A stretch of DNA of 64,000 nt from Flavobacterium zhairuonense (GTDB taxonomy: Bacteria > Bacteroidota > Bacteroidia > Flavobacteriales > Flavobacteriaceae), in NCBI RefSeq assembly GCF_004352915.1, contig NZ_SJSY01000076.1:620001-684000 (forward strand). Reading direction: 5' to 3'. The translations under genes were made by a program, and so were the position numbers. The notes under the pieces are model-generated. The model worked only from the letters and a program-made list of their open reading frames with translations, was not told the DNA's origin and ran no database searches. Positions 1 through 64,000 of this stretch are shown piece by piece (positions within the stretch are counted from its first letter, which is position 1; the number at the start of each line of letters is the position of its first letter).

Positions 1-1
1 T

Positions 2-178
2 GCCAACACTTACAGCTTTCCTTTAACGTGGCCACATGGTGCATTGAGCGTAATGGTCTCAACCATAAGAGACAGTTCGGGAAGTAGAGGGTACAATCAT
101 GTTTATAATGTTACGAACAGTACTTACTATGCGCTAATTGATGGGAACAATGGATACATGTTTGCACTTGGATGCTAA
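2..178 (+). CDS. Phage tail-fibre-like protein, C-terminal end (partial)
   Basis: An open frame enters from the left edge and stops with TAA at 176-178, leaving 58 residues. The end runs from ANTYSFPLTWPHGALSVMVS to ...YALIDGNNGYMFALGC. The pattern of a short hydrophobic strand, FPLTWPHG, then LSVMVST resembles the small C-terminal domain of gp53-like tail fibres, where a 'TFP..FPNA.LSV' segment is typical. The tail-assembly chaperone 27 bp downstream supports this, since such chaperones usually follow the fibre gene they serve. The start and most of the protein lie outside the window, so the domain call rests on a short stretch. Confidence 0.6.
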   Translation, partial: ANTYSFPLTWPHGALSVMVSTIRDSSGSRGYNHVYNVTNSTYYALIDGNNGYMFALGC

Positions 179-205
179 TAATAAATATTAAAAAAAATAA
201 AAATT

Positions 206-574
206 ATGTATAAAGGAACATATAACGAAAACGGAGATTACACAGGCTTTTATGTTGAGGGAATTCATGAAAGCATTCCTCAACCTAATATTGAACTAAC
301 TGAAGAAGAATGGCAACAAGCATTGTCCAAAAATTATAAAGTAATTGAAGGCAAACATACATTTTCTCCTTTTGTTCAAAATAAAGAAGAGCTTTTAGAA
401 AATTTAAGAGCCAAAAGAAATTCATTATTAGTAGAAAGCGATTGGACACAAGTAGATGATGCTCCTCTTTCTGAAGAAAAAAAATCGGCTTGGAAGAATT
501 ACAGACAAGAACTAAGAGATTTAACTGATTTAGAAGATGTAGCAACGGTTGTTTGGCCAGTAAAACCTATTTAA
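206..574 (+). CDS. Phage tail assembly chaperone-like protein
   Basis: 122 residues. The second half (about residues 65-120) carries the pattern of the Phage_tail_APC family: an R-x-x-RN-x-LL-x-x-SDWTQ segment, then D-x-PL-x-x-x-KK-x-x-W-x-x-YRQ-x-LRDL and a final WPVKP. Such proteins are small cytoplasmic factors encoded beside tail-fibre genes and are thought to help fibre folding or attachment; that role is from the family. The N-terminal 60 residues (MYKGTYNENGDYTGFYVEG) resemble the short beta-rich lead found in these proteins. It starts 27 bp after the fibre C-terminus and reads in the same direction. Confidence 0.75.
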   Translation: MYKGTYNENGDYTGFYVEGIHESIPQPNIELTEEEWQQALSKNYKVIEGKHTFSPFVQNKEELLENLRAKRNSLLVESDWTQVDDAPLSEEKKSAWKNYRQELRDLTDLEDVATVVWPVKPI

Positions 575-576
575 TA

Positions 577-607
577 AATATTCATTTATAGATTTTAAAT
601 GAATATT
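577..607 (+). terminator. Intercistronic hairpin in tail cassette
   Basis: A perfect 12-bp stem (577-588 with 596-607) and a 7-nt loop lie just after the chaperone stop codon. No T-run follows on the + strand, so it may attenuate or protect mRNA rather than terminate. Confidence 0.45.
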
Positions 608-639
608 CAATCAAATAACTATTCTTTATTAAAATAAAT

Positions 640-1500
640 ATGGAAGAAAACACAACATATAAACCTTTTGCTTATATAGATCAATATATTCCAGTAGAAG
701 GAACATCGGTTTATTATAATACTGAAAAGACTTTAGCCGTAAAAAAGAATGATTGCTCCCGAGGAACAGCCGGAAATTTAATTACTTTGATTGCTCCTGC
801 TAATAAATTTGTTTCTACCGAAAGTGTTGCAGATGCAGACCAACAAGCACAATCCTGGTTAGATGCAAATGCACAAGCTTATGCAAACAATACTGGAATT
901 TGCACTACTAGACCTACTGCATGGCGAGGTGATAATCCTTCTTGCGTATTAGAACCTTCAACAACTCTTCTACCATTTGATTACATGACCGTTAAATACA
1001 AATGGGCATTTGGCGCAGGTGATGACTTGGATACTTTTACAGGTTTTGTAAATACCGGTATTAATATTTTAGACAATCAATGGGTTGGTTTTGGTCTTAA
1101 AAATGAAGTTCCAGCAAATGCTTCTGCTCAAGATTCTTATATAATTTGGGGTGGAGATGTACAACATTTAACTGGTGTTGAGACCTGTCTTATAAATTTC
1201 AAAAAAATAAAAGAAGATTATTCTAATTTAAACGATGTTCTAGTAAGGCTAGCCGGCGTTTGGTGGAGCTCAAAAGACACTGGAAACATTGATATAGAAA
1301 TAACAACCTACCTTGGTGGAACTATGACGAAAGTAGAAAAAGACATTGTAAACCATAATGGAGAGCAAGTGCAGCAGTTAAACTTTTCAAAAAATGTTTC
1401 GGTACAAGGAAATCATTTAACTATAGATCAAGCTACTAACATTGGCTACATTAATTATTCTAGCAATCTCTCAACTGCAAATGTTGTAATAAATTATTAA
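640..1500 (+). CDS. DUF5977-containing protein of tail cassette
   Basis: 286 residues with no signal peptide. Residues about 20-90 form a DUF5977 module: VYYNTEKT, then KKNDCSRGTAG, an aromatic/hydrophobic strand, and ADADQQAQSWLDANAQAYANN followed by a Cys (GICTT). The paired Cys residues and the D-A-x-x-QA-x-x-x-L-x-A-N-A-Q-x-Y-A-N helix are the family signature, known mainly from Bacteroidetes surface proteins; its function is not established. The remaining about 190 residues (WAFGAGDDLDTFTGFVN onward) are beta-rich and unrecognised. The next gene starts 4 bp downstream and repeats the DUF5977 module, so the two are paralogous and probably co-translated structural or receptor-binding parts. 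Confidence 0.7.
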   Translation: MEENTTYKPFAYIDQYIPVEGTSVYYNTEKTLAVKKNDCSRGTAGNLITLIAPANKFVSTESVADADQQAQSWLDANAQAYANNTGICTTRPTAWRGDNPSCVLEPSTTLLPFDYMTVKYKWAFGAGDDLDTFTGFVNTGINILDNQWVGFGLKNEVPANASAQDSYIIWGGDVQHLTGVETCLINFKKIKEDYSNLNDVLVRLAGVWWSSKDTGNIDIEITTYLGGTMTKVEKDIVNHNGEQVQQLNFSKNVSVQGNHLTIDQATNIGYINYSSNLSTANVVINY

Positions 1501-1504
1501 AAAC

Positions 1505-2140
1505 ATGGGAAATACAGGATACAAATCTTTTGAAACATTAGAAAGATACTATACAGATGACAACACATCAACTGGAGAAACGAAACCAAATATAGTTACT
1601 GATCCAGATTATATTGCTCCTTTTTTAGATACTACGAATTGCCCCCCAGGTGCACGTTTCTACAATACAACACAAACTAAAACAATAACTCGAAACAATT
1701 GTGGACCGGGATATTCAGGAAGTGATGCCATTCTTACCGCTTATCCAAATCAGTTTGTTTCGAATGAAAGTTTATTGGATGCAAATAATCAAGCCCTTGC
1801 TTGGTTAGAAGCTAATGCACAAATTTACGCTAATAATGTAGGAACCTGTACAATTTCCGCTACTACAAATCCTACAGTTCCAACATTGCAACATGCATAC
1901 TATGGAGGCGAAAACATGACGCTTCAGTGGCCCAATTATATTGATTCAGGGCCAATCATTTACGAATTATATCGCACTATAAATGGCGGTACTCCTATAC
2001 TTTTACAAACATCAACGGATACTTTTTATTATGATAAATTATCAAATGGTGTAACATATTCATATCAAATTAGAATTAATTCTAATGGATACATCTCTCC
2101 TTACAGTAATACTGCAACTGTAACAGGCACATCTTCATAA
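1505..2140 (+). CDS. DUF5977 plus fibronectin type III protein
   Basis: 211 residues. A DUF5977 module (about 48-118: FYNTTQTKTITRNNCGPGYSG to NNQALAWLEANAQIYANN with GTCT) is followed by an FN3-like domain (about 120-208: LQWPNY...YELYRTINGG...YYDKLSNGVTYSYQIRINSNGYISPYSN). FN3 domains are common adhesive spacers on tail tips and secreted proteins. No signal peptide is visible, consistent with assembly in the cytoplasm on a phage-like particle. It lies 4 bp after the other DUF5977 gene and before a strong hairpin at 2149-2192. Confidence 0.7.
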   Translation: MGNTGYKSFETLERYYTDDNTSTGETKPNIVTDPDYIAPFLDTTNCPPGARFYNTTQTKTITRNNCGPGYSGSDAILTAYPNQFVSNESLLDANNQALAWLEANAQIYANNVGTCTISATTNPTVPTLQHAYYGGENMTLQWPNYIDSGPIIYELYRTINGGTPILLQTSTDTFYYDKLSNGVTYSYQIRINSNGYISPYSNTATVTGTSS

Positions 2141-2148
2141 AAAATATA

Positions 2149-2192
2149 ATTAATAATCATTTGGCGGTTTTATACCCCAAATGATTATTAAT
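2149..2192 (+). terminator. Strong intercistronic hairpin
   Basis: A perfect 16-bp stem (2149-2164 with 2177-2192) and a 12-nt loop follow the FN3 protein. The right arm contains the upstream ATG at 2181 of the next frame, which would be hidden in the folded RNA. This favours the internal start at 2226 for the next gene. The following sequence is not U-rich, so partial termination or mRNA protection is likely. Confidence 0.55.
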
Positions 2193-2225
2193 CTCTTCAA
2201 AAAACTACTTATAAAATACTGCAAA

Positions 2226-2687
2226 ATGAGCGCAAATCATAACAGAATAAAAGTAGCTGATTTAGAAACGAATCAGCAAAACAAAATTTTAATTACCAAT
2301 GAAAATGGTGAATTAACTTTTGATGATATTCCAGAGAAAACTTTTAAAACAATAAATGGCGAATCAATTCTTGGTAATGGAAACATTGATTTGTCTAACA
2401 AACAAGATATTTCAAATCAATTAGAAGTTAATGCTAGTCAAACAATCTCTTCTAACTGGCATGGAAAAACAGTTCTCTTTACAGCAAACTGTACTATTAC
2501 AGTTCCAGCTACACTAATTGACAATTTTATTTTTAATGGTGTTACTTTAGCGGGAATTACTGTGAATTGGGTAATTACAGCTCCCCATACTTGGTTGTTT
2601 GGAGTTCCTTCAGCAACATCTGAAAAACAAATTTTCACTTTTACGAAAAGAGGTTCTACAAATAGCATTTTATTATTAGGTGTATAA
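2226..2687 (+). CDS. Tail-cassette protein, short paralogue of 4954-6552
   Basis: 153 residues from the ATG at 2226. The N-terminus MSANHNRIKVADLETNQQNK is nearly the same as the N-terminus of the 532-residue protein at 4954 (MSTNHNRIKVADLETNEPDK), which is why this start was chosen over the in-frame ATG at 2181 inside a hairpin. The middle (about 60-150) is beta-rich: TINGESILGNGNIDLSNKQD resembles phage tail-fibre phrases that introduce trimeric repeats, and the end is a possible small beta domain. The last base of its stop is the first base of the next ATG (TAATG), suggesting translational coupling. The function is unknown; a particle-attachment module shared by several tip proteins is an inference. 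Confidence 0.65.
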   Translation: MSANHNRIKVADLETNQQNKILITNENGELTFDDIPEKTFKTINGESILGNGNIDLSNKQDISNQLEVNASQTISSNWHGKTVLFTANCTITVPATLIDNFIFNGVTLAGITVNWVITAPHTWLFGVPSATSEKQIFTFTKRGSTNSILLLGV

Positions 2688-4915
2688 TGGGAAGCTTATT
2701 ACAAAATACCGTTTTCGGAAGAACTAAAAATTCTTTTGTATCTACTTGGAGAACAAGTAATACTTCATCCGGATCAACTACTGCCACACAGATAAAACTA
2801 CCTTTAATTTCAGCAGGAAGCTATAACTTCATTGTGGATTGGGGCGATGGAACGTCTAGTATAATAACGACATGGAATCAAACACAAACAACACATAATT
2901 ATTCAGTTGCTGGAGTTTACACAATAAAAATAAAAGGAAGATGCAAAGGATGGGTATTTAATAACGCTGGAGACAAATTAAAAATTTTATCGATACAAAG
3001 TTGGGGAAATCTTTCTTTAGGTACCACACAAAAAGGTTATTTCTGGGGATGTTCCAATCTTAATCTTACTGGTGTAACAGACCTTTTAAATTTATCTGAA
3101 ACACAAAATTTATCTCAATGTTTTTATGCCTGTAATGCACTTACATTTATAAATAGAGCAAATGAATGGGATACTTCTGGAGTTACAAATATGAACTATA
3201 TGTTTCTTCAGTCAAATTCATTTAATCAGGATTTAGGGAATTGGAATGTTTCGAATGTTTTGGATTTTACGAACATGTTTAATGCCGCTCCATCTGGAGC
3301 ATTTAACAATGGAGGAAGTTCCAGCATAAATAATTGGAATATTAATACTTCTGGTGGTGTATTGATGACAAATATGTTCAATAATCAAACTTCATTTAAC
3401 CAATCGTTAGGCAATTGGAATATGACGGGAGTTACTGCAATTGATGGAATGTTTAATGGTTGTAGTTCATTTAATCAAGATTTGTCAAATTGGGAAAGAG
3501 TGGACTCGACACTTGCTAATGTTACTACAATGGCAGCTACATTTCAAGGATGTTCTGTTTATAATAAAAGCATGAATAGTTGGAATGTCAGTGGGGTTTC
3601 TAGTTTCAGCGCATTTTTACGTAATGCATCTCTTTGGAATAATGGATTAGGAGCGGGAGTTTCAGGAATTATGACTTGGAATTTAAGCACATCTATTATT
3701 GTCAATTTGAATCAGATGTTTCAAAACTGTCAAAATTTCAATCAAATTGTTGGAGGATGGAATACCAATAAAGTTGCAAATATGACAGATTTATTTTCTG
3801 GTTGTACTAGATTCAATAATGGAATGACATCAGCAGCTGTTGGTCCAATGACATGGGATTTATCTAATTGTGCTTCTACTGCAAGAATGTTTCAGGCTGC
3901 GTCGGCATTTAATCAAGATATAACATCTTGGAACATGACAACAGTTAATAATACAAATGGTATGTTTACAACGGCAAAGGTTTTTAATCAAGCTATAAGT
4001 AATTGGGAAAGAGTTGGATCTACAATGGGAAATGTAACCAATATGACTGGCATGTTCCAAACAGCATTAGCTTTTAATAACGGCCTGCCACCAGGAGTTG
4101 CTGGAAATATGTTTTTAGATTTTAGTAATGCTACAACTCTAAGCAGTATGTTTATCCAAGCTTCAGCATTTAATCAAAATTTAGGTGCAGCTAATATGAG
4201 CAAAGTAACAAACTTTACTAACATGTTTTCAGAAGCAACCAAGTTTAATAACGGAGAAAGTACTGATATTAACAATTGGATTCTTAATACCTCAGTTGGA
4301 GCAAATGTAATCATGGATAGAATTTTTGCATCAGCTTCTAAATTCAATCAACCCTTAAATAATTGGAATGTCTCTGAGGTAACAAATATGACATCAGCAT
4401 TCTCAGGAGCAAGTATTTTTAACAAACCATTGAATAATTGGAATACACAAAAAGTTACTAGTATGGCTGCAATGTTTGCAACTGCCTCATTTTTCAATCA
4501 AGATATTTCAAACTTTAATTTATCTAATGTAACAACAATTTCACAGATGTTTTATCAAGCCGGATCGTTTAACAATGGGGGAAGTAATGGTATAAATAAT
4601 TGGGACACTTCAAAAGTTACAAATATGGGCCAAACTTTCCAATCCGCATCAGCATTTACTAGACCAATAAACAACTGGAATATTTCGAATGTGACATCGG
4701 CTTTTAATTTTATGGCTGGCAAAAACGCTGCTAATTACTCAACAGCAAATTTAGATGCAATTTACAATACAACAAATGGTTGGGCATCAAGACCTGTAAA
4801 AGCAAATGTATCTATTAGTTTTAGTACTATAAAATATACCGCAGCTGGAAGTGCAGGAAAGGCAATTTTAACTGGATCTCCCAACAACTGGACTATAACA
4901 GATGGCGGAATTTAA
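2687..4915 (+). CDS. BspA/DUF285 repeat protein with PKD-like N-terminus
   Basis: 742 residues. Residues about 40-85 look like a PKD fold (DWGDG at 51-55; HNYSVAGVYTIKIKG). From about 100 to 710 the protein consists of roughly twenty units of about 26-40 residues of the BspA/DUF285 type, each with FNQ or FNN, then NWN-x-S/T-x-VTNM and MF. These repeats occur in BspA-family surface proteins of bacteria and mycoplasmas and are linked to adhesion. The last 35 residues (VSISFSTIKYTAAGSAGKAIL) form a beta-rich cap. There is no signal peptide. The start overlaps the previous stop (TAATG). Placement after tail genes suggests a receptor-binding or adhesin-like tip protein, which is inference. Confidence 0.8.
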   Translation: MGSLLQNTVFGRTKNSFVSTWRTSNTSSGSTTATQIKLPLISAGSYNFIVDWGDGTSSIITTWNQTQTTHNYSVAGVYTIKIKGRCKGWVFNNAGDKLKILSIQSWGNLSLGTTQKGYFWGCSNLNLTGVTDLLNLSETQNLSQCFYACNALTFINRANEWDTSGVTNMNYMFLQSNSFNQDLGNWNVSNVLDFTNMFNAAPSGAFNNGGSSSINNWNINTSGGVLMTNMFNNQTSFNQSLGNWNMTGVTAIDGMFNGCSSFNQDLSNWERVDSTLANVTTMAATFQGCSVYNKSMNSWNVSGVSSFSAFLRNASLWNNGLGAGVSGIMTWNLSTSIIVNLNQMFQNCQNFNQIVGGWNTNKVANMTDLFSGCTRFNNGMTSAAVGPMTWDLSNCASTARMFQAASAFNQDITSWNMTTVNNTNGMFTTAKVFNQAISNWERVGSTMGNVTNMTGMFQTALAFNNGLPPGVAGNMFLDFSNATTLSSMFIQASAFNQNLGAANMSKVTNFTNMFSEATKFNNGESTDINNWILNTSVGANVIMDRIFASASKFNQPLNNWNVSEVTNMTSAFSGASIFNKPLNNWNTQKVTSMAAMFATASFFNQDISNFNLSNVTTISQMFYQAGSFNNGGSNGINNWDTSKVTNMGQTFQSASAFTRPINNWNISNVTSAFNFMAGKNAANYSTANLDAIYNTTNGWASRPVKANVSISFSTIKYTAAGSAGKAILTGSPNNWTITDGGI

Positions 4916-4917
4916 TT

Positions 4918-4950
4918 ATGAATCTATTCAAATATTTACTCAAAATATAA
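4918..4950 (+). pseudogene. 10-codon relic of duplicated module leader
   Basis: ATG at 4918 reads MNLFKYLLKI then TAA, in the same frame as the gene at 4954. The matching position before the sister gene reads MIINLFKKLLIKYCK with no stop, running straight into MSANHNRIK. The two genes therefore share their upstream leader as well as the N-terminal module: a duplicated block. Whether this peptide is translated is unknown. Confidence 0.5.
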
Positions 4951-4953
4951 AAA

Positions 4954-6552
4954 ATGAGCACAAACCACAACAGAATAAAAGTGGCTGATTTGGAAACAAA
5001 TGAGCCAGACAAAATTTTAAGTACTAATTCACTTGGCGAATTAGAATTTACCAACATTAACGCTATAAAAGTTGACAGTTACAATGCCCTTGATTATACT
5101 GATGCGGGCAAAGCATTAGATGCAAGACAAGGTAAGATCTTAAAAGACTTTATCAACGACATTAATGCTTTATTAGTTTCAGATAATGTCAACTTAAATA
5201 CAATCCAAAAATTAGTCGATGCAATTGAAGATGTAAAAGCTTCGTTAGACACAATTTTGGTTAATAACCTAAGTTCCGGTGGAACAACAAAGGCTTTGAC
5301 TGCAGAAATGGGCAAAACATTGCAAAATACTAAAGTTGACAAAGCTCCTGGCGAAAGATTAATTAATGCTGAAGAAATTACCAAACTCTCTGGAATATCA
5401 AATGTTGTTACTACCGTAAAAACGATAGTATCAACTGCTTTAGCAACCCAAAACATTACAGGATTTGTAAATTATATTAATGCCTTAAATCCTGTGCTTA
5501 TAGTTGGTCCTAATGAAATTGTGAAGTACACAACCAGCGATACAGGCCGAACATTTGAATTAAACTTAAGAGGTCGTTCTTTCGGTGTTGGACAACCAGC
5601 TATCACAGCTTCAAATGTTGTAGAAGTTACTGATTTCTTAAATAAGGACATCAAATTGAGTAATTATCTTTCTACACGTAACGATGGACAATCACCAACT
5701 AACAGAGTGTTAGGAACAGATGCTAATGGTAATTTAAAAATGTATAGTATTACATCTTTTCCAGCGCCTTTTTTAGAATCTTTAATTGCTGATAGTCCTT
5801 TACCCTCAAATACGGGTAACATAACAATTAAAGGAGCGTTTTTTACACCAACAATGACAGTATCAATTGTCGGTCAAACAGTAAACTATGTAACTTTTGT
5901 TAATGATAATTTAATTAAAGTAAATGTTACAACTGGATCTGCAGAAGGAAGTTTTTCGGTTACTTTAAACAATGGGATTTCAGCAACATTTAATAATGCT
6001 TTATTGATTGTTTTGGGGACTGTTTACACTCCAATATCATCTGAATGGTCAGAAATTACAGGATTAATTGATGTTTCTTCCGGAGATTACTTAAAAACAG
6101 TTGCACTGGGAACTATTGGTACAGCTAAATGGGGCCATATAGCTCTAGGTGTTAATTTTAGTCTTAGATTTGTTATTACAAAAACACCACTTGGAAATGC
6201 TGACAATGGTTATGATGCTTCAAGTTTTTCAGTTTCACTGTATGACAAAGTAACTAATGCTGATATCTTAAAGTATACGCGAAGAGTTGAATATGCAATA
6301 TCTGGTGGAAGTCATTATGTATATAGAGAAAATGGTACAACCGAATATGCTATATCAGCTCCATTTAATGACATAGATCTCGGTAATACAGTTGTCATTG
6401 AATTTAGACGTGTAGCGGGAATATTTTCGTTTTTAATAAACAGCGTTGTAAAATCGGGATTAACTCAAACCTCTGTCAATGCACTTGGTGTAAAAATCCG
6501 CGTAAAAAATTTAGATGTTAAAAATATTAAATTTATAGCATTAGCAACTTAA
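4954..6552 (+). CDS. Large tail-tip or fibre-like protein with IPT/TIG-like domain
   Basis: 532 residues. Order: the shared attachment-like module (1-35, MSTNHNRIKVADLETNEPDK); a segment with two copies of a tail-fibre phrase (AGKALDARQGKILKDFI at about 50 and GGTTKALTAEMGKTLQ at about 108), typical of trimeric phage fibres; an IPT/TIG-like Ig domain at about 270-350 (PSNTGNITIKGAFFTPTMTV...INVTTGSAEGSFSVTLNNG-like strands); and a C-terminal beta-rich domain of about 180 residues that is unrecognised but sized like a lectin or concanavalin fold. No signal peptide. It is the last gene of the + strand cassette and probably the outermost adhesion part. Confidence 0.65.
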   Translation: MSTNHNRIKVADLETNEPDKILSTNSLGELEFTNINAIKVDSYNALDYTDAGKALDARQGKILKDFINDINALLVSDNVNLNTIQKLVDAIEDVKASLDTILVNNLSSGGTTKALTAEMGKTLQNTKVDKAPGERLINAEEITKLSGISNVVTTVKTIVSTALATQNITGFVNYINALNPVLIVGPNEIVKYTTSDTGRTFELNLRGRSFGVGQPAITASNVVEVTDFLNKDIKLSNYLSTRNDGQSPTNRVLGTDANGNLKMYSITSFPAPFLESLIADSPLPSNTGNITIKGAFFTPTMTVSIVGQTVNYVTFVNDNLIKVNVTTGSAEGSFSVTLNNGISATFNNALLIVLGTVYTPISSEWSEITGLIDVSSGDYLKTVALGTIGTAKWGHIALGVNFSLRFVITKTPLGNADNGYDASSFSVSLYDKVTNADILKYTRRVEYAISGGSHYVYRENGTTEYAISAPFNDIDLGNTVVIEFRRVAGIFSFLINSVVKSGLTQTSVNALGVKIRVKNLDVKNIKFIALAT

Positions 6553-6816
6553 AGGCATTAAATTTTAAAACTTTTGTTTCCTCATAAAAAAAGCTGTTTA
6601 CAACATGAAAGGATATGTATTTTTACAATAGCATTTATTATTCAAATAGTTCTCGTTAATAAACAAGTCTTCAAATAATTGTAAATTATAGTAAAAGTTT
6701 GGAAAGGTTCATAAATTCTTGAAATAGTAAATTAATTGAGATTTTGAACTATTTTTTTATGTCTACAAGGTTTTTCTTTTCCAATCACAAAATTTTCCTA
6801 AATAATTCCATCATAA

Positions 6817-6846
6817 TTGATATATCGGGAAAAGTCGATATATTTG
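6817..6846 (+). promoter_or_regulatory. Promoter with overlapping operator for arsR-type gene
   Basis: TTG at 6817-6819, exactly 19 nt, then TATATTTG at 6839-6846 match the Bacteroidetes housekeeping promoter (TTG-N17-20-TAnnTTTG). A perfect inverted repeat, ATATATCG (6820-6827), 8 nt, CGATATAT (6836-6843), fills the space between and overlaps the -7 box. The ATG is only 4 nt past the -7 box, so transcription probably begins at or next to it, giving a leaderless or nearly leaderless mRNA. Auto-repression by the encoded regulator is inferred. The preceding 6553-6816 holds nothing recognisable. Confidence 0.75.
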
Positions 6847-6850
6847 CATC

Positions 6851-7153
6851 ATGGAAAATATAGAACTTTTTAAAGCGCTTTCAAACAAATCCAGATTGCA
6901 AATGCTGGAATGGTTGAAAGAACCCGAAATCAACTTTCCAGGTCAGCTGGAACATGGCGGATTTGAACACGGTGTTTGCGTGGGACAAATTCAGGCTAAA
7001 GCCGGTTTGACACAATCTACAGTATCAGAATACTTGTCTATTTTGCAGCGTGCTGGTTTTATTGAAGCCAAACGCGTTGGACAATGGACTTATTATAAAC
7101 GCAACGAAGGTGCCTTTGAAGCACTTAGTAAATTAATTCAATCTAATTTGTAA
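6851..7153 (+). CDS. ArsR-family winged-helix repressor
   Basis: 100 residues, the usual ArsR length. Residues 4-22 (IELFKALSNKSRLQMLEWL) and 45-75 (QIQAKAGLTQSTVSEYLSILQRAGFI) form the helix-turn-helix, followed by the wing AKRVGQWTYYKRNEGAF. The family acts as a dimeric DNA-binding repressor released by metal or another signal. The classic ELCVCDL metal box is absent; the only Cys is C43, with H35 and H40 nearby, so a metal or thiol-redox sensor is possible but unproven. It lies 7 bp upstream of an old yellow enzyme, making that the likely target together with itself through the overlapping palindrome. Confidence 0.85.
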   Translation: MENIELFKALSNKSRLQMLEWLKEPEINFPGQLEHGGFEHGVCVGQIQAKAGLTQSTVSEYLSILQRAGFIEAKRVGQWTYYKRNEGAFEALSKLIQSNL

Positions 7154-7160
7154 AATTACT

Positions 7161-8267
7161 ATGAGTACAAACAACCTGTTTTCAGAATTTAACTTAAAAT
7201 CGTTAAACCTGAAAAACCGAATCGTAATGGCGCCAATGACGCGCTCTTTTTCTCCAAACGGAGTTCCAACTGATGATGTAGCAGCTTACTACCAAAAAAG
7301 AGCTGAAGGCGAAGTTGGTTTAATATTATCAGAAGGAACTGTTATTGACAGACCTTCATCATCAAACGATGCAAATGTTCCTCATTTTTATGGAGAATCT
7401 TCTTTAAATGGCTGGAAAAAAGTTATTGACGAAGTTCATGCTGCTGGCGGAAAAATGGGCCCGCAGATCTGGCATATGGGAATTATGGATAATCATCATT
7501 CTGGCTGGGTTCCTCCTGTTCCTTTTGAAGGTCCATCTGGATTAAACCGTCCTGATTTTAGAAATGGAATTACGATGTCTGAAAAAGATATTGAAAATAC
7601 AATTTTGGCTTTTGGCAAAGCTGCTGCTGATGCAAAAAGACTTGGTTTTGATACAATCGAAATTCACAGCGCGCACGGTTATTTAATTGATCAATTCTTT
7701 AGAGCGGAAACAAACTTACGTGAAGATATTTATGGTGGGAAAACGTTGCCAGAACGTAATCGTTTTGCTGTTGAAGTCGTAAAAGAAGTCAGAAAACAAG
7801 TTGGAAATGATTTCGCAGTAATCATGCGTTTTTCTCAATTCAAACCTTCTGATTACAATTATAAATTGGCTAAAAATCCACAAGAATTAGAGGCTTGGCT
7901 TGCGCCTCTTGTTGACGCTGGAGTTGATATTATACACGCTTCACAACGCAGATTCTGGGAACCTGAATTTGAAGGTTCTGATTTGAATTTTGCTGGATGG
8001 GCTAAAAAAGTGACTGGAGCTCCAACTATTACTGTAGGTTCTGTTGGGCTTTCTAGTGATTTCTTTGGCGCTTTTGCCGGAGAGAGTTCTGAACCAACTT
8101 CTTTAGAAGAATTAAACAGACGTTTCGACAGAGGTGATTTTGATTTAGTTGCTGTTGGAAGACCACTCCTATCTGATCCAAATTGGGTTGCGAAAATTAA
8201 AGCTGGAAAAACCGAGGAATTAAAAGGCTTCAGTAAAGAAGCTTTGGGGGCTTTGGTTTTAGAATAA
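7161..8267 (+). CDS. NAD(P)H:flavin oxidoreductase, old yellow enzyme family
   Basis: 368 residues, full length for the family. It is an FMN-bound TIM barrel that reduces electrophilic alkenes, nitro compounds or quinones with NAD(P)H in the cytoplasm. Visible hallmarks: LKNRIVMAPMTRSF near the N-terminus; the substrate-binding pair in EIHSAHGYLIDQFF (about 170-183); ETNLREDIYGG; MRFSQFK; and the phosphate-binding TVGSVGL plus DLVAVGRPLLSDPNW near the C-terminus. It shares an operon with the ArsR-type regulator, resembling the NemR-NemA logic of electrophile-induced reductases, although the regulator family differs. The natural substrate cannot be read from sequence. Confidence 0.9.
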   Translation: MSTNNLFSEFNLKSLNLKNRIVMAPMTRSFSPNGVPTDDVAAYYQKRAEGEVGLILSEGTVIDRPSSSNDANVPHFYGESSLNGWKKVIDEVHAAGGKMGPQIWHMGIMDNHHSGWVPPVPFEGPSGLNRPDFRNGITMSEKDIENTILAFGKAAADAKRLGFDTIEIHSAHGYLIDQFFRAETNLREDIYGGKTLPERNRFAVEVVKEVRKQVGNDFAVIMRFSQFKPSDYNYKLAKNPQELEAWLAPLVDAGVDIIHASQRRFWEPEFEGSDLNFAGWAKKVTGAPTITVGSVGLSSDFFGAFAGESSEPTSLEELNRRFDRGDFDLVAVGRPLLSDPNWVAKIKAGKTEELKGFSKEALGALVLE

Positions 8268-8277
8268 CTTTGAGACA

Positions 8278-8335
8278 CTAAGCTACTAAGTTTCTAAGAT
8301 TCTAAGCTTTCATTCTTATATCAAATTCTTAGAAT
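8278..8335. repeat. Period-8 word repeat CTAAGnnn
   Basis: CTAAG begins at 8278, 8286, 8294 and 8302: four units at exact 8-nt spacing with three variable bases each. A short inverted copy (CTTAG inside 8325-8335) follows. The same word recurs at 14583-14611 and 53049-53132. Confidence 0.8.
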
Positions 8336-8346
8336 GTCTTTAAATA

Positions 8347-8380
8347 CAAAAGGGATAAACTTAATTGTTTATCCCTTTTG
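8347..8380. terminator. Bidirectional terminator between convergent genes
   Basis: A perfect 14-bp stem (8347-8360 with 8367-8380), 6-nt loop, with A-run before and T-run after the GGG/CCC core, lies between the + strand reductase and the - strand acyltransferase. It can serve both. Confidence 0.8.
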
Positions 8381-8440
8381 TGAATATCTATAACTAACAA
8401 AATTAGAAATTCAATATTTTTATTTAAAGGTACATAGTAA

Positions 8441-8504
8441 CAAAGGTGCAAAAGAACAAAGTTTTAACCTTAAGCCTTTGCAACTTTGTCGCTTTGCCCC
8501 TTTG
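8441..8504. repeat. Period-8 word repeat CAAAGnnn, inverted pair
   Basis: The left arm 8441-8461 has CAAAG at 8-nt spacing; the inverted arm 8476-8504 has four CTTTG units at 8-nt spacing. The right arm lies inside the acyltransferase gene and encodes its last dozen residues (GSKGQSDKVAKA). The same word occurs at 52041-52069. Confidence 0.8.
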
Positions 8505-9612
8505 AACCTACTTTCTTCTGAAGCCAATTTCTAACTGGTTCGTCATATAATTTTAAACATACAAAAGCCAAAACAATACTTGCTACAAGAAGCGCAATTC
8601 CAGGAAGGAATCCATCTTCAAGGGAAACTTTATTATCTACTACCCATGCCGTGTACCAATAAATCAATGGATAATGCGTAATGTAAATTGGATATGAAAT
8701 ATCGCCTAAAAGCTTGCATATTTTAGCAGAAAAAGCACTTTTGATCTGTCCACCGGCTCCAATTGCAACAATCAACGGGAAAACTAAAATGATACAGAAA
8801 GACTCATACAAACCGTTCATCCATAATGAGTTTTCGTCTCCAAATCTTGGCAAAGCCAAAACAACAGTGATTAGAATACTACAAATCCAGAAAGCTCCTT
8901 TTAAATGAATTAATTTTCCTAAACGACACAATAGCATTCCAGCAAAAAATGGATACAACAAACGAGTAAATCCAATGTTCATTTGTTCTAAGTTTAAAGA
9001 CCAGCCTCCTATCACATCGCCTTTGGGTCCGAAAACAAGGTAATTAATTAGCAGTCCGGCAAATAGCAGTACAAAAACTGACAGTACTTTTTTCGAAAAT
9101 TTGCGAAATATTAGGGCGTACAAGATATTTGCAATATATTCAAAGAAAAGCGACCATGCCGGACCGTCTAAAGGATGCATTTCACCCCAACCTCTAATTT
9201 CTAATGAAGGCGGAATTGGCAATAATGTAAAACCAATAACCATTGTTACAATCACTTTCCAAACTTCCATATTTGCAATCATTGGAAATAATATATCTGA
9301 AGCTTGAAAATAATAAAATATAGCACCAATTATCATCCCCATGATTACCATGGGCTGTAAACGGATTAATCGGCGTTTGTAGAACTCCCATTGTGTCATT
9401 TTTGCCCAGCGATCGTCATAAGCATAGGCTACAACAAATCCAGATAATAGGAAAAAGAAATCTACAGCCAAATAGCCATGATTGATAATTTGCTTAAAAC
9501 GGTTTCCGCCGCTAAAAGTTTCAAAAATGTGAAATGCAACAACTAAAATCGCAGCAACACCGCGCAAGCCATCTAAAATTTCGTAATGTTTTTTTGGTTT
9601 AATATCATTCAT
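8470..9612 (-). CDS. Acyltransferase family 3 membrane protein
   Basis: 380 residues with about ten hydrophobic segments. The N-terminus EILDGLRGVAAILVVAFHIFE holds the R and catalytic His (H28) expected of acyltransferase-3 enzymes, followed by YLAVDFFFLLSGFVVAYAYDDRW. These inner-membrane proteins O-acylate sugars of polysaccharides, LPS or other surface glycans; the substrate here is unknown. The C-terminal tail of about 12 residues is translated from the CAAAGnnn repeat, so the ancestral protein probably ended earlier. It lies downstream of the DUF1349 and GH3 genes on the same strand. Confidence 0.85.
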   Translation of the reverse strand: MNDIKPKKHYEILDGLRGVAAILVVAFHIFETFSGGNRFKQIINHGYLAVDFFFLLSGFVVAYAYDDRWAKMTQWEFYKRRLIRLQPMVIMGMIIGAIFYYFQASDILFPMIANMEVWKVIVTMVIGFTLLPIPPSLEIRGWGEMHPLDGPAWSLFFEYIANILYALIFRKFSKKVLSVFVLLFAGLLINYLVFGPKGDVIGGWSLNLEQMNIGFTRLLYPFFAGMLLCRLGKLIHLKGAFWICSILITVVLALPRFGDENSLWMNGLYESFCIILVFPLIVAIGAGGQIKSAFSAKICKLLGDISYPIYITHYPLIYWYTAWVVDNKVSLEDGFLPGIALLVASIVLAFVCLKLYDEPVRNWLQKKVGSKGQSDKVAKA

Positions 9613-9683
9613 ATAATGGTTAATTATAAATTGTTAATGGTGAATTTAATTAATAATTGATAATTTACAATTCACAATTATTA
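9611..9683. repeat. Period-7 word repeat AATTnnn, inverted pair
   Basis: AATT or AATG starts at 9622, 9629, 9636 and 9643 (exact 7-nt period) and again at 9655, 9662, 9669 and 9676 in the part that folds back on the first. It fills the whole gap between the DUF1349 and acyltransferase genes. Confidence 0.7.
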
Positions 9684-10328
9684 TTAGTGATTTTTCAGCC
9701 ATTCTAATCTTCTTTGATCTGGAAGATGTTTTACCGTGAAATTTTCAAATTTAGCTTCGAAACCATTTCCGTCTGGCGAAGCTGCCATTAAACCAACCAT
9801 TACAGGCGTATTATCTTGTAACGGCGCATTTCTGGTCATAATGTAGTTTTTATCATCAAAAGAATAAAAGACTTCAACAGCATCTAATCGACGTACAGCT
9901 TTAATCCAGATAAACGGCGGCGCTTTTTCAAGTGTAGTTACGCTCCAATCACTTTTTTCATGCGTTACTACAGTACTGATGTTGAATTTTCCGTCAACAA
10001 ATTCTACTCCGGTTTTAATGTAGTTTTTTTCATCAACTCGAATCATTAATCCCATTTGGTCAAAACGGGCAATATAATTTCCGGTAATTTTTACTTTGGC
10101 TTCAAACTCGCCACCATAAGTTGCATAGTAAAAAGGCGCGTCGTCAACCGTAAAACCGTAATGCGAAATTCGCCAATAATCACTGTTTGGAGTAACATTC
10201 ATAATCAATGCGTTGTTTTTAATTTCCCATTTTTCAGGCTCATTAAACCATTGCATCTTACTAAGAGTTTGTGCCGAAAGGTTTTGAAACAAAACAAATC
10301 CAATCGCAAATAATAGTATTTTTTTCAT
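9684..10328 (-). CDS. Secreted DUF1349 (laminin G-like) protein
   Basis: 214 residues from the ATG at 10328. The start was chosen because it opens a clear signal peptide, MKKILLFAIGFVLFQNLSAQ; the 17 upstream codons come from a word repeat. The mature part matches DUF1349 proteins: QWFNEPEKWEIKNNALIMNV, DYWRISHYGF, GGEFEAKVKITGNY, FDQMGLMIRVDEKNYIKTGVEFVDG and PPFIWIKAVRRLDAVEVFYSFDDKNY. The fold is a concanavalin-like sandwich often linked to glycan metabolism. It lies next to a GH3 glycosidase on the same strand, which suggests a periplasmic or surface carbohydrate role; the exact ligand is unknown. Confidence 0.8.
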   Translation of the reverse strand: MKKILLFAIGFVLFQNLSAQTLSKMQWFNEPEKWEIKNNALIMNVTPNSDYWRISHYGFTVDDAPFYYATYGGEFEAKVKITGNYIARFDQMGLMIRVDEKNYIKTGVEFVDGKFNISTVVTHEKSDWSVTTLEKAPPFIWIKAVRRLDAVEVFYSFDDKNYIMTRNAPLQDNTPVMVGLMAASPDGNGFEAKFENFTVKHLPDQRRLEWLKNH

Positions 10329-10365
10329 TTTTTTTCGATTCTTAATTTTTCGAGAAGCCAAACTT

Positions 10366-10393
10366 CTAACATTTAACATTTTTACATCTAACT
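10366..10393. repeat. Short period-7 word repeat TTAACAT
   Basis: TAACAT at 10367 and 10374, then TTACAT and TAACT variants, at or near 7-nt spacing. No clear inverted partner. It accounts for the codons upstream of the true DUF1349 start. Confidence 0.5.
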
Positions 10394-10408
10394 TTTCAGG
10401 ACAAAAGC

Positions 10409-10438
10409 AAAGCTGTAAACTTTTACATTTACAGCTTT
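10409..10438 (-). terminator. Terminator after GH3 gene
   Basis: A perfect 11-bp stem (10409-10419 with 10428-10438), 8-nt loop, 30 bp after the GH3 stop codon on the - strand, followed by a partly U-rich run. Confidence 0.6.
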
Positions 10439-10468
10439 ACAAACCAACCAATTTAGAAATAATAAAAC

Positions 10469-12685
10469 TTATTGAAGTGAGAAGCCCACTTTAGATTTTA
10501 TATCTGCAGATGATGCACCAATTAAAGCTTCAAAAGCTCCTGGTTCAGCAACCCAGTCGTGTTTTTTATCATCAAAGAAACTTAACGCTGTTTTGTCAAC
10601 TGTAAAAGTTACCGTTTTTTCTTCTCCTGCTTTAAGAGAAACTTTTTCAAATCCTTTTAATTCCTTAATTGGACGTGGCAAAGAAGATTTTAAATCGCTG
10701 ATATAAAGCTGTACAGTCTCTGATCCTTCGCGACTTCCCGTATTTTTTACAGTAACTGAAAATGTTATTTTATCACCAGAAGTCATTTGTTTTTTATCTG
10801 AAGTAACTTTTCCGTAAGCAAAAGTCGTATAGCTTAATCCGTGACCAAAAGGGAATAATGGTTTGATTTTTTGTTTGTCTGCCCAACGGTATCCAACATA
10901 AATTCCTTCGTTGTAAACAACTTCATCTCCACCTGGAAACTGACCTAAAGCGTGTGCTCCATTGTCAGATAATTTTACTGGGAAAGTGAAAGTCAATTTT
11001 CCTGATGGATTCACATCTCCAACCAAAACATTTGCCAAAGCAGTTCCAGCCTCAGTTCCTAAAAACCATCCTTGTACAACTCCTGGAACTTCTTTAATCC
11101 AAGGCATTGAAACAGCATTTCCAGAAATATTAACGAAAACAATGTTTTTATTTACTTTCGCTAATTGGCTGATTAATTCATTCTGTCCATAAGAAAGTTC
11201 CAATCCTTTACGATCGTGACCTTCATCATCTTGATTTGGACTTTTGTTCAATCCTCCAATAAAAAGAACGATATCAGCATCTTTAGCTACTTTTACAGCT
11301 TCAGCAGTCAATTCTGCCGGAGAACGTTTTTCTTCTAAACTTACTTTAGCCACAACTCCGTTGTAGTTGCTTGTTGGATCTCCAACATAACCACGAGCAT
11401 AAACGATTTCTGCCTGATTTCCGATTTTTTTCTTCAATCCTTCAAGTGGAGTAATTTCGTATCTCGCTTTAAGAGAAGAACTTCCTCCTCCTACTGTCAT
11501 CATTTTGATAGCATTTTCTCCAATAACCGCAATCTTCTTAGTTTTAGAAAGATTGATTGGCAAAATGTTGTTGTTGTTTTGCAACAAAACAATTCCTTCT
11601 TCAGCAATTTTACGACCTGCATCAGCGTGTTCTTGTGTTCCAAAAGAACCGAAAGGACGATTTTTATCCATTGTCGTCAAGAAAGCCAAACGCAAAATAC
11701 GACGTACTTTTTCGTCTAATTCTTTAGTTCCAACTTCCCCTTTTTTAATCATTTCTGAATAAGGTTTTGCTAAATAATAATTATCATAAGCATTGCTTGT
11801 ACCCCAAGAAAGTCCGTTTGTCCAAGAACCGAATTCCATATCTAAACCATTGTAAATAGCTTGTTTTGTATCATGAACACCGCCCCAGTCTGAAACTACA
11901 ACGCCTTTGAATCCCCATTCTTTACGAAGAATATCGTTAAGCAAGAACTCATTATGGCAACATTGCTGTCCTTTGTATTTATTGTAAGATCCCATAATCG
12001 CCCATGCGTCTCCATCTTGTACAGCTGCTTTAAAAGCCGGAAGATAGATTTCATACAACGCTCTGTCGTCAACAACAACATTTACAGTATTACGATTTGT
12101 TTCTTGATTGTTTAATGCGAAGTGCTTCACACAAGCCGCAACGCCATTAGACTGAACTCCTTTGATATAAGGAACAACCATTTTTGAAGTCAAAAACGGA
12201 TCTTCTCCCATATATTCAAAGTTTCTTCCATTTAATGGGCTTCTGTAAATATTTACTCCAGGCCCCAATAGTACATTTTTATTACGGTAACGTGCTTCTT
12301 CTCCAATAGATTTACCGTATAAAGAAGCCAATTCTTTGTTCCAAGTTGCAGAAAGTGCTGTAAGTGCAGGAAAAGCAATACATGAATCGTTTGTCCATCC
12401 GGCTTGATCCCATTCGTCCCATTTTACTTCCGTGCGAATTCCGTGTGGTCCATCGGTCATCCAGTTTTCTGGAATTCCAAGACGTTTTACACCTGGCGAA
12501 CTAAATTTTGACTGCGCATGAATCATGGCAATTTTTTCGTCAGTTGTCATTCTTTTAAGCGCATCTTCTACACGCTCATCAATTGGCTTTTTATCATCAA
12601 GATAAACCGGAACTTTATTTTGTGCATTCAATCCGAATGAACTCAATAAAACTAAAACAACGATTGTTTTAACGTTTTTAAACAT
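10469..12685 (-). CDS. Glycoside hydrolase family 3, beta-glucosidase-like
   Basis: 738 residues with signal peptide MFKNVKTIVVLVLLSSFGLNAQ. The N-terminal barrel (about 35-340) carries WMTDGPHGIR, KHFALNNQE (KH at 187-188) and GFKGVVVSDWGG, whose D266 is the expected nucleophile. An alpha/beta sandwich (about 360-590) is followed by a C-terminal FN3-like domain (about 640-730: VTVKNTGSREGSETVQLYISD). Family members cleave beta-linked glucosides or xylosides from non-reducing ends in the periplasm or at the surface; exact specificity is not readable. Downstream lies a secreted DUF1349 protein, upstream a DUF6377 regulator, a local carbohydrate cluster without SusC/D partners. Confidence 0.92.
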   Translation of the reverse strand: MFKNVKTIVVLVLLSSFGLNAQNKVPVYLDDKKPIDERVEDALKRMTTDEKIAMIHAQSKFSSPGVKRLGIPENWMTDGPHGIRTEVKWDEWDQAGWTNDSCIAFPALTALSATWNKELASLYGKSIGEEARYRNKNVLLGPGVNIYRSPLNGRNFEYMGEDPFLTSKMVVPYIKGVQSNGVAACVKHFALNNQETNRNTVNVVVDDRALYEIYLPAFKAAVQDGDAWAIMGSYNKYKGQQCCHNEFLLNDILRKEWGFKGVVVSDWGGVHDTKQAIYNGLDMEFGSWTNGLSWGTSNAYDNYYLAKPYSEMIKKGEVGTKELDEKVRRILRLAFLTTMDKNRPFGSFGTQEHADAGRKIAEEGIVLLQNNNNILPINLSKTKKIAVIGENAIKMMTVGGGSSSLKARYEITPLEGLKKKIGNQAEIVYARGYVGDPTSNYNGVVAKVSLEEKRSPAELTAEAVKVAKDADIVLFIGGLNKSPNQDDEGHDRKGLELSYGQNELISQLAKVNKNIVFVNISGNAVSMPWIKEVPGVVQGWFLGTEAGTALANVLVGDVNPSGKLTFTFPVKLSDNGAHALGQFPGGDEVVYNEGIYVGYRWADKQKIKPLFPFGHGLSYTTFAYGKVTSDKKQMTSGDKITFSVTVKNTGSREGSETVQLYISDLKSSLPRPIKELKGFEKVSLKAGEEKTVTFTVDKTALSFFDDKKHDWVAEPGAFEALIGASSADIKSKVGFSLQ

Positions 12686-12893
12686 AACTATTATTATTTA
12701 TTTAAGCATTCAACTTATATAAAAGGTCTAGTGGTCAGTTGTACCTTTTATTAATATTGTAAAACTAAAACGTTATCGTACAAGTTACATTTTTAAACGC
12801 AAAAAAGTAGTGAATTAAAAAATCAAATAATTGATTTTCAATTGAATAATAAAAAAAATACAGTAAAAAAAGTAGTGATTTTAAAATATTTCT

Positions 12894-14534
12894 TTATGAT
12901 TTCAAGGCCAATGAACCAATTTTCATGACCATTTCTTCGAAATCATTTCTCGAAACTGCAGCCTTATTTCGAGCTCTGGTTCGGTAATTGTAAATTGTGC
13001 TTAAAGAATAACGAAGAAATGCAGCAATCTTAACACTATCTGTAATTCCTAATCGAATCAGTGCAAAAATTCGTAATTCGGTATTCAGCAATTCTCCTTG
13101 TTTCAAAACTATTTGTTCTTCGGAAATTAGCAATGCATTGAAATCCTTCACGAAAGTTGGATATAAATTCAAAAAGATAATATCGAAGTTTTTATACAAT
13201 TCCTCCAATTCATTATCAACTAAAGTTGTAGATTTCAGAATTTTATAAATTTCATCAAACTGTTTGGCCGCCGCTTTTTTATTTAAAATAATACGATAGT
13301 TTTCTAATTTGTTAATGTACGTCGAACAAAGACTGAAAAAATGCGCGATATATTCTTCTTTAACATGATTAGACTCAGATAATTGTGAATTGGTTTCCTG
13401 CAATTGTTCATTGGTTTGGGTAATGTCTTTATTCAATTCCGCCAATTTCTGACTCGTTTCATAGAGTTCTGCACGAATTCTCGAAACCTTTTTCATTTGT
13501 TTGTAAACGTAAATAATCGCTACAATTAAAAATACCGATAACAAACTGATGCACAGTAAATAAACTTGTAATTCTGCTTTTCGTTTTGCTTCTTTTTCTA
13601 AATAAACCGTATTGATAATCGAGTAAACCTCTGACATTAAAAGCGTTCGAAATTGGACATTGCAATAAAGCGCATCTTCAATTGCCGATTGGGTGAGTTT
13701 ATATGCCATATCAACATCGCCAATTTCATAAAAAACAGAAGCTAATTCTTGTAGAGAAGCATTGTCTTTATTGGCGTTTTTTAAATCTGAAGTAGCCGAA
13801 AGCGCATAATATTTTTTACGAAGTTCTAAATTATGGGTTGCTTCATTAATTTTCCCTAAAAGATATGTAATAATGGCATATTGCGGATTATCTTCAGTGA
13901 TTGTTTTGAGCAAGTTTTCTAGCTTCTTTTGTGTATTCTCATATTTCCTTTGAAAAAGATCCTGCGTAAGTTTAGTGATTTGATAGTCTAAAGTATTAGG
14001 TTTTAAAACTTGTAAAAGCGAATCTCGGTATTTTACAATTTGCTGATGATATTCTTCATTATAACTGTTTGCCGCATAATGTTCAAAAAATTCGCGATAT
14101 GAAATGTAATAAGTTGGCAATAAACTTGCAGAGAGATTTTTCTTGTTGATGCTTTTTATAATAGCTTCCGATTCGCGGTATTTTCCTGAAGACGAATAAA
14201 GTGTAACCAACTCTAATTTTGCCAAATTCAGAAGGTCTTTATTTTGAAGCTGCGTGCCAATTTTGATGTTCTTTTTTACATATCGAATAGCCGAATCTGA
14301 ATTGAATTTCTGATATTCTAAATATAAAGTCTTATTGTAATTGTATTCCTGCTCAGGACTTAAACCTTCTGATTTTATTTTTTTGAAGTTTAAAATTCGT
14401 TCTTCTTTAAGCTTTACATAATGCTGTTTCTTATTTAACGCATCATTTAATTTATCCAATATAATATCTTCGCTATCCAAAGCAAATGTTGGAAAGCTGA
14501 GCAATAAAGCACAAAACAGTAAAAGATTTTTCAA
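12894..14534 (-). CDS. Membrane-anchored TPR transcriptional regulator, DUF6377 type
   Basis: 546 residues. Signal sequence MKNLLLFCALLLSFPTFA, then a TPR-like helical periplasmic region to about 315, one strong transmembrane segment (about 322-345, LLCISLLSVFLIVAIIYVY), a coiled coil (about 350-395, KLAELNKDITQTNEQLQETN) and a C-terminal domain ending in a LuxR-like helix-turn-helix (LGITDSVKIAAFLRYSLSTIYNYRTRARNKA). The architecture is a one-component regulator sensing in the periplasm and binding DNA in the cytoplasm, as in other Bacteroidetes sugar-use regulators. It is 208 bp upstream of the GH3 gene on the same strand, so regulation of that gene is likely but not shown. A candidate -7 box (TATATTTG on the minus strand) lies at 14562-14569. 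Confidence 0.8.
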   Translation of the reverse strand: MKNLLLFCALLLSFPTFALDSEDIILDKLNDALNKKQHYVKLKEERILNFKKIKSEGLSPEQEYNYNKTLYLEYQKFNSDSAIRYVKKNIKIGTQLQNKDLLNLAKLELVTLYSSSGKYRESEAIIKSINKKNLSASLLPTYYISYREFFEHYAANSYNEEYHQQIVKYRDSLLQVLKPNTLDYQITKLTQDLFQRKYENTQKKLENLLKTITEDNPQYAIITYLLGKINEATHNLELRKKYYALSATSDLKNANKDNASLQELASVFYEIGDVDMAYKLTQSAIEDALYCNVQFRTLLMSEVYSIINTVYLEKEAKRKAELQVYLLCISLLSVFLIVAIIYVYKQMKKVSRIRAELYETSQKLAELNKDITQTNEQLQETNSQLSESNHVKEEYIAHFFSLCSTYINKLENYRIILNKKAAAKQFDEIYKILKSTTLVDNELEELYKNFDIIFLNLYPTFVKDFNALLISEEQIVLKQGELLNTELRIFALIRLGITDSVKIAAFLRYSLSTIYNYRTRARNKAAVSRNDFEEMVMKIGSLALKS

Positions 14535-14582
14535 GGTGGTGGTCGATAGTTTTTAGAAAAGCAAATATAGTGAAATTAGTTT

Positions 14583-14611
14583 CTGAGATACTGATATACT
14601 AAGATGCTAAG
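14583..14611. repeat. Period-8 word repeat CTAAGnnn
   Basis: Units start at 14583 (CTGAGATA), 14591 (CTGATATA), 14599 (CTAAGATG) and 14607 (CTAAG), all at exact 8-nt spacing, followed by a T-run. Same word as at 8278 and 53049. Confidence 0.75.
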
Positions 14612-14624
14612 TTTTTTTTTACTC

Positions 14625-14695
14625 GCCACGAATTACACGAATTTTCACTAATTTCTACGCTATCTTAAATAATTATAATTCGTGTAATTTGTGGC
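14625..14695. repeat. GCCACGAATTACAC inverted repeat
   Basis: Arms 14625-14643 and 14677-14695 match at 18 of 19 positions. The word CACGAATT repeats within the arm at 9-10-nt spacing. Related arms lie at 17032-17124 and 52140-52269. It fills the gap upstream of the DUF6377 gene. Confidence 0.8.
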
Positions 14696-14703
14696 AAAAA
14701 AAA

Positions 14704-16965
14704 TTATAATGTTGCAATTGGTGCGGCTAAACAACTTTCTGGAATATCAAAAGCGTTGACCAAAGCCACAGCATCTGGGCGAATATCCCAACACAATTGA
14801 TTGACGATTTTACGAATCGCTTTTGTTTTAACAGCTTCCATATAACCGTCTTCAAGATACCAGGCTTTGTTTTTTTCGATCTGCGAAAGCGCAAATAATT
14901 GATATAATTTGGTTAATATTTGTTTCGAATTTTCATCTTTAATTGTTTTTAAAGCTTCTTGAAATTGCTCTAAAACAATTCGTTCCAAATACGCCTGAGC
15001 CACATCGATCATTTGATGCTGTACGACATTAAAAGCATCATAAGCTTCTAAACCACCATCAACTAATTTTTTGATACGTCGCGCCGCCGATGCTAATATT
15101 GTTTTTTCTCTATGAACAAAAGCTTGATGATGGAATTCTGAATCCAACAAATGTTCATCTTCAGTTCTTCGCGTTGCAATTGGGTTTTTCTCGGATAAAG
15201 CAGTTTTGGCATTTTCATACACATAATTAATGATACCGAGTGAACCCATTTCACCAAAAGATTTTCTGAATTCAGATAAACGGTTTTTAGCAACCAATTG
15301 CATCAAAACGGTATTATCTCCTTCAAAAGTGGTATAAATTTCGGTATCATTTTTTAATGCATCTATTCGGTTTTCAGATAAATATCCTTTTCCACCACAG
15401 GCTTCACGACATTCTTGCAAAATATCTCGCGTACTCCAAGTCGAGTATGATTTTAATCCTGCGGCTAGAGCCTCAATTTCTTGCATTTCCGCCTCAGTTC
15501 TGTTCAAAAATCTATTCGTAAGATATTGAAGTGCAAAATGTACTGCGTATGTTTTAGCCAAACTCGGCAATAATCTTCGTTGATGCATTCTGTAATTCAA
15601 AATTGGGACTTCAGATCCGCCTTCTGGTCCGAATTGTCTTCTTTGATCGCTGTAGCGAATGGCAATGGTCAATCCTGATTTGGCTGCCGCCAAAGCCGAA
15701 CGTGGAATTCCGATTCTTCCTCCCACTAAAGTTCCCAACATCGTAAAAAATCGTCGATTATCACTCGGAATCGGACTTTCGAATTCTCCGTTTTCATTTA
15801 CAGAAGCAAAACGATCCAACATATTATCTTTCGGAATCACGACATTATTAAAACTGATTGTTCCGTTATCAACACCATTTAAACCCATTTTATGGCCACA
15901 ATCGCCAATTGTAACTCCGTTTAAAACATTTCCATTTGGGTCGCGCAACGGAACCACAAATGCATTTACGCCATAATCGTGATCGTCGATAATTAATTTA
16001 GCAAAAACAGTTGCCATTTGTCCATGAACTGCCGCATTACCAATATATTCTTTTTGCGCGTCTTTATTGGGTGTATGAATCGTAAAAGTCTGATTACTGT
16101 AATTATAAGTTGCCGTAGTTTCTAATCCTTTTACATTTGATCCATGATGGGTTTCGGTCATGGCAAAACAGCCTGGAAGTTTCAGCGAACCAATATCATT
16201 TAAATATTTTGCATAATGTTTTTCGGTTCCAAGTGACTGAACGCTCATTCCCCAAAGTCCAAATTGAACACCGAATTTAATTACCAAACTTAAATCGTGA
16301 TAACTCAACGTTTCCATTATTGCAAAATAATCTTCTACGTTTCCTCCTCCTCCATATTCCTTCGGATACGCCATATTTCCAAGATTTTCTTCGGCTAGAA
16401 TTTTGCACCAATTGTAAACTGTTTGGCGAAAAACATTTATATCTGTAGAAGTTTCGTATGCAAATTCAGGTCGGGAAATAATTGATTTTACTCTTTTTAT
16501 GATTGGAGCTTCTTTCCCGTCTAACAATTCTGTTATTTTCTTAATATCAAGATTGCTTGTCGTTTGAGAATTTGCCGTAAACGAATCTGCTTTTGTTTTG
16601 AAATTCTGAAGCGCTTCTTCGCCTAAAATTCCGAGATCATTCTCCAATTTTGTAAAATCTGATTCTATCGGTGTTAAATCCAAATCACTACCAGAAAGTG
16701 CTTTCGCTATATCAAAAATTGACTTGATAGACGATTTATCCTGAATACTTTTTTCAATATCCAATTTCCATTGTGTGAGTTCATTTCGCGAAGGCGGATT
16801 TGACACATCAACTTTTGAGAGCAAAAACGCTTTTTCTTCTTCTGATAAAACATTTAAGGAATTTATAAACTCTTTTAGTGTCGAAAATTCTTTCTGCGTC
16901 AGAAGATCATCAGACCACACTAAATAAAACAAAGGAAGAAAGGCTTGAAGCTTGGTATTTTTCAT
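14704..16965 (-). CDS. Acyl-CoA dehydrogenase/oxidase family flavoprotein
   Basis: 753 residues, much longer than the about 380 of ordinary acyl-CoA dehydrogenases. An N-terminal helical extension (1-110) precedes the dehydrogenase core: GNMAYPKEYGGGG, the FAD-binding CFAMTETHHGSNVKGLETTA strand, GVDNGTISFNNVVIPKDNML, then GGRIGIPRSALAAAKSGLTIAIRYSDQRRQFG and ECREACGGKGYLSENRI. The C-terminal 200 residues are helical, as in acyl-CoA oxidases. The family oxidises fatty acyl-CoA at C2-C3; whether electrons go to ETF or oxygen cannot be decided here. It stands alone between repeat-filled gaps. Confidence 0.88.
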   Translation of the reverse strand: MKNTKLQAFLPLFYLVWSDDLLTQKEFSTLKEFINSLNVLSEEEKAFLLSKVDVSNPPSRNELTQWKLDIEKSIQDKSSIKSIFDIAKALSGSDLDLTPIESDFTKLENDLGILGEEALQNFKTKADSFTANSQTTSNLDIKKITELLDGKEAPIIKRVKSIISRPEFAYETSTDINVFRQTVYNWCKILAEENLGNMAYPKEYGGGGNVEDYFAIMETLSYHDLSLVIKFGVQFGLWGMSVQSLGTEKHYAKYLNDIGSLKLPGCFAMTETHHGSNVKGLETTATYNYSNQTFTIHTPNKDAQKEYIGNAAVHGQMATVFAKLIIDDHDYGVNAFVVPLRDPNGNVLNGVTIGDCGHKMGLNGVDNGTISFNNVVIPKDNMLDRFASVNENGEFESPIPSDNRRFFTMLGTLVGGRIGIPRSALAAAKSGLTIAIRYSDQRRQFGPEGGSEVPILNYRMHQRRLLPSLAKTYAVHFALQYLTNRFLNRTEAEMQEIEALAAGLKSYSTWSTRDILQECREACGGKGYLSENRIDALKNDTEIYTTFEGDNTVLMQLVAKNRLSEFRKSFGEMGSLGIINYVYENAKTALSEKNPIATRRTEDEHLLDSEFHHQAFVHREKTILASAARRIKKLVDGGLEAYDAFNVVQHQMIDVAQAYLERIVLEQFQEALKTIKDENSKQILTKLYQLFALSQIEKNKAWYLEDGYMEAVKTKAIRKIVNQLCWDIRPDAVALVNAFDIPESCLAAPIATL

Positions 16966-17000
16966 ATAAATAGGATTCGGTTTTTAATAGTTTTCTGCAA

Positions 17001-17168
17001 CAGATTAACACAGATTAAAGGGATTTTTTTAGCCACGAATTACACAAATTTTCACAAATTTCTTTTTTTATTAAGCATTAGCTCTAAATAAATCTAATTC
17101 GTGAAAATTCGCGTAATTCGTGGCTATCTAACTTTATACATAAAACAATTAATCCTATTAATCTATGG
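17001..17168. repeat. Nested inverted repeats in a 320-bp gap
   Basis: Inner arms 17032-17060 and 17096-17124 begin GCCACGAATTAC and differ at only three sites, each of which would be a G-U pair in minus-strand RNA, the direction of both flanking genes. Outer arms hold ACAGATTAA at 10-nt spacing (17000-17019) and a partial inverted copy (TTAATCCTATTAATCT, near 17149-17166). The gap holds no gene. Confidence 0.75.
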
Positions 17169-17192
17169 TTTATCTTAAATTTACTGCATAAA

Positions 17193-17225
17193 AAAACAGG
17201 AATGAAAAATAATCATTCCTGTTTT
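17193..17225 (-). terminator. Terminator after EamA transporter gene
   Basis: A perfect 13-bp stem (17193-17205 with 17213-17225), 7-nt loop, followed on the - strand by a U-run. Confidence 0.75.
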
Positions 17226-17285
17226 AAAACCCTGTTAAGATTCTCGTAATTTTACTTTCTAAACCAATAAAAAATGCAAAACCAA

Positions 17286-18203
17286 CTATTGAGAATCTTT
17301 AGACGACAGGATATATTTTTGTCTTATCGCAAAAATATGATGTGAATTAAAAACTAACACCGCTATAAAAATTATGCTGTAAGCCGCAATCTGCAAAGTG
17401 CTGATCTTTTCATTAAAAACAAAAGCGGCTAACATAAAAGCAATCATTGGATTAATATTCAACAACATTCCCACAGTTGAAGAAGGAAGTCCTGAAAGCG
17501 CAAACAAATTCAGAAATAGCGGAATTATAGTAAACGCAATTGCAATGGTTTCAATGAAAAAATAAAATTTAAATTCTGTTGGCACTGGTCCGCTATATGC
17601 TGGATAAAAAGGCAATAAAACCAGCGCTGCCAAAGTAATATGAAATGTTAGCACAATGAATTTATCAAAACCTTTATTGATTCTTTGGCTTACCAAATAT
17701 GAGGCATACGTCAATCCGATGATGATGCTGAAAAACATATCCATAATATCTGCGTAAGAAAGCAGCAAACAACCTAAAATACTTAATCCAACGGCAAGCC
17801 ATTGTGTTTTAGCTAATTTTTCTTTCAGTAAAAAATAAGCCAATAAAGTCGTCAAAATCGGGCAAACCAAATAAGCCAGTGAAGTTGCTTTAACACTCAC
17901 ATGATTCATTACATAAATAAAAGTGAACCAATTTGCCATTAGAAAGAAGCTTCCGCCAATGTTAAGCAAAACTGCTTTCTTCTTTTCTAAAGAAGAAAGC
18001 GCAGCGAAACTCCCCACGGTTTCTTTTATTTTGCTTCTTTTGAAAAGAAAAGCAATCAACAGCATTAAAATACTGCAGCTGAAAACTCTAAAAAATAAAA
18101 TATCCAAGGATTGATAATCATGAATTGGCCTCAAGACCAAACTGAAAAATCCCCAGACTGTATAAGCGGTAATCGCTGCTGTATAATATTTTGTTGTTTT
18201 CAC
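17286..18203 (-). CDS. EamA (DMT) family transporter, RarD-like
   Basis: 305 residues from a GTG start at 18203. The 61 upstream in-frame codons are poor in transporter features, and starting at MKTTKYYTAAITAYTVWGFFS gives the expected ten-helix length and the typical AYTVWG opening of RarD-type members. Two EamA repeats are visible (about 10-140 and 150-290), ending MLLNINPMIAFMLAAFVFNEK. Such proteins export amino acids or other small metabolites across the inner membrane. The divergent MocR gene starts 187 bp away, a frequent arrangement in which the regulator controls the exporter. Confidence 0.82.
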   Translation of the reverse strand: MKTTKYYTAAITAYTVWGFFSLVLRPIHDYQSLDILFFRVFSCSILMLLIAFLFKRSKIKETVGSFAALSSLEKKKAVLLNIGGSFFLMANWFTFIYVMNHVSVKATSLAYLVCPILTTLLAYFLLKEKLAKTQWLAVGLSILGCLLLSYADIMDMFFSIIIGLTYASYLVSQRINKGFDKFIVLTFHITLAALVLLPFYPAYSGPVPTEFKFYFFIETIAIAFTIIPLFLNLFALSGLPSSTVGMLLNINPMIAFMLAAFVFNEKISTLQIAAYSIIFIAVLVFNSHHIFAIRQKYILSSKDSQ

Positions 18204-18389
18204 GATTTCTATTTCTTCTTTTTTCTGAGACAAATTTCTTAAAAATAAAACAGCAATACAGATACAGTTTTTGTAAATTGCAGCGTAACAGTTTATTTTA
18301 TGAAATGAGCATAACCGTAAAATAGTCGCAAACACCAATGAAAATATGCGAATTACATAATACCTATAAAAAACAATAAATATCACAAT

Positions 18390-19811
18390 ATGAAAAGTTC
18401 CAATTACTTGTATTTACAGTTTGCAGATGTTATTGAAAAACAAATCAAATCTGGTCTTTTGAATGTTGGCGACAAATTACCATCAATAAGGGAAGTCTGT
18501 GCCGAAACCGGTTACAGCATGAGCACCGTAAGCAAAGCCTATTATGAAGTCGAAAGCAGATCGTTGATTGAATCGCGTCCGCAATCGGGCTATTATGTGA
18601 GTAATATTTCGGCCAGAGTTATTGCGGAGCCTTCTGCAAGTAAGCCAGTTTTGAAAGTTGAAAATATTGACCGTGAAGATTTAGTCGATTTGGTTTATGG
18701 CGATATGCGACTTAAAGATATTACAATGCTTTCGCTCGGTTTTCCGTCAAATGAATTGTTGCCAATTGCAAAATTGAACAAAGGAATGGTTCAAGCTATG
18801 CGCCAATTGCCAAACAGCGGTACAAGTTATGAGGAAGTTCAAGGAAACAGCAACTTGAGAAAAGAAATTGCGCGCTGGTCTTTTACTTGGGGTGGTTCTT
18901 TGACCGAAGATGATATTATTACAACACCCGGCTGTATTTCTGCCATTTCGGATTGTTTACTGACTTTGACAAAACCTGGAGATACCATTATTACTGAAAG
19001 TCCGGTTTATTTTGGTATTCTGCAACTGGCAAGATCTTTAGGTTTGTATGTGATGGAACTTCCAACCAATATGACAACCGGAATAGAGCTTGAAGCCGTA
19101 AAAAAAACACTAAAAACCAACAAAGTAAAAGCTTGTGTTTTGATGAGCAATTTCAGCAATCCTTCTGGAAGTATGATGCCGATTGAACATAAAAAGGAAA
19201 TTGTACGCTTAATGGATCTTTATAACGTTCCGCTGATTGAAGACGATATTCACGGTGATTTGTACTTTGGTGCAAGCCGACCATCAAATTGCAAAACTTA
19301 TGATGAAAGCGGTATTGTACTTTGTTGCAGTTCGGTTTCTAAAACTTTGGCGCCCGGATATCGTGTTGGCTGGGTTTCTCCAGGGAAATTCAAAAAAGAA
19401 ATTCTGCGAACAAAATTGTATCACACGATCTCCTCTCCTACAATTACACACGAAGTTGTTGGTGATTTCTTGAAAAACGGCCGTTACGAAAATCATCTTA
19501 GAAAAATCCGTCAAATCTTGAATAGAAACTGCAATAATTACATCAATACCGTTTTAGAATCATTTCCGGCAGGAACAAAAGTAAGCCAGCCTCAAGGCGG
19601 ATTTTTTCTTTGGGTAGAATTGGACAAAAAAATTGATACTGCTGCGTTTTATCATTTGGCAATGAAACACAATATCAGCATTGCGCCGGGGAGAATTTTC
19701 TCTTTTCAGGATCAGTTTTCAAACTGTATGCGTCTAAGTTTTGGTCTTCCTTGGACAAGTGAATTGCGAACCGCTATTCAAACTTTGGGAAGATTGGCGA
19801 AGCAATTGTAA
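18390..19811 (+). CDS. MocR-family regulator (GntR HTH plus aminotransferase)
   Basis: 473 residues. Residues 1-70 form a GntR winged helix (YLQFADVIEKQIKSGLLNVGDKLPSIREVCAETGYSMSTVSKAYYEVE); about 110-470 form a fold-type I aminotransferase domain with NPSGSMMP, EDDIHGDLYFG and the PLP-lysine motif SSVSKTLAPGYRVGW. MocR proteins use the bound PLP as a sensor and bind DNA as dimers, usually controlling a divergent gene. Here that neighbour is the EamA exporter. It does not sit beside pdxST or GABA genes, so the effector is unknown. Confidence 0.9.
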   Translation: MKSSNYLYLQFADVIEKQIKSGLLNVGDKLPSIREVCAETGYSMSTVSKAYYEVESRSLIESRPQSGYYVSNISARVIAEPSASKPVLKVENIDREDLVDLVYGDMRLKDITMLSLGFPSNELLPIAKLNKGMVQAMRQLPNSGTSYEEVQGNSNLRKEIARWSFTWGGSLTEDDIITTPGCISAISDCLLTLTKPGDTIITESPVYFGILQLARSLGLYVMELPTNMTTGIELEAVKKTLKTNKVKACVLMSNFSNPSGSMMPIEHKKEIVRLMDLYNVPLIEDDIHGDLYFGASRPSNCKTYDESGIVLCCSSVSKTLAPGYRVGWVSPGKFKKEILRTKLYHTISSPTITHEVVGDFLKNGRYENHLRKIRQILNRNCNNYINTVLESFPAGTKVSQPQGGFFLWVELDKKIDTAAFYHLAMKHNISIAPGRIFSFQDQFSNCMRLSFGLPWTSELRTAIQTLGRLAKQL

Positions 19812-19823
19812 ATATGCGTAAGG

Positions 19824-19929
19824 TTTGTCATTCCGAGGAACGAGGAATCTCCGCAAGAAACTCTACAAAGATTGGCGATTTACATTGTCGAGCTACTCGC
19901 GCAGATTCCTCGTTCCTCGGAATGACAAA
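19824..19929. repeat. 106-bp palindromic element with 27-bp perfect arms
   Basis: Arms 19824-19850 and 19903-19929 are perfect reverse complements (27 of 27), built around GTCATTCCGAGGAACGAGGA, with a 52-nt spacer. It is more GC-rich than its surroundings and lies after the MocR stop codon. The core word resembles dispersed palindromic units known to recur in Bacteroidetes genomes; copy number here cannot be seen. Confidence 0.85.
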
Positions 19930-19954
19930 ACTGTACGTTTTTTTTAATAAAAAA

Positions 19955-19987
19955 CCAGACAGCGCCACTAATTAAAACGCTGCCTGG
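19955..19987 (-). terminator. Terminator after bestrophin gene
   Basis: Stem 19955-19964 with 19978-19987 (9 of 10 paired), followed on the - strand by a run of U residues. It lies 31 bp after the bestrophin stop. Confidence 0.75.
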
Positions 19988-20017
19988 AACAAATTGAGAA
20001 ACCAAGTCAATTATTTT

Positions 20018-20965
20018 TTATAAAACATAATAAGCACCTTTTTCAGCTTTTTTAGGTTCTTCGTTCAACTCAAATTCTTTCAAAATATCAAATTCACTTT
20101 GATATTCGTTCAGCATTTGCTTGATATTTTTTTCAATTGTATTTGCAATTGCTGTTACTGGAGTATCTGTAGGTCTGTTTTCAAACGGATCCTGCAAATG
20201 AATCGCCATTCTTTCGATTAAAAAGAAAGCTGCTCCAATTGCTGTAATCAATGGAATTGCAAACCAGCTCAATACACTTGTCAAGCCAAAAGGCAACAGC
20301 AAAATAAACAAGCACAATGTCAATCTGATGTACATACTGTATGTCGTTGGAAAAATGGTGTTTTTAATTCGCTCGCATTTTCCCATATGATCACATAATC
20401 GCGATAAAGTATTGTCGATTTCAACTTGCTGATATTTGTTGAATCGTTTGTCGTTTTTGGCATTTCGCAAATCTCTTCCATGCAACATTAAAATCGCATT
20501 TGGGACATTCTGGTGATTTTTGATATATTTTATTTCCTCTTCACTCATCAAACCTTCAAGCGGTTTTATAGCATCTTTATTTCGTAGCGCCTGCCCTAAA
20601 CTATAACACCATGCAATTTGTCTTTTTGCAAAGTTTTCTTTGAATTCGCTTGCCTCAACTGAAAAATCAGGGTCTTTGTAAAAGGTTAAAACCTGACGAA
20701 TCAAACTTCTGGAATCGTTTACAATTGCACCCCATACAATTCGGGCTTCCCACCATCTGTCGTATGCCTGATTTGACTTAAAAGCTAATAAAAGCGATAT
20801 AATGGTTCCAATCATTGTTGGAATTGCAATAGGAATATCTACAGGCAAATTGATGAAATAATAATGAAAAATCTCAAATAAAATCGTGTACGCTAACACA
20901 AGTACAATTTCTACTTTAATTTTCCCGAGAACGTACTTCATTGGTATTCTTTTCTTTAACAACAT
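20018..20965 (-). CDS. Bestrophin-family anion channel
   Basis: 315 residues, normal for bacterial bestrophins (UPF0187). Visible marks: two N-terminal membrane helices (VEIVLVLAYTILFEIFHYY and PIAIPTMIGTIISLLLAFKSNQAYDRWWEARIVWG), where SNQAYDRWWEAR is the family signature, then LIRQ, a cytoplasmic helical part, and a second pair of membrane helices (LTLCLFILLLPFGLTSVLSWFAIPLITAIGAAFFLIERMAIHLQDPF). Bestrophins form pentameric channels in the inner membrane. The USP and two-component genes upstream on the same strand are separated by a repeat gap, so co-regulation is only possible. An ATG eight codons in is an alternative start. Confidence 0.9.
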   Translation of the reverse strand: MLLKKRIPMKYVLGKIKVEIVLVLAYTILFEIFHYYFINLPVDIPIAIPTMIGTIISLLLAFKSNQAYDRWWEARIVWGAIVNDSRSLIRQVLTFYKDPDFSVEASEFKENFAKRQIAWCYSLGQALRNKDAIKPLEGLMSEEEIKYIKNHQNVPNAILMLHGRDLRNAKNDKRFNKYQQVEIDNTLSRLCDHMGKCERIKNTIFPTTYSMYIRLTLCLFILLLPFGLTSVLSWFAIPLITAIGAAFFLIERMAIHLQDPFENRPTDTPVTAIANTIEKNIKQMLNEYQSEFDILKEFELNEEPKKAEKGAYYVL

Positions 20966-20999
20966 ATTTTCGGTTTTAAATTAATGTTTTCTTCTTTTT

Positions 21000-21102
21000 A
21001 GTGATTGGTAATTAGTCCTTAGTGATTAGTATTTTAGGTTGAATAAACAATCTTAAAAGTCATGTTTTATCGCTATTCACTAATTACTAAGAACTAATCA
21101 CT
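21000..21102. repeat. Period-7 word repeat TTAGTnn, inverted pair
   Basis: TTAGT-type words occur at 7-nt spacing in the left arm (about 21000-21030) and, inverted, in the right arm (about 21074-21102) next to the USP stop codon. Confidence 0.7.
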
Positions 21103-21104
21103 TT

Positions 21105-21827
21105 TTACGCCATTTCTTCGTACAATGAAAGAACCGGAAGTCCAAGTTTTTCATTGATGTTTTCTTTTTTCTTCTTTTTGAATTTGATTTTCTCGCCTTT
21201 TCGAGTTTCAACTAACAAATCGATTTCATATTTCGAAATTGCTTCAGACAAATAAGGAGCAAGATTTTCGTAATCATCATCAATTTTAGAAGTCTGGCTT
21301 ACAATTTCGTATGAGAAATTCTCATTCAAAAATTGCTGTACATCTTTAACATGCATATTGGCGCTGCCATTTTCAATGTAAAGTGCTTTTGTGAAATCTT
21401 CTTTTAAATTCTCATTTCCTAAATGCAGAATTGGGCATTTTTGATTTCCGGCTAATTGAATCAAATATTGATGAATACGTTTTGTTTCTTGTTTATATGA
21501 ATTCGTCAAAATGACCAATTTTACCGAGAAATGCTCAATAACACGTTTGAAAATTGGCGATGAAAGTCCGTATTGATTGTGGACTTTTATTTTGCAGTTT
21601 GGAGTATGCTCTACTATATATCTGCAAGTTTCCAGAACTTCTTCCTGACTGATGGTAAGCCCTGTTTTCATTTCGCGCAAATAAAATGAAGAAGAAAAAG
21701 AATCCGGAGTTTCGGCAACCATCAATAAAATGATTTCACAAGCCGAATCTTTGCTTTGATTTACGGCAGATTTTACTGCGCAAATGGTATCATTTTTTAA
21801 AGTAGTGGGTATAAGGATATTTTTCAT
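21105..21827 (-). CDS. Universal stress protein-like protein
   Basis: 240 residues. It opens with MKNILIPTTLKNDTICAVKSAVNQ, the first beta strand and helix of a UspA fold, and contains FKRVIEHFSVKLVILTNSYK at about 90-110. A second degenerate half follows (EDFTKALYIENGSANMHVKDV). The nucleotide-binding G-x2-G-x9-G-S/T signature is not evident, so ATP binding is doubtful. The family modulates stress survival in the cytoplasm. It lies between the bestrophin gene and the histidine kinase on the same strand. Confidence 0.65.
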   Translation of the reverse strand: MKNILIPTTLKNDTICAVKSAVNQSKDSACEIILLMVAETPDSFSSSFYLREMKTGLTISQEEVLETCRYIVEHTPNCKIKVHNQYGLSSPIFKRVIEHFSVKLVILTNSYKQETKRIHQYLIQLAGNQKCPILHLGNENLKEDFTKALYIENGSANMHVKDVQQFLNENFSYEIVSQTSKIDDDYENLAPYLSEAISKYEIDLLVETRKGEKIKFKKKKKENINEKLGLPVLSLYEEMA

Positions 21828-21904
21828 AAGTATAATCGTTTAGTTTATACATACAAAATAACTCCCTGTAAATTAGAAGGGTATTAATCTTAAATTAGAA
21901 TTTT

Positions 21905-23308
21905 CTAAGATTCAACATTAGAATTTTTAATGTTGTTTTTCTTGAGTTTTGATTTGTTGAAAATAATGGTAACTATTGTTCCTTTATTTTGCTCAGACTG
22001 TACTTGGATTTCTCCATCATGCATTCGAATGATTTTTGATGCCAAAGGAAGTCCCAAACCGTAACCTATATATTTAGTAGCAATTTTTCCTCTAAAGAAA
22101 GGCTCATACAAATGCGGAATATCTTCCGGTGGAATTCCAATTCCGATATCATTAATGGCAATTTTAATCGATTCCTTATTAGCAGAAAGCGTTACAAACA
22201 CCTCATTATTATCAGAATATTTCACACCGTTTGTGATAATATTGTTGATTGCCAATTCTAAAAGCGGTTTGTTGCACGGAATTAAAAGCAAATTAGAATC
22301 TTTTGGTGCAAAATTGAGTTTGATGCTCACACGGTTGTCTGGATAAATTTTATCCAAATCAGATTTTACATCCAATAAGAGTTCATCGATTCTCGCAATA
22401 TCCAAAACCTGTTTTTTTCCATCGTAGCCAGTTTGAGTCAGCTTCAGCAAACTTTCGGTCAAATTTCCTAATCTTGATGCCTGACTGTAAATATTCTGCA
22501 GCGATTCAATATATTCAGAAACCTGACGCTCTTTTAAAAGCATAATTTCCGACTCGGCAATAATCGTTGTAATTGGTGTTTTTAATTCGTGTGAAGCATT
22601 ATTTATGAAATTGGCCTGAATTTCAAACGAAGTTTCCAATCGATCCAACATATCATTAAAAGTATGTGTCAGATCTGAAATTTCATCTGAATTTTTGACT
22701 TCTGGCAATCTATTATGAAGATTTGATGCACTAATTCGGTTCACCTCTTTTGTAATTCTTGCAACTGGATCAATGACTCTTTTTGCTAAAAAACGACCTA
22801 AAAAGAAAGCCAAAAGCACAAATCCAATACCGCCAAAAAGCAATATTTTTACAATATAAATACTCGTTGTTTTTCCTCTTCGATCTCTTGCGCCAACAAT
22901 AACAATATATTTTTGGTTGCTTTCTGTAAAAACCTGACCTAAATAATACTTGCTGTTAACTTCAAAATAATCTTTTCCGGTATTTAGAATGTTCGTATAA
23001 AACTCGTTGGGTAAATTCAGCTTTGTATTATAATCAAAACTATTGGCGCTGTTTATTTTAAGAACATATTCTTCTTCTTCAATAAGTTCTTCCAGTCCAT
23101 TTTTTTTTAGATTGCTGTAGTATTTTATTTTTTCGGGATCTTTTTGAAAATGAATCGAAGCTACAATTTTAGCACGATCTTCTAACCTTTTTAAAAAGTG
23201 ATAACGGTTATTTTCTCTAAATAAAACAAAAACAATAATACATAACAATAACGTGCTAAAAGTCGATAAAGCTACATAATTGAACGTAATTTTTTTTCTT
23301 ATATCCAT
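21905..23308 (-). CDS. Sensor histidine kinase
   Basis: 467 residues from the ATG at 23308, one base after the response-regulator stop; an upstream in-frame ATG at 23326 would overlap that gene. Two transmembrane helices (about 10-30 and 153-173) flank a periplasmic sensor region; then HAMP (RVIDPVARITKEVNRISASNL), HisKA with the phospho-acceptor H240 (NASHELKTPITT), and HATPase with NNIITNGVKYSD, DIGIGIPPEDIPHLYEPFFRG and GYGLGLPLASKII. It pairs with the OmpR-type regulator encoded directly upstream. The stimulus is not evident. Confidence 0.93.
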   Translation of the reverse strand: MDIRKKITFNYVALSTFSTLLLCIIVFVLFRENNRYHFLKRLEDRAKIVASIHFQKDPEKIKYYSNLKKNGLEELIEEEEYVLKINSANSFDYNTKLNLPNEFYTNILNTGKDYFEVNSKYYLGQVFTESNQKYIVIVGARDRRGKTTSIYIVKILLFGGIGFVLLAFFLGRFLAKRVIDPVARITKEVNRISASNLHNRLPEVKNSDEISDLTHTFNDMLDRLETSFEIQANFINNASHELKTPITTIIAESEIMLLKERQVSEYIESLQNIYSQASRLGNLTESLLKLTQTGYDGKKQVLDIARIDELLLDVKSDLDKIYPDNRVSIKLNFAPKDSNLLLIPCNKPLLELAINNIITNGVKYSDNNEVFVTLSANKESIKIAINDIGIGIPPEDIPHLYEPFFRGKIATKYIGYGLGLPLASKIIRMHDGEIQVQSEQNKGTIVTIIFNKSKLKKNNIKNSNVES

Positions 23309-23309
23309 T

Positions 23310-23984
23310 TTATAGCTGTATAACATAACCCAAACCTTTCATGGTATGAATTAGTTTGATTTTATAAGGTTTATCGATTTTCTTTCTCAAATAATTGATA
23401 TAAACATCTACAACATTTGTGTTCATATCAAAATTAATATCCCAGACATTATCTAGAATTTGATCGCGGGAAACAATTCTGCCAGCATTTCTGGCTAAAT
23501 AATACAATAATTTAAACTCTTTAGCGGTCAAAACAATTGCTTCTCCATCTCTTTTTACAGATTTGGCTTTTCCGTCTATCTCTAAATCACCAATTATGAT
23601 TTTATCGATTCTTTCTGTATCCTGACTGGCTCTTCGATGTAAAGCATTTACTCTGGCATCGAGTTCTCCAAATTTAAAAGGCTTTACCAGATAATCATCA
23701 GCGCCGGCATTTAATCCTGTTACAATGTTTTCAGAAGTTCCTAAGGCAGTTAAAAGCAAAATTGGAACGAAGTTTTTGCTGGCGCGAAGTCTTCGGCAAA
23801 TTTCAATTCCGTTGATATCCGGAAGCATAACATCTAAAACGACAACATCGAAATGGTAATTGTGAATCATTTCGAGAGCCGTTTTGCCATCGAGAGCCAC
23901 ACTTACTTCGTTGTTGTTTTCAGCAAATCCTTTTCTTAAGATCGACAAAAGATTTGGTTCGTCTTCGACTATTAGTAACTTCAT
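23310..23984 (-). CDS. OmpR/PhoB-family response regulator
   Basis: 224 residues. Receiver domain 1-115 with acidic pair at EDEP, phospho-acceptor D51 (VVVLDVMLPD), T in LLLTALG and K in DDYLVKPF; winged-helix DNA-binding domain about 128-222 (LTAKEFKLLYYLARNAGRIVSRDQILDNVW...VDVYINYLRKKID...GLGYVIQL). It is transcribed first, with the kinase next. A possible -7 box for the pair (TATTTTTG on the minus strand) is at 24003-24010, but no good -33 element was found. Confidence 0.95.
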   Translation of the reverse strand: MKLLIVEDEPNLLSILRKGFAENNNEVSVALDGKTALEMIHNYHFDVVVLDVMLPDINGIEICRRLRASKNFVPILLLTALGTSENIVTGLNAGADDYLVKPFKFGELDARVNALHRRASQDTERIDKIIIGDLEIDGKAKSVKRDGEAIVLTAKEFKLLYYLARNAGRIVSRDQILDNVWDINFDMNTNVVDVYINYLRKKIDKPYKIKLIHTMKGLGYVIQL

Positions 23985-24228
23985 TTAAATTTGGATATAC
24001 AACAAAAATAAGGATTGAAGTCAAAAATGTAAATCAGAATAGTTAAAAATTATGATTTAATTATGAACAACTCGTTGGGTGCAATTAATTCAAATACATA
24101 GAAACATAGATTTAAGATACTTAAAAAAGGCGTTTCACTTGTTCAAAAAAACATAGTGCTATGTGTTAGAAAAAAGAATTACACGTAATGGGTTAATTTT
24201 TTGCTTTTATAAAAACAGCTTGAAATTG

Positions 24229-25500
24229 CTAGAAAGTTTCGCCTGCATTTAAATAAAATCCTTTTGAATTGTTTCCCCAAGCCAAATCAGCAATAAGATT
24301 GGTTCTTGTTGCTTTGTCAATTAAAATGCGGAGTCCAAAACCAAAAGCCGGCTGTACATATTCAAAAAGCTTGGTATTGGAATCTGAATTGCTTGTTGTC
24401 ACGAAGTTTGTAAAAACAGTACCACTGAACATTTGATTGCAGGTAAGCGGAAATCTGAATTCGGTAGCCAAGTAAACCAAATTTGTTCCTCTAAACAATC
24501 CCTGAGTATATCCCTCCCCGCTTCGGCTTCGTTGGTCCCAGCCAATTGCCGGCAAATTCAAATAAGGAACTTTTCCTTTCGTAACAAATTGTCCGTAGGT
24601 CCAAAGTGCCAAAATATATCTTTTGTCTTTTTGCGAAACCGGAATAAAATTTCGGTATTCAGCATACAAAACGTTGCTTACTTCCTGATTATCAAACAAA
24701 ACCGGATTAAAGCGATAATTGATATTGGCAAACCATCCGTGACTTGCATTTACTTGATTGTCTCTTGAATCATAAACCAAATTAAGGCTCATTCCATTTA
24801 AAAAATATTCTTTATCATCAAATCCGTATTGCTGGCTATAATTATAATGATAGGTCAAATCTCCGTTTGCAACATCAAGATTTTTGTCAACAATACTAGA
24901 ATACCAATCGATATTGATACCGCCACCAACATAAAAGTTTGGACGAACTTGAAAAGAAATAGACTGATGAAATTTGAAATAATTATAATCCATTGGCTGT
25001 GCAATAGAATCAATACTGAAACCTGGCTCCTGATTTCGTCGAGGCGGAATAATATTTGTTCCTAAACCATAATTAGGTTGCGAAAATATGTATAATCGAT
25101 AATCGCCACTCAAGAATATCTTGTTGTTTTTCAGCAAAATATTGTTCTTGACATTTACCAGCCATTGTTTTTTTGTAGTATAGGTTATTCCAACATTGGC
25201 AATGGAATATTTGTCTGCTTTTTCTTTTCCTTTAAATGTATATTGTGCCACAGCACCATAAAAAAATCCTGTTGCTGGCTGGGAACCAATTGCTGGAATA
25301 ATCAAGAAAAAGCTATTTTTCACAGGTTTTACAACATAAACAGAATCCTTTTTTTTAAAGATTTCTAATATTGTTTTAGGAGGGCAAATCTTTGAACTGT
25401 CAATTTCAGTTTGGGCATTCAAATTAAATTGAATAAAAAAGAACAACCCTAAGATTTTAAATGTATTCTGAAAGTAATTATTTTTTAAAAATTTTACCAT
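24229..25500 (-). CDS. BamA/TamA-type outer membrane beta-barrel protein
   Basis: 423 residues. Signal sequence up to about residue 29 (LGLFFFIQFNLNAQ), a short linker (CPPKTILEIFKKKDSVYVVKP), then a barrel of alternating strands with aromatic girdles, e.g. DNQVNASHGWFANINYRFNPV and SGEGYTQGLFRGTNLVYLATEFRFPL, ending in F (LNAGETF), the usual C-terminal residue of outer membrane barrels. POTRA domains are absent, so it resembles the short 'surface antigen D15' proteins rather than BamA itself. Cargo and role are unknown. Confidence 0.8.
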   Translation of the reverse strand: MVKFLKNNYFQNTFKILGLFFFIQFNLNAQTEIDSSKICPPKTILEIFKKKDSVYVVKPVKNSFFLIIPAIGSQPATGFFYGAVAQYTFKGKEKADKYSIANVGITYTTKKQWLVNVKNNILLKNNKIFLSGDYRLYIFSQPNYGLGTNIIPPRRNQEPGFSIDSIAQPMDYNYFKFHQSISFQVRPNFYVGGGINIDWYSSIVDKNLDVANGDLTYHYNYSQQYGFDDKEYFLNGMSLNLVYDSRDNQVNASHGWFANINYRFNPVLFDNQEVSNVLYAEYRNFIPVSQKDKRYILALWTYGQFVTKGKVPYLNLPAIGWDQRSRSGEGYTQGLFRGTNLVYLATEFRFPLTCNQMFSGTVFTNFVTTSNSDSNTKLFEYVQPAFGFGLRILIDKATRTNLIADLAWGNNSKGFYLNAGETF

Positions 25501-25601
25501 GCTAAGTTTTAATTTTTTGAAACAATAATCAATTCATATGTAAATATATAGCTTATTTTCAAGATTTTACATTACTAAATCAATAAATGTAAAATAAAAA
25601 A

Positions 25602-25625
25602 AAGCCGTCGATAAAATGACGGCTT
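25602..25625 (-). terminator. Rho-independent terminator of aspA
   Basis: GC-rich 8-bp stem (25602-25609 with 25618-25625), 8-nt loop, followed on the - strand by eight or more U residues; 25 bp after the aspA stop. Confidence 0.88.
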
Positions 25626-25650
25626 GTTATTATTTTTGTAATATCAAATA

Positions 25651-27060
25651 CTATTTTGTGATAAATTTTGGGTGGATCAAGTTTTCCAAAGAATAAATTT
25701 CATCCCATTTTTCTTGTGTTATTAGTTTACGTTCTAAAACTGCAATCTGATGTACACTTTTATTTGTTTTTAAAGCTTCTCCAGCAATACTTGCACTCTC
25801 TTCATAACCAATAATAGGGTTTAATTGTGTTACTATTCCAATGCTGTTCATTACCATATTATAGCAATGATCTACATTTGCAGTAATTCCGTTTATGCAT
25901 TTATCGATTAAAGTCTGGATCGCATTTGAAAGATAATCCAAAGACGTAAACATTGCAAAAGCAATAACTGGTTCCATAACATTCAATTGCAATTGTCCTG
26001 CTTCTGCCGCCATTGTCACGGTTAAATCCTGACCAATTACATAAAAACATGTCTGATTTACAACTTCTGGAATCACCGGATTTACCTTTCCAGGCATAAT
26101 CGAAGAACCTGGCTGGCGTGCAGGAAGATTAATTTCGTTTAAACCAGTTCTTGGCCCAGAACTCAACAATCGCAAATCGTTACAAATTTTTGAAATTTTA
26201 ACCGCAGAACGCTTTAAAGTTCCCATAATTTGAACATAAGCACCTGTATCAACAGTCGCTTCAATCAAATCAGGTGAAAGTGTTAATGGAATTCCGACTT
26301 CTTCAGCAAGATATTTTACGCAAATTTCTGGATAACCTTCAGGTGCATTTACTTTTGTTCCAATGGCAGTTGCTCCCATATTGATTTCTAGCAACAATTC
26401 CTGAGCATTTTTCAAACGCTGAATATCTTCACCAATTGTCGTTGCATAAGCTTTAAATTCTTGCCCTAAAGTCATTGGCACAGCATCTTGAAGCTGCGTT
26501 CTTCCCATTTTCAAGACTTCTTTAAACTCCTCTCCTTTTTTAGCGAATGCAACTTCTAAACCAGCGAAAGTTTTAATAAAGCTTTCCATTTTTAAATACA
26601 AAGCAATTCTAAATGCTGATGGATACGCATCGTTTGTTGACTGTGAACAGTTTACATGGTTATTTGGATGAAGGAAATTGTATTCTCCTTTTTTATGACC
26701 TAAATATTCCAATCCGATGTTTGCAATTACTTCATTGGCATTCATATTCACCGAAGTTCCTGCTCCACCTTGAATCAAATCGCTCACAAATTCTTTGTCA
26801 AATTTACCAGCAATAACCTGATCGCTTCCGTAGCAAATCGCTTCCGCAATTTTAGGATCGATTGCATTGCAGTCTTTGTTTGCCAAAGCAGCAGCTTTTT
26901 TCACATACCCTAAAGCTTTAATAAATAAGGGTTCTTTTGAAATTGGAATTCCGGTAATATTGAAGTTTTCTACCGCTCTAAAAGTCTGAATTCCATAATA
27001 TAAATGATTGGGAATTTCTAATTCTCCTAAAAAATCATGCTCTTTTCTTGTTGATTCCAT
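25651..27060 (-). CDS. aspA: Aspartate ammonia-lyase (aspartase)
   Basis: 469 residues, normal length. It converts L-aspartate to fumarate and ammonia in the cytoplasm as a homotetramer. Key marks: STNDAYPSAF (about 141-150), MGRTQLQDAVPMTLGQEF, and the fumarase/aspartase signature GSSIMPGKVNP at 318-328 whose Ser319 is the likely base. The N-terminus TRKEHDFLGELEIPNHLYYGIQT is aspartase-like and helps to separate it from class II fumarase. It forms a single-gene unit with its own terminator. Confidence 0.95.
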   Translation of the reverse strand: MESTRKEHDFLGELEIPNHLYYGIQTFRAVENFNITGIPISKEPLFIKALGYVKKAAALANKDCNAIDPKIAEAICYGSDQVIAGKFDKEFVSDLIQGGAGTSVNMNANEVIANIGLEYLGHKKGEYNFLHPNNHVNCSQSTNDAYPSAFRIALYLKMESFIKTFAGLEVAFAKKGEEFKEVLKMGRTQLQDAVPMTLGQEFKAYATTIGEDIQRLKNAQELLLEINMGATAIGTKVNAPEGYPEICVKYLAEEVGIPLTLSPDLIEATVDTGAYVQIMGTLKRSAVKISKICNDLRLLSSGPRTGLNEINLPARQPGSSIMPGKVNPVIPEVVNQTCFYVIGQDLTVTMAAEAGQLQLNVMEPVIAFAMFTSLDYLSNAIQTLIDKCINGITANVDHCYNMVMNSIGIVTQLNPIIGYEESASIAGEALKTNKSVHQIAVLERKLITQEKWDEIYSLENLIHPKFITK

Positions 27061-27219
27061 ATAATAAATTGATATGTTTTTGCTTAAAAAAATAAGTGTA
27101 AAGCTACATCAAATTATGGATTAAAAATGTGAACGAAATCAAAATCATTTATAATTTGTTCTGATTTTTCTATAGTAAATTAGTAACTTTTCAGCCTCAA
27201 AATAATTATCAAAAAAAAC

Positions 27220-27798
27220 TTGAAAAAGGAAAGCGAATATTTTCTTGACAAAGAATACAATACTATTATTTACGACAAAGACGATCTCAATTTCAAGGAT
27301 TTTGAATGCTGCGTTTTTAATAATTGTAATTTTTCTGCCTGTACTTTTCTTGCTGTTACTTTTATTGACTGCGTTTTTAATGATTGCATTTTTAATGAGG
27401 CAAAAATCAATTACGTTGCTTTTAGAACTGCCAAATTTAATAGATGCCAAATTAAAGATGTGAATTTTGCGATGTGCGATAAATTGATTTTCGAAATCGA
27501 ATTTAATGACTGCATTTTGGATTTCTCCAAATTTTACACCTTAAAATTGAAAGGAACCTTTTTCACCAATTGCAGTTTGATAGCCGTAGATTTTATGGCA
27601 GCAGATCTTACAAATGTTGTATTCTACAATTGCGATTTATACCGCTCTGAATTTGACAAAGCCATCGCCAACAAAACCGATTTTAAAACGAGTTATAATT
27701 ATACTATTGATCCATCGAAAACTAAATTGAAGAAAGCAGTTTTTTCTATGAAGGAAGTAAAAGGGTTATTATTTAAACATGATGTGATTGTGAGTTAA
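27220..27798 (+). CDS. Pentapeptide repeat protein
   Basis: 192 residues from a TTG start at 27220 (no ATG is available in frame near the repeat start). Residues about 20-155 are near-continuous pentapeptide repeats of the A(D/N)LXX kind rich in F and C at the central position, e.g. FKDFECCVFNNCNFSACTF and FNDCIFNEAKI; the pattern breaks at about 95-105 and resumes. Such proteins form a right-handed beta helix and some (Qnr, MfpA) mimic DNA and protect gyrase. The capped C-terminal tail (KKAVFSMKEVKGLLFKHDVIVS) is like Qnr-class proteins, but a gyrase role here is inference. Confidence 0.85.
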   Translation: MKKESEYFLDKEYNTIIYDKDDLNFKDFECCVFNNCNFSACTFLAVTFIDCVFNDCIFNEAKINYVAFRTAKFNRCQIKDVNFAMCDKLIFEIEFNDCILDFSKFYTLKLKGTFFTNCSLIAVDFMAADLTNVVFYNCDLYRSEFDKAIANKTDFKTSYNYTIDPSKTKLKKAVFSMKEVKGLLFKHDVIVS

Positions 27799-27807
27799 TC
27801 AAATAAA

Positions 27808-27832
27808 AAAAGCCAGTTTAAAACTAGCTTTT
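27808..27832 (+). terminator. Terminator after pentapeptide gene
   Basis: A 12-bp stem (27808-27819 with 27821-27832, one mismatch) directly after the stop codon, with A-run before and T-run at the 3' end. Confidence 0.65.
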
Positions 27833-27955
27833 ATATGTTATATATATTTCGAATTTTATCCTACTATTACATCTCTTTTCATGATAACTAATTTTAAAAT
27901 TACATACAATATTACAGATAAATAATACAATTTGCAATTTATTGATGTTAAAGTA

Positions 27956-28477
27956 TTACACAACTCCCAAATCATCGCCTGATTTAAATTTCTTAGTTGT
28001 TATAGCATCTTTAGAATAAAAATCCTTCACAAAAATATTTGTAAAACCAGACAATGAATGCTTTGCAATAACAGTAAGTCTAATATAAGATGAAGCATCG
28101 CTCCAATTATTCTCAATATCTTCTACAGTCCTCACTCTCATTGCATGCAAACTGTTAGTATCATTTTTTTGTTTACATGGTATATAAGAAATAAAATTGT
28201 CTTTTAAAAGAATATCTTTTCCTTGAATATTCATTCCGCCGACACCTCCAACTTGCTTATAAAAAGTTGGTTCTACCCTAATATCAAATATTTCAGAATT
28301 TGTTTTATTTATAAACTTAAAAAAATAATTTGTCTGTCCTTCAAAAGTAACTTTACTTATATGGGAAGAAATTTCTATTTTAACTCTTTTCCTATTTAGG
28401 AAATACATTAAAAATAAATATGATGATATTACGCCTGTGAGAATGCTTATTACTATACTTAAAAGTACCTCTGTCAT
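27956..28477 (-). CDS. Small membrane-anchored protein of unknown function
   Basis: 173 residues, not recognised. One N-terminal transmembrane segment (LLSIVISILTGVISSYLFLMYFL) is followed by a positively charged NRKRVK, placing the N-terminus outside and the rest in the cytoplasm. The soluble part is beta-rich (FEGQTNYFFKFINKTNSEIFDIRVEP), like an immunoglobulin-type sandwich. It stands alone after the convergent pentapeptide gene, with about 60 bp to the GNAT gene on the same side. Confidence 0.55.
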   Translation of the reverse strand: MTEVLLSIVISILTGVISSYLFLMYFLNRKRVKIEISSHISKVTFEGQTNYFFKFINKTNSEIFDIRVEPTFYKQVGGVGGMNIQGKDILLKDNFISYIPCKQKNDTNSLHAMRVRTVEDIENNWSDASSYIRLTVIAKHSLSGFTNIFVKDFYSKDAITTKKFKSGDDLGVV

Positions 28478-28537
28478 GTTTTAGTTAAATTAAAAAGACA
28501 AAACTAAAAATTTTTAACAAGATAAAAACTACTTTAT

Positions 28538-29035
28538 TTAAATATTTTTTACCATCACATAATCCTCCATTAAATAACCATTTCCAATTTCTATATCAAC
28601 CGTTTCTTTAATCTCAAAACCTAGTTTTTTATAGAAATTTAAAGCCGTATTGAAACGGTTTACGTTTAATAAAAGTGCCACCGAATTATTTTCTGAAGCC
28701 ATTTTTCCGATTTCTTCAAAAACTATTTTACCATAACCTTTTCCTTGCGTTTCTGGCAGCAGATATATTTTATGGATTTTAGTTATAGCTTCGTTTTTAT
28801 AATTATGTTCAATTCCAATAAAACCAATTACAGATTCTGAATCAGAAATCAAATAAAACAACTGTTCTTTATTCTGAATTTGTTTTGAGAGCGCTTCATC
28901 AGAATAAATGAGATTCAACATATAATCTAATTGTTTTGAAGTCAAAATTTCGCCATAAGTAATTGGCCAAGTTATGTGTGCGATTTCTTGAATTTTAGGA
29001 ATATCTTCAACAAATGCTTCGGTAATTTGAATCAT
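28538..29035 (-). CDS. GNAT family N-acetyltransferase
   Basis: 165 residues, one full GNAT domain. The N-terminus QITEAFVEDIPKIQEIAHITWP and the acetyl-CoA pyrophosphate loop LLPETQGKGYGKIVFEEIGK (about 108-127) are clear, followed by LLLNVNRFNTALNFYKKLGFEIKE, the RimI-like N-x2-A-x2-FY-x-x-LGF motif. The substrate is unknown. It starts only 2 bp after the guaC stop on the same strand, so the two are probably co-transcribed. Confidence 0.85.
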   Translation of the reverse strand: MIQITEAFVEDIPKIQEIAHITWPITYGEILTSKQLDYMLNLIYSDEALSKQIQNKEQLFYLISDSESVIGFIGIEHNYKNEAITKIHKIYLLPETQGKGYGKIVFEEIGKMASENNSVALLLNVNRFNTALNFYKKLGFEIKETVDIEIGNGYLMEDYVMVKNI

Positions 29036-29037
29036 AT

Positions 29038-30078
29038 TTATTTTTTAAAAACTTGATTTTCTTGTTCGCTTACGCGGATGAAAGTCGTTCGTTTAGTCAA
29101 TTCTTTTAATCTTGAGGCTCCAACATAAGTGCAAGTGCTTCTTATTCCGCCTAATATATCTAAAACTGTATAAATCACGTCGCCTTTAAATGGAACTTGA
29201 ACTGTTTTTCCTTCACTTGCTCTATATTCTGCAACACCGCCTGAATGTTTGTCCATTGCAGTTTTAGAGCTCATTCCGTAAAATTGTTTGAATTTTTCGC
29301 CTTTTACTTCGATTAATTCTCCACCGCTTTCAGTATGTCCTGCGAGCATTCCACCTAACATTACAAAATCGGCTCCGGCGCCAAAAGCTTTAGCAACGTC
29401 TCCAGGAGTTGTACAGCCGCCGTCGCTTATAATATGCCCGCCTAAACCATGAGCGGCATCGGCACATTCTATAATTGCAGATAATTGTGGATAACCTACG
29501 CCAGTTTTTACTCGTGTTGTACACACAGAACCCGGACCAATTCCGACTTTTACAATATCAGCGCCGGCTAATAGTAATTCTTCGGTCATTTCTCCTGTAA
29601 CTACATTTCCGGCAATAATTATCTTATCAGGATATTGTTTTCGGGTTTTCTTTAGAAACTGAACAAAATGTTCTGAATAACCATTAGCAACATCAATACA
29701 AATAAATTTCAGTGATGGATTTGCAGTTATTATTTTTCCAATTTTATCAAAATCTTCTTTGCCCGTTCCTGTACTTACAGCGATATAATCGTAAATATCT
29801 GAAGTAACGTTTTGTAGAAATTTGTTCCATTCTTCGAGAGAATAATGCTTATGAATAGCTGTAAAAAGCTTTTCCTTTGCCAAAACCTTCGCCATTTCAA
29901 ATGTTCCAACTGTGTCCATATTGGCACCCATAATTGGAATTCCCGTCCAAGATGCTGTACTGTGCAAAAACTTGAAATTCTGCTCCAATGAAACTTCCGA
30001 TCTGCTTTTGAGCGTTGATCTTTTTGGTCTAAACATTACGTCTTTAAAGCCAAGCTTTAGGTCCATTTCTATTCTCAT
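29038..30078 (-). CDS. guaC: GMP reductase
   Basis: 346 residues. It reduces GMP to IMP with NADPH, releasing ammonia, in purine salvage. The opening [29 protein letters not shown] closely follows E. coli GuaC, fixing the start, and the catalytic loop [17 protein letters not shown] places the nucleophile at C186. The CBS domains of IMP dehydrogenase are absent, and [22 protein letters not shown] is present. A downstream GNAT gene begins 2 bp after the stop. Confidence 0.95.
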
Positions 30079-30114
30079 AATTCGAGATTTTGGTTACTCT
30101 CAAATGTAAGAATT

Positions 30115-30142
30115 TCTGATTTTAGATTTCAGATATTAGATT
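30115..30142. repeat. Period-7 word repeat TTAGATT
   Basis: Four consecutive 7-nt units, TCTGATT TTAGATT TCAGATA TTAGATT, in the gap upstream of guaC. No inverted partner was seen. Confidence 0.6.
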
Positions 30143-30228
30143 AACAAAAAGTTGAACTTTTGAACAATTAGATTAGTGATTTGCTTAACGTGACAAACCT
30201 GAAACTTAAAACAAAACAAACAAAAAAC

Positions 30229-30822
30229 TTATCCGTGGATTGTTTCTCCTTTTCCGTAATTGGTAATGATTGATTCTTCAAAAGCTAGCCATTCTCTCCA
30301 GCGTTTTTCGACGTCAATTCCAACTCCGTATTTACGTGCATAAGTAATGAATGTAGTATAATGTCCCGCTTCGCTTTCCATTAATTCTCTATAAAAAACA
30401 GCTAATTCTTCATCTTGAATATTTTCCGAAAGCACTTTAAAACGTTCACAGCTTCTCGCTTCAATCATTGCAGAAAAAAGAAGCCTTTCAACAAGACCAG
30501 AAACACGGCTTCCGTCTCCGCTTCTTTTCATATATTGGTACAATTCATTTACATAATCATCTTTACGTTCACGACCTAATTTCAATCCGCGTTTGATGAT
30601 AATATTATGAACTTGCTCAAAATGATCTACCTCTTCTTTTACCAAAGCCAATAAATCCTGAACCAAATCCTGATGTTCTGGATTGTTTGTAATAATTGTA
30701 ATCGCATTTGTTGCAGCTTTCTGCTCGCACCAAGCGTGATCAGTCAAAATTTCTTCTATATTTTTCTCAACAATATTTACCCATCTTGGGTCGGTTGGCA
30801 ATTGTAATCTTAGTACGCCCAT
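30229..30822 (-). CDS. miaE: tRNA-(ms2io6A37) hydroxylase, MiaE-like
   Basis: 197 residues from the ATG at 30822 (MGVLRLQLPTDPRWVNIV); the 12 codons upstream derive from a word repeat. The protein is a ferritin-like di-iron four-helix bundle: HAWCEQKAA, EEVDHFEQVH, the RLLFSAMIEARSCERF helix and ELMESEAGHYTTFITYA provide the paired Glu/His iron ligands. MiaE hydroxylates the prenyl group of ms2i6A at position 37 in tRNAs, an oxygen-dependent step. It is separated from glyA by a repeat-filled gap. Confidence 0.9.
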   Translation of the reverse strand: MGVLRLQLPTDPRWVNIVEKNIEEILTDHAWCEQKAATNAITIITNNPEHQDLVQDLLALVKEEVDHFEQVHNIIIKRGLKLGRERKDDYVNELYQYMKRSGDGSRVSGLVERLLFSAMIEARSCERFKVLSENIQDEELAVFYRELMESEAGHYTTFITYARKYGVGIDVEKRWREWLAFEESIITNYGKGETIHG

Positions 30823-30840
30823 TTTTTTAAGTCTTAAAGT

Positions 30841-30965
30841 TTGAAAGTCGAAAGTCATAAAGTCATTGGAAAACTTTAAAAGAAAAATCGAAGATCAAAA
30901 ACTAAAGATAGAAATTTACATTCCATTTTTAGGCTTTCGACCTTCGACTTTATGACTTTTGACTA
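30841..30965. repeat. Period-7/8 word repeat AAAGTCn, inverted pair
   Basis: Left arm 30847-30864 and right arm 30946-30963 match at 17 of 18 positions. Words of the form AAGTCnA repeat at 7-8-nt spacing in both arms. The left arm runs into the upstream codons of the miaE frame. Confidence 0.75.
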
Positions 30966-30969
30966 ATTT

Positions 30970-32244
30970 TTAATATGCAAAAATCGGTCTTTCGCTCATT
31001 AATTCGTTTACTTCTTCAGCAACTTCTTCGATAAGATCTTCGTTTGTATGATCAGTAAGAACTTTATCGATTAAAGCTACGATAGTTTCCATATCTTTTT
31101 CAACTAAACCACGAGTTGTGATTGCAGCTGTTCCAACACGAATTCCAGACGTGATAAATGGTGATTTATCGTCAAATGGAACCATGTTTTTGTTTACTGT
31201 GATTTCAGCTTTTACTAATGCATTTTCAGCTTCTTTACCAGAAATATTTTTATTTCTTAAGTCAATAAGCATCATGTGGTTGTCAGTTCCGCCAGAGATA
31301 ATGTTGTAACCTCTTTTTACAAAAGCATCAGCCATTGCATTTGCATTTTTTTGTAATTGCATTGCATAAGTAAAGAACTCATCTTTTAATGCTTCACCAA
31401 AAGCAACTGCTTTAGCAGCAATAATATGCATTAAAGGTCCACCTTGATTTCCAGGGAAAACAGCTAAGTCTAATAAAGAAGACATCATTCTGATTTCTCC
31501 TTTTGGAGTTGTTAATCCTTGCGGATTTGGGAAATCTTTCCCCATTAAAATCAAACCTCCACGTGGCCCACGTAATGTTTTGTGAGTCGTTGTAGAAACA
31601 ATATGGCAATGTGGAATTGGATCACTTAATAATCCTTTTGCAATAAGACCTGCTGGGTGAGAAATATCAGCAAATAAAATAGCTCCAACACTGTCAGCAA
31701 TTTGTCTGAAACGAGCAAAATCCATATCACGAGAATAAGCCGAAGCTCCAGCGATGATTAATTTTGGTTGTTCTTTAGTTGCAATTTCTTGAATTTTATC
31801 ATAATCTAAACGGCCAGTTTCAGCATCTACACCGTAGAAAACTGGACGGTACAAACGACCTGAAAAGTTTACAGGAGAACCGTGAGTCAAGTGACCACCG
31901 TGAGATAAATCAAAACCTAAAATAGTATCTCCAGGATTCAAACAAGCATGATAAACAGCAGTGTTTGCTTGAGAACCTGAGTGAGGCTGTACGTTTGCAT
32001 ACTCAGCACCAAATAATTCTTTAGCTCTGTCAATTGCAATTTGCTCAATAACGTCAACTACTTCGCAGCCTCCGTAATATCTTTTGCCAGGATAACCTTC
32101 AGCATATTTATTCGTTAAAACAGAACCAGCTGCTGCCATTACTTCATCACTTACGAAGTTTTCAGAAGCGATAAGCTCTAATCCGTGAATTTGTCTTTCT
32201 TTTTCCTCTTGGATAAGATCAAAAATTTGTTCGTCGCGTTGCAT
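30970..32244 (-). CDS. glyA: Serine hydroxymethyltransferase
   Basis: 424 residues from the ATG at 32244 ([21 protein letters not shown]), which matches the usual SHMT start; 17 upstream codons were dropped. It interconverts serine and glycine with tetrahydrofolate, feeding one-carbon metabolism. Marks: [29 protein letters not shown] and the PLP lysine K222 in [15 protein letters not shown] candidate -7 box (TATTTTTG on the minus strand) lies at 32270-32277, back to back with the fahA promoter. Confidence 0.97.
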
Positions 32245-32288
32245 TTTTTCGTTTTTCGTTAATTTGATGCAAAAATACAAAAAAACGT

Positions 32289-32318
32289 TTGTCATACAGT
32301 TAGATTATGATATATTTG
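32289..32318 (+). promoter_or_regulatory. Promoter of fahA
   Basis: TTG at 32289-32291, exactly 19 nt, then TATATTTG at 32311-32318, matching the Bacteroidetes consensus. Expected transcription start near 32323, 31 nt before the ATG. Confidence 0.8.
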
Positions 32319-32353
32319 ACATGTAATTTTTCAACAAATAATTAACATCTAAC

Positions 32354-33637
32354 ATGCCAATAACCGCCAACGATACCAAAAGAAAATCATGGTTAGAAGT
32401 GCCAGAAAATAGCGACTTCCCTATTCAAAATATTCCTTTCGGTGTATTTCTTACTAAAGAAAATGTCGTTACTGTAGGAACACGAATTGGCGATTACGCT
32501 ATAGATTTAGGGGCTTTACAACAGTTAAACTATTTTGAGGGAATAGATTTGACTGATGATATGTTTATGCAGGATACGCTGAATGATTTTATTTCCGACG
32601 GAAAAAAAACATGGCGTTTAGTTCGAAATCGTATCGCCGATATTTTCGACGAAACCAATCCACAACTTAGAGATTCAACAAAAGATCGCGATATTGTTAT
32701 TTTTAATATTGACGATGTCGAGATGCAATTACCCGTTTTAATTGGCGATTATACCGATTTTTATTCAAGTAAAGAACACGCTACAAACGTAGGTAAAATG
32801 TTCCGTGATCCAGAAAATGCTTTATTGCCAAACTGGTTGCATATTCCAGTTGGATATCACGGAAGAAGTTCTACAATCGTTCCGTCTGGAATTCCGGTTC
32901 ACAGACCAATGGGACAAACAATGCCTGCTGGCGGCGATTACCCAGTTTTTGGACCTTCTCGTTTAGTAGATTTTGAACTTGAAACCGCTTTTATTACTAC
33001 TGACGTCAATATTATGGGAGAAAATATCCCAACATATGAAGCAGAAGATTATATTTTCGGAATGGTTTTATTGAATGACTGGAGCGCACGTGATATTCAA
33101 AAATGGGAGTATGTACCTCTTGGACCTTTCTTAGCTAAAAACTTTGCAACGTCAATTTCTCCATGGATTGTGACTATGGATGCTTTGGAGCCATTTAGAA
33201 CAAAAGGACCGAAACAAGATCCATCTCCGCTTCCTTATTTACAAAGCAAAGGAAAAAAAGCTTTTGATATTCATTTGGAAGTTTCAATCAAACCTGAAGA
33301 TCAGGAAGAAACTATAGTTTCTAAATCTAATTTCAAATACCTATATTGGAACATGAGCCAGCAATTGGCGCATCATACTTCAAACGGATGTCGTGTAAAT
33401 TCTGGTGACATGATGGGTTCTGGAACAATTTCTGGTCCAACTCCAGACAGTTTTGGTTCTATGCTGGAATTGACTTGGGGAGGAAAAAATCCGATTCAAT
33501 TGAATGGCGGTGGAGAACGTAAATTCATTGAAGATCATGATACTGTAATTATTCGAGGTTTCTGCGAAAATCATGACATAAGAATTGGTTTTGGAGAAGT
33601 CTCAAGTCAATTATTACCTCCATTCATCAGACAATGA
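32354..33637 (+). CDS. fahA: Fumarylacetoacetase
   Basis: 427 residues, the normal length of bacterial and eukaryotic fumarylacetoacetate hydrolase. It cleaves fumarylacetoacetate to fumarate and acetoacetate, the last step of tyrosine breakdown. An N-terminal SH3-like domain (about 15-118) precedes the hydrolase fold with DYTDFYSSKEHATNVGKMFR (metal/catalytic region), PVGYHGRSSTIVPSG, FELETAFITT and NDWSARDIQKWEYVPLGPF. No other tyrosine-degradation gene lies nearby. It is divergent from glyA. Confidence 0.96.
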   Translation: MPITANDTKRKSWLEVPENSDFPIQNIPFGVFLTKENVVTVGTRIGDYAIDLGALQQLNYFEGIDLTDDMFMQDTLNDFISDGKKTWRLVRNRIADIFDETNPQLRDSTKDRDIVIFNIDDVEMQLPVLIGDYTDFYSSKEHATNVGKMFRDPENALLPNWLHIPVGYHGRSSTIVPSGIPVHRPMGQTMPAGGDYPVFGPSRLVDFELETAFITTDVNIMGENIPTYEAEDYIFGMVLLNDWSARDIQKWEYVPLGPFLAKNFATSISPWIVTMDALEPFRTKGPKQDPSPLPYLQSKGKKAFDIHLEVSIKPEDQEETIVSKSNFKYLYWNMSQQLAHHTSNGCRVNSGDMMGSGTISGPTPDSFGSMLELTWGGKNPIQLNGGGERKFIEDHDTVIIRGFCENHDIRIGFGEVSSQLLPPFIRQ

Positions 33638-33670
33638 AGAGAAGATAAATCTGAAGAGATATAAAAAATG

Positions 33671-33699
33671 AAAACCTTGTTAGAATCTAACAAGGTTTT
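33671..33699 (+). terminator. Rho-independent terminator of fahA
   Basis: A perfect 14-bp stem (33671-33684 with 33686-33699), minimal loop, T-run after; about 34 bp after the stop codon. Confidence 0.85.
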
Positions 33700-33740
33700 T
33701 TTATTTGAAGAGGATTAATTTTAAATTCTTTAAAAATAAA

Positions 33741-34217
33741 TTAATTATAAAAACAGATATAGCGGGCTTCCGTTATTTTAAGTTCGTGGTTGTTTTTATC
33801 AACGAACTTCATAGGTTCGCTTGGCTCAAATTGTACGTCTTGTACCAGTACAAATTGCTTTTCATCGACTTTATAGTGCACTGTTTTTTTCTGCATCTGA
33901 TGCTCTAGTATGAGTTCATCGCTAGTACGTTTATAAAATCCCGTACCACCTAAAGAAGTAATATCTTTTTTATCATTGGTAATTCCTTCTGACATAAAAG
34001 TAAATTCATTACCATTTATGAATTTAATCTCTTTAAAAAGCAAACCGACATCTGAACCTGAATTAATTTTTTCAAATTTACCATCAATTTTAACCTCAAT
34101 TTGATAACGCTTAAGCTTCCAAGTCTTACCAATCAAATTATTTGAATTACAAGAGATCAATAAAATTAATATGGAACTCAAAAGAAAAAAAGGGAATCTA
34201 AATTTGTTTTTTCTCAT
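33741..34217 (-). CDS. Lipoprotein, lipocalin-like
   Basis: 158 residues. SPII signal peptide with lipobox LLISC at about 20-24, so it is a lipoprotein. The mature part (GKTWKLKRYQIEVKIDGKFE...FTFMSEGITNDKKDITSLGGTGFYKRTSDELILEHQ) has the W-x-L opening and strand pattern of Bacteroidetes lipocalin-like domains, which bind unknown hydrophobic ligands. It is convergent with fahA and 40 bp downstream of the agmatine deiminase gene, hence probably co-transcribed with it. Confidence 0.65.
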   Translation of the reverse strand: MRKNKFRFPFFLLSSILILLISCNSNNLIGKTWKLKRYQIEVKIDGKFEKINSGSDVGLLFKEIKFINGNEFTFMSEGITNDKKDITSLGGTGFYKRTSDELILEHQMQKKTVHYKVDEKQFVLVQDVQFEPSEPMKFVDKNNHELKITEARYICFYN

Positions 34218-34257
34218 TACCGACTGTGCTTTAATGCATTTCTAAGTTTCTATTTTC

Positions 34258-35298
34258 TTAAGCAGGAATCTGCTGGCTCAAACAATGCAAAGTTCCGAAT
34301 CCCCAGATGAAATCAATACAGCTAATCCCGATTACTTCTCTATTTGGAAAACATTCTGACAATATATTTAAAGCTACGCGATCGTTACTGTCGTTGAATG
34401 TTGGAACTAAAACACAATTATTTAAAATTAAGAAATTAGCATAACTCGCTGGTAAACGTAAATCTTCAAAATCTACACGTTTTGGCATTGGCAACGCTAC
34501 AATTACTGGAGATTTTCCGTTTTCTAGTTTTGCATTTTGCAAACGCTTCAAATTGTCCTGCAAAGGTTTATAATTTGAATCGTTTTTATCAGTTTCTACA
34601 ATGGTCACGATCGTGTCTTCGTTTACAAATCGGCATAAATCGTCGATGTGGCCGTGTGTATCATCGCCTTCGATTCCATCTCCAAGCCAAATTACGTTAG
34701 TAACTCCAAGATATTCTTTAAAAACAGCTTCGTAATCTTCTTTTGTAAAACCTTGATTTCGAACCTGAATGGTTGGATGCATTAAACATTCTTCAGAAGT
34801 CAATAAAGTTCCTTTTCCGTTTACATCAATTGCACCACCTTCAACAATTACTGGTTTTCCTTTATACATTACCTGAGTTAACGGAACATCAATAAAATCA
34901 GCTACTTTTCCTGGAACAAATTTATCTAACTGATAATTTTTATATTTTGCCCAACCGTTGAAGTTAAAATTCAATGCTTCTCTTTTCGAACCATTTTTCA
35001 CAATAATTGGTCCCGAATCACGCATCCAACTTCTATTCGTTTTATGAATAATATAAGAAACGTTTTTAATATTAACGCGAGCTCTTTCAAGCATATCAGC
35101 AACTTTTTCTTTCAGTTTTTCATCGGCTACGACCAAAAAAACAGTTTCAAAAGTGGCTACTTTTTTAATGAATTCTACAAAAGCCCATTGAATAGCTTCA
35201 TATTTTCCTGGCCAATCGTTGCCATTATGCGGAAAACACAATACAATTCCTTGCTGTTTTTCCCATTCTGCTGGAAATCTTCTATTATTTGTTGACAT
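34258..35298 (-). CDS. aguA: Agmatine deiminase
   Basis: 346 residues. It converts agmatine to N-carbamoylputrescine and ammonia. Marks of the agmatine deiminase/PAD fold: RRFPAEWEKQQGIVLCFPHNG at the start, SWMRDSGPIIV, EGGAIDVNGKGTLLTSEECL, GDDTHGHIDDLCRFV and the catalytic C339 in FGTLHCLSQQIPA. The next enzyme of the route, N-carbamoylputrescine amidase, is encoded at 38709-39599 on the same strand, with two + strand genes between. A -7-like box (TATCTTTG on the minus strand, 35326-35333) precedes it. Confidence 0.92.
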   Translation of the reverse strand: MSTNNRRFPAEWEKQQGIVLCFPHNGNDWPGKYEAIQWAFVEFIKKVATFETVFLVVADEKLKEKVADMLERARVNIKNVSYIIHKTNRSWMRDSGPIIVKNGSKREALNFNFNGWAKYKNYQLDKFVPGKVADFIDVPLTQVMYKGKPVIVEGGAIDVNGKGTLLTSEECLMHPTIQVRNQGFTKEDYEAVFKEYLGVTNVIWLGDGIEGDDTHGHIDDLCRFVNEDTIVTIVETDKNDSNYKPLQDNLKRLQNAKLENGKSPVIVALPMPKRVDFEDLRLPASYANFLILNNCVLVPTFNDSNDRVALNILSECFPNREVIGISCIDFIWGFGTLHCLSQQIPA

Positions 35299-35457
35299 AA
35301 AAACGTTCTATATTTTGAAAGTGTACAAAGATAAGCATTCGTTAGGATTTTAAAACATCTGCTCAAAAATCATCTATTATTTCACAAAAAATATCTTCCA
35401 AAAATTAAGTTAAAGATTAAATAATAAAGGCTTAATACATAAAAAAAATCTCCTGTA

Positions 35458-35465
35458 TACTTTTG
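35458..35465 (+). promoter_or_regulatory. Candidate -7 box
   Basis: TACTTTTG fits TAnnTTTG and lies 21 nt before the ATG at 35487. No TTG element is found at the expected distance, so this rests on the -7 box alone. Confidence 0.4.
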
Positions 35466-35486
35466 GCGGAACTAAAAACTATTAAA

Positions 35487-37004
35487 ATGAAAAAATTAAC
35501 TATCTCATTATTAACAGCTTTACTTATTATGACGAGCTGTAATAACGATGAAAACTCAAACGGCGAACCTGAAGTTGTTGTAAACGAAAATCCTGGAACT
35601 TTTAAAGAAATTGGTTCCATCACAATTGGCGGTGAAGCTGCTGCGGAAATTTCGGCTTACTGCGAAAAAACAAAAAGACTTTTTACTGTAAACAACAGCG
35701 GAACTAATCAAATTGATGTTATCGATTTATCTGACCCAACGAAACCAACAAAAATCGGGAAAATTGATTTAGTTGCTTACGAAGGTGCTTCAAACAGCGT
35801 TTCTGTATTTGACGGAAAACTTGCTGTTGCATTAGAATCTACAGTAAACAAACAAGGAAATGGAAAAGTAGTTGTTTTCAATACTTCTGATTATAGCTTG
35901 ATCAAACAAGTTACCGTTGGTGCTTTGCCTGACATGATTACTTTCTCTCCTGACGGAAAATATATCATGACTGCTAATGAAGGCGAGCCAAACACAGACT
36001 ACACACAAGATCCGAACGGTACAATTTCTATCATTGAAACAAGTACTTATAATGTTACAACACTTGATTTTGCTTCATTTGCGAGCCAAGCAACAACATT
36101 AGCAAAAGATGGATTCAGAATTTCGAAATTTGCAAAAAGCTTCGCACAAGACATTGAACCAGAATACATCACAATTTCTGATGATTCTAAAACGGCTTGG
36201 GTAACTTTACAAGAAAACAACGGAGTTGCAAAAGTTGATTTGGCTTCAAAAACTATCACAGCTATTTATCCATTAGGTTTAAAAGATTACAATACTGCAG
36301 AAAATGCAATAGACATAAGCGACCTTGACGATAAAATTGCCTTTAATCCTTGGAAAGTGAAAGGAATGTATATGCCAGATGCTATCAGCCATTTTACGGC
36401 AAACAATGTTCCGTATTTTGTTACTGCCAATGAGGGTGATGCGAGAGAATACACAGCCTACACAGACATTAAGAGAATGAAAAGCTTAAAACTTGACGCA
36501 ACAGTTTTTCCAGATGCAACAAATATGAAACTTGACGCTAATTATGGCAGATTAAACCTTGTTGCCGATATGGGAGATACTGACGGCGATGGAGATTTAG
36601 ACGAAATGGTAAGTTTTGGAGCAAGATCTTTCTCTATTTGGAATGGAAATACAGGAAAAATTGTTTTTGACAGTAAAAATGATGTTGACAAAAAAACAAA
36701 CGAATTAGGAACTTATGACGACAAACGAAGCGATGATAAAGGTTCTGAGCCTGAAGCTGTTATTGTTGCAAAAATGGGAAGCCAAAATATCATATTTGTT
36801 GGATTAGAAAGATCAGATGCTTTTATGGTTTATGATGCTACAAACCCAACATCTCCGCAATATTTACAAACCGTAAAAACAGGTGACGCTCCAGAAGGAA
36901 TTCTTTTTATTCCAGCTTCAAAAAGTCCTACCAAAAGAAGTTTGCTGGTAGTAAGCAGTGAAGGTGACGGAAGTATAAAAATATATCAGCCAGACTTGAA
37001 ATAA
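35487..37004 (+). CDS. Choice-of-anchor I family beta-propeller lipoprotein
   Basis: 505 residues from the ATG at 35487 (MKKLTISLLTALLIMTSCNND), which gives an SPII signal with lipobox MTSC; an in-frame TTG at 35463 lies in the -7 box and was rejected. The body is a WD-like propeller of repeats such as FTVNNSGTNQIDVIDLSDPTKP, LIKQVTVGALPDMITFSPDGKYIMTANEGEP and YFVTANEGDAREY, with an acidic DTDGDGDLDEM Ca-binding-like loop at about 367-377. This is the 'choice-of-anchor I' pattern, found in secreted phosphatase-like and adhesin-like proteins. Here the anchor is lipid. The function is not established. Confidence 0.8.
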   Translation: MKKLTISLLTALLIMTSCNNDENSNGEPEVVVNENPGTFKEIGSITIGGEAAAEISAYCEKTKRLFTVNNSGTNQIDVIDLSDPTKPTKIGKIDLVAYEGASNSVSVFDGKLAVALESTVNKQGNGKVVVFNTSDYSLIKQVTVGALPDMITFSPDGKYIMTANEGEPNTDYTQDPNGTISIIETSTYNVTTLDFASFASQATTLAKDGFRISKFAKSFAQDIEPEYITISDDSKTAWVTLQENNGVAKVDLASKTITAIYPLGLKDYNTAENAIDISDLDDKIAFNPWKVKGMYMPDAISHFTANNVPYFVTANEGDAREYTAYTDIKRMKSLKLDATVFPDATNMKLDANYGRLNLVADMGDTDGDGDLDEMVSFGARSFSIWNGNTGKIVFDSKNDVDKKTNELGTYDDKRSDDKGSEPEAVIVAKMGSQNIIFVGLERSDAFMVYDATNPTSPQYLQTVKTGDAPEGILFIPASKSPTKRSLLVVSSEGDGSIKIYQPDLK

Positions 37005-37021
37005 ATCTTATCTTAAAAAGA

Positions 37022-37057
37022 AAAAAAAGGACAAAATATAAATTTTGTCCTTTTTTT
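37022..37057 (+). terminator. Terminator after choice-of-anchor gene
   Basis: A perfect 16-bp stem (37022-37037 with 37042-37057), 4-nt loop, ending in a T-run; 18 bp after the stop. Confidence 0.85.
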
Positions 37058-37205
37058 ATATCCTAAATTTTGATTTCATTAACGAATTTACATAATAAAA
37101 AGCCAAAACGTGGGAATTATGTAAGAGCAAATAGAACACATTCTAAAACCCACCACATAATTTTGTCATGAGTTTAAAATAAAAACCAACCTAAATTTGA
37201 ATATC

Positions 37206-38471
37206 ATGAAAAAGAAATTATGCTCTCTGTCCTTTTTAATAGTAGCGTTTTCAGCAAGCGCACAAAATATGACGACCACTACTACCCCTGCAGTTGATCA
37301 ATCACAATACAATAAATGGTCTATAGAATTAAATGGCGGTGTCAATAAACCGACACGAACAATGACTCCGGGTTATTCTACTGCCACTTTAAATCCGTTT
37401 CACGCCGATTTAGGTGTAAGATATATGTTTAGCCCAAAGTTTGGGGTAAAATTAGACGTTGGATACGATCAGTTTACAGAACGTGATGACACACCCGATT
37501 TTGAAAGCAGATACGTAAGAGCGAGTATTCAAGGTGTTGTAAACATTGGGCGAGCTTTAAATTTTGAAACTTGGACAAATACTATTGGTGTTTTGGCACA
37601 TGGAGGTTTTGGAGTTTCGCAAATTAGTACCGAAACTGGCCCAGGAGGTCAGGATTATATGGGACATGGAATTCTGGGTTTAACGGGTCAAATCAAATTG
37701 AGCAATAGAGTCGCTTTAACTGGCGACCTTACCGGAATTGTAAACGGAAAACAAAACTGGAACTTTGATGGAATGGGAACTACTGGAACAGGCGCATTTG
37801 ATGGTGTTTTATTAAACGCTTCTGTTGGTTTGACATTCTACTTAGGTAAAAATGAAAAACATGCCGACTGGGTTGGCGAAGAAGACAGAATCAGCGAATT
37901 GGAAAAAAGAGTGGATTTAGTTGAAACTGGACTTTTAGATACTGATAAAGATGGTGTTGCCGATTTATACGATTTAGAACCAAATAGTATTGCAGGAGTC
38001 GCAGTAAACACAAAAGGTCAATCTATTGATACCAATCAAAACGGTGTGCCAGATGAGTTAGAAAGCTATTTAGACAAAACTTACGAAAAGAAAGGCGCTG
38101 GAAGTGGAAGTCTTACAAACAGTACTGTTGAAGAATTAATCAACGGTGGTTATGTAAATGTTTATTTCGATTTCAATTCGGCTAAACCAACAAACGCTTC
38201 ATTATCTGGCGTTGATTTCTTAGTGAAATATTTGAAAAACAATCCTGGAAAATCAGCTGATATTATTGGTTATGCTGATGAAATTGGAAGCTCAAGCTAC
38301 AACACTGAACTTTCTAGAAAAAGAGCTGAAGCTGTGAAAAAAGTAGCCGTAAATGCCGGAATTGATGCTTCAAGATTGAATGTGATTGCTAACGGAGAAG
38401 ATACATCTGTTAACAAAAAATCTAAAGAAGCACGTCAAATCGTGAGAAGAGTTACTTTCCAAGTGAAGTAA
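37206..38471 (+). CDS. OmpA-family outer membrane protein
   Basis: 421 residues from the ATG at 37206 (MKKKLCSLSFLIVAFSASAQ, signal peptide). N-terminal 8-stranded-type barrel (about 35-210: WSIELNGGVNKP...FSPKFGVKLDVGYDQF), a linker with a thrombospondin type 3-like Ca loop (DTDKDGVADLYDLEP), and a C-terminal OmpA peptidoglycan-binding domain (about 310-420: VNVYFDFNSAKP, IIGYADEIGSSSYNTELSRKRAEAVKKV). It ties the outer membrane to the cell wall. Monocistronic; -7-like boxes at 37158-37165 and 37192-37199 lack good -33 partners. Confidence 0.92.
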   Translation: MKKKLCSLSFLIVAFSASAQNMTTTTTPAVDQSQYNKWSIELNGGVNKPTRTMTPGYSTATLNPFHADLGVRYMFSPKFGVKLDVGYDQFTERDDTPDFESRYVRASIQGVVNIGRALNFETWTNTIGVLAHGGFGVSQISTETGPGGQDYMGHGILGLTGQIKLSNRVALTGDLTGIVNGKQNWNFDGMGTTGTGAFDGVLLNASVGLTFYLGKNEKHADWVGEEDRISELEKRVDLVETGLLDTDKDGVADLYDLEPNSIAGVAVNTKGQSIDTNQNGVPDELESYLDKTYEKKGAGSGSLTNSTVEELINGGYVNVYFDFNSAKPTNASLSGVDFLVKYLKNNPGKSADIIGYADEIGSSSYNTELSRKRAEAVKKVAVNAGIDASRLNVIANGEDTSVNKKSKEARQIVRRVTFQVK

Positions 38472-38503
38472 TCCATATAAAGCTAAAATAAAAATTATAT
38501 TTC

Positions 38504-38657
38504 AAGCTCCAGAGGAGCAAAATATTTATAGAATTTCAATAAAATAAATGAGAAAGCTCCAGCGGAGCGACATATAAATTGTGAATATGTCGCTCCCCTG
38601 GAGCTTTTTACTGCAAATACATTTCTCTTCTATAAATATTTCGCTTCTCCGAAGCTT
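38504..38657. repeat. Nested double inverted repeat, GCTCCAGnGGAGC element
   Basis: The inner arms 38553-38575 and 38585-38607 are reverse complements at 22 of 23 positions, around CTCCAGCGGAGCGACATAT. The outer arms 38504-38529 and 38632-38657 are reverse complements with a few differences, around CTCCAGAGGAGCAAAATATT. Inner and outer arms share the core GCTCCAGnGGAGC, so one unit has been duplicated into a nested palindrome between convergent genes. Confidence 0.85.
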
Positions 38658-38660
38658 ACA

Positions 38661-38686
38661 AAAAAAGCTGCCTTTTCAGACAGCTC
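38661..38686 (-). terminator. Terminator after aguB
   Basis: AGCTG (38666-38670) pairs with CAGCT (38681-38685), followed on the - strand by seven U residues; 23 bp after the aguB stop. Confidence 0.65.
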
Positions 38687-38708
38687 TTTCCTATATAATT
38701 TTATCGAA

Positions 38709-39599
38709 TTATTTATCAATTGCTCTTTTTGTAATATCACCAAAAGCATCAATTCTTCTGTCTCTGAAAAATGGCCAGTTTTGACGAACATTTTCTTGTA
38801 AATCTAAATCAACTTCAGCAATTAAGATTTCTTCTTTGTCGTGTGACGCTTGAGCTAAAATTTCTCCTTGCGGTCCAGCGATAAATGAAGCTCCCCAAAA
38901 TTGAATTCCTTCAGTTCCTTCAAGATATTTTTCAAGACCAATTCGGTTTGCAGCTGCAACGAAAACACCATTTGCTACTGCGTGACCTTTCATTACGTTC
39001 ATCCAAGCGCCATATTGATTTTCGCCGTATTGCTCTTTTTCTTTTGGATGCCATCCAATTGCTGTTGGATAGAATAAAACTTCTGCTCCTTTTAAAGCAG
39101 TAATTCTTGCCGCTTCTGGATACCATTGATCCCAGCAAATTAATGTTCCAACAGTTCCTTTTTTAGTTTCGATAGCTTGGAAACCTAAATCACCTGGAGT
39201 GAAGTAGAATTTTTCATAGAAATGCGGATCGTCTGGAATGTGCATTTTACGGTACAAACCAGCTTCTGTACCATCTGTATCGATGATATAAGCACTGTTA
39301 TGATAGATTCCAGCCATTCTTTTTTCAAAGAAAGGAACAATGATTACAACTCCTAATTCTTTTGCCAATTCGCTAAAAGCAATAAATGAAGTACTATATA
39401 ATGGTTCTGCTAATGCAAAATTATCTACATCTTCGCTTTGGCAAAAATAATGACTGCTATATAATTCAGGCAACAAGATTACTTCAGCGCCTTGGCTTGC
39501 AGCATCTCTCACCCAGCTGATACATTTTTTAAGATTATTTTCAGCAACATCATTCAAATTTAACTGAATTACTGATATTTTATATTTTCTTTTCGGCAT
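38709..39599 (-). CDS. aguB: N-carbamoylputrescine amidase
   Basis: 296 residues from the ATG at 39599 (MPKRKYKISVIQLNLND), placed 19 nt after a strong -7 box. It hydrolyses N-carbamoylputrescine to putrescine, CO2 and ammonia. It is a nitrilase-superfamily enzyme with the triad E45 (LLPELYSSHYF), K118 (LYRKMHIPDDP) and C155 (GTLICWDQWYPE); FYFTPGDLGF is also typical. With agmatine deiminase at 34258 it completes agmatine-to-putrescine conversion. Confidence 0.93.
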   Translation of the reverse strand: MPKRKYKISVIQLNLNDVAENNLKKCISWVRDAASQGAEVILLPELYSSHYFCQSEDVDNFALAEPLYSTSFIAFSELAKELGVVIIVPFFEKRMAGIYHNSAYIIDTDGTEAGLYRKMHIPDDPHFYEKFYFTPGDLGFQAIETKKGTVGTLICWDQWYPEAARITALKGAEVLFYPTAIGWHPKEKEQYGENQYGAWMNVMKGHAVANGVFVAAANRIGLEKYLEGTEGIQFWGASFIAGPQGEILAQASHDKEEILIAEVDLDLQENVRQNWPFFRDRRIDAFGDITKRAIDK

Positions 39600-39617
39600 G
39601 ACATAAAATTTAGAGTG

Positions 39618-39647
39618 CAAAAATAACACTTTTTACAGGAATGGCAA
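39618..39647 (-). promoter_or_regulatory. Promoter of aguB
   Basis: Read on the - strand: TTG at 39647-39645, exactly 19 nt, then TATTTTTG at 39625-39618. Predicted start near 39612, giving a short leader of about 13 nt before the ATG. Confidence 0.78.
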
Positions 39648-39672
39648 AGTGGGTTTTACTTAACTTATTTAT

Positions 39673-39694
39673 AAAAAAAAGAGCTTCACAGCTC
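39673..39694 (-). terminator. Terminator after toxin pseudogene
   Basis: GAGCT (39681-39685) and AGCTC (39690-39694) form a short stem followed on the - strand by eight U residues. Confidence 0.65.
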
Positions 39695-39697
39695 CTC

Positions 39698-40017
39698 TTA
39701 TAATTGTTTTATAAAATCTCGTTTTGTAGAAAATATTTTAGAAATATAAATTACATCATTCTCTTCAAAATACAAAATCTTATAATCCCTTACTATGATT
39801 CTTCGATATTCAGGCTCGATCTCATCTTTTTGATATTGCTCACTAAAGTGTATTTTCTTAGTAGCATCCAAAATCTCATTTTTAATATTGTTTGCACCTT
39901 GAAAAGATTTCTCTTTATAGTAATTATAAATTATCTTTAATTGATATAGTAATTATAAATTATCTTTAATTGATTTTTAGCTGTATGGGTCCAAACAACT
40001 TTAAAAAACTTATCCAT
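39698..40017 (-). pseudogene. RelE/ParE-family toxin, frameshifted by a 29-bp duplication
   Basis: From the ATG at 40017 the frame reads MDKFFKVVWTHTAKNQLKII YNYYIN and hits TAA after 26 residues. If one copy of the 29-bp tandem unit at 39916-39974 is removed, the frame becomes 96 residues, continuing YNYYKEKSFQGANNIKNEIL, then HFSEQYQKDEIEPEYRRIIV and RDYKILYFEENDVIYISKIF to a stop at 39698. That is the length and pattern of ParE/RelE toxins (W-x-x-x-A...L-x-x-I-x-x-Y; R-x-I-x-V-x-D-Y-x-I-x-Y). The ATG overlaps the antitoxin stop (TAATG). Toxin activity is thus probably lost. Confidence 0.9.
39916..39974. repeat. 29-bp tandem duplication
   Basis: Two perfect adjacent copies with period 29 (for example TATAGTAATTATAAATTATC at 39916 and again at 39945). 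Since 29 is not a multiple of three, it shifts the toxin frame. Confidence 0.95.
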
Positions 40018-40262
40018 TACCAATTTTCAGATTCTTTTTCTAAATCTTCTTGCGAAATATATTCTCCCCTTTCAATCTCTAATTTTGCATTAGCCAATTG
40101 AGTTTTATATTCATTTCGAGTAATTGGTTTCCCCTCTACAGAAAATGCAACTATCTCTTCCTCTTGATAACTTTCAATAACTGCTTTTACAACTTTTAAA
40201 AGACGTTCATCAGCAGCATTAATATATTCTAACACACTATCTCTTAATTCTAAGGCTCCCAT
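40017..40262 (-). CDS. Antitoxin of a RelE/ParE-type pair
   Basis: 81 residues from the ATG at 40262 (MGALELRDSVLEYINAADER), preferred over an ATG seven codons upstream because it gives the usual opening. Residues 1-40 are helical (LLKVVKAVIESYQEEE), followed by FSVEGKPITRNEYKTQLANAKLEIERGEYISQEDLEKE, the toxin-wrapping helix expected of such antitoxins (compare the 'I-x-x-G-x-x-x-S-x-E-x-x' end of many ParD-like proteins). It ends in a TAATG overlap with the toxin gene, as TA operons do. The antitoxin frame is intact while the toxin is not. Confidence 0.8.
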   Translation of the reverse strand: MGALELRDSVLEYINAADERLLKVVKAVIESYQEEEIVAFSVEGKPITRNEYKTQLANAKLEIERGEYISQEDLEKESENW

Positions 40263-40405
40263 AATTATTTCAATTTTAATCAATCAAAGATAGAAATTTT
40301 GATCCAATTTTTATACTTAAAAAAAGGCCACTTTACATCAGCTTAAAATAAAACTTCTGCAAAATGGCTTATCAACCTAAAAATATATCAACTAAGAAAA
40401 GCTGT

Positions 40406-40816
40406 TTATTCAATCACAACTTTCTGAGTCAAGAATTCAGTTTCTGATTTTTTGAATTTGATTTCAACAGTTCCTTTTGCAGTTGCTTTGAATTTGTAAA
40501 CTGTCTTTTTTGGGTCTGGCACTTGTTGTGTACAAACTTCTGACGGATATTTTGCAATAACTTGTAATCCTTTTGCTTCACCGATTGTAGTTTCAGAAAT
40601 CTTATCGAATTCTCCACAAGCATTGTCTACAACATAAGTTACATCATAACTCAATTCGTCATTTACTTTTCCAGTAGCTGGGCCTTCAATTTTTGTGACA
40701 AATGCTGTTTTTGTTTTAACTGTTGATTCAGCTTTATCATCGTCGTTGCTGCATGAAATCAATGCAGTTGATAAAAATAATACTACTAAAACCGATTTTA
40801 ATCTAAACCTTTTCAT
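40406..40816 (-). CDS. Small lipoprotein of unknown function
   Basis: 136 residues. SPII signal (LVVLFLSTALISC, lipobox ALISC). The mature part is a single beta sandwich-like domain: VTKIEGPATGKVNDELSYDVTYVVDNACGEFDKI...YKFKATAKGTVEIKFKKSETEFLTQKVVIE, with two Cys residues that may form a disulphide. This resembles short Ig-like lipoproteins common in Flavobacteriaceae; no specific role is known. Confidence 0.7.
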   Translation of the reverse strand: MKRFRLKSVLVVLFLSTALISCSNDDDKAESTVKTKTAFVTKIEGPATGKVNDELSYDVTYVVDNACGEFDKISETTIGEAKGLQVIAKYPSEVCTQQVPDPKKTVYKFKATAKGTVEIKFKKSETEFLTQKVVIE

Positions 40817-40992
40817 ATAAAATAATAATTAATTGTTAATTACTATGAAGATGCAGTGTAGTTGCAAAGGTTGCTTGGACAAAATGTTAAATAGTTTTTC
40901 CAGAAATCCAATCCACTATATATCAGAAACTTATTTTTTGATATTTTTTTCTAAAATGTCGATATTTCTTATAAAAATAAAAACTTCTCATC

Positions 40993-41068
40993 TAGCCCCG
41001 ATCGAAGCGACATCCTTTTTCCTGCTTCTTTAGCAGGGAAAAGATACAGCGGAGAGCGGGACAGAACT
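40993..41068. repeat. Dispersed-type repeat with internal hairpin
   Basis: The block TAGCCCCGATCGAAGCG...CATCC, a hairpin CCTGCT-TCTTT-AGCAGG flanked by T-run and A-run, then ATACAGCGGAGAGCGGGAC. Its GC content is well above the surrounding sequence. This word order (AGCCCCGAT-n-GAAG ... CAGCGG-n-AGCGGG) is one I recognise as recurring in flavobacterial intergenic DNA; only one copy is in this window. The remainder of the 335-bp gap (40817-41151) holds a terminator and nothing else visible. Confidence 0.6.
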
Positions 41069-41094
41069 TGAACCGAAGACGATATTTCTGCTTC

Positions 41095-41130
41095 AAAAAA
41101 AAAAAAAACACCAGCCTCTCGACTGGTGTT
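41095..41130 (-). terminator. Rho-independent terminator of DUF808 gene
   Basis: A 9-bp GC-containing stem (41105-41113 with 41122-41130), 8-nt loop, followed on the - strand by a run of more than ten U residues. Confidence 0.9.
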
Positions 41131-41151
41131 TCGAATATCTAAAAACAGAAA

Positions 41152-42042
41152 TTAAACCGTTGTTTCTTTCTTTTTGAATATTTTTTTGAAAAGATTTACT
41201 ATTCCTAGAGTTACAAAACCTAGAACAAGTCCCGCTGTAAACTCTTTGATAATTGATGGAATGTTAATTTCTTCTGCTAGATGATGAATGTACGGGATAT
41301 AATGCACAAACAATCCTCCTGCGACCATAATCAAGGCAATTGTTCCAATTACGGTCAAAGCTTTAATTACTTTTGGAAGTGCTTGAACTAAAATATTTCC
41401 GATAAATTTTAAGACACTTTTTTCTTTTTTGCTATGCTGAATCATTTTGAAACCAACTTCGTCCATACGAACAATCAGCGCTACTATTCCGTAAACTCCC
41501 ACTGTCGCTATAACTGCAATAATTGAAACAGTAATAATCTGCGACATTAATGGTTTTCCAATCACAGTCCCTAAAGCGATAATTACGATTTCTACAGAAA
41601 GAATAAAATCAGTAACAATTGCCGATTTTACTTTGTCTTTTTCGATTACCAAAATTTCTTCTTCGGTAAGAACTTCATCAGTTATTCCTTCTGATTCTTC
41701 ATGTGCATGAGGAAAAAAGAACTCGTAGATTTTTTCGGCTCCTTCATACGCCAAAAACAATCCTCCCAAAACCAAAATTACCATTATCGCAATTGGAAAA
41801 AATGCGCTTAATAAAAATGCAATTGGAAGAATAATAATTTTATTCAATAACGAACCTTTACTGATTGCCCATAATACAGGAAGTTCTCGAGATGATGCAA
41901 ATCCTGAAGCTTTTTCGGCATTTACAGCCAAATCATCTCCTAAAATTCCAGCTGTTTTTTTTGCTGCAACTTTACTCATTACTGCAACATCATCCATAAT
42001 TGCTGCGATATCATCTAACAAGGCGAAAAAACCTGAACCCAT
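41152..42042 (-). CDS. DUF808 family inner membrane protein
   Basis: 296 residues, normal for the family (E. coli YedI). It opens GSGFFALLDDIAAIMDDVAVMSKVAAKKTAGILGDDLAVNA, the DUF808 signature, then KASGFASSRELPVLWAISKGSLLNKIIILP. About seven membrane segments follow, including ALTVIGTIALIMVAGGLFVHYIPYI. The function is unknown; some members have been linked to membrane homeostasis. The last residues (LFKKIFKKKETTV) are strongly basic and cytoplasmic. Confidence 0.88.
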   Translation of the reverse strand: MGSGFFALLDDIAAIMDDVAVMSKVAAKKTAGILGDDLAVNAEKASGFASSRELPVLWAISKGSLLNKIIILPIAFLLSAFFPIAIMVILVLGGLFLAYEGAEKIYEFFFPHAHEESEGITDEVLTEEEILVIEKDKVKSAIVTDFILSVEIVIIALGTVIGKPLMSQIITVSIIAVIATVGVYGIVALIVRMDEVGFKMIQHSKKEKSVLKFIGNILVQALPKVIKALTVIGTIALIMVAGGLFVHYIPYIHHLAEEINIPSIIKEFTAGLVLGFVTLGIVNLFKKIFKKKETTV

Positions 42043-42161
42043 TTTTTAAAATTTATTTTTAGTGATGCGAATCTAGACAATTTGCCTTAATCTGCCCAAT
42101 AATCGAGCATCAAAATTTGTATTTTTATTCCTATTTTTCTGCTTTGTGGTTAAAACCAACT

Positions 42162-42281
42162 CTAACTGCATTGCCCTAAAAGAACCCATAGAATAATAAA
42201 AACAATGATTGTTCCGAAGCATCCGCCTCCTAATTTTTTAGCGCCATATCCCGCTAGCAATCCTCTAAAAATATTGTTCAT
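42162..42281 (-). CDS. 39-residue single-pass membrane protein
   Basis: A short frame, 39 codons plus stop: MNNIFRGLLAGYGAKKLGGG, then CFGT and a hydrophobic helix IIVFIILWVLLGQCS. The layout, a short amphipathic and glycine-rich lead, a GGGC turn and one membrane helix, is protein-like, and the frame is free of rare features. It lies between the DUF808 and clpB genes, same strand. It resembles small uncharacterised flavobacterial proteins; function unknown. Confidence 0.6.
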   Translation of the reverse strand: MNNIFRGLLAGYGAKKLGGGCFGTIIVFIILWVLLGQCS

Positions 42282-42398
42282 GTTTTTAATTTTTAAATTA
42301 ATAATTCACTGATTTTTAAAAACTTAAAATTGAATATTTCTTCAAAATTTGTTGTTATAAAAATTACTCAAAAAGTTTCAGAATTTGCGGATAAAAAA

Positions 42399-42426
42399 AA
42401 AGCACCAATCTTTCGACTGATGCTTT
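42399..42426 (-). terminator. Terminator after clpB
   Basis: A 12-bp stem with two G-U type mismatches (42399-42410 with 42415-42426), 4-nt loop, followed on the - strand by a U-run; 22 bp after the clpB stop. Confidence 0.8.
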
Positions 42427-42447
42427 CCTAAGAGTGACATTAAAAAT

Positions 42448-45045
42448 TTATTTAGCGGTTTGATTTCTAAAAACCAAATTGCCATCAAAAGCATCTAATA
42501 AAATGATGCTGTCTGTTGTTATATTCCCTGCCAAAATTTCTTTTGACAACTGATTTAAAACTTCTCTCTGAACCACACGTTTTACTGGTCTGGCTCCAAA
42601 ATGAGGATCATAGCCTTTGTCGGCCAAATAAGCGATAGCTTCTGGAGTTGCATCCATTGTAATGCCTTGTAAAGCCAACATTTTTGTAACGCTCTTTAAC
42701 TGAAGACTTACAATTCTTGAGATATTCTCTACTGTAAGCGGTGTAAACATTACAATTTCGTCGATACGGTTGATAAACTCAGGACGAACAGTTTGTTTTA
42801 ACAATCCTAAAACTTCGTTTTTAGCCACTTCTGTTGCAGCTTCAACACTTCCTTTTAGGTTTTCAAATTTCTCCTGAATAATATTACTTCCCATATTTGA
42901 GGTCATAATAATAATCGTATTTCTGAAATCAGCCAAACGTCCTTTATTATCTGTTAAACGTCCTTCGTCCAGAACCTGCAACAAAATATTGAATGTATCC
43001 GGATGCGCTTTTTCGATCTCGTCTAAAAGCACAACAGAATAAGGTTTTCTACGAACCGCTTCCGTCAACTGACCTCCTTCATCGTAACCAACATATCCTG
43101 GAGGCGCACCCACCAAACGGCTCACACTGTGACGTTCTTGGTACTCGCTCATATCGATACGTGTCATAGCATTTTCGTCGTCAAAAAGATATTCGGCCAA
43201 AGCTTTTGCTAACTCTGTTTTTCCCACTCCGGTTGTTCCTAAGAATAAGAATGATCCAACAGGTTTTTTCATATCCTGCAAACCGGCACGGCTTCTGCGA
43301 ACGGCATCACTCACGGCTTCTATTGCTTCTTCCTGGCCTACTACACGTTTGTGCAATTCGTCTTCCAGATGCAATAGTTTTTCTCTTTCTGTTTGAAGCA
43401 TTTTAGTAACTGGAATTCCTGTCCATTTTGCTACAACTTCTGCGATATCTTCTCTGGTTACTTCTTCTTTGATCAAAGAATTTCCAGATTGAAATTCTAA
43501 CAATTGTTTTTGCAAAGTTTCTTGGCGTTCCTGTGCTTCCTTTATTTTTCCGTAACGAATTTCGGCTACTTTTCCGTAATCGCCGTCACGTTCTGCACGT
43601 TCTGCTTCGTATTTAAAGTCTTCAATTTCGTGTTTCACAGCCTGGATTCCGTCAACGATATCTTTTTCCTGTTTCCATTTTGCATAGATTTCGTTTCGTT
43701 CTTCTTTTAGGTTGGCCAATTCCATTCCTAAAATTTTCAGCTTGCTTTCTTCTTTTTCACGCTTAATGGCTTCAATTTCGATTTCCAACTGCATGATTTT
43801 ACGATCCAAAACATCTAATTCCTCAGGTTTTGAATTGATTTCCATACGCAATTTAGAAGCCGCTTCGTCCATCAAGTCGATCGCTTTATCTGGCAAGAAA
43901 CGATTCGTAATATAACGTTGTGAAAGTTCAACCGCAGCAATAATCGCTTCGTCTTTAATTTGGACTTTATGATGCGTTTCATATTTTTCTTTAATTCCAC
44001 GTAAAATCGAAATCGCGCTTTCAGTATCTGGCTCATCGATTAATACTTTTTGGAAACGTCTTTCAAGCGCTTTGTCTTTTTCAAAATATTTTTGGTATTC
44101 ATCTAAAGTCGTTGCACCAATTGCTCTCAACTCACCACGAGCCAAAGCTGGTTTCAAGATATTAGCCGCATCCATTGCGCCTTCACCTCCACCCGCTCCT
44201 ACAAGCGTATGAATCTCGTCAATAAAAAGAACAATATCTCCATCTGCTGCAGTAACTTCTTTTACCACCGATTTCAAACGTTCTTCAAATTCTCCTTTGT
44301 ATTTCGCTCCGGCAATCAAAGCTCCCATATCTAGTGAGAATACGATCTTTTCTTTTAAGTTTTCTGGAACGTCTCCGTCTACAATTCTGTGCGCTAAACC
44401 TTCTGCAATTGCAGTTTTACCAACTCCTGGCTCACCAATAAGCATTGGATTGTTTTTAGTTCTACGAGTCAGAATCTGCAATACACGACGAATTTCTTCA
44501 TCACGTCCGATAACTGGATCTAGTTTTCCTGTACGTGCTAATTCGTTTAAGTTTTTAGCGAATTTATTTAGTGAATTATACGTTTCTTCAGCTGAAGCCG
44601 ATGTTACTCTTTCTCCTTTACGCAATTCCTCGATTGCTGCTTTCAAACCTTTCCCAGTTACCCCTTGATCTTTTAAGATTTGAGAAACTTTACTTTTTGA
44701 GTCGAAAATGGCTAAAATTAAATGCTCGATCGAAACGTATTCGTCGTTCATTTTTTGTGCAATGATTTCGGCTTCGTTCAAAGCTTTGTTTGCGTCTCGA
44801 GAAAGCATTACATCTCCTCCTGAAACTTTTGGAAAACTCTGAATTGTACTGTCTAAAATTTGAAGAAACAAAGGCACATTTACATTTAATTTTTTCAAAA
44901 TAAATGGCGCTACGTTTTCGTCCACTTCAAAAATAGCTTTGAAAATGTGTTCATTTTCAATTTGTTGCTGGCCATTTCGCTGCGCTAATTGTTGCGACAA
45001 CTGTATGGCTTCCTGCGATTTAATAGTAAATTTATTTATGTTCAT
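42448..45045 (-). CDS. clpB: ATP-dependent disaggregase ClpB
   Basis: 865 residues, normal length. It rescues aggregated proteins with the DnaK system. Domains in order: N-terminal Clp repeats (1-145), AAA-1 with Walker A GEPGVGKT (204-211) and Walker [11 protein letters not shown], a long coiled-coil middle domain (about 405-530), which separates ClpB from ClpA/ClpC, and AAA-2 with GTTGVGKT and [13 protein letters not shown], then the C-terminal D2-small domain. No HrcA CIRCE element was seen upstream. Confidence 0.97.
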
Positions 45046-45248
45046 ATTTTTTTGATTTGATTGATTTTACTGTTTGAAATTTATAAGATTAAAGTTACGA
45101 TTTATAGAGTTAGATTTTTAACTCAAATGATTTAACTTTGTATTCGAATAGACAAATTATATTCCACAACAAAAAAACAGACAAAATGACCGATAAAATC
45201 ATGTTTTTACCATTTTAACACGTCAAAAAGTCATAAAACAAGCCAAAT

Positions 45249-45638
45249 ATGAGTTTTTTTAATTCAATCTTCGGAAGTTCAGAGAACTCAGAAGTCCCTA
45301 AAAGCAAAGTAAACTGGAACGAATTAACAGATACGCTTCAATTAATGGAAATTGAGACCATTTCAAATGAAAAACCAGTCGTTATTTTCAAACACAGCAC
45401 AAGATGCAGTATTAGCCGAATGGCTTTAAAACAATTTGAAAGAGAATATGATCTTGAAAATGTTGTTGATGCTTATTTTTTAGATTTAATCGCACATAGA
45501 GATGTTTCAAACGAAATTGCTAGCAAATTTGACGTGTATCATGAATCTCCACAACTGATTTTAATTAAAAACGGAAAAGCGGTTTATGATGTTTCGCACA
45601 GCGATATTGATGCTGAAGTATTGAAAAGCAAGATCTAA
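45249..45638 (+). CDS. ytxJ: Bacillithiol-system thioredoxin-like protein YtxJ
   Basis: 129 residues. A thioredoxin-like domain with KHSTRCSISRMALKQFE (the CxxS-type site, one Cys) and SPQLILIKNGKAVYDVSHSDID, as in YtxJ, the putative monothiol bacilliredoxin of bacillithiol-making bacteria, which removes bacillithiol from proteins. The single Cys fits a monothiol mechanism. It is divergent from clpB, with a shared 203-bp gap that includes a -7-like TAACTTTG at 45133-45140 without a good -33. Confidence 0.88.
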   Translation: MSFFNSIFGSSENSEVPKSKVNWNELTDTLQLMEIETISNEKPVVIFKHSTRCSISRMALKQFEREYDLENVVDAYFLDLIAHRDVSNEIASKFDVYHESPQLILIKNGKAVYDVSHSDIDAEVLKSKI

Positions 45639-45644
45639 GTTGCA

Positions 45645-45794
45645 AATTATGAGTTATGAGTTAATTACTCAACTTAGACTACAAATTAAAAAGCCTGAAA
45701 TTGTCGAATACAATTTCAGGCTTTTTCTTTCTTTACTTTAACTCAAATTTGAATCCAATCTGAACGCTCAACTCATAACTCATAACCCATAATT
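45645..45794. repeat. Period-7 word repeat ATGAGTT, inverted arms around a terminator
   Basis: Left arm 45645-45662 (TTATGAGTTATGAGTT) and right arm 45770-45794 (inverted, three 7-nt units) lie on both sides of the bidirectional terminator at 45688-45726. The right arm ends 4 bp before the next stop codon. Confidence 0.75.
45688..45726. terminator. Bidirectional terminator
   Basis: A perfect 16-bp stem (45688-45703 with 45711-45726), 7-nt loop, A-run left, T-run right; between convergent ytxJ and the membrane-protein pair. Confidence 0.9.
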
Positions 45795-45798
45795 AAAC

Positions 45799-46965
45799 TT
45801 AAAAACTTTCTCCAGATCCACCGCCACTAAAACCCCCTCCACCAAATTCCATTGGAGAATCTTGCGGTTTTACTTCTGGTTTCATTCCGAAAGTTGAAGC
45901 TACAACTAAAGCTTCTGCGTTTAAAATTGCATCTGAATGATTTATTCTATCTGGTTTGAATGTTAAACCGCTTTCTTTTTCTTTTAATTTTTTAATTGAG
46001 AAATACGCTATTGCAAATAATACAACTCCGCCCAAAGTTAAAGCCACTTCGATAGGCAAAACAGCGTAATAAAATCGAATGGTATAGATTGAAAATCCTA
46101 TTGCTAAAAAGCTTATCCATAACATAATTCTGTCTTTTGTTTTTAAAGCTCTAACCAAATACAAAACTGGGGCTATAAACGTAAAGGCGTAAAAGAAAAA
46201 AGCAAACGGAATATCGGTTCCTGGTTTTAACTCAGTTCCTAAAAGTTCAGCTGAAAGTTCTCTTACAACCAAGTAATTACAAGAAAGATAAAACAATACC
46301 AGACAAAAACTATTCGCTAATAAAAGTCCGTTGTAGTAATAACTTTTGCTCAAATTACCAATTAATTTCCTCGTCAAAAAATAACAAATCGCTGCAAAAA
46401 TCATTGCCACAAATGGCAGAACAGCTTTGCCTATTTCGCCAAATTCAAACATTTGGAAGAATAAAAAAGCAGTAATTGCCAAACAAAAAAACAGCATTGA
46501 AATCAAATGCAGATATCGCACAAACATAAATAGCGCAACTGTTGCCATAAAAAAAGCTATCACAGATTTATTTGCTTCTGTAGAAATTCCAATAGCAAAT
46601 GCAATATTTAAGATGGTACCTAAAATAAATGCATCATCTAAACCGTGATTACGATAATTTTGTTTCGCTAAAAATTCTGAACCTGCAAAACCAACGGCCG
46701 CAAAAATATAACAGCAAATATCGAAATAAGCATTCTCGGCATTCATGCCAACAACAGAAATGGCTCCGCAAATTGAACTATATAAAAAACTACCTAATAA
46801 GAAGAAACCTATTTGAACTAAAACATTCTCTTGACTTTTAAATACTGGTAATTCTTTCTTGATAAATTGCCTTTGTTCTTTACTTATAAAACCTCCATTG
46901 TATAAAGCTTTTGCCTCATCAACTAAAACTTCATTATCTAATATTTCTTTATTATACACTATCAT
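45799..46965 (-). CDS. Multi-pass membrane protein with Gly/Ser-rich tail
   Basis: 388 residues with about eleven hydrophobic helices after a 50-residue cytoplasmic lead (NKEILDNEVLVDEAKALYNGGFISKEQRQFIKKEL). The lead resembles the helical start of the gene upstream (NTKQLLDKNLITEKQYEEITAY) and of DUF2157 proteins. It ends PMEFGGGGFSGGGSGESF, a glycine-rich tail like that of some membrane-tethered proteins. Start and upstream stop overlap (ATGA), so the two are translationally coupled and probably form a complex. Function unknown. Confidence 0.65.
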   Translation of the reverse strand: MIVYNKEILDNEVLVDEAKALYNGGFISKEQRQFIKKELPVFKSQENVLVQIGFFLLGSFLYSSICGAISVVGMNAENAYFDICCYIFAAVGFAGSEFLAKQNYRNHGLDDAFILGTILNIAFAIGISTEANKSVIAFFMATVALFMFVRYLHLISMLFFCLAITAFLFFQMFEFGEIGKAVLPFVAMIFAAICYFLTRKLIGNLSKSYYYNGLLLANSFCLVLFYLSCNYLVVRELSAELLGTELKPGTDIPFAFFFYAFTFIAPVLYLVRALKTKDRIMLWISFLAIGFSIYTIRFYYAVLPIEVALTLGGVVLFAIAYFSIKKLKEKESGLTFKPDRINHSDAILNAEALVVASTFGMKPEVKPQDSPMEFGGGGFSGGGSGESF

Positions 46966-47960
46966 TCTGCAATTTCTTTATGAAAGTTTTTAATCAATTT
47001 AACAAACATTACAATCGAACCGATAAAATAAATAGGTAGTAGAAAAACAAGCAATTCCCAGAAATCCAAGAAATCAAAATTATCTAAAAACCTAAACAAC
47101 AACATATTCAGACCAACGTAACCATATACAATCATAAAAACATATAATGACATTGCTTTGAACTCGTAACTGAATTTATAAAAATAAAAAGTCGAACCCG
47201 CTAAAACACCAGCAAAAATCATCCATATTAAATCATAATCATGCAGTAAATTACTAAGCGCTGCGATACTAATAATATGCAAAGCAAAAGTTAGAAAAAC
47301 TAAACTGAAATGCGTTTTTAATAAAATTCGGTTACTATAAATTGTCCACAGAATCAATAAAACTCCCAACATAACTGCAGAATAACTCAAACTTTCACTG
47401 GCGTAAAAATTATTGTGCTTTAATAAATCCTGCGGCGTAACTGACAGCCCAACATAAGCGGCCAAACCAGTAATAGCAATGGTAAGAACGCTTCGATTAT
47501 CAAAATAATAAGCACAAAAGAAACTTATTATTGTTGGAATCAATGTCGCTAATCCATAATGTTCTCCAAATGGTTTGTACTGAAATTGCAGATAACCTAC
47601 AAAGATGCAAGTCAAAATGTTAGCCAATAAAACCAAATACTCTAAAACGGGATGTTCAAATTGTGTTTCTGTTTTTTGAAAACCTTTTGAATTCTTAAAA
47701 CAATAGAAAAAGCAAACTGCAATTACAACTAAAAGAATCGATAGGATTGCAATATGCCCTATTGAATCTATATTTTCGTAAATCAAGATTCCGATTCCTG
47801 AAGTAAACAACAAAACAGACAAATAGAGGAAAAGTTTTAATTCTACATTCACAGAAAAAATGTTTAAACTACGGTAGGCAGTTATTTCTTCATACTGTTT
47901 TTCAGTGATCAAATTCTTATCCAGAAGCTGTTTCGTATTCTGGCTGTCAAACTTATTCAT
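46962..47960 (-). CDS. DUF2157-type membrane protein
   Basis: 332 residues. The opening is a short helix-turn segment, NKFDSQNTKQLLDKNLITEKQYEEITAY, then about nine membrane helices (LKLFLYLSVLLFTSGIGILIYENID onward), the DUF2157 layout of unknown function. It is coupled by a 4-bp ATGA overlap to the protein at 45799. A -7-like TATTTTTG (minus strand, 47986-47993) is the candidate promoter. Confidence 0.75.
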   Translation of the reverse strand: MNKFDSQNTKQLLDKNLITEKQYEEITAYRSLNIFSVNVELKLFLYLSVLLFTSGIGILIYENIDSIGHIAILSILLVVIAVCFFYCFKNSKGFQKTETQFEHPVLEYLVLLANILTCIFVGYLQFQYKPFGEHYGLATLIPTIISFFCAYYFDNRSVLTIAITGLAAYVGLSVTPQDLLKHNNFYASESLSYSAVMLGVLLILWTIYSNRILLKTHFSLVFLTFALHIISIAALSNLLHDYDLIWMIFAGVLAGSTFYFYKFSYEFKAMSLYVFMIVYGYVGLNMLLFRFLDNFDFLDFWELLVFLLPIYFIGSIVMFVKLIKNFHKEIAE

Positions 47961-48151
47961 AGGCTGTTATATTGAAAGTGCATTTCAAAAATAGTGTTTT
48001 TTTGATTCATTAAATTTATACTTGTAAAAATAATCTCGCTAAAAAAAACAATTCCTATCCAATAAAAAAATCAGATTCACTTCTTTTAAAAATTAGTATT
48101 CGCATTAAATCTCCTAAAAAAGAATCATTTAAATTTTAACTAATTACAAAT

Positions 48152-48182
48152 ATGTAATCGATTACATTTTGTTATATATTTG
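48152..48182 (+). promoter_or_regulatory. LacI-type operator and -7 box of pectate lyase gene
   Basis: ATGTAATCGATTACAT (48152-48167) is a perfect 16-bp palindrome of the LacI/CcpA operator kind. It is followed by TATATTTG (48175-48182), a consensus -7 box. The operator covers the -33 to -18 region, so a bound protein would block the promoter. The ATG is 31 nt downstream. No LacI-type gene is in the window. Confidence 0.75.
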
Positions 48183-48213
48183 CATTACAAAACCACTTAA
48201 TTTACCATAAAAA

Positions 48214-49533
48214 ATGAAATCAAAATTAATTTTACTATTTCTAATAGTAAGTACGAATCTTATTTCGGCACAAAACTATTATATGACAGCGCCCGAAGGT
48301 TTTGGCGCTAATGCAACTGGAGGTGGAAACGCGACACCAGTAACCGTTTCAACTCTAGCAGATTTAACTGCAAAGCTGAAACTGACCACACCACAAGTTA
48401 TTTTGATTTCTGGCACTATAAATTGTACTTACACTAGCCTATTGATTAATGACAAAACCATAATTGGTCTTCCGGGTGCACGATTAGTGAGTACTGACCA
48501 AACTGCAGCAGGATCTGGAATCTTAAACATAAAACCAGGATCAAATAATATCATCATCCGAAATTTAATTTTTGAAGGACCTGGTGCTTATGATGTTGAC
48601 GGTCACGACAATCTTACTTCTGAAGCAACAAATCTTTGGGTTGATCATTGCGAATTTCAAGATGGAATGGATGGCAATTTTGATAATAAAGGAGCTGCTG
48701 ATAATGTGACTATTTCATGGACAAAATTCACATATTTAAAAACTCCTAAAGCAGGAGGTTCCGGCGGAGCCGATGATCATAGATTCTCAGATTTAGTTGG
48801 TTCAAATAAAAGCGATGCTCCAGCTGACGGACATTATAGCATCACTTTTAAAAATTGTTATTGGGCCGAAGGATGTAAAGAAAGAATGCCGAGAGGAAGA
48901 AATACAGAACTTCATATTTTGAATTGCTATTACAACACTTCAGTTTCTGGCTCTTTGGCAATTGGTTTAGGAGGAGGTGATAAAAACTCTACTTGTTATG
49001 TTGAAGGAACTGATTTTGCAAAAATCGGAACTGCATTTAAAAACTATATCAGTACAGACGGCGGGACAGTTGGAATTAGCTTTGTAAACTCTTTAAAAGC
49101 TCCAGCAGATTATGGCGATGCTGTTGCAAAACCTACTTACGCCTATACTGCACTTCCTGCGTCAGATGTTGCGGGTTATGTTACTAATACTTCTTGCGGT
49201 GCCGGCGCGACGCTTCAAGTAGCCGCCGATGGCAAAATCGCATCAAGTTGTAACAACTTAGGAATGGGTGAAAAAAAAAGTCTAGACGTAAGTCTTGACT
49301 ATTACCCAACGGTTGTGGACAGCATTTTGAACATCAAATTTTCAAGTTTGGAAAACGGAAAGGCTTCTATAAACCTATTTTCATCTAATGGTGCAAAAGT
49401 ATTTACAAAATCAAAAAACATTACACCGGATGAAAAGGTAGAATTAAATCTTGGAAATCTTGCAAAAGGGGCATATGTCTGCAAAATTCAAATTGAAAAC
49501 AGAACAAAAACTTTTAAGATCATTAAAAACTAA
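48214..49533 (+). CDS. Pectate lyase, polysaccharide lyase family 1, with sorting domain
   Basis: 439 residues. Signal peptide MKSKLILLFLIVSTNLISAQ; a right-handed beta helix (about 25-340) with the PL1 marks IIIRNLIFEGPG, LWVDHCEFQDGMDGNFD (Ca-binding strand) and RMPRGR at 224-229, the R-x-P-x-x-R motif with the catalytic base. It cleaves polygalacturonate by beta-elimination. The last 80 residues (SLDVSLDYYPTVVDSILNIKF...GAYVCKIQIENRTKTFKIIKN) match type A C-terminal sorting domains of the type IX secretion system, so it is probably exported to the surface. Regulation by the upstream palindrome is inferred. Confidence 0.92.
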   Translation: MKSKLILLFLIVSTNLISAQNYYMTAPEGFGANATGGGNATPVTVSTLADLTAKLKLTTPQVILISGTINCTYTSLLINDKTIIGLPGARLVSTDQTAAGSGILNIKPGSNNIIIRNLIFEGPGAYDVDGHDNLTSEATNLWVDHCEFQDGMDGNFDNKGAADNVTISWTKFTYLKTPKAGGSGGADDHRFSDLVGSNKSDAPADGHYSITFKNCYWAEGCKERMPRGRNTELHILNCYYNTSVSGSLAIGLGGGDKNSTCYVEGTDFAKIGTAFKNYISTDGGTVGISFVNSLKAPADYGDAVAKPTYAYTALPASDVAGYVTNTSCGAGATLQVAADGKIASSCNNLGMGEKKSLDVSLDYYPTVVDSILNIKFSSLENGKASINLFSSNGAKVFTKSKNITPDEKVELNLGNLAKGAYVCKIQIENRTKTFKIIKN

Positions 49534-49547
49534 AGTTTTTTTTATAA

Positions 49548-49581
49548 AAAAAGGTCATTGAAATAAATCAATGACCTTTTT
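49548..49581. terminator. Bidirectional terminator
   Basis: A perfect 14-bp stem (49548-49561 with 49568-49581), 6-nt loop, A-run and T-run on the outside; between the lyase gene and argH, which are convergent. Confidence 0.88.
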
Positions 49582-49615
49582 ACTTTTTACAGCTTACTTT
49601 TCACATTTAACAAAA

Positions 49616-50896
49616 CTAAAAAGCCGCTTTCATTTTATCTTTAATCGCATCTAAGCATAAATTATTGATACTTCCTTCATGCGTATGTTTGGTTTCTTTT
49701 GGAGATTTATACGTTCCTGCTTCCAATTGTTCTGCAACGGCTTTGTAAGCATCTCTAAACGGCATTCCCGCAACAACCATTTCGTTTAAAGTATCAACCG
49801 TAAACAAATAATCATATTTTTTATCTTCTAAAATATGATCTTTTACTGTAATATCTTTAATTGAGAAAATTGCAATATCTAAACAAGATTTTAAAGTCTG
49901 AATTGCTGGAAACAAACCTTCCTTCAAAAGCTGCAAATCTCTGTGATAACCGCTTGGAAGATTATTTGTAATTAATGTGATTTCGTAAGGAAGCGCCTGA
50001 ATCTTATTGCATTTTCCTCTGATTAATTCGAAAACGTCTGGATTCTTTTTATGAGGCATAATACTTGAACCCGTTGTAAGATGCGCCGGAAGACCAATGA
50101 AATCGAAATTCTGACTCATATACAAACAAACGTCCATTGCAAATTTTGACAATGTTCCTGCAACACTTGTCATTCCAAAAGCAACTGTTTTCTCCGCTTT
50201 TCCACGGCTCATTTGTGCTGCAACAGCATTGTATTTTAAGGTTTCGAAACCTAATTCTTTTGTTGTAAATGTTCTGTTGATTGGAAATGAACTTCCGTAA
50301 CCTGCAGCAGAACCTAACGGATTCTGGTCTACAATTTTTGACGCTGCGTTCAACATTGTAATATCATCAATCAAGCTTTCAGCATAAGCAGAAAACCACA
50401 TTCCGAATGACGATGGCATGGCGATTTGTAAATGCGTGTAACCTGGCAATAATACATTTTGATGTTTTTCTGCCGATTCCATTAACAAGTCAAACAATGT
50501 TTTTACCTGCTCTTTTATGGCTTTTAATTCGTCTTTTAAATACAAATGAACATCTACTAAAACTTGATCGTTACGAGAACGTGCCGTGTGGATTTTCTTT
50601 CCTGCATCGCCAAGTTTTACGGTTAAAAGATATTCGATTTTAGAGTGAACATCTTCAAAACTATCTTCGATTTCGAAATTACCAACTACGATATCTGCAA
50701 TAATTTCGTTTAATGCATCAACCAAAGAAGTCGTTTCTTCCTGAGTTAACAAACCAATCTGTCCCAGCATTTTGGCATGCGCGATTGAACCTAAAGCATC
50801 GTATTTTGCTAAAACTAAATCAAGTTCACGATCGTTTCCTACTGTGAATTGTTCAATTTGTTTATCGGTTGGTATTCCTTTTTCCCAAAGTTTCAT
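49616..50896 (-). CDS. argH: Argininosuccinate lyase
   Basis: 426 residues. It splits argininosuccinate to arginine and fumarate, the last step of arginine synthesis. Marks: HSKIEYLLTVKLGDAGKKIHTARSRNDQVLVDVHLY, PLGSAAGYGSSFPINR and the fumarase-superfamily signature GSSIMPHKKNPDVFELIRG. It is the last gene of the arginine/proline cluster and is followed by a bidirectional terminator. A 33-nt perfect palindrome lies in the gap to argE. Confidence 0.97.
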   Translation of the reverse strand: MKLWEKGIPTDKQIEQFTVGNDRELDLVLAKYDALGSIAHAKMLGQIGLLTQEETTSLVDALNEIIADIVVGNFEIEDSFEDVHSKIEYLLTVKLGDAGKKIHTARSRNDQVLVDVHLYLKDELKAIKEQVKTLFDLLMESAEKHQNVLLPGYTHLQIAMPSSFGMWFSAYAESLIDDITMLNAASKIVDQNPLGSAAGYGSSFPINRTFTTKELGFETLKYNAVAAQMSRGKAEKTVAFGMTSVAGTLSKFAMDVCLYMSQNFDFIGLPAHLTTGSSIMPHKKNPDVFELIRGKCNKIQALPYEITLITNNLPSGYHRDLQLLKEGLFPAIQTLKSCLDIAIFSIKDITVKDHILEDKKYDYLFTVDTLNEMVVAGMPFRDAYKAVAEQLEAGTYKSPKETKHTHEGSINNLCLDAIKDKMKAAF

Positions 50897-50911
50897 AGGT
50901 ACTATTTTTAG

Positions 50912-50944
50912 AAACCCGACAGGTTTTAAAAACCTGTCGGGTTT
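50912..50944. repeat. 33-nt perfect palindrome between argE and argH
   Basis: Two 16-nt arms (50912-50927 and 50929-50944), around AAACCCGACAGG, are perfect reverse complements about a single central A. It lies inside the operon, without a following U-run on the - strand, so it is unlikely to be a full terminator. The word resembles hairpins found at the ends of other flavobacterial genes. Confidence 0.8.
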
Positions 50945-50957
50945 AATTTCGTTTCAA

Positions 50958-52028
50958 TTATAATTTAAAGAAATCAGTTAGTATTTTGATATACAAGTCG
51001 ACTCCTTCTTCAATTTCATTTACAAAAATAAATTCGTCTGCTGAATGCGAACGCAATGTTTCTCCCGGTCCTAATTTTAAAGACTGACAGCTCAAAACGG
51101 ATTGATCTGAAAGTGTTGGCGAACCATAGGTTGTTCTTCCTAAAGCGATTCCCGCCTGAACTAGACCGTGTGCGATTGGAATAGACGAAGCGTTTAAGTG
51201 CATGGATCTTGGCGTTACTTCGGCATTTACATTTGCTTTTACAACTTCCAAAATTTCAGCGTTTGTATAACGGTCAGTCACACGAATGTCAACTACTAAA
51301 TCACATTCTGATGGCACTACATTATGCTGTTTTCCGGCATTAATCTGTGTTACAGTCATTTTTACAGGACCCAAAACGTCTGAGATTTTGTCGAATTTAT
51401 AGTTCTTAAACCATTCCATTACCGGAATTGATTTGTATAAAGCATTATCATCATTTTGATGTGCGGCATGGCTTGCAGTTCCTTTCACTTTAACATCTAA
51501 AACTAAAAGTCCTTTTTCGGCAACTGCCAATTGCATTAAAGTTGGTTCTCCTACAATCGCGCAATCTAATTCTGGTAAATGTTTTAAAACACTATTTAAT
51601 CCATTTTTTCCACTGCTTTCTTCTTCGGCGGAAGCCACAATTACAATATTGTGAGAAAGGTTTTGATTTTCGTAGAAATGAACAAAGGTTGCTAGTAATG
51701 AAACTAAGCATCCGCCAGCATCATTACTTCCCAATCCGAATAATTTCCCATCTTTTTCGATCGCTTTAAAAGGATCGTTGGTATACGCCTGATTTGGTCT
51801 TACTGTATCGTGATGTGAGTTTAGTAAAAGTGTTGGTTTGTTTTCGTCGAAATATTTGTTGAAAGCCCACACATTGTTGTTTTCTCTCTTGAAAGGAATT
51901 TCATTCTGATTGAACCAATTTTCGATTAAAAGAGCCGTCTGATCTTCTTCACTTGAAAATGAAGGGGTTTCGATTAAGCTTTTTAATAAACTAATTGCTT
52001 CTTGGGTAAGCGTATCTATATTTTTCAT
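50958..52028 (-). CDS. argE: N-acetylornithine deacetylase-like M20 hydrolase
   Basis: 356 residues from the ATG at 52028 (MKNIDTLTQEAISLLKSLIE); the 13 upstream codons come from the CAAAGnnn repeat. M20 peptidase-family metal site: LLNSHHDTVRP, GLGSNDAGGCL and SAEEESSGKNG (catalytic Glu pair). It removes the N-acyl group from acylornithine, or from acylcitrulline after the transcarbamylase, as in other Bacteroidetes and Xanthomonas. The lack of an argJ gene in the cluster fits a linear pathway. Confidence 0.9.
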   Translation of the reverse strand: MKNIDTLTQEAISLLKSLIETPSFSSEEDQTALLIENWFNQNEIPFKRENNNVWAFNKYFDENKPTLLLNSHHDTVRPNQAYTNDPFKAIEKDGKLFGLGSNDAGGCLVSLLATFVHFYENQNLSHNIVIVASAEEESSGKNGLNSVLKHLPELDCAIVGEPTLMQLAVAEKGLLVLDVKVKGTASHAAHQNDDNALYKSIPVMEWFKNYKFDKISDVLGPVKMTVTQINAGKQHNVVPSECDLVVDIRVTDRYTNAEILEVVKANVNAEVTPRSMHLNASSIPIAHGLVQAGIALGRTTYGSPTLSDQSVLSCQSLKLGPGETLRSHSADEFIFVNEIEEGVDLYIKILTDFFKL

Positions 52029-52040
52029 TTTAATAAGGTT

Positions 52041-52069
52041 CAAAGGCTCAAAGGGACAAAGCAACAAAG
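52041..52069. repeat. Period-8 word repeat CAAAGnnn
   Basis: CAAAG at 52041, 52049, 52057 and 52065, exact 8-nt period. Same word as at 8441-8504. It supplies the dropped upstream codons of argE. Confidence 0.8.
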
Positions 52070-52139
52070 TTTTTGAGCTTTCCTTTGACCATTTTTACTT
52101 GCGCAAATTTATTTAAAATACCTCGTGCACTCTATTTTT

Positions 52140-52269
52140 TTGCCACTAATTACACGGATTTTCAAACATTATTTTTTTATCACAGATTTAAAATCAAAAT
52201 AAACTTTTTGATGTATATCTAAAATTATTTTCTCTTTTAACAGAGAAAATTAATGTCAATTCGTGGCAA
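52140..52269. repeat. GCCACTAATTACAC inverted repeat
   Basis: Left arm begins TTGCCACTAATTACACGG (from 52140); right arm ends AATTCGTGGCAA (52258-52269); 11 of 12 outer positions pair. Weaker relative of the repeats at 14625 and 17032. It fills the argB-argE gap. Confidence 0.65.
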
Positions 52270-52275
52270 CATTTT

Positions 52276-53049
52276 TTACAATGTAATCGTTGTATGCGGA
52301 ATATTTGAATTTTGAAGCATTCTGTGATGTCCAATTTTGATTTTCTGCACCCCTCTTGACAAACTATTAAAGCAGTTATCCAATTTTGGAATCATACCAG
52401 AATGGATTACTTTTTCTTCTTTTAGTTTATTGTATAATGTTTCGTTGATTTCTGTAATTACAGATGAATCGTCTTCTGAATCCATTAAAACACCTTGTTT
52501 TTCAAAACAATATGTCAATGTAACGTCAAAAACTTCAGATAAAGCAATTGATAATTCGCTTGCAATGGTATCCGCATTGGTGTTTAACAATTGTCCGTTT
52601 TTGTCGTGTGTAATCGCACAGAAAACAGGAACAACTCCAGCTTCTAATAAAGTTGCCAGTAATTTGGTATTCACTTGTTTTACATCGCCTACAAATCCGT
52701 AATCAATTGTTGGGTGATTTCTTTTTGTGGACTGAATTAAATTTCCGTCAGCTCCAGAAAAACCAATTGCGTTATTGTCTTTCGCCTGTAACTGCGCTAC
52801 AATATGCTTGTTGATTTGTCCTGCGTAAATCATCACGACAACATCAAGCATTGGAGCATCTGTAATTCGGCGTCCGTCAATCATCTGCGGAACCAAACCA
52901 ATACTCTGCGCCATTTTTGTAGCCGATTTTCCACCACCGTGAACTAAAACTTTATAACCTTCAATTTTAGAAAAATCGGTTAAAAATTGTTCTAATTCTG
53001 CAGGATTATCGATGATGTTTCCACCTATTTTTATTACTGATACTTTCAT
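52276..53049 (-). CDS. argB: Acetylglutamate kinase
   Basis: 257 residues. It phosphorylates the gamma-carboxyl of N-acylglutamate. Amino-acid-kinase fold with VIKIGGNII, VHGGGKSATKMAQSIG, LLNTNADTIASELSIAL and SGMIPKLDNC, the last typical of ArgB. The N-terminal helix linked to arginine feedback in long ArgB enzymes is absent (the protein starts at the first strand), so arginine inhibition is uncertain. The start codon abuts a period-8 repeat. Confidence 0.95.
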   Translation of the reverse strand: MKVSVIKIGGNIIDNPAELEQFLTDFSKIEGYKVLVHGGGKSATKMAQSIGLVPQMIDGRRITDAPMLDVVVMIYAGQINKHIVAQLQAKDNNAIGFSGADGNLIQSTKRNHPTIDYGFVGDVKQVNTKLLATLLEAGVVPVFCAITHDKNGQLLNTNADTIASELSIALSEVFDVTLTYCFEKQGVLMDSEDDSSVITEINETLYNKLKEEKVIHSGMIPKLDNCFNSLSRGVQKIKIGHHRMLQNSNIPHTTITL

Positions 53050-53132
53050 AAGATTCTAAGTTTCTGAGATTCTAAGTTACTAAGTTTTTTATGTGCAAAG
53101 TTTCTTAGCATCTTAGTAGCTTAGAATCTTAG
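53049..53132. repeat. Period-8 word repeat CTAAGnnn, inverted pair
   Basis: The left arm 53049-53084 has TAAG or TGAG at five sites with 8-nt spacing, starting at the argB initiator; the right arm 53104-53132 has CTTAG at 8-nt spacing, inverted. Fills the argF'-argB gap. Same word as at 8278 and 14583. Confidence 0.85.
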
Positions 53133-53146
53133 CAACTTTAAAAAAA

Positions 53147-54094
53147 TTATATTTTTTTAAGAATCTTTTGTAAAACTAATTGTGCCGAATACGTTCTGTT
53201 ATTTGCCTGCTCGATTACGATTGAGTTTTCTCCGTCTAGGACTTCGTCGCTAACGATTACGTTACGACGAACTGGAAGACAGTGCATGAATTTTCCATTG
53301 TTGGTTAAAGCCATTTTTTCAGCTGTAACAGTCCAATTTGGATCGCTGTTGGTTACTTTTCCGTAATCGTTGAAATTACTCCAGTTTTTTACGTAAACGA
53401 AATCGGCATTTTCGAAAGCTTTGTTTTGATCATATTCGATTGTACAATCTTGTGTAATTTCTGGACTTAATTCATAACCTTCTGGATGTGTTATTACAAA
53501 ATCCATATCTTTTTGCATTTGCATCATTTCTACGAAAGAATTGGCTACTGCCTGAGGTAACGCTTTTGGATGTGGTGCCCAAGAAAGAACCACTTTTGGT
53601 TTATGCTTTGTCTTGAATTCTTCCATCGTAATAGCATCTGCCAAAGACTGTAATGGGTGACGAACAGCACTTTCCATATTTACGATTGGCACTGTAGCAT
53701 ATTTCAAAAATCCTGAAATTACAGTTTCTTGATAATCTTTTTCCTTATCAACCAAACCTGCAAAAGCACGGATTGCAATAATATCACAATATTGAGAAAC
53801 TACTTCTGCTGCTTCTTTGATATGTTCTGAAGCACCAGAATTCATCACAGCTCCATCTTCGAATTCTAATGTCCATCCTTCGTTGGTAAAGTTCATTACC
53901 ATAACGTTCATTCCTAAGTTTAAAGCTGCTTTTTGAGTACTCAAACGTGTTCTTAAACTCGGATTGAAGAATAACATTCCCAAAGTTTTGTTCTTTCCTA
54001 AACTCTGATTTTTAAGCGGATTTTTTTTGATTTTAATCGCTTGTTTTACCCATTTTGATAATGAGTTGATATCTTTTATTGAAATATAGTTCAT
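53147..54094 (-). CDS. argF': N-acylornithine carbamoyltransferase
   Basis: 315 residues from the ATG at 54094 (MNYISIKDINSLSKWVKQA); the 19 upstream codons overlap a word repeat. It transfers carbamoyl to the delta-N of N-acetyl- or N-succinyl-ornithine. Carbamoyl-phosphate motif FFNPSLRTRLSTQKAALNLG and the C-terminal MHCLPVRRN are present, with the W-x-LEFEDGAVM loop distinctive of the acylornithine enzymes over ornithine transcarbamylase. Acetyl or succinyl preference cannot be assigned here. Confidence 0.92.
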   Translation of the reverse strand: MNYISIKDINSLSKWVKQAIKIKKNPLKNQSLGKNKTLGMLFFNPSLRTRLSTQKAALNLGMNVMVMNFTNEGWTLEFEDGAVMNSGASEHIKEAAEVVSQYCDIIAIRAFAGLVDKEKDYQETVISGFLKYATVPIVNMESAVRHPLQSLADAITMEEFKTKHKPKVVLSWAPHPKALPQAVANSFVEMMQMQKDMDFVITHPEGYELSPEITQDCTIEYDQNKAFENADFVYVKNWSNFNDYGKVTNSDPNWTVTAEKMALTNNGKFMHCLPVRRNVIVSDEVLDGENSIVIEQANNRTYSAQLVLQKILKKI

Positions 54095-54110
54095 TTGTTT
54101 TCTTTTTAAT

Positions 54111-54177
54111 TTAGATAATGTGATAATTAGAAAATTAGATAATTCTGTCATTATCTAATTGACTCATTAGATTATTT
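54111..54177. repeat. Period-8 word repeat TTAGATAA, inverted pair
   Basis: Units start at 54111 (TTAGATAA), 54119 (TGTGATAA), 54127 (TTAGAAAA) and 54135 (TTAGATAA): exact 8-nt period. The inverted arm 54150-54177 runs over the proB stop codon (54167-54169). Confidence 0.85.
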
Positions 54178-54928
54178 TAGTAAACGGAATTTCGTCGTTT
54201 AATGCCTTCAAAATAAAATTATCATTCAGCCCATTTACAATCCAGGTTTCGATGTTTGCCGCTTTTGAAATTGCCGCTGCTTCTATTTTAGATTGCATTC
54301 CTCCTGTTCCGTGTGATGATTTCGATTCGCCGATTTCTTTTTCGAGCGATTTTAAATCATTTACCAATTTTATCGTTTCCGGATTTTCATTGTGAATTGA
54401 TTCTTTGGTGTAAATTCCGTTTGTATTAGTGGCAATTATCAGAATATCAACATTTAAAAGAACCGCTGTTAAAGCCGCTAATTTATCATTATCTCCAAAC
54501 CGAATCTCATCTGTGGCAACGGTATCATTTTCATTGATAATCGGAATGTAATTGTTTTTAACTAATACATTAATGGTATTTACTATGTTCTTTTTGGTCT
54601 GCTCTTTTTCGAAATCAGAATAAGAAAGCAAACACTGAGAAGTATTTAATCCTAAATCCTTAAAATTTTCATTGTAAATCCGCATTAAATGAGGCTGTCC
54701 GATAGAAGCTAAAGCTTGCTTTACAAAAACATCTTTATCTTGATTATCCAACTTCACAAATTGTTTTGCTGCCGCAATTGCTCCTGAACTCACTATGATA
54801 AACTCATATTCGTCGTTTAAAGCTGCAATCTGAATTCCAAGGTCTTCAATCTTTCCCCGCGAAATATGATTGGTTTCTTTGGTTAAAGTATTACTTCCTA
54901 TTTTTAATAAAATCCGTTTCTTACCCAT
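54167..54928 (-). CDS. proB: Glutamate 5-kinase
   Basis: 253 residues, the amino-acid-kinase domain only; the C-terminal PUA domain of E. coli ProB is absent. It makes gamma-glutamyl phosphate, first step of proline synthesis. Marks: RILLKIGSNTLTKE, VSSGAIAAAKQ, INENDTVATDEIRFGDNDKLAA and GTGGMQSKIEAAAI. Its presence in an arginine cluster puts proline and arginine synthesis from glutamate under one transcript. Confidence 0.95.
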   Translation of the reverse strand: MGKKRILLKIGSNTLTKETNHISRGKIEDLGIQIAALNDEYEFIIVSSGAIAAAKQFVKLDNQDKDVFVKQALASIGQPHLMRIYNENFKDLGLNTSQCLLSYSDFEKEQTKKNIVNTINVLVKNNYIPIINENDTVATDEIRFGDNDKLAALTAVLLNVDILIIATNTNGIYTKESIHNENPETIKLVNDLKSLEKEIGESKSSHGTGGMQSKIEAAAISKAANIETWIVNGLNDNFILKALNDEIPFTKII

Positions 54929-54956
54929 TGTTGTTGTTTTGCTGCGATTTTTTTTA

Positions 54957-55076
54957 ACCGCAAAGTGCGCAAGGTTTTTGATATACTTTGTGCTTACAAA
55001 CGCTAAGTTCGCAAAGCTTTATCTATAATTAAATTCCAATAAATAAATTCCAAATTCCAATAATCTAAAATCTGAA
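54957..55076. repeat. Period-9 and period-7 word repeats
   Basis: CGCAAAGTG CGCAAGGTT (9-nt period) near 54959 and CGCTAAGTT CGCAAAGCT near 55001, then ATTCCAA words (7 or 14 nt apart) and ATCTAAA words (7 nt) up to 55076. Three words share one gap between proA and proB. Confidence 0.65.
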
Positions 55077-55091
55077 CTCTAAAATCTACAA

Positions 55092-56285
55092 TTATCTAAT
55101 CTGTCCTTCTCCGTAAACGTACCATTTGTTTGTTACCAAATGCTGTAAACCAATTGGGCCTCTTTGGTGTAATTTATCGGTACTGATTGCTAATTCTCCA
55201 CCAAGACCAAATTGTCCGCCGTCTGTAAAACGGGTTGAGGCATTTTGATAAACTGCAGCAGCATCGATCGATTCCATAAACTGCTGTGCAACTTCATCAT
55301 CTCTAGTTATAATTGCTGCAGAATGTCCTCCGCAGTATTTATTGATCATATTAATGGCATGCTCTTGAGAATCTATGGTTCCGATTACGATTTTGTAATC
55401 TAAGAACTCTTCATACCAAATATCTTCGTTTTCAATTGTTTTAGTATTTTCGAAATTCTCTAATGATTTATCTACAATAACTTCCACTTTTGCTTCCATT
55501 AAAGCTTCTATCAACATTGCAACAAAACCTTCAAAGTTTGGCAATTTCGAATCGATTAAAACTTTATCCAAAGCATTACAAGCCGAAATTTTAGATGTTT
55601 TAGCATTCAAAATCACTTTTAGAGCCAAATCAGTATCTGCTTTTTCATGAACGTAAACAAAATTATTTCCTCGTCCGCTTACGATTACGGGACAAGTTGC
55701 GTGTGCTTTTACAAACTCAATTAGCTTTTCTCCGCCTCTTGGAACTATTAAATCAACTTTTTGAGTTGGTTTTTCTAAGAAAGCTTGAGTTTCTGTTCGG
55801 TTGTAATTCAGATACTCTACCCAATCTTTTGAAACTTCGTTTTCTTCTAAAGCTTTATGCCAAAGACTTACGATTTTCAAGTTTGATTTTAAAGACTCTT
55901 TTCCTCCTTTTAATAAAATCTTATTTCCAGATTTAAAAGCGATTCCACCCGCTTCTATTGTAACATCTGGACGCGATTCGTAAATAATTAAAATCGTTCC
56001 GAAAGCAGCGGTTTTATTCACCACTTTTATTCCATTATCATGTGTAAAATGAAAACGCTCAACGCCAATGGGATCTTCCTGAGAAGCTAACTGATTTAAC
56101 GATAAAATCATTTCGTCAACTTTTTTATCATCGACTTTTAAGCGTTCTTCCATCGCTAAATCTGAGCCATCGTAATCTGATAAATCTTCCTGATTAGTCA
56201 AGATTATCTCATTCCGCTCCTGCTCGACCAGCTTTGCCATAGTCCGCAAAACCGCATTGCGTGTTTCAATTGATAATGGTTTCAT
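55092..56285 (-). CDS. proA: Glutamate-5-semialdehyde dehydrogenase
   Basis: 397 residues. It reduces gamma-glutamyl phosphate to the semialdehyde with NADPH. Aldehyde-dehydrogenase fold; FHFTHDNGIKVVNKTAAFGTILIIYESRPDVT, the catalytic Cys in NAKTSKISACNALDKVLID, and GGQFGLGGELAISTDKLHQRGPIGLQHL at the C-terminus are all as in ProA. It lies between argD and proB in the operon. Confidence 0.96.
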   Translation of the reverse strand: MKPLSIETRNAVLRTMAKLVEQERNEIILTNQEDLSDYDGSDLAMEERLKVDDKKVDEMILSLNQLASQEDPIGVERFHFTHDNGIKVVNKTAAFGTILIIYESRPDVTIEAGGIAFKSGNKILLKGGKESLKSNLKIVSLWHKALEENEVSKDWVEYLNYNRTETQAFLEKPTQKVDLIVPRGGEKLIEFVKAHATCPVIVSGRGNNFVYVHEKADTDLALKVILNAKTSKISACNALDKVLIDSKLPNFEGFVAMLIEALMEAKVEVIVDKSLENFENTKTIENEDIWYEEFLDYKIVIGTIDSQEHAINMINKYCGGHSAAIITRDDEVAQQFMESIDAAAVYQNASTRFTDGGQFGLGGELAISTDKLHQRGPIGLQHLVTNKWYVYGEGQIR

Positions 56286-56292
56286 TTTTTTG

Positions 56293-56373
56293 GTTTAATT
56301 GGTTAGTTGGTTTAATCGTTAATTCGTTTAACCGGTTAATCGATTAAACGAATTAACGATTAAACGATTAAAG
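56293..56373. repeat. Period-8 word repeat GnTTAAnC with 21-bp perfect arms
   Basis: Eight consecutive octamers from 56310 to 56373 (for example GTTTAATC, GTTAATTC, GTTTAACC, GGTTAATC, GATTAAAC) keep the 8-nt frame exactly. Arms 56311-56331 and 56344-56364 are perfect reverse complements with a 12-nt spacer. The last unit overlaps the argD stop codon. This is the cleanest repeat of this kind here. Confidence 0.92.
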
Positions 56374-57501
56374 TTCTTCCAAACTTTCTTTTAAAGCTTT
56401 TACAAACGTATCGATATCAGCTTTTTTGACAGTTAAAGGCGGTAAAATTCTTAACAGATTTTTATTGTTCGCGCTACCTGTAAAAATGTGTTTTTCGATG
56501 ATTAATTTCTTTCTTAAAGCTGCTACATCAAAATCAAATTCCACTCCAAGCATTAAGCCTTTTCCTTTTACTTGTTTGATTCCGTCAACTTCTTTGATTT
56601 TTTCTAAGAAATATTCGTAAACTTCATTTACATTCTTTTGTAAATCTAGTTTTTCAATTACATCTAAAACTGCAATTCCTGCTGCACAAGATAAATGGCT
56701 TCCGCCGAAAGTAGTTCCTAATAATCCGAAACTAGCTTCGAATTTTGGAGAAATCAAAATCGCTCCAACTGGGAAACCGTTCCCCATTCCTTTTGCAACT
56801 GAAATAATATCAGCATTGATTCCGTGGTGTTGGAAAGCGAAGAATTTCCCGCTTCTTCCGTATCCAGATTGCACTTCGTCTAAAATCAAAACAACATCAT
56901 GTTTTTTACATACTTTTTCTAAAGCCTGGAAAAATTCAGTTGTTCCTTGATCTAAACCTCCAACTCCTTGAATTCCTTCGATAATTACTGCTGTAACATC
57001 ACCTTTAGCCAGTTCAGCTTCAACCAATTCGATTTGGTTTAAAGGTAAAAAAGTAACTACTTGTTGCGCATTTATTGGAGCAACAATCTTTTTATTATCT
57101 GTAACCGCAACTGCCGCAGAAGTTCTTCCGTGGAAAGAATTGTGAAAAGCTACGACTCTTGATTTTCCGTTATGGAAAGAAGCTAATTTTAAAGCATTTT
57201 CGTTTGCTTCAGCTCCAGAACTGCATAAAAATAATTCGTAATCCTCAAGACCAGAAAGTTTTCCTAATTTCTGAGCCAGTTCCACCTGTAAAGGGTTTTG
57301 AATAGCATTAGAATAGAAACCTAAATTATCTATCTGATTTTTAAGTTTAGCTACATAATCCGGCTGTGTGTGTCCGATAGAAATCACACCGTGTCCGCTG
57401 TATAAATCTAAATATTCTACTCCTTTGTCATCAATAATTGTACAATCTACTGCTTTTACTGGAGTTATGTCGTATAATGGGTAAACGTTGAATAAGTTCA
57501 T
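56368..57501 (-). CDS. argD: Acetylornithine aminotransferase
   Basis: 377 residues, class III PLP aminotransferase. It turns N-acylglutamate semialdehyde into N-acylornithine with glutamate as donor. Marks: DLYSGHGVISIGHTQPDY, CSSGAEANENALKLAS, FHNSFHGRTSAAVAVTD, LILDEVQSGYGRSGKFFAFQ and the PLP lysine in VAKGMGNGFPVGAIL. Placement among arg genes favours ArgD over ornithine or GABA aminotransferase. Confidence 0.93.
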   Translation of the reverse strand: MNLFNVYPLYDITPVKAVDCTIIDDKGVEYLDLYSGHGVISIGHTQPDYVAKLKNQIDNLGFYSNAIQNPLQVELAQKLGKLSGLEDYELFLCSSGAEANENALKLASFHNGKSRVVAFHNSFHGRTSAAVAVTDNKKIVAPINAQQVVTFLPLNQIELVEAELAKGDVTAVIIEGIQGVGGLDQGTTEFFQALEKVCKKHDVVLILDEVQSGYGRSGKFFAFQHHGINADIISVAKGMGNGFPVGAILISPKFEASFGLLGTTFGGSHLSCAAGIAVLDVIEKLDLQKNVNEVYEYFLEKIKEVDGIKQVKGKGLMLGVEFDFDVAALRKKLIIEKHIFTGSANNKNLLRILPPLTVKKADIDTFVKALKESLEEL

Positions 57502-57511
57502 CTTTTCTTTT

Positions 57512-57589
57512 TAGTTGTTGGTTGATTGTTGTTGGTTGATGGTCTTATCTGATGTTTCCATCAACTGTAAACCAACAACTATCAACTAT
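57512..57589. repeat. Period-7 word repeat GTTGTTG, inverted pair
   Basis: GTTGTTG (57514), GTTGATT (57521), GTTGTTG (57528), GTTGATG (57535): exact 7-nt period. The right arm (57561-57588) is the inverted form, also with 7-nt period. Fills the argC-argD gap. Confidence 0.85.
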
Positions 57590-57591
57590 TA

Positions 57592-58569
57592 TTAAAATCC
57601 GCTTGGTTTCAAATGTAAACCTGTGGTTTCTTCTAAACCGAACATTAAATTCATGTTTTGAATTGCTTGTCCTGAAGCACCTTTAGTTAAATTATCGATA
57701 ATTGATGTTATGAGAACCCGGTTTCCTTTTTTCAATAAACTAATAATACATTTATTCGTCTGCACCACTTGTTTCATGTTTATGTTTGTTGTGGTAACGG
57801 TTACGAAAGGCTCATTTTTATAGAACTCTTCATATTTTGCAACCAATTGCTCCAAACTATCATCGCATAATGTATAAAGCGTTGCAAAAATTCCTCTTGG
57901 AAAATCTCCCCTATTCGGAATAAAAAGCAATTCGCTGTCAAAATCATCTTGCAACTGAACTAAGCTTTCTCCAATTTCGCCTAAATGCTGGTGTTCAAAA
58001 GCTTTATAATGCGACATATTATTGTTTCTCCAACTGAAATGAGAAGTTTCTGAAAGACTTACTCCTGCCCCAGTACTTCCGGTTGTTGCATTAATATGTA
58101 CATCATTATTCAGCATATTATGTTCTGCTAATGGCAATAAAGCCAATTGAATAGCGGTTGCAAAACAACCAGGATTTGCGATATAATTTGCTTTTTTGAT
58201 TTCGGCTTTATTGATTTCAGGCAATCCGTAAATAAAATCTTTTCCTTCGAAATGCGCATCTTTATTCAATCTGAAATCATTTCCTAAATCGATGATTTTA
58301 GTATGACTTGCAAACTGATTTTCTTTCAAAAATGAAATCGATTTTCCGTGACCTAAACATAAGAAAACAACATTCACATTTGGATTGATTTCATCTGTAA
58401 AATTCATTTCAATATCACCCATCAAATCTTGGTGCGCTACAGAAAGAGGTTTTCCAGCGTTTGTTGTACTGTAAACAAAATCGATGTTTACTTTGGGGTG
58501 ATACATTAAAATTCTGATGAGTTCTCCGGCCGTGTAGCCCGAACCACCAATAATTCCGACATTAATCAT
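57592..58569 (-). CDS. argC: N-acetyl-gamma-glutamyl-phosphate reductase
   Basis: 325 residues. It reduces N-acylglutamyl phosphate to the semialdehyde with NADPH. Rossmann start VGIIGGSGYTAGELIRIL, catalytic C135 in YIANPGCFATAIQLALLPL, and NNNMSHYKAFEHQHLGEI with the conserved His region. Its first codons overlap the end of argG by 8 bp, so the two are translationally coupled; this is the only argB-to-argG junction without a repeat. Confidence 0.95.
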   Translation of the reverse strand: MINVGIIGGSGYTAGELIRILMYHPKVNIDFVYSTTNAGKPLSVAHQDLMGDIEMNFTDEINPNVNVVFLCLGHGKSISFLKENQFASHTKIIDLGNDFRLNKDAHFEGKDFIYGLPEINKAEIKKANYIANPGCFATAIQLALLPLAEHNMLNNDVHINATTGSTGAGVSLSETSHFSWRNNNMSHYKAFEHQHLGEIGESLVQLQDDFDSELLFIPNRGDFPRGIFATLYTLCDDSLEQLVAKYEEFYKNEPFVTVTTTNINMKQVVQTNKCIISLLKKGNRVLITSIIDNLTKGASGQAIQNMNLMFGLEETTGLHLKPSGF

Positions 58570-59755
58570 GATCTAATTTGTTTACAGATGAGAATATGTT
58601 TTGTGCATTTCCTAAAATCTTGATAAATCCTTTTGCATCGTCAGATGTCCAAGCATTGTTCATTTCTCCGTATTGGCCGAAACCTGTGTTCATTAAATCA
58701 TTTTCAGATTCGATTCCGTCCAATGAGAAATGATATGGTTTTAAAGAAACTGTTACCGTTCCGTTTACTGTTTTTTGTGTGTCTTGCAAGAAAGTTTCAA
58801 TATTTCTCATAACTGGATCCAAGAACTGACCTTCATGAAATAACATTCCATACCAGTTTCCTAATTGCTCTTTCCAGTATTGTTGCCATTTTCCAAGAGT
58901 GTGTTTCTCTAATAAATGGTGCGCTTTGATAATAATTAAAGGAGCAGCAGCTTCAAAACCAACTCTTCCTTTAATTCCGATAATAGTATCTCCAACGTGA
59001 ATATCTCTACCAATTGCGTAAGCACTTGCTAGTTTTTCAAGAGCTACAATATTATTTGAAGGTTTATCTGTTTTTCCGTTTAAACCAACTAATTCTCCTT
59101 GTTCAAAATGAAGCGTTACTTTTTCTTCTCCTTCTTTTTGTAATTGCGAAGGATAAGCTTCACTTGGCAATGGTTGTCCTGAAGTCAAAGTTTCTTTTCC
59201 TCCAACACTTGTTCCCCAAAGTCCTTTATTGATAGAATATTGTGCTTTTTCCCAAGAATAATGAACTCCGTTTTGAGCTAAATAATCAACTTCTTCTTGT
59301 CTTGATAATTTTAAATCTCTAATTGGAGTAATAATTTCGATTTCTGGAGCAATAGTTTGGAAAATCAAATCGAAACGAATTTGGTCATTTCCTGCACCTG
59401 TACTTCCGTGAGCGATTGCAGTAGCTCCTACTTTTTTCGCATATTTTATAGCTTCAATTGCTTGAAAAACACGCTCAGCACTTACTGATAATGGATAAGT
59501 ATTGTTTTTTAATACATTTCCGAAAATCAAATATTTTATAGCTTTATCGTAATATTTATCTAAAATTGTTAAGTTGGCGTGTTGTGCACTTCCTAACTCA
59601 TAAGCTCTTTTTTCAATAGCTGTTAATTCTTCAGCAAAAAATCCTCCTGTGTCAACAAGAACAGTGTGAACTTCGTATCCTTTTTCATTTTTTAAATATT
59701 TCAAACAATACGAGGTATCTAATCCTCCGCTATAAGCTAATACTACTTTTTTCAT
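58562..59755 (-). CDS. argG: Argininosuccinate synthase
   Basis: 397 residues. It ligates citrulline and aspartate with ATP. ATP PP-loop KKVVLAYSGGLDTSYCLKYL at the start; GSTGAGNDQIRFDL and SINKGLWGTSVGGKE follow as in ArgG. It follows the GNAT gene by 63 bp and overlaps argC by 8 bp. In this cluster deacylation by ArgE must precede it. Confidence 0.96.
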   Translation of the reverse strand: MKKVVLAYSGGLDTSYCLKYLKNEKGYEVHTVLVDTGGFFAEELTAIEKRAYELGSAQHANLTILDKYYDKAIKYLIFGNVLKNNTYPLSVSAERVFQAIEAIKYAKKVGATAIAHGSTGAGNDQIRFDLIFQTIAPEIEIITPIRDLKLSRQEEVDYLAQNGVHYSWEKAQYSINKGLWGTSVGGKETLTSGQPLPSEAYPSQLQKEGEEKVTLHFEQGELVGLNGKTDKPSNNIVALEKLASAYAIGRDIHVGDTIIGIKGRVGFEAAAPLIIIKAHHLLEKHTLGKWQQYWKEQLGNWYGMLFHEGQFLDPVMRNIETFLQDTQKTVNGTVTVSLKPYHFSLDGIESENDLMNTGFGQYGEMNNAWTSDDAKGFIKILGNAQNIFSSVNKLDHD

Positions 59756-59818
59756 TTTTTATAATTTAGGCTAATACTTTCGTATGTAGCAGTTTGAGAT
59801 TTTTTCTATTTTAATGGG

Positions 59819-60454
59819 TTAAACAAAAAATGCTATTATTTTATTTAAGAATAAAGCTTGTTTAATTTTTTTAAGTCTGCTTAAAACAGCCTCGTTAAAA
59901 GGATGTCTTGGCGGTGTTTTTTGTTTTTCTTTTGGGTCATATAACATTCCTGTACAAAGACACATTTTGTTTTCCTTGCTTTGTAAAATTGGGAAGTTAG
60001 TACAAGTTTTACAACCTGCCCAGAAACTTGGATCGGTTGTTAATTCTGAGAACGGAACTGGTTTATAGCCTAATTCAGAGTTAATTTTCATTACCGCCAA
60101 ACCAGTTGTAATTCCAAATATTTTAGCATCTGGGAATCTTTTCAAAGAATATTCAAAAACTTTTGATTTTATCTTTTTTGCCAATCCTAAACTTCTATAG
60201 TCAGGATGCACAATTAATCCCGAATGCGCCACGAATTTTCCGTGTTGCCAGCTTTCGATATAACAAAAACCTGCAAATTTCCCGTCTGCCAGAGCAATCA
60301 TCGCATCACCATTCGACATTTTTTTCTGAATGTACTCAGGAGTTCTTTTAGCAATCCCCGTACCTCTTAACAAGGCAGATGATTCTATCGTATCGCAAAT
60401 TTCTTGTGCGAATTTGAAGTGTTCTTCCTGGGTAACAACAATAGAGATCTTCAT
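59819..60454 (-). CDS. GNAT acetyltransferase heading the arg operon, candidate N-acylglutamate synthase
   Basis: 211 residues from the ATG at 60454 (MKISIVVTQEEHFKFAQEIC). GNAT core: acetyl-CoA loop LIVHPDYRSLGLAKKIKSKVFEY (about 80-102) and IFGITTGLAVMKINSELGYKPV. After it comes an unusual Cys cluster, C148-x2-C151 and C165-x-C167 (WAGCKTCTNF...KMCLCTG), then a basic tail. It is the first gene of a cluster that has every arginine step except N-acylglutamate formation, and no argJ or argA of known type is present; that it supplies this step is inference from context. An upstream frame ends 2 bp before this start. Confidence 0.75.
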   Translation of the reverse strand: MKISIVVTQEEHFKFAQEICDTIESSALLRGTGIAKRTPEYIQKKMSNGDAMIALADGKFAGFCYIESWQHGKFVAHSGLIVHPDYRSLGLAKKIKSKVFEYSLKRFPDAKIFGITTGLAVMKINSELGYKPVPFSELTTDPSFWAGCKTCTNFPILQSKENKMCLCTGMLYDPKEKQKTPPRHPFNEAVLSRLKKIKQALFLNKIIAFFV

Positions 60455-60816
60455 TTTCAATAATTGAAGTTAGAGTTAAAAATTAAAGCATATTGATTCG
60501 TTTGAAATCCAGAATTGAATCCAATAAAATTAAGCAAAATAGAAGTAACATTCTCAAAATCAAAAACTTGATCAAGAAAATTTACAAAATAATAAATACT
60601 TTTAGGATATGTTTGTCCAATGGACAAATTATGTGATTTCAAAATGAAAAATGGATATGAATAAATATACGGCTATAAAACTCAGTGAACACTATAGAGA
60701 TAGCGTCCGTACTTCGGGAGAAGTAATCGGTGAGTTTGTCCGTGACAAAGAAGTTATATGTAAACTTATTTTATTCATCGGTGCAAAATTACATTATTTT
60801 TTAATTCACAAAACAA
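60455..60816 (-). promoter_or_regulatory. Long leader and promoter of the arg cluster
   Basis: On the - strand a TTG (60811-60809), 17 nt, then TAATTTTG (60791-60784) is a fair promoter, giving a leader of about 320 nt. It contains two palindromes with the same half-site, TTTGTCC-A-ATGGACAAA (60612-60628) and TTTGTC-CGT-GACAAA (60735-60749). Neither looks like an ARG box. A 61-codon frame without any Arg codon (60457-60642, -) ends 2 bp before the GNAT start. Together with the terminator at 60870 this accounts for the 470-bp gap. Confidence 0.5.
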
Positions 60817-60824
60817 AAAATTAA
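60651..60824 (+). CDS. Possible 57-residue protein or fragment
   Basis: ATG at 60651 reads MDMNKYTAIKLSEHYRDSVR, TSGEVIGEFVRDKEVICKLI and ends ...IHKTKN. The first 38 residues have a protein-like charge and helix pattern and a GC content above that of the gap; the end is AT-rich and may be read-through after a truncated gene. It runs opposite to the arg leader. It may be a gene remnant, or the conserved part may belong to the leader RNA. Confidence 0.3.
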   Translation: MDMNKYTAIKLSEHYRDSVRTSGEVIGEFVRDKEVICKLILFIGAKLHYFLIHKTKN

Positions 60825-60869
60825 AATTCTAACATTTTTTTTACGTTTTGTGAATATACAGAAAAACAA

Positions 60870-60899
60870 AACCCGATAATTGCTGACAACTATCGGGTT
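60870..60899 (-). terminator. Terminator after M1 peptidase gene
   Basis: AACCCGATA (60870-60878) pairs perfectly with TATCGGGTT (60891-60899), 12-nt loop, followed on the - strand by a U-rich run; 28 bp after the stop. It separates the peptidase from the arg cluster. Confidence 0.85.
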
Positions 60900-60926
60900 A
60901 TAAATGATTTAAAAATATCTTAAACT

Positions 60927-63194
60927 TTAATTCTTAGTAAATGGAATTGATTTACCATCAGACAAAATCATATCAACAGCAGTTTTAGCTTCGTTGAATT
61001 TGAACTTCACTCCTGCTCTTTTTGATTCAAACGTATCTTTTTCTCCAGGTACTGGTTTTACTGAGAACTTAGGATAATCTGTCAATTCAGCATACAAAGC
61101 ACTGTTTTTCTCTGTGAATTCAATTTTAACAGGCGCTTTAGAAGTTGAATAATTTCCTAAATAACCATCTAAAATCACATCTTGCTCCACTTTGCCTTTT
61201 CCTGCTGTCCAAACGTTATTTGATTCATTGAAATCAGGAAATGCATGATCAGGATCCAAGGTAATGCTTTCTATTTCTTCGGTAGAATTATGCTTGAAAG
61301 ACCAATCATTATTACGTTGCCAAATTTCTACTGGCAAATTAACTCGAGTAACTTTTCCGCTTTTTGTTTTAACATCCAAAACAATCGGCATTGGCATTTT
61401 TTCAAAATTTTCAACTGTAATAATTACACCTTTTGCAGGATCATTTTTCACGTATTTAATTGAATTAACACCTTGGTCAAAACGCCAGTTGTTTACGTAC
61501 CAGCTTCTCCAGAACCAGCTTAAATCTTCTCCAGCAACATTTTCCATCGATCTAAAAAAATCATCTGGTTGTGGATGTTTGTAAGCCCAACGCTGAATAT
61601 AAATTCTAAAAGCGTTATCAAAACGTTCTTTTCCTAAAATTTGCTCTCTCAAAATCACCAACCCAGCGCTTGGCTTAAAATAACAAAGCATACCAATATT
61701 GGCTTCCTTCATATTATCAGGAGAACTCATAATAGTTTCTAAATCAGGTCTAGTAAATGGTTCTGCCTGTTCGTGCAAATCTGTTGGTTTTTCTTTGTAT
61801 TCACCATTATTGAAAGCGGCAGTACTTAATGAATTGATAAAAGTATTGAATCCTTCATCCATCCATGCAAATAATCTTTCATTTGACCCCACAATCATTG
61901 GAAACCAAATATGCCCAAATTCATGGTCTGTAACTCCCCAAAGATCCTCTTTCTGAGACTTCCATCCACAGAAAACAATTCCAGGATATTCCATTCCACC
62001 TTCATTTCCTGCAACATTAGTTGCAACTGGATAAGGATATTCGAACCATTGTTTTGAATAATGCTCGATTGCTCCTTTTACATATTCACTTGAGCGTCCG
62101 TATGCGTCATTTCCATTACTTTCAACTGGATAAGCTGATAATGCCAAAGCTTTTTTACCGCTTGGCAAGTTGATTTTTGCTCCATCTAAAATAAAAGCTG
62201 AAGACGATGCCCAAGAAAAATCACGTGCATTTTTGATTTTATAGTGCCAAGTTTTTTCAGTTCCTACATTTGCGTTTGCTGTAGCGTTAACTTCGTCAGC
62301 GGTACGAATCATAACAGTTTTGTCACTGTTCGAAGCGTCTTTGTATCGTTTTAATTGTTCTGCCGAAAGAACTTCAGCACCATTGATTAATTCTCCAGAA
62401 GCTACAACGTATTGATTTCCTGGAACCGTCAATTTTACGTCAAAATCTCCGTACTCTAAGTAAAACTCAGAAGCTCCTAAATACGGTGCCGTATTCCATC
62501 CTCGCACATCATCATACACACACATACGTGGATACCATTGTGCAATTGTAAAGATTTTTCCATTCTTAGTTTCCAAAACCCCCATTCTGTCAGATCCTTC
62601 AAAAGGAGCAATAAACGAGAATTCGATTTTGATTTTTACAGAAGCTCCTTTTGCTGCTAATTCTTGCGGAAGAAAAATCTGCATTCTAGTATCTGTAATA
62701 ATATATTTCGCTTCAACTTCTGTTTTAGTTTTTCCTCCTGAAATTATTTTTACAGATTTAATCTTGTTTCCTCCATCAAAAACCTGACCTTGAGCCCCGT
62801 TGCGACTTCCTGTCAAAGGCACAACTGCGTTTCCTCTAGAATCATCTTTAAATAAATTTTGATCTAAATTCAGCCAAAGAAAACCTAATTTGTCGGGACT
62901 ATTATTGGTATAAGTTATTTCATCTGTACCTGTAATTTCGTTGGTAAGTGCATTCAATTTTGCCGAAATCTGATAATCGGCTCTATTTTGCCAATATTCC
63001 GGACCAGGTTGACCACTTGCAGTACGTGTCGAAGTTCCGTTTTTAGTATAAAAATGCGGAGCAAAGGCATCATGATAATTGTAATTGTTTGCCGGATTTG
63101 TTGTGGTCGCCTGCGTAGATTGCTGCGCCCATACAGAAGAAATCCCAAAAAATAAAGCCGCGGTTAAAATGGCTTTTGCAGATTGCTTTTTCAT
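60927..63194 (-). CDS. Secreted M1-family metallopeptidase
   Basis: 755 residues from the ATG at 63194 ([23 protein letters not shown], signal peptide). N-terminal beta domain (about 60-280), then the gluzincin catalytic domain: GGMEYPG at 400-406, zinc motif HEFGH at 424-428 and third ligand E447 in WMDEGFN. A C-terminal beta sandwich follows ([19 protein letters not shown]). M1 enzymes are aminopeptidases; this exported form probably degrades peptides in the periplasm or at the surface. It is monocistronic with its own terminator. Confidence 0.93.
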
Positions 63195-63380
63195 ATTTTT
63201 TAGCTGTTTATGTAGCAAATTAATGAAAAAAAATACTATTTACGGAGAAATACCCAAGGTTAAATTTAATTTTAGCAAAATTTTATTAATTAAATAAATT
63301 AAGCGATTTTCCTAAAAAAATAAAATTTATTCAAATACCTTTACAACTGCAATAAAATTAACAATCACAATTCTATTATT

Positions 63381-64000
63381 TTGAATACAACTATATCAAA
63401 TTCCGTATTAACAGCTTCAATAAAACATGCTGGAGCCGAATTATTTTCATTAAAAGACAATCAAAACAAAGAATATATTTGGGAAGGGAATCCTGATTTC
63501 TGGGGAAAACATTCTCCTGTTCTTTTCCCGATTGTTGGCACGCTAAAAAACAATTCTTATTCTATTAATGGAAAAGAATATCAATTGCTAAGACATGGTT
63601 TTGCAAGAGATATGGAATTTAAGTTAATTGAAAAAACAGGAAACAGCGCGGTTTTTTCTTTAGAATCAAATGAAGAAACTCTAAAAAAATATCCTTTTGA
63701 ATTTGAGTTGCAACTCATTTACACTTTAGAAAATACTTCTTTAAAAATAGAATATATCGTTATTAATAAAGGAGAAACTAAAATGCCTTTTTCTATTGGT
63801 GCACATCCTGCAATAGCACTTCCAGAGAATTTTGAAAATTATGCTTTCAAATTCGAAAAAGAAGAAACTCTGAAATTTAATCTTTTAGAGAATGATTTGA
63901 TTTCTAATAAAACCGAAATTTTAAAAACCACGAACAATCTAGTTCCTTTAAATTATAAACTTTTCGAAAATGACGCTCTTGTTTTTAAAGCATTGGAATC
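63381..64000 (+). CDS. Aldose 1-epimerase family protein (partial)
   Basis: Open from a TTG at 63381 to the window end (206 codons, no stop). It reads NTTISNSVLTASIKHAGAEL, FSLKDNQNKEYIWEGNPDFW and GKHSPVLFPIVGTL, with LLRHGFARD and FSIGAHPAIALP carrying the two His residues of the galactose mutarotase-like fold (RHGFAR and GAHPA). The family interconverts sugar anomers, though this LacX/YeaD-like branch has unknown substrates. No ATG precedes the conserved start in frame, so TTG is the likely initiator. The C-terminus lies outside the window. Confidence 0.85.
   Translation, partial: MNTTISNSVLTASIKHAGAELFSLKDNQNKEYIWEGNPDFWGKHSPVLFPIVGTLKNNSYSINGKEYQLLRHGFARDMEFKLIEKTGNSAVFSLESNEETLKKYPFEFELQLIYTLENTSLKIEYIVINKGETKMPFSIGAHPAIALPENFENYAFKFEKEETLKFNLLENDLISNKTEILKTTNNLVPLNYKLFENDALVFKALE

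What the first reader, a model, noticed from the sequence alone, without database searches (positions are those of the whole stretch)
2687..4915. BspA/DUF285 repeat adhesin inside a phage-tail-like cassette
BspA-type repeats are known mainly from secreted bacterial surface proteins. Here a 742-residue array without signal peptide follows tail-fibre and chaperone genes and is coupled (TAATG) to a tail-tip paralogue. It could be a receptor-binding part of a phage or of a tail-like particle with a large, recombination-prone binding surface.
Basis: partly seen in the sequence, partly recalled or inferred. Interest (0 to 1): 0.57.

Follow-up and report, generated by a model that had tools for sequence, protein, structure and literature searches.

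The report
Swappable binding tip, lysis-released toxin island
A repeat protein that looked like a lone surface adhesin is most likely the exchangeable target-binding tip of a fibre, carried by a bacterial gene island that seems to build a toxin complex inside the cell and release it by bursting the cell, without the tail tube that phages and known tail-like weapons use.

Summary
ORF 2687-4915 (742 aa) is a DUF285/BspA (PARCEL) repeat protein without signal peptide, starting at TAATG behind a short fibre paralogue. Left extension shows a 35 kb island (contig C55:591397-626552): S24 repressor with two operator-like sites, DUF3164, lysis genes, four large genes (A, B, C, D), fibres, a chaperone, then this gene. 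No capsid, terminase, sheath, tube or tape-measure gene was recognised. B looks like a polymorphic toxin carrier with immunity-like genes behind it. C relatives were found at 80 loci in 78 other genomes. In all 20 DUF285-positive Flavobacterium genomes of 34 with the island, every DUF285 match lies 8-21 kb downstream of C. Most BspA proteins there begin with a docking tag that also starts unrelated bodies (LRR_5, lectin-like, propeller) and that goes with the ending of a preceding adaptor. Tenacibaculum and Aquimarina fuse PKD-BspA onto core protein D. The same fibre-BspA pairs sit in a contractile-tail element with sheath and baseplate-hub genes. Best reading: BspA is an exchangeable receptor-binding tip of a lysis-released toxin complex that is neither phage nor known tailocin. 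Assembly, binding and killing are inferred.

The parts
1..178 (+). 3' end of a fibre-like gene (C55:619024-620178, 384 aa from its ATG; the listed ORF from a TTG is 403 aa), found behind core gene D in many related loci
206..574 (+). Tail fibre assembly chaperone (Phage_tail_APC, 122 aa)
   Evidence: Pfam PF16778 E 5.5e-19; PHROG tail fibre assembly E 2.9e-18
640..1500 (+). DUF5977 protein (286 aa); a relative is present in 19 of 19 downstream regions read
   Evidence: Pfam E 8.2e-21
1505..2140 (+). Second DUF5977 protein (211 aa)
   Evidence: Pfam E 1.5e-18
2226..2687 (+). Adaptor (153 aa): N-terminal module shared with the island's long fibres, C-terminal domain ending TKRGSTNSILLLGV
2687..4915 (+). 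BspA/DUF285 (PARCEL-repeat) tip protein, 742 aa, the finding
2687..2728 (+). Docking tag of the tip (MGSLLQNTVFGRTK, residues 1-14), also found at the start of proteins with unrelated bodies
2729..3001 (+). PKD-like collar (about residues 15-105), 69-77% identical to 11 other tips while the rest is 44-49%
   Evidence: Pfam PKD_4 E 0.03, below cut-off
3041..4756 (+). DUF285 repeat array (approximate limits, about residues 119-690)
   Evidence: Pfam DUF285, 7 stretches; direct repeats; motif spacing
4954..6552 (+). Long fibre (532 aa) with the same N-terminal module as the adaptor; right end of the island
   Evidence: Pfam Phage_fiber_rpt E 1.1e-9; 83% DNA identity over 93 nt to the adaptor start

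Best explanation
The BspA protein is an exchangeable receptor-binding tip. The 153-aa adaptor plugs into the complex through the N-terminal module it shares with the island's fibres and holds the tip's first residues with its C-terminal domain. The repeat array then faces outward and binds a target-cell surface ligand. The tip belongs to a chromosomal island that an S24 repressor keeps off through two operators. On induction the cell makes A, B, C, D and the fibres in its cytoplasm. B carries a variable C-terminal antibacterial toxin, neutralised at home by the immunity-like gene(s) next to it. The holin-like, endolysin and spanin-like genes then lyse the cell and free the complex. Shown: gene content, order, conservation, tag-adaptor pairing, core fusion, variable B C-termini, conserved operator-like sites, purifying selection. 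Inferred: physical assembly, receptor binding, toxin entry (possibly via the beta-rich giant C), repression, induction and killing.
For: Position: all DUF285 matches in 20 of 20 positive island genomes (of 34) lie 8.0-20.8 kb downstream of C on the same strand. Genus sample of 199: DUF285 in 13 of 26 genomes with a C match against 22 of 173 without (Fisher p 4e-5; several genomes are in both sets). Docking: 20 of 21 TKRG-type adaptors are followed by an MGxL(L/I)QNT(I/V)F start (one of these frames stops after 15 residues; the 21st has no start found within 40 nt), both MQN-type by MGLRKTIFG, the single QRAN-type by MRQRKTIFS. Bodies behind such tags: DUF285 in 17 of 32 ORFs listed, the other 15 including LRR_5, Laminin_G_3 and PD40. 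Core fusion: PKD-BspA at the N-terminus of D in 3 of 69 D proteins and in one more island. Contractile-tail element: three tandem fibre-BspA pairs next to baseplate hubs (E 8e-12, 5e-22) and a sheath (4e-39); adaptor domain 70% identical over 100 aa, tip 40%. Toxin: 30 B homologues form one N-terminal cluster and 12 C-terminal clusters, with a small ORF -4 to 28 nt behind each; EndoU in 3 of 41 proteins. Lysis and control. dN/dS 0.01-0.20 for eight island genes.
Against: No expression, particle or killing data. DUF285 is absent from 14 of 34 island genomes, so it is optional. Only 12 of 23 BspA genes in the 19 regions read stand right behind an adaptor; 5 follow the long fibre directly and carry no such tag, and the other 6 are tagged but lie behind another gene. 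In 3 of 13 genomes with both C and DUF285 the DUF285 lies elsewhere (G349, G361, G413, the last with only a weak C match), and 22 of 173 genomes without C have it in other contexts. PKD-BspA on D is rare (3 of 69). The holin-like and spanin-like assignments rest on topology and position; profile matches are weak (E 0.0055 to 0.1). The C model is poor (pLDDT 71, pTM 0.39), so no entry mechanism is shown. Most B C-termini match no family. Some copies are broken: C with a stop in G406 or split in L066 and L078.
Confidence: 0.66

Rival explanations
1. The island is a remnant of a Mu-like or other prophage that lost its head and tail genes, and BspA is a leftover tail-fibre gene under decay.
For: S24/CI-like repressor, DUF3164, CHAP endolysin, fibres and chaperone are phage-type. 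One IMG/VR contig holds a C relative. Some copies of C are broken.
Against: The same order recurs in many genomes, dN/dS is 0.01-0.20 in comparisons with three Flavobacterium loci, A and C have no match in 50,697 phage records, and the left regions of nine further genomes show the same genes without large additional ORFs between repressor and A.
Confidence: 0.08
2. The fibres and BspA tip serve a conventional contractile particle (eCIS or R-type tailocin) whose sheath and tube genes lie elsewhere in the genome.
For: 19 of 35 genomes examined carry a gp19-type tube match and a sheath match (the sheath above cut-off in only 4). Fibre-BspA pairs do sit in a contractile-tail element.
Against: The window's own genome and 15 others of the 35 have neither match. 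In the 13 positive genomes whose island contig is known, these genes lie on other contigs. PKD-BspA is fused to D in other genera.
Confidence: 0.08
3. BspA is an ordinary cell-surface adhesin exported by an unrecognised route; the neighbourhood is coincidental.
For: DUF285 proteins are known as surface proteins (PMC2996958, passages seen). DUF285 occurs in 22 of 173 genus genomes without a C match.
Against: No signal-like start or T9SS domain, 20 of 20 co-location, tag-adaptor pairing, fusion to D.
Confidence: 0.05
4. The complex is real but its targets are not bacteria (for example protists or other eukaryotes), B domains being general effectors.
For: Most B C-termini are unassigned; a distant relative of C lies beside a phospholipase D-like gene in Mycetohabitans, recorded from hyphae of Rhizopus.
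Against: A small immunity-like ORF lies directly behind B in all 30 B genes looked at, and EndoU is listed among antibacterial nucleases of polymorphic toxins (PMC7073777, first of six parts read).
Confidence: 0.13

Closest known systems
R-type tailocins and contractile phage tails with modular tail-fibre tips
   Same: Fibre, assembly chaperone, lysis genes, repressor, exchangeable tips; fibre-BspA pairs with the same adaptor domain occur in one contractile-tail element
   Different: No sheath, tube, tape measure or baseplate recognised in the island; the large proteins A and C have no match among 50,697 phage records
Polymorphic toxins of Bacteroidota, TANFOR class (PMC7073777, first of six parts read)
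   Same: Conserved N-terminal part, variable C-terminal toxin including EndoU, immunity-like gene behind
   Different: About 87% of TANFOR proteins were predicted to carry Sec signals and they were proposed as T9SS substrates; here no signal-like start was seen in the window genome's A-D, no TANFOR match at E<=1, and lysis genes lie upstream
Large toxin complexes released by a holin-endolysin-spanin cassette (so-called type 10 secretion; recalled, not looked up)
   Same: Large proteins without signal-like starts beside lysis genes
   Different: No Tc-type or Rhs domain listed for A-D at E<=0.5; fibres and adaptor-tip cassettes are added
BspA / DUF285 / PARCEL repeat proteins (PMC2996958, passages seen)
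   Same: Repeat family and patchy distribution
   Different: No signal-like start; joined to an adaptor by a tag. DUF285 proteins are known from jumbo phages such as vB_VhaM_pir03 (PMC7765460, table passages)

Membership tests
DUF285/PARCEL repeat family | Match to the repeat model above the curated cut-off | tested here: met
   Pfam 380 bits against 25; NCBIfam TIGR02167 40.5 against 30
BspA-type secreted surface adhesin | Signal peptide or T9SS C-terminal domain | tested here: not met
   Hydropathy against three controls; no T9SS model at E<=1. No dedicated signal-peptide program was run
Tailed phage or prophage | Capsid, portal, terminase genes in the element | tested here: not met
   Pfam and PHROG scans of the larger island ORFs, B and the 403-aa fibre in pieces; unscanned ORFs between them are at most 81 aa. 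Weak 'head and packaging' PHROG labels fell only on the holin-like gene (E 0.098) and the 403-aa fibre (E 4e-7 and 0.025, 'virion structural protein')
Contractile tailocin / eCIS | Sheath and tube proteins | tested here: not met
   No match in the island; PF04984 and PF06841 0 matches in the whole genome G000
Non-contractile (F-type) tailocin | Tail tube, tape measure and tail-tip genes | tested here: inconclusive
   No tape measure. The 403-aa fibre has partial matches: DUF2460 31.1 bits against 30.4, distal tail protein TIGR02217 28.9 against 136.65 and tail tube NF052337 17.5 against 60, PHROG major tail protein E 0.009. The adaptor ORF matches Dit model TIGR01633 at 14.1 bits against 23.65
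Polymorphic toxin system | One conserved N-terminal family with many unrelated C-terminal domains | tested here: met
   30 B proteins, picked by similarity to B (two of them identical, L076 and L099), form one N-terminal cluster and 12 C-terminal clusters
Polymorphic toxin system | Immunity gene directly downstream | tested here: inconclusive
   Small ORF (113-224 aa) -4 to 28 nt behind B in all 30 cases; immunity itself not testable here
TANFOR polymorphic toxins | N-terminal TANFOR domain TIGR02542 | tested here: not met
   NCBIfam scan of A, a B homologue, C and D at E<=1
M23 (LytM/lysostaphin) metallopeptidase, N-terminal part of A | Fold | tested here: inconclusive
   VIA-align ranks 2-5 are lysostaphin, LytM, lysostaphin and LasA (Z 8.4, 8.2, 7.8, 5.7; M23 by recall), rank 1 is CbpA (Z 8.8, family not told); rmsd 3.0-4.0 over 123-143 residues; rank 6 has Z 3.9. 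Model pLDDT 84.5. Z 7-8 is also a typical best for models without a clear match
M23 (LytM/lysostaphin) metallopeptidase, N-terminal part of A | Zinc-binding HxH motif (recalled) | tested here: not met
   No HxH in the stretches printed for 28 of 28 rows: at best a pseudo-peptidase
Toxin complexes of the Tc type | Tc/SpvB/Rhs domains | tested here: not met
   No such Pfam match for A-D of the window's genome at E<=0.5

The most novel reading that the evidence does not exclude
A categorically new kind of antibacterial machine: a repressor-controlled, lysis-released toxin complex built on the giant beta-rich protein C (DUF6603-like) and proteins A and D in place of a tail tube, aimed by phage-type fibres with plug-in tips (BspA, LRR_5, lectin-like, propeller), its tip cassettes trading with true contractile tails.
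Probability: 0.4. Interest if true: 0.9.

Novelty: new variant of a known kind. Interest (0 to 1): 0.7.

Why it matters
It gives DUF285/BspA repeats a testable job in Flavobacterium, as plug-in binding tips, and offers a docking tag and adaptor by which tips can be recognised and matched. More broadly it points to a widespread island (C relatives at 80 loci in 78 genomes besides this one) that looks like a toxin-delivery system using phage lysis and fibre parts with a non-phage core. If it kills, how a toxin crosses two membranes without a tail tube becomes directly testable, with C as the suspect.

Tried and rejected
Sequence search of solved structures with BspA gave nothing below E 0.02. 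Foldseek for A found no PDB or viral match at E<=0.001; only the second aligner showed the M23 likeness. For C (1-1120) Foldseek and VIA-align list LptD, ushers, porins and ApoB, but with rmsd 6.8-12.5 A (one row 42.7) on a model of pTM 0.39. I take this only as 'long antiparallel beta-meander', not as a barrel.

No direct repeat of 12 nt or more was found between C55:589500-592600 and 626400-627400, so no attachment site was seen. A decayed-prophage reading was disfavoured on dN/dS and recurring order. The adaptor has no match in 50,697 phage records at E<=0.1, although IMG/VR gave one strong match over residues 54-153 and seven weak ones.

Paper searches: DUF6603, no paper; DUF5977, one paper, one passage seen; BspA with tail fibre; Flavobacterium tailocin toxin lysis; DUF285 with phage; polymorphic toxin with F. 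johnsoniae; holin/endolysin with polymorphic toxin; Flavobacterium BspA; an eCIS combination, no paper; tailocin with leucine-rich repeat. No listed title or abstract start pointed to this island; the listed papers were not read unless named here. The library holds only openly licensed PubMed Central papers. PMC2996958, PMC7765460 and PMC8286594: passages only. PMC7073777: first of six parts. PMC8213781: search listing only.

Small shifts in three rivals follow from this.
Full report
Observation. ORF 2687-4915 encodes 742 aa with a massive DUF285 match (E 1.4e-115) and the PARCEL repeat model above cut-off. It overlaps the preceding stop as TAATG and has no signal-like N-terminus.

Left extension. 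The window is contig C55:620001-684000 of a 5.25 Mb genome. Fetching the left side shows that, apart from the repressor, the main genes from about C55:592390 to 626552 run rightwards. In order: S24/CI-like repressor on the minus strand (591397-592080), small ORFs, DUF3164 (592809-593522), a holin-like gene (594815-595102), a CHAP endolysin (595099-595551), a protein with a lipobox-like start and a hydrophobic segment near its C-terminus that fits a one-piece spanin (595580-596080), A (596301-598475, 724 aa), B (598475-601429, 984 aa), two small immunity-like ORFs, a 655-aa fibre, C (605659-613089, 2476 aa, weak DUF6603), D (613105-618936, 1943 aa, weak vWA at the N-terminus), a fibre, and then the window's genes. 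The holin-like and spanin-like labels rest on topology and position; profile matches are weak (E 0.0055 to 0.1). Profile scans recognise no capsid, terminase, portal, sheath, tube or tape measure. To be told against this: the 403-aa fibre in front of the chaperone has partial matches to DUF2460 (31.1 bits against 30.4), to a PHROG 'virion structural protein' (E 4e-7), and below cut-off to distal-tail and tail-tube models. It also has a fibre match (E 8e-5), so I read it as a fibre with a shared beta module. A and C have no relative among 50,697 phage records. The genome has no sheath or gp19 tube match at all.

Control region. Upstream of the repressor lie two near-identical 17-nt sites (C55:592088 and 592119). 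Across 10 genomes the second site and the adjoining TATATTTG are invariant and the first has at most three changes, while most of the intergenic region beyond diverges. In the whole genome the pattern has three exact matches, two of them here, three more with one mismatch, and none for the reversed control. With a TTTG 21 nt before TATATTTG this fits the Bacteroidota promoter consensus as I recall it, so the repressor probably shuts the rightward operon. Induction by DNA damage is inferred from the S24 family.

Distribution. An alignment of C found 87 encoding stretches in GTDB genomes; the best 80 were kept, lying in 78 genomes because two genomes appear twice: Flavobacterium, Chryseobacterium, Kordia, Tenacibaculum, Aquimarina, Salegentibacter, Bacteroidales and others. 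One IMG/VR contig has it too. The A-B-C-D order recurs. Of nine further left regions read, all nine have the repressor, DUF3164, endolysin, spanin-like gene and A in this order. Of 199 genus genomes 26 match C, own included and some only by weak or short stretches; of 199 family genomes 5 match A, own included. Some copies are broken (C with a stop in G406; C split in L066 and L078). Synonymous change far exceeds nonsynonymous change for eight island genes compared with L022, L028 or L052 (dN/dS 0.01-0.20).

B as toxin carrier. Thirty proteins picked by similarity to B (two identical, L076 and L099) fall into one N-terminal cluster and 12 C-terminal clusters; in each of the 30 a small ORF starts -4 to 28 nt behind. 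Pfam names EndoU in 3, PG_binding_1 in 2, Peptidase_C15 in 1 and, marginally, a head completion protein in 1 of 41 B-type, other large and long A-type proteins scanned; most C-termini are unassigned.

A and C. AlphaFold2 on a 28-row alignment models A well (pLDDT 84.5, pTM 0.87). Its first ~290 residues align with lysostaphin, LytM and LasA (ranks 2-5) and with CbpA (rank 1), Z 5.7-8.8 against 3.9 for the next row. No HxH motif is present in the stretches printed for 28 of 28 rows. C 1-1120 is modelled as a long antiparallel beta-meander with low confidence. A distant relative of C's middle part (23% identity, E down to 2e-22) sits on Mycetohabitans plasmids, in the one looked at beside a phospholipase D-like gene.

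BspA belongs to the island. In 34 Flavobacterium-type genomes with the island, 20 have DUF285, and in all 20 every match lies 8.0-20.8 kb downstream of C on the same strand. Contig lengths agree exactly with the accessions for 18 of the 19 fetched and differ by 100 bases for G224; reading the 19 regions shows D or C and BspA together in each. One of the 20 is a remnant with three stops (G223). Fourteen of 34 have none. In the genus sample DUF285 occurs in 13 of 26 genomes with a C match and 22 of 173 without (p 4e-5). Of the 13, nine have their listed matches 8-18 kb downstream of C, a tenth (G339) is by its C position and E-value the genome G223, and three have it elsewhere; the match list is capped. 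The two sets share several genomes and are not independent.

Adaptor and docking tag. In 19 fetched downstream regions, chosen because they hold DUF285, I found 23 BspA-like genes. Twelve, in nine regions, stand right behind a 153-156 aa adaptor; 18 of 23 begin with the tag. The adaptor's N-terminal module is the one that starts the long fibres; its C-terminal domain comes in classes. Of 21 adaptors ending in the TKRG class, 20 are followed by MGxL(L/I)QNT(I/V)F (one of these frames, in L137, stops after 15 residues) and one by no start within 40 nt; both MQN-class adaptors are followed by MGLRKTIFG and the single QRAN-class one by MRQRKTIFS (adaptors were found by their endings, so other classes could be missed). 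Of 32 ORFs that start with such a tag 17 are BspA; the other 15 include LRR_5, Laminin_G_3, PD40 and unassigned bodies. Compared with 11 other BspA tips the window's tag is 71-86%, the PKD-like part 69-77% and the rest 44-49% identical. One genome has three BspA tips in tandem (L134). Exceptions: five BspA genes follow the long fibre directly (L141, L142, L143, L145, L146) and lack the tag; four stand 26-220 nt behind a fibre or fibre fragment without the adaptor ending (L135, L139, L140, L144); two more (L137, second of L142) lie behind other genes.

Two further checks. First, 69 proteins picked as D (over 1,500 aa) share its core and differ in an N-terminal extension of 0 to about 1,055 residues: vWA in 34 of 69, PKD-BspA in 3 of 69 (Tenacibaculum twice, Aquimarina once), and PKD-BspA again in a second island of genome G179. 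Such fusions tie BspA to the core. Second, an IMG/VR record (L159/G430) holds three fibre-BspA pairs with the same one-base overlap. The fibre end is 70% identical to the window's adaptor over 100 aa but its N-terminal module differs, and the tip compared is 40% identical and starts MGSLLQHTVFGR. Its neighbours are baseplate hubs, a tail sheath, a J-like tail protein and an endolysin. C was not found in this record (an empty answer on a fragment proves little). Genus genome G236, whose DUF285 places and frame lengths are nearly the same, has no C match. So the adaptor domain plus tip looks like a portable receptor-binding cassette that a contractile tail uses as well.

Verdict. The most economical account is a lysis-released, fibre-aimed polymorphic-toxin complex. 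I label it 'new variant of a known kind', because lysis release, polymorphic toxins and modular tips are each known and the particle is not yet seen. The tube-less core may justify a stronger label once tested. Physical assembly, target, entry route and killing remain inferred.

Noticed in passing
L159/L167 (IMG/VR record G430): Contractile-tail element with sheath, baseplate hub, endolysin and three tandem fibre-BspA pairs, apparently in Flavobacterium genome G236; whether it is a tailocin or a prophage was not settled.
   Followed up: partly
L158 (Mycetohabitans endofungorum plasmid NZ_CP132742.1): A DUF6603 protein of about 2,500 residues lies behind a phospholipase D-like gene and a protein of about 1,300 residues, possibly a distant relative of this system in a fungal endosymbiont.
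   Followed up: partly
G000:C32:255207-255223: Third exact copy of the island's operator-like sequence, on another contig, with unknown neighbours.
   Followed up: no
L146 (G225), about 14.9-16.9 kb: An S24 repressor and DUF3164 pair in opposite orientation just right of the island, suggesting a second or inverted island.
   Followed up: no
   Followed up: partly
window 640-2140: Two adjacent DUF5977 proteins; the domain is mentioned among stalk domains of fibrillar adhesins (PMC8286594, one passage), and a relative was present in 19 of 19 downstream regions read.
   Followed up: no
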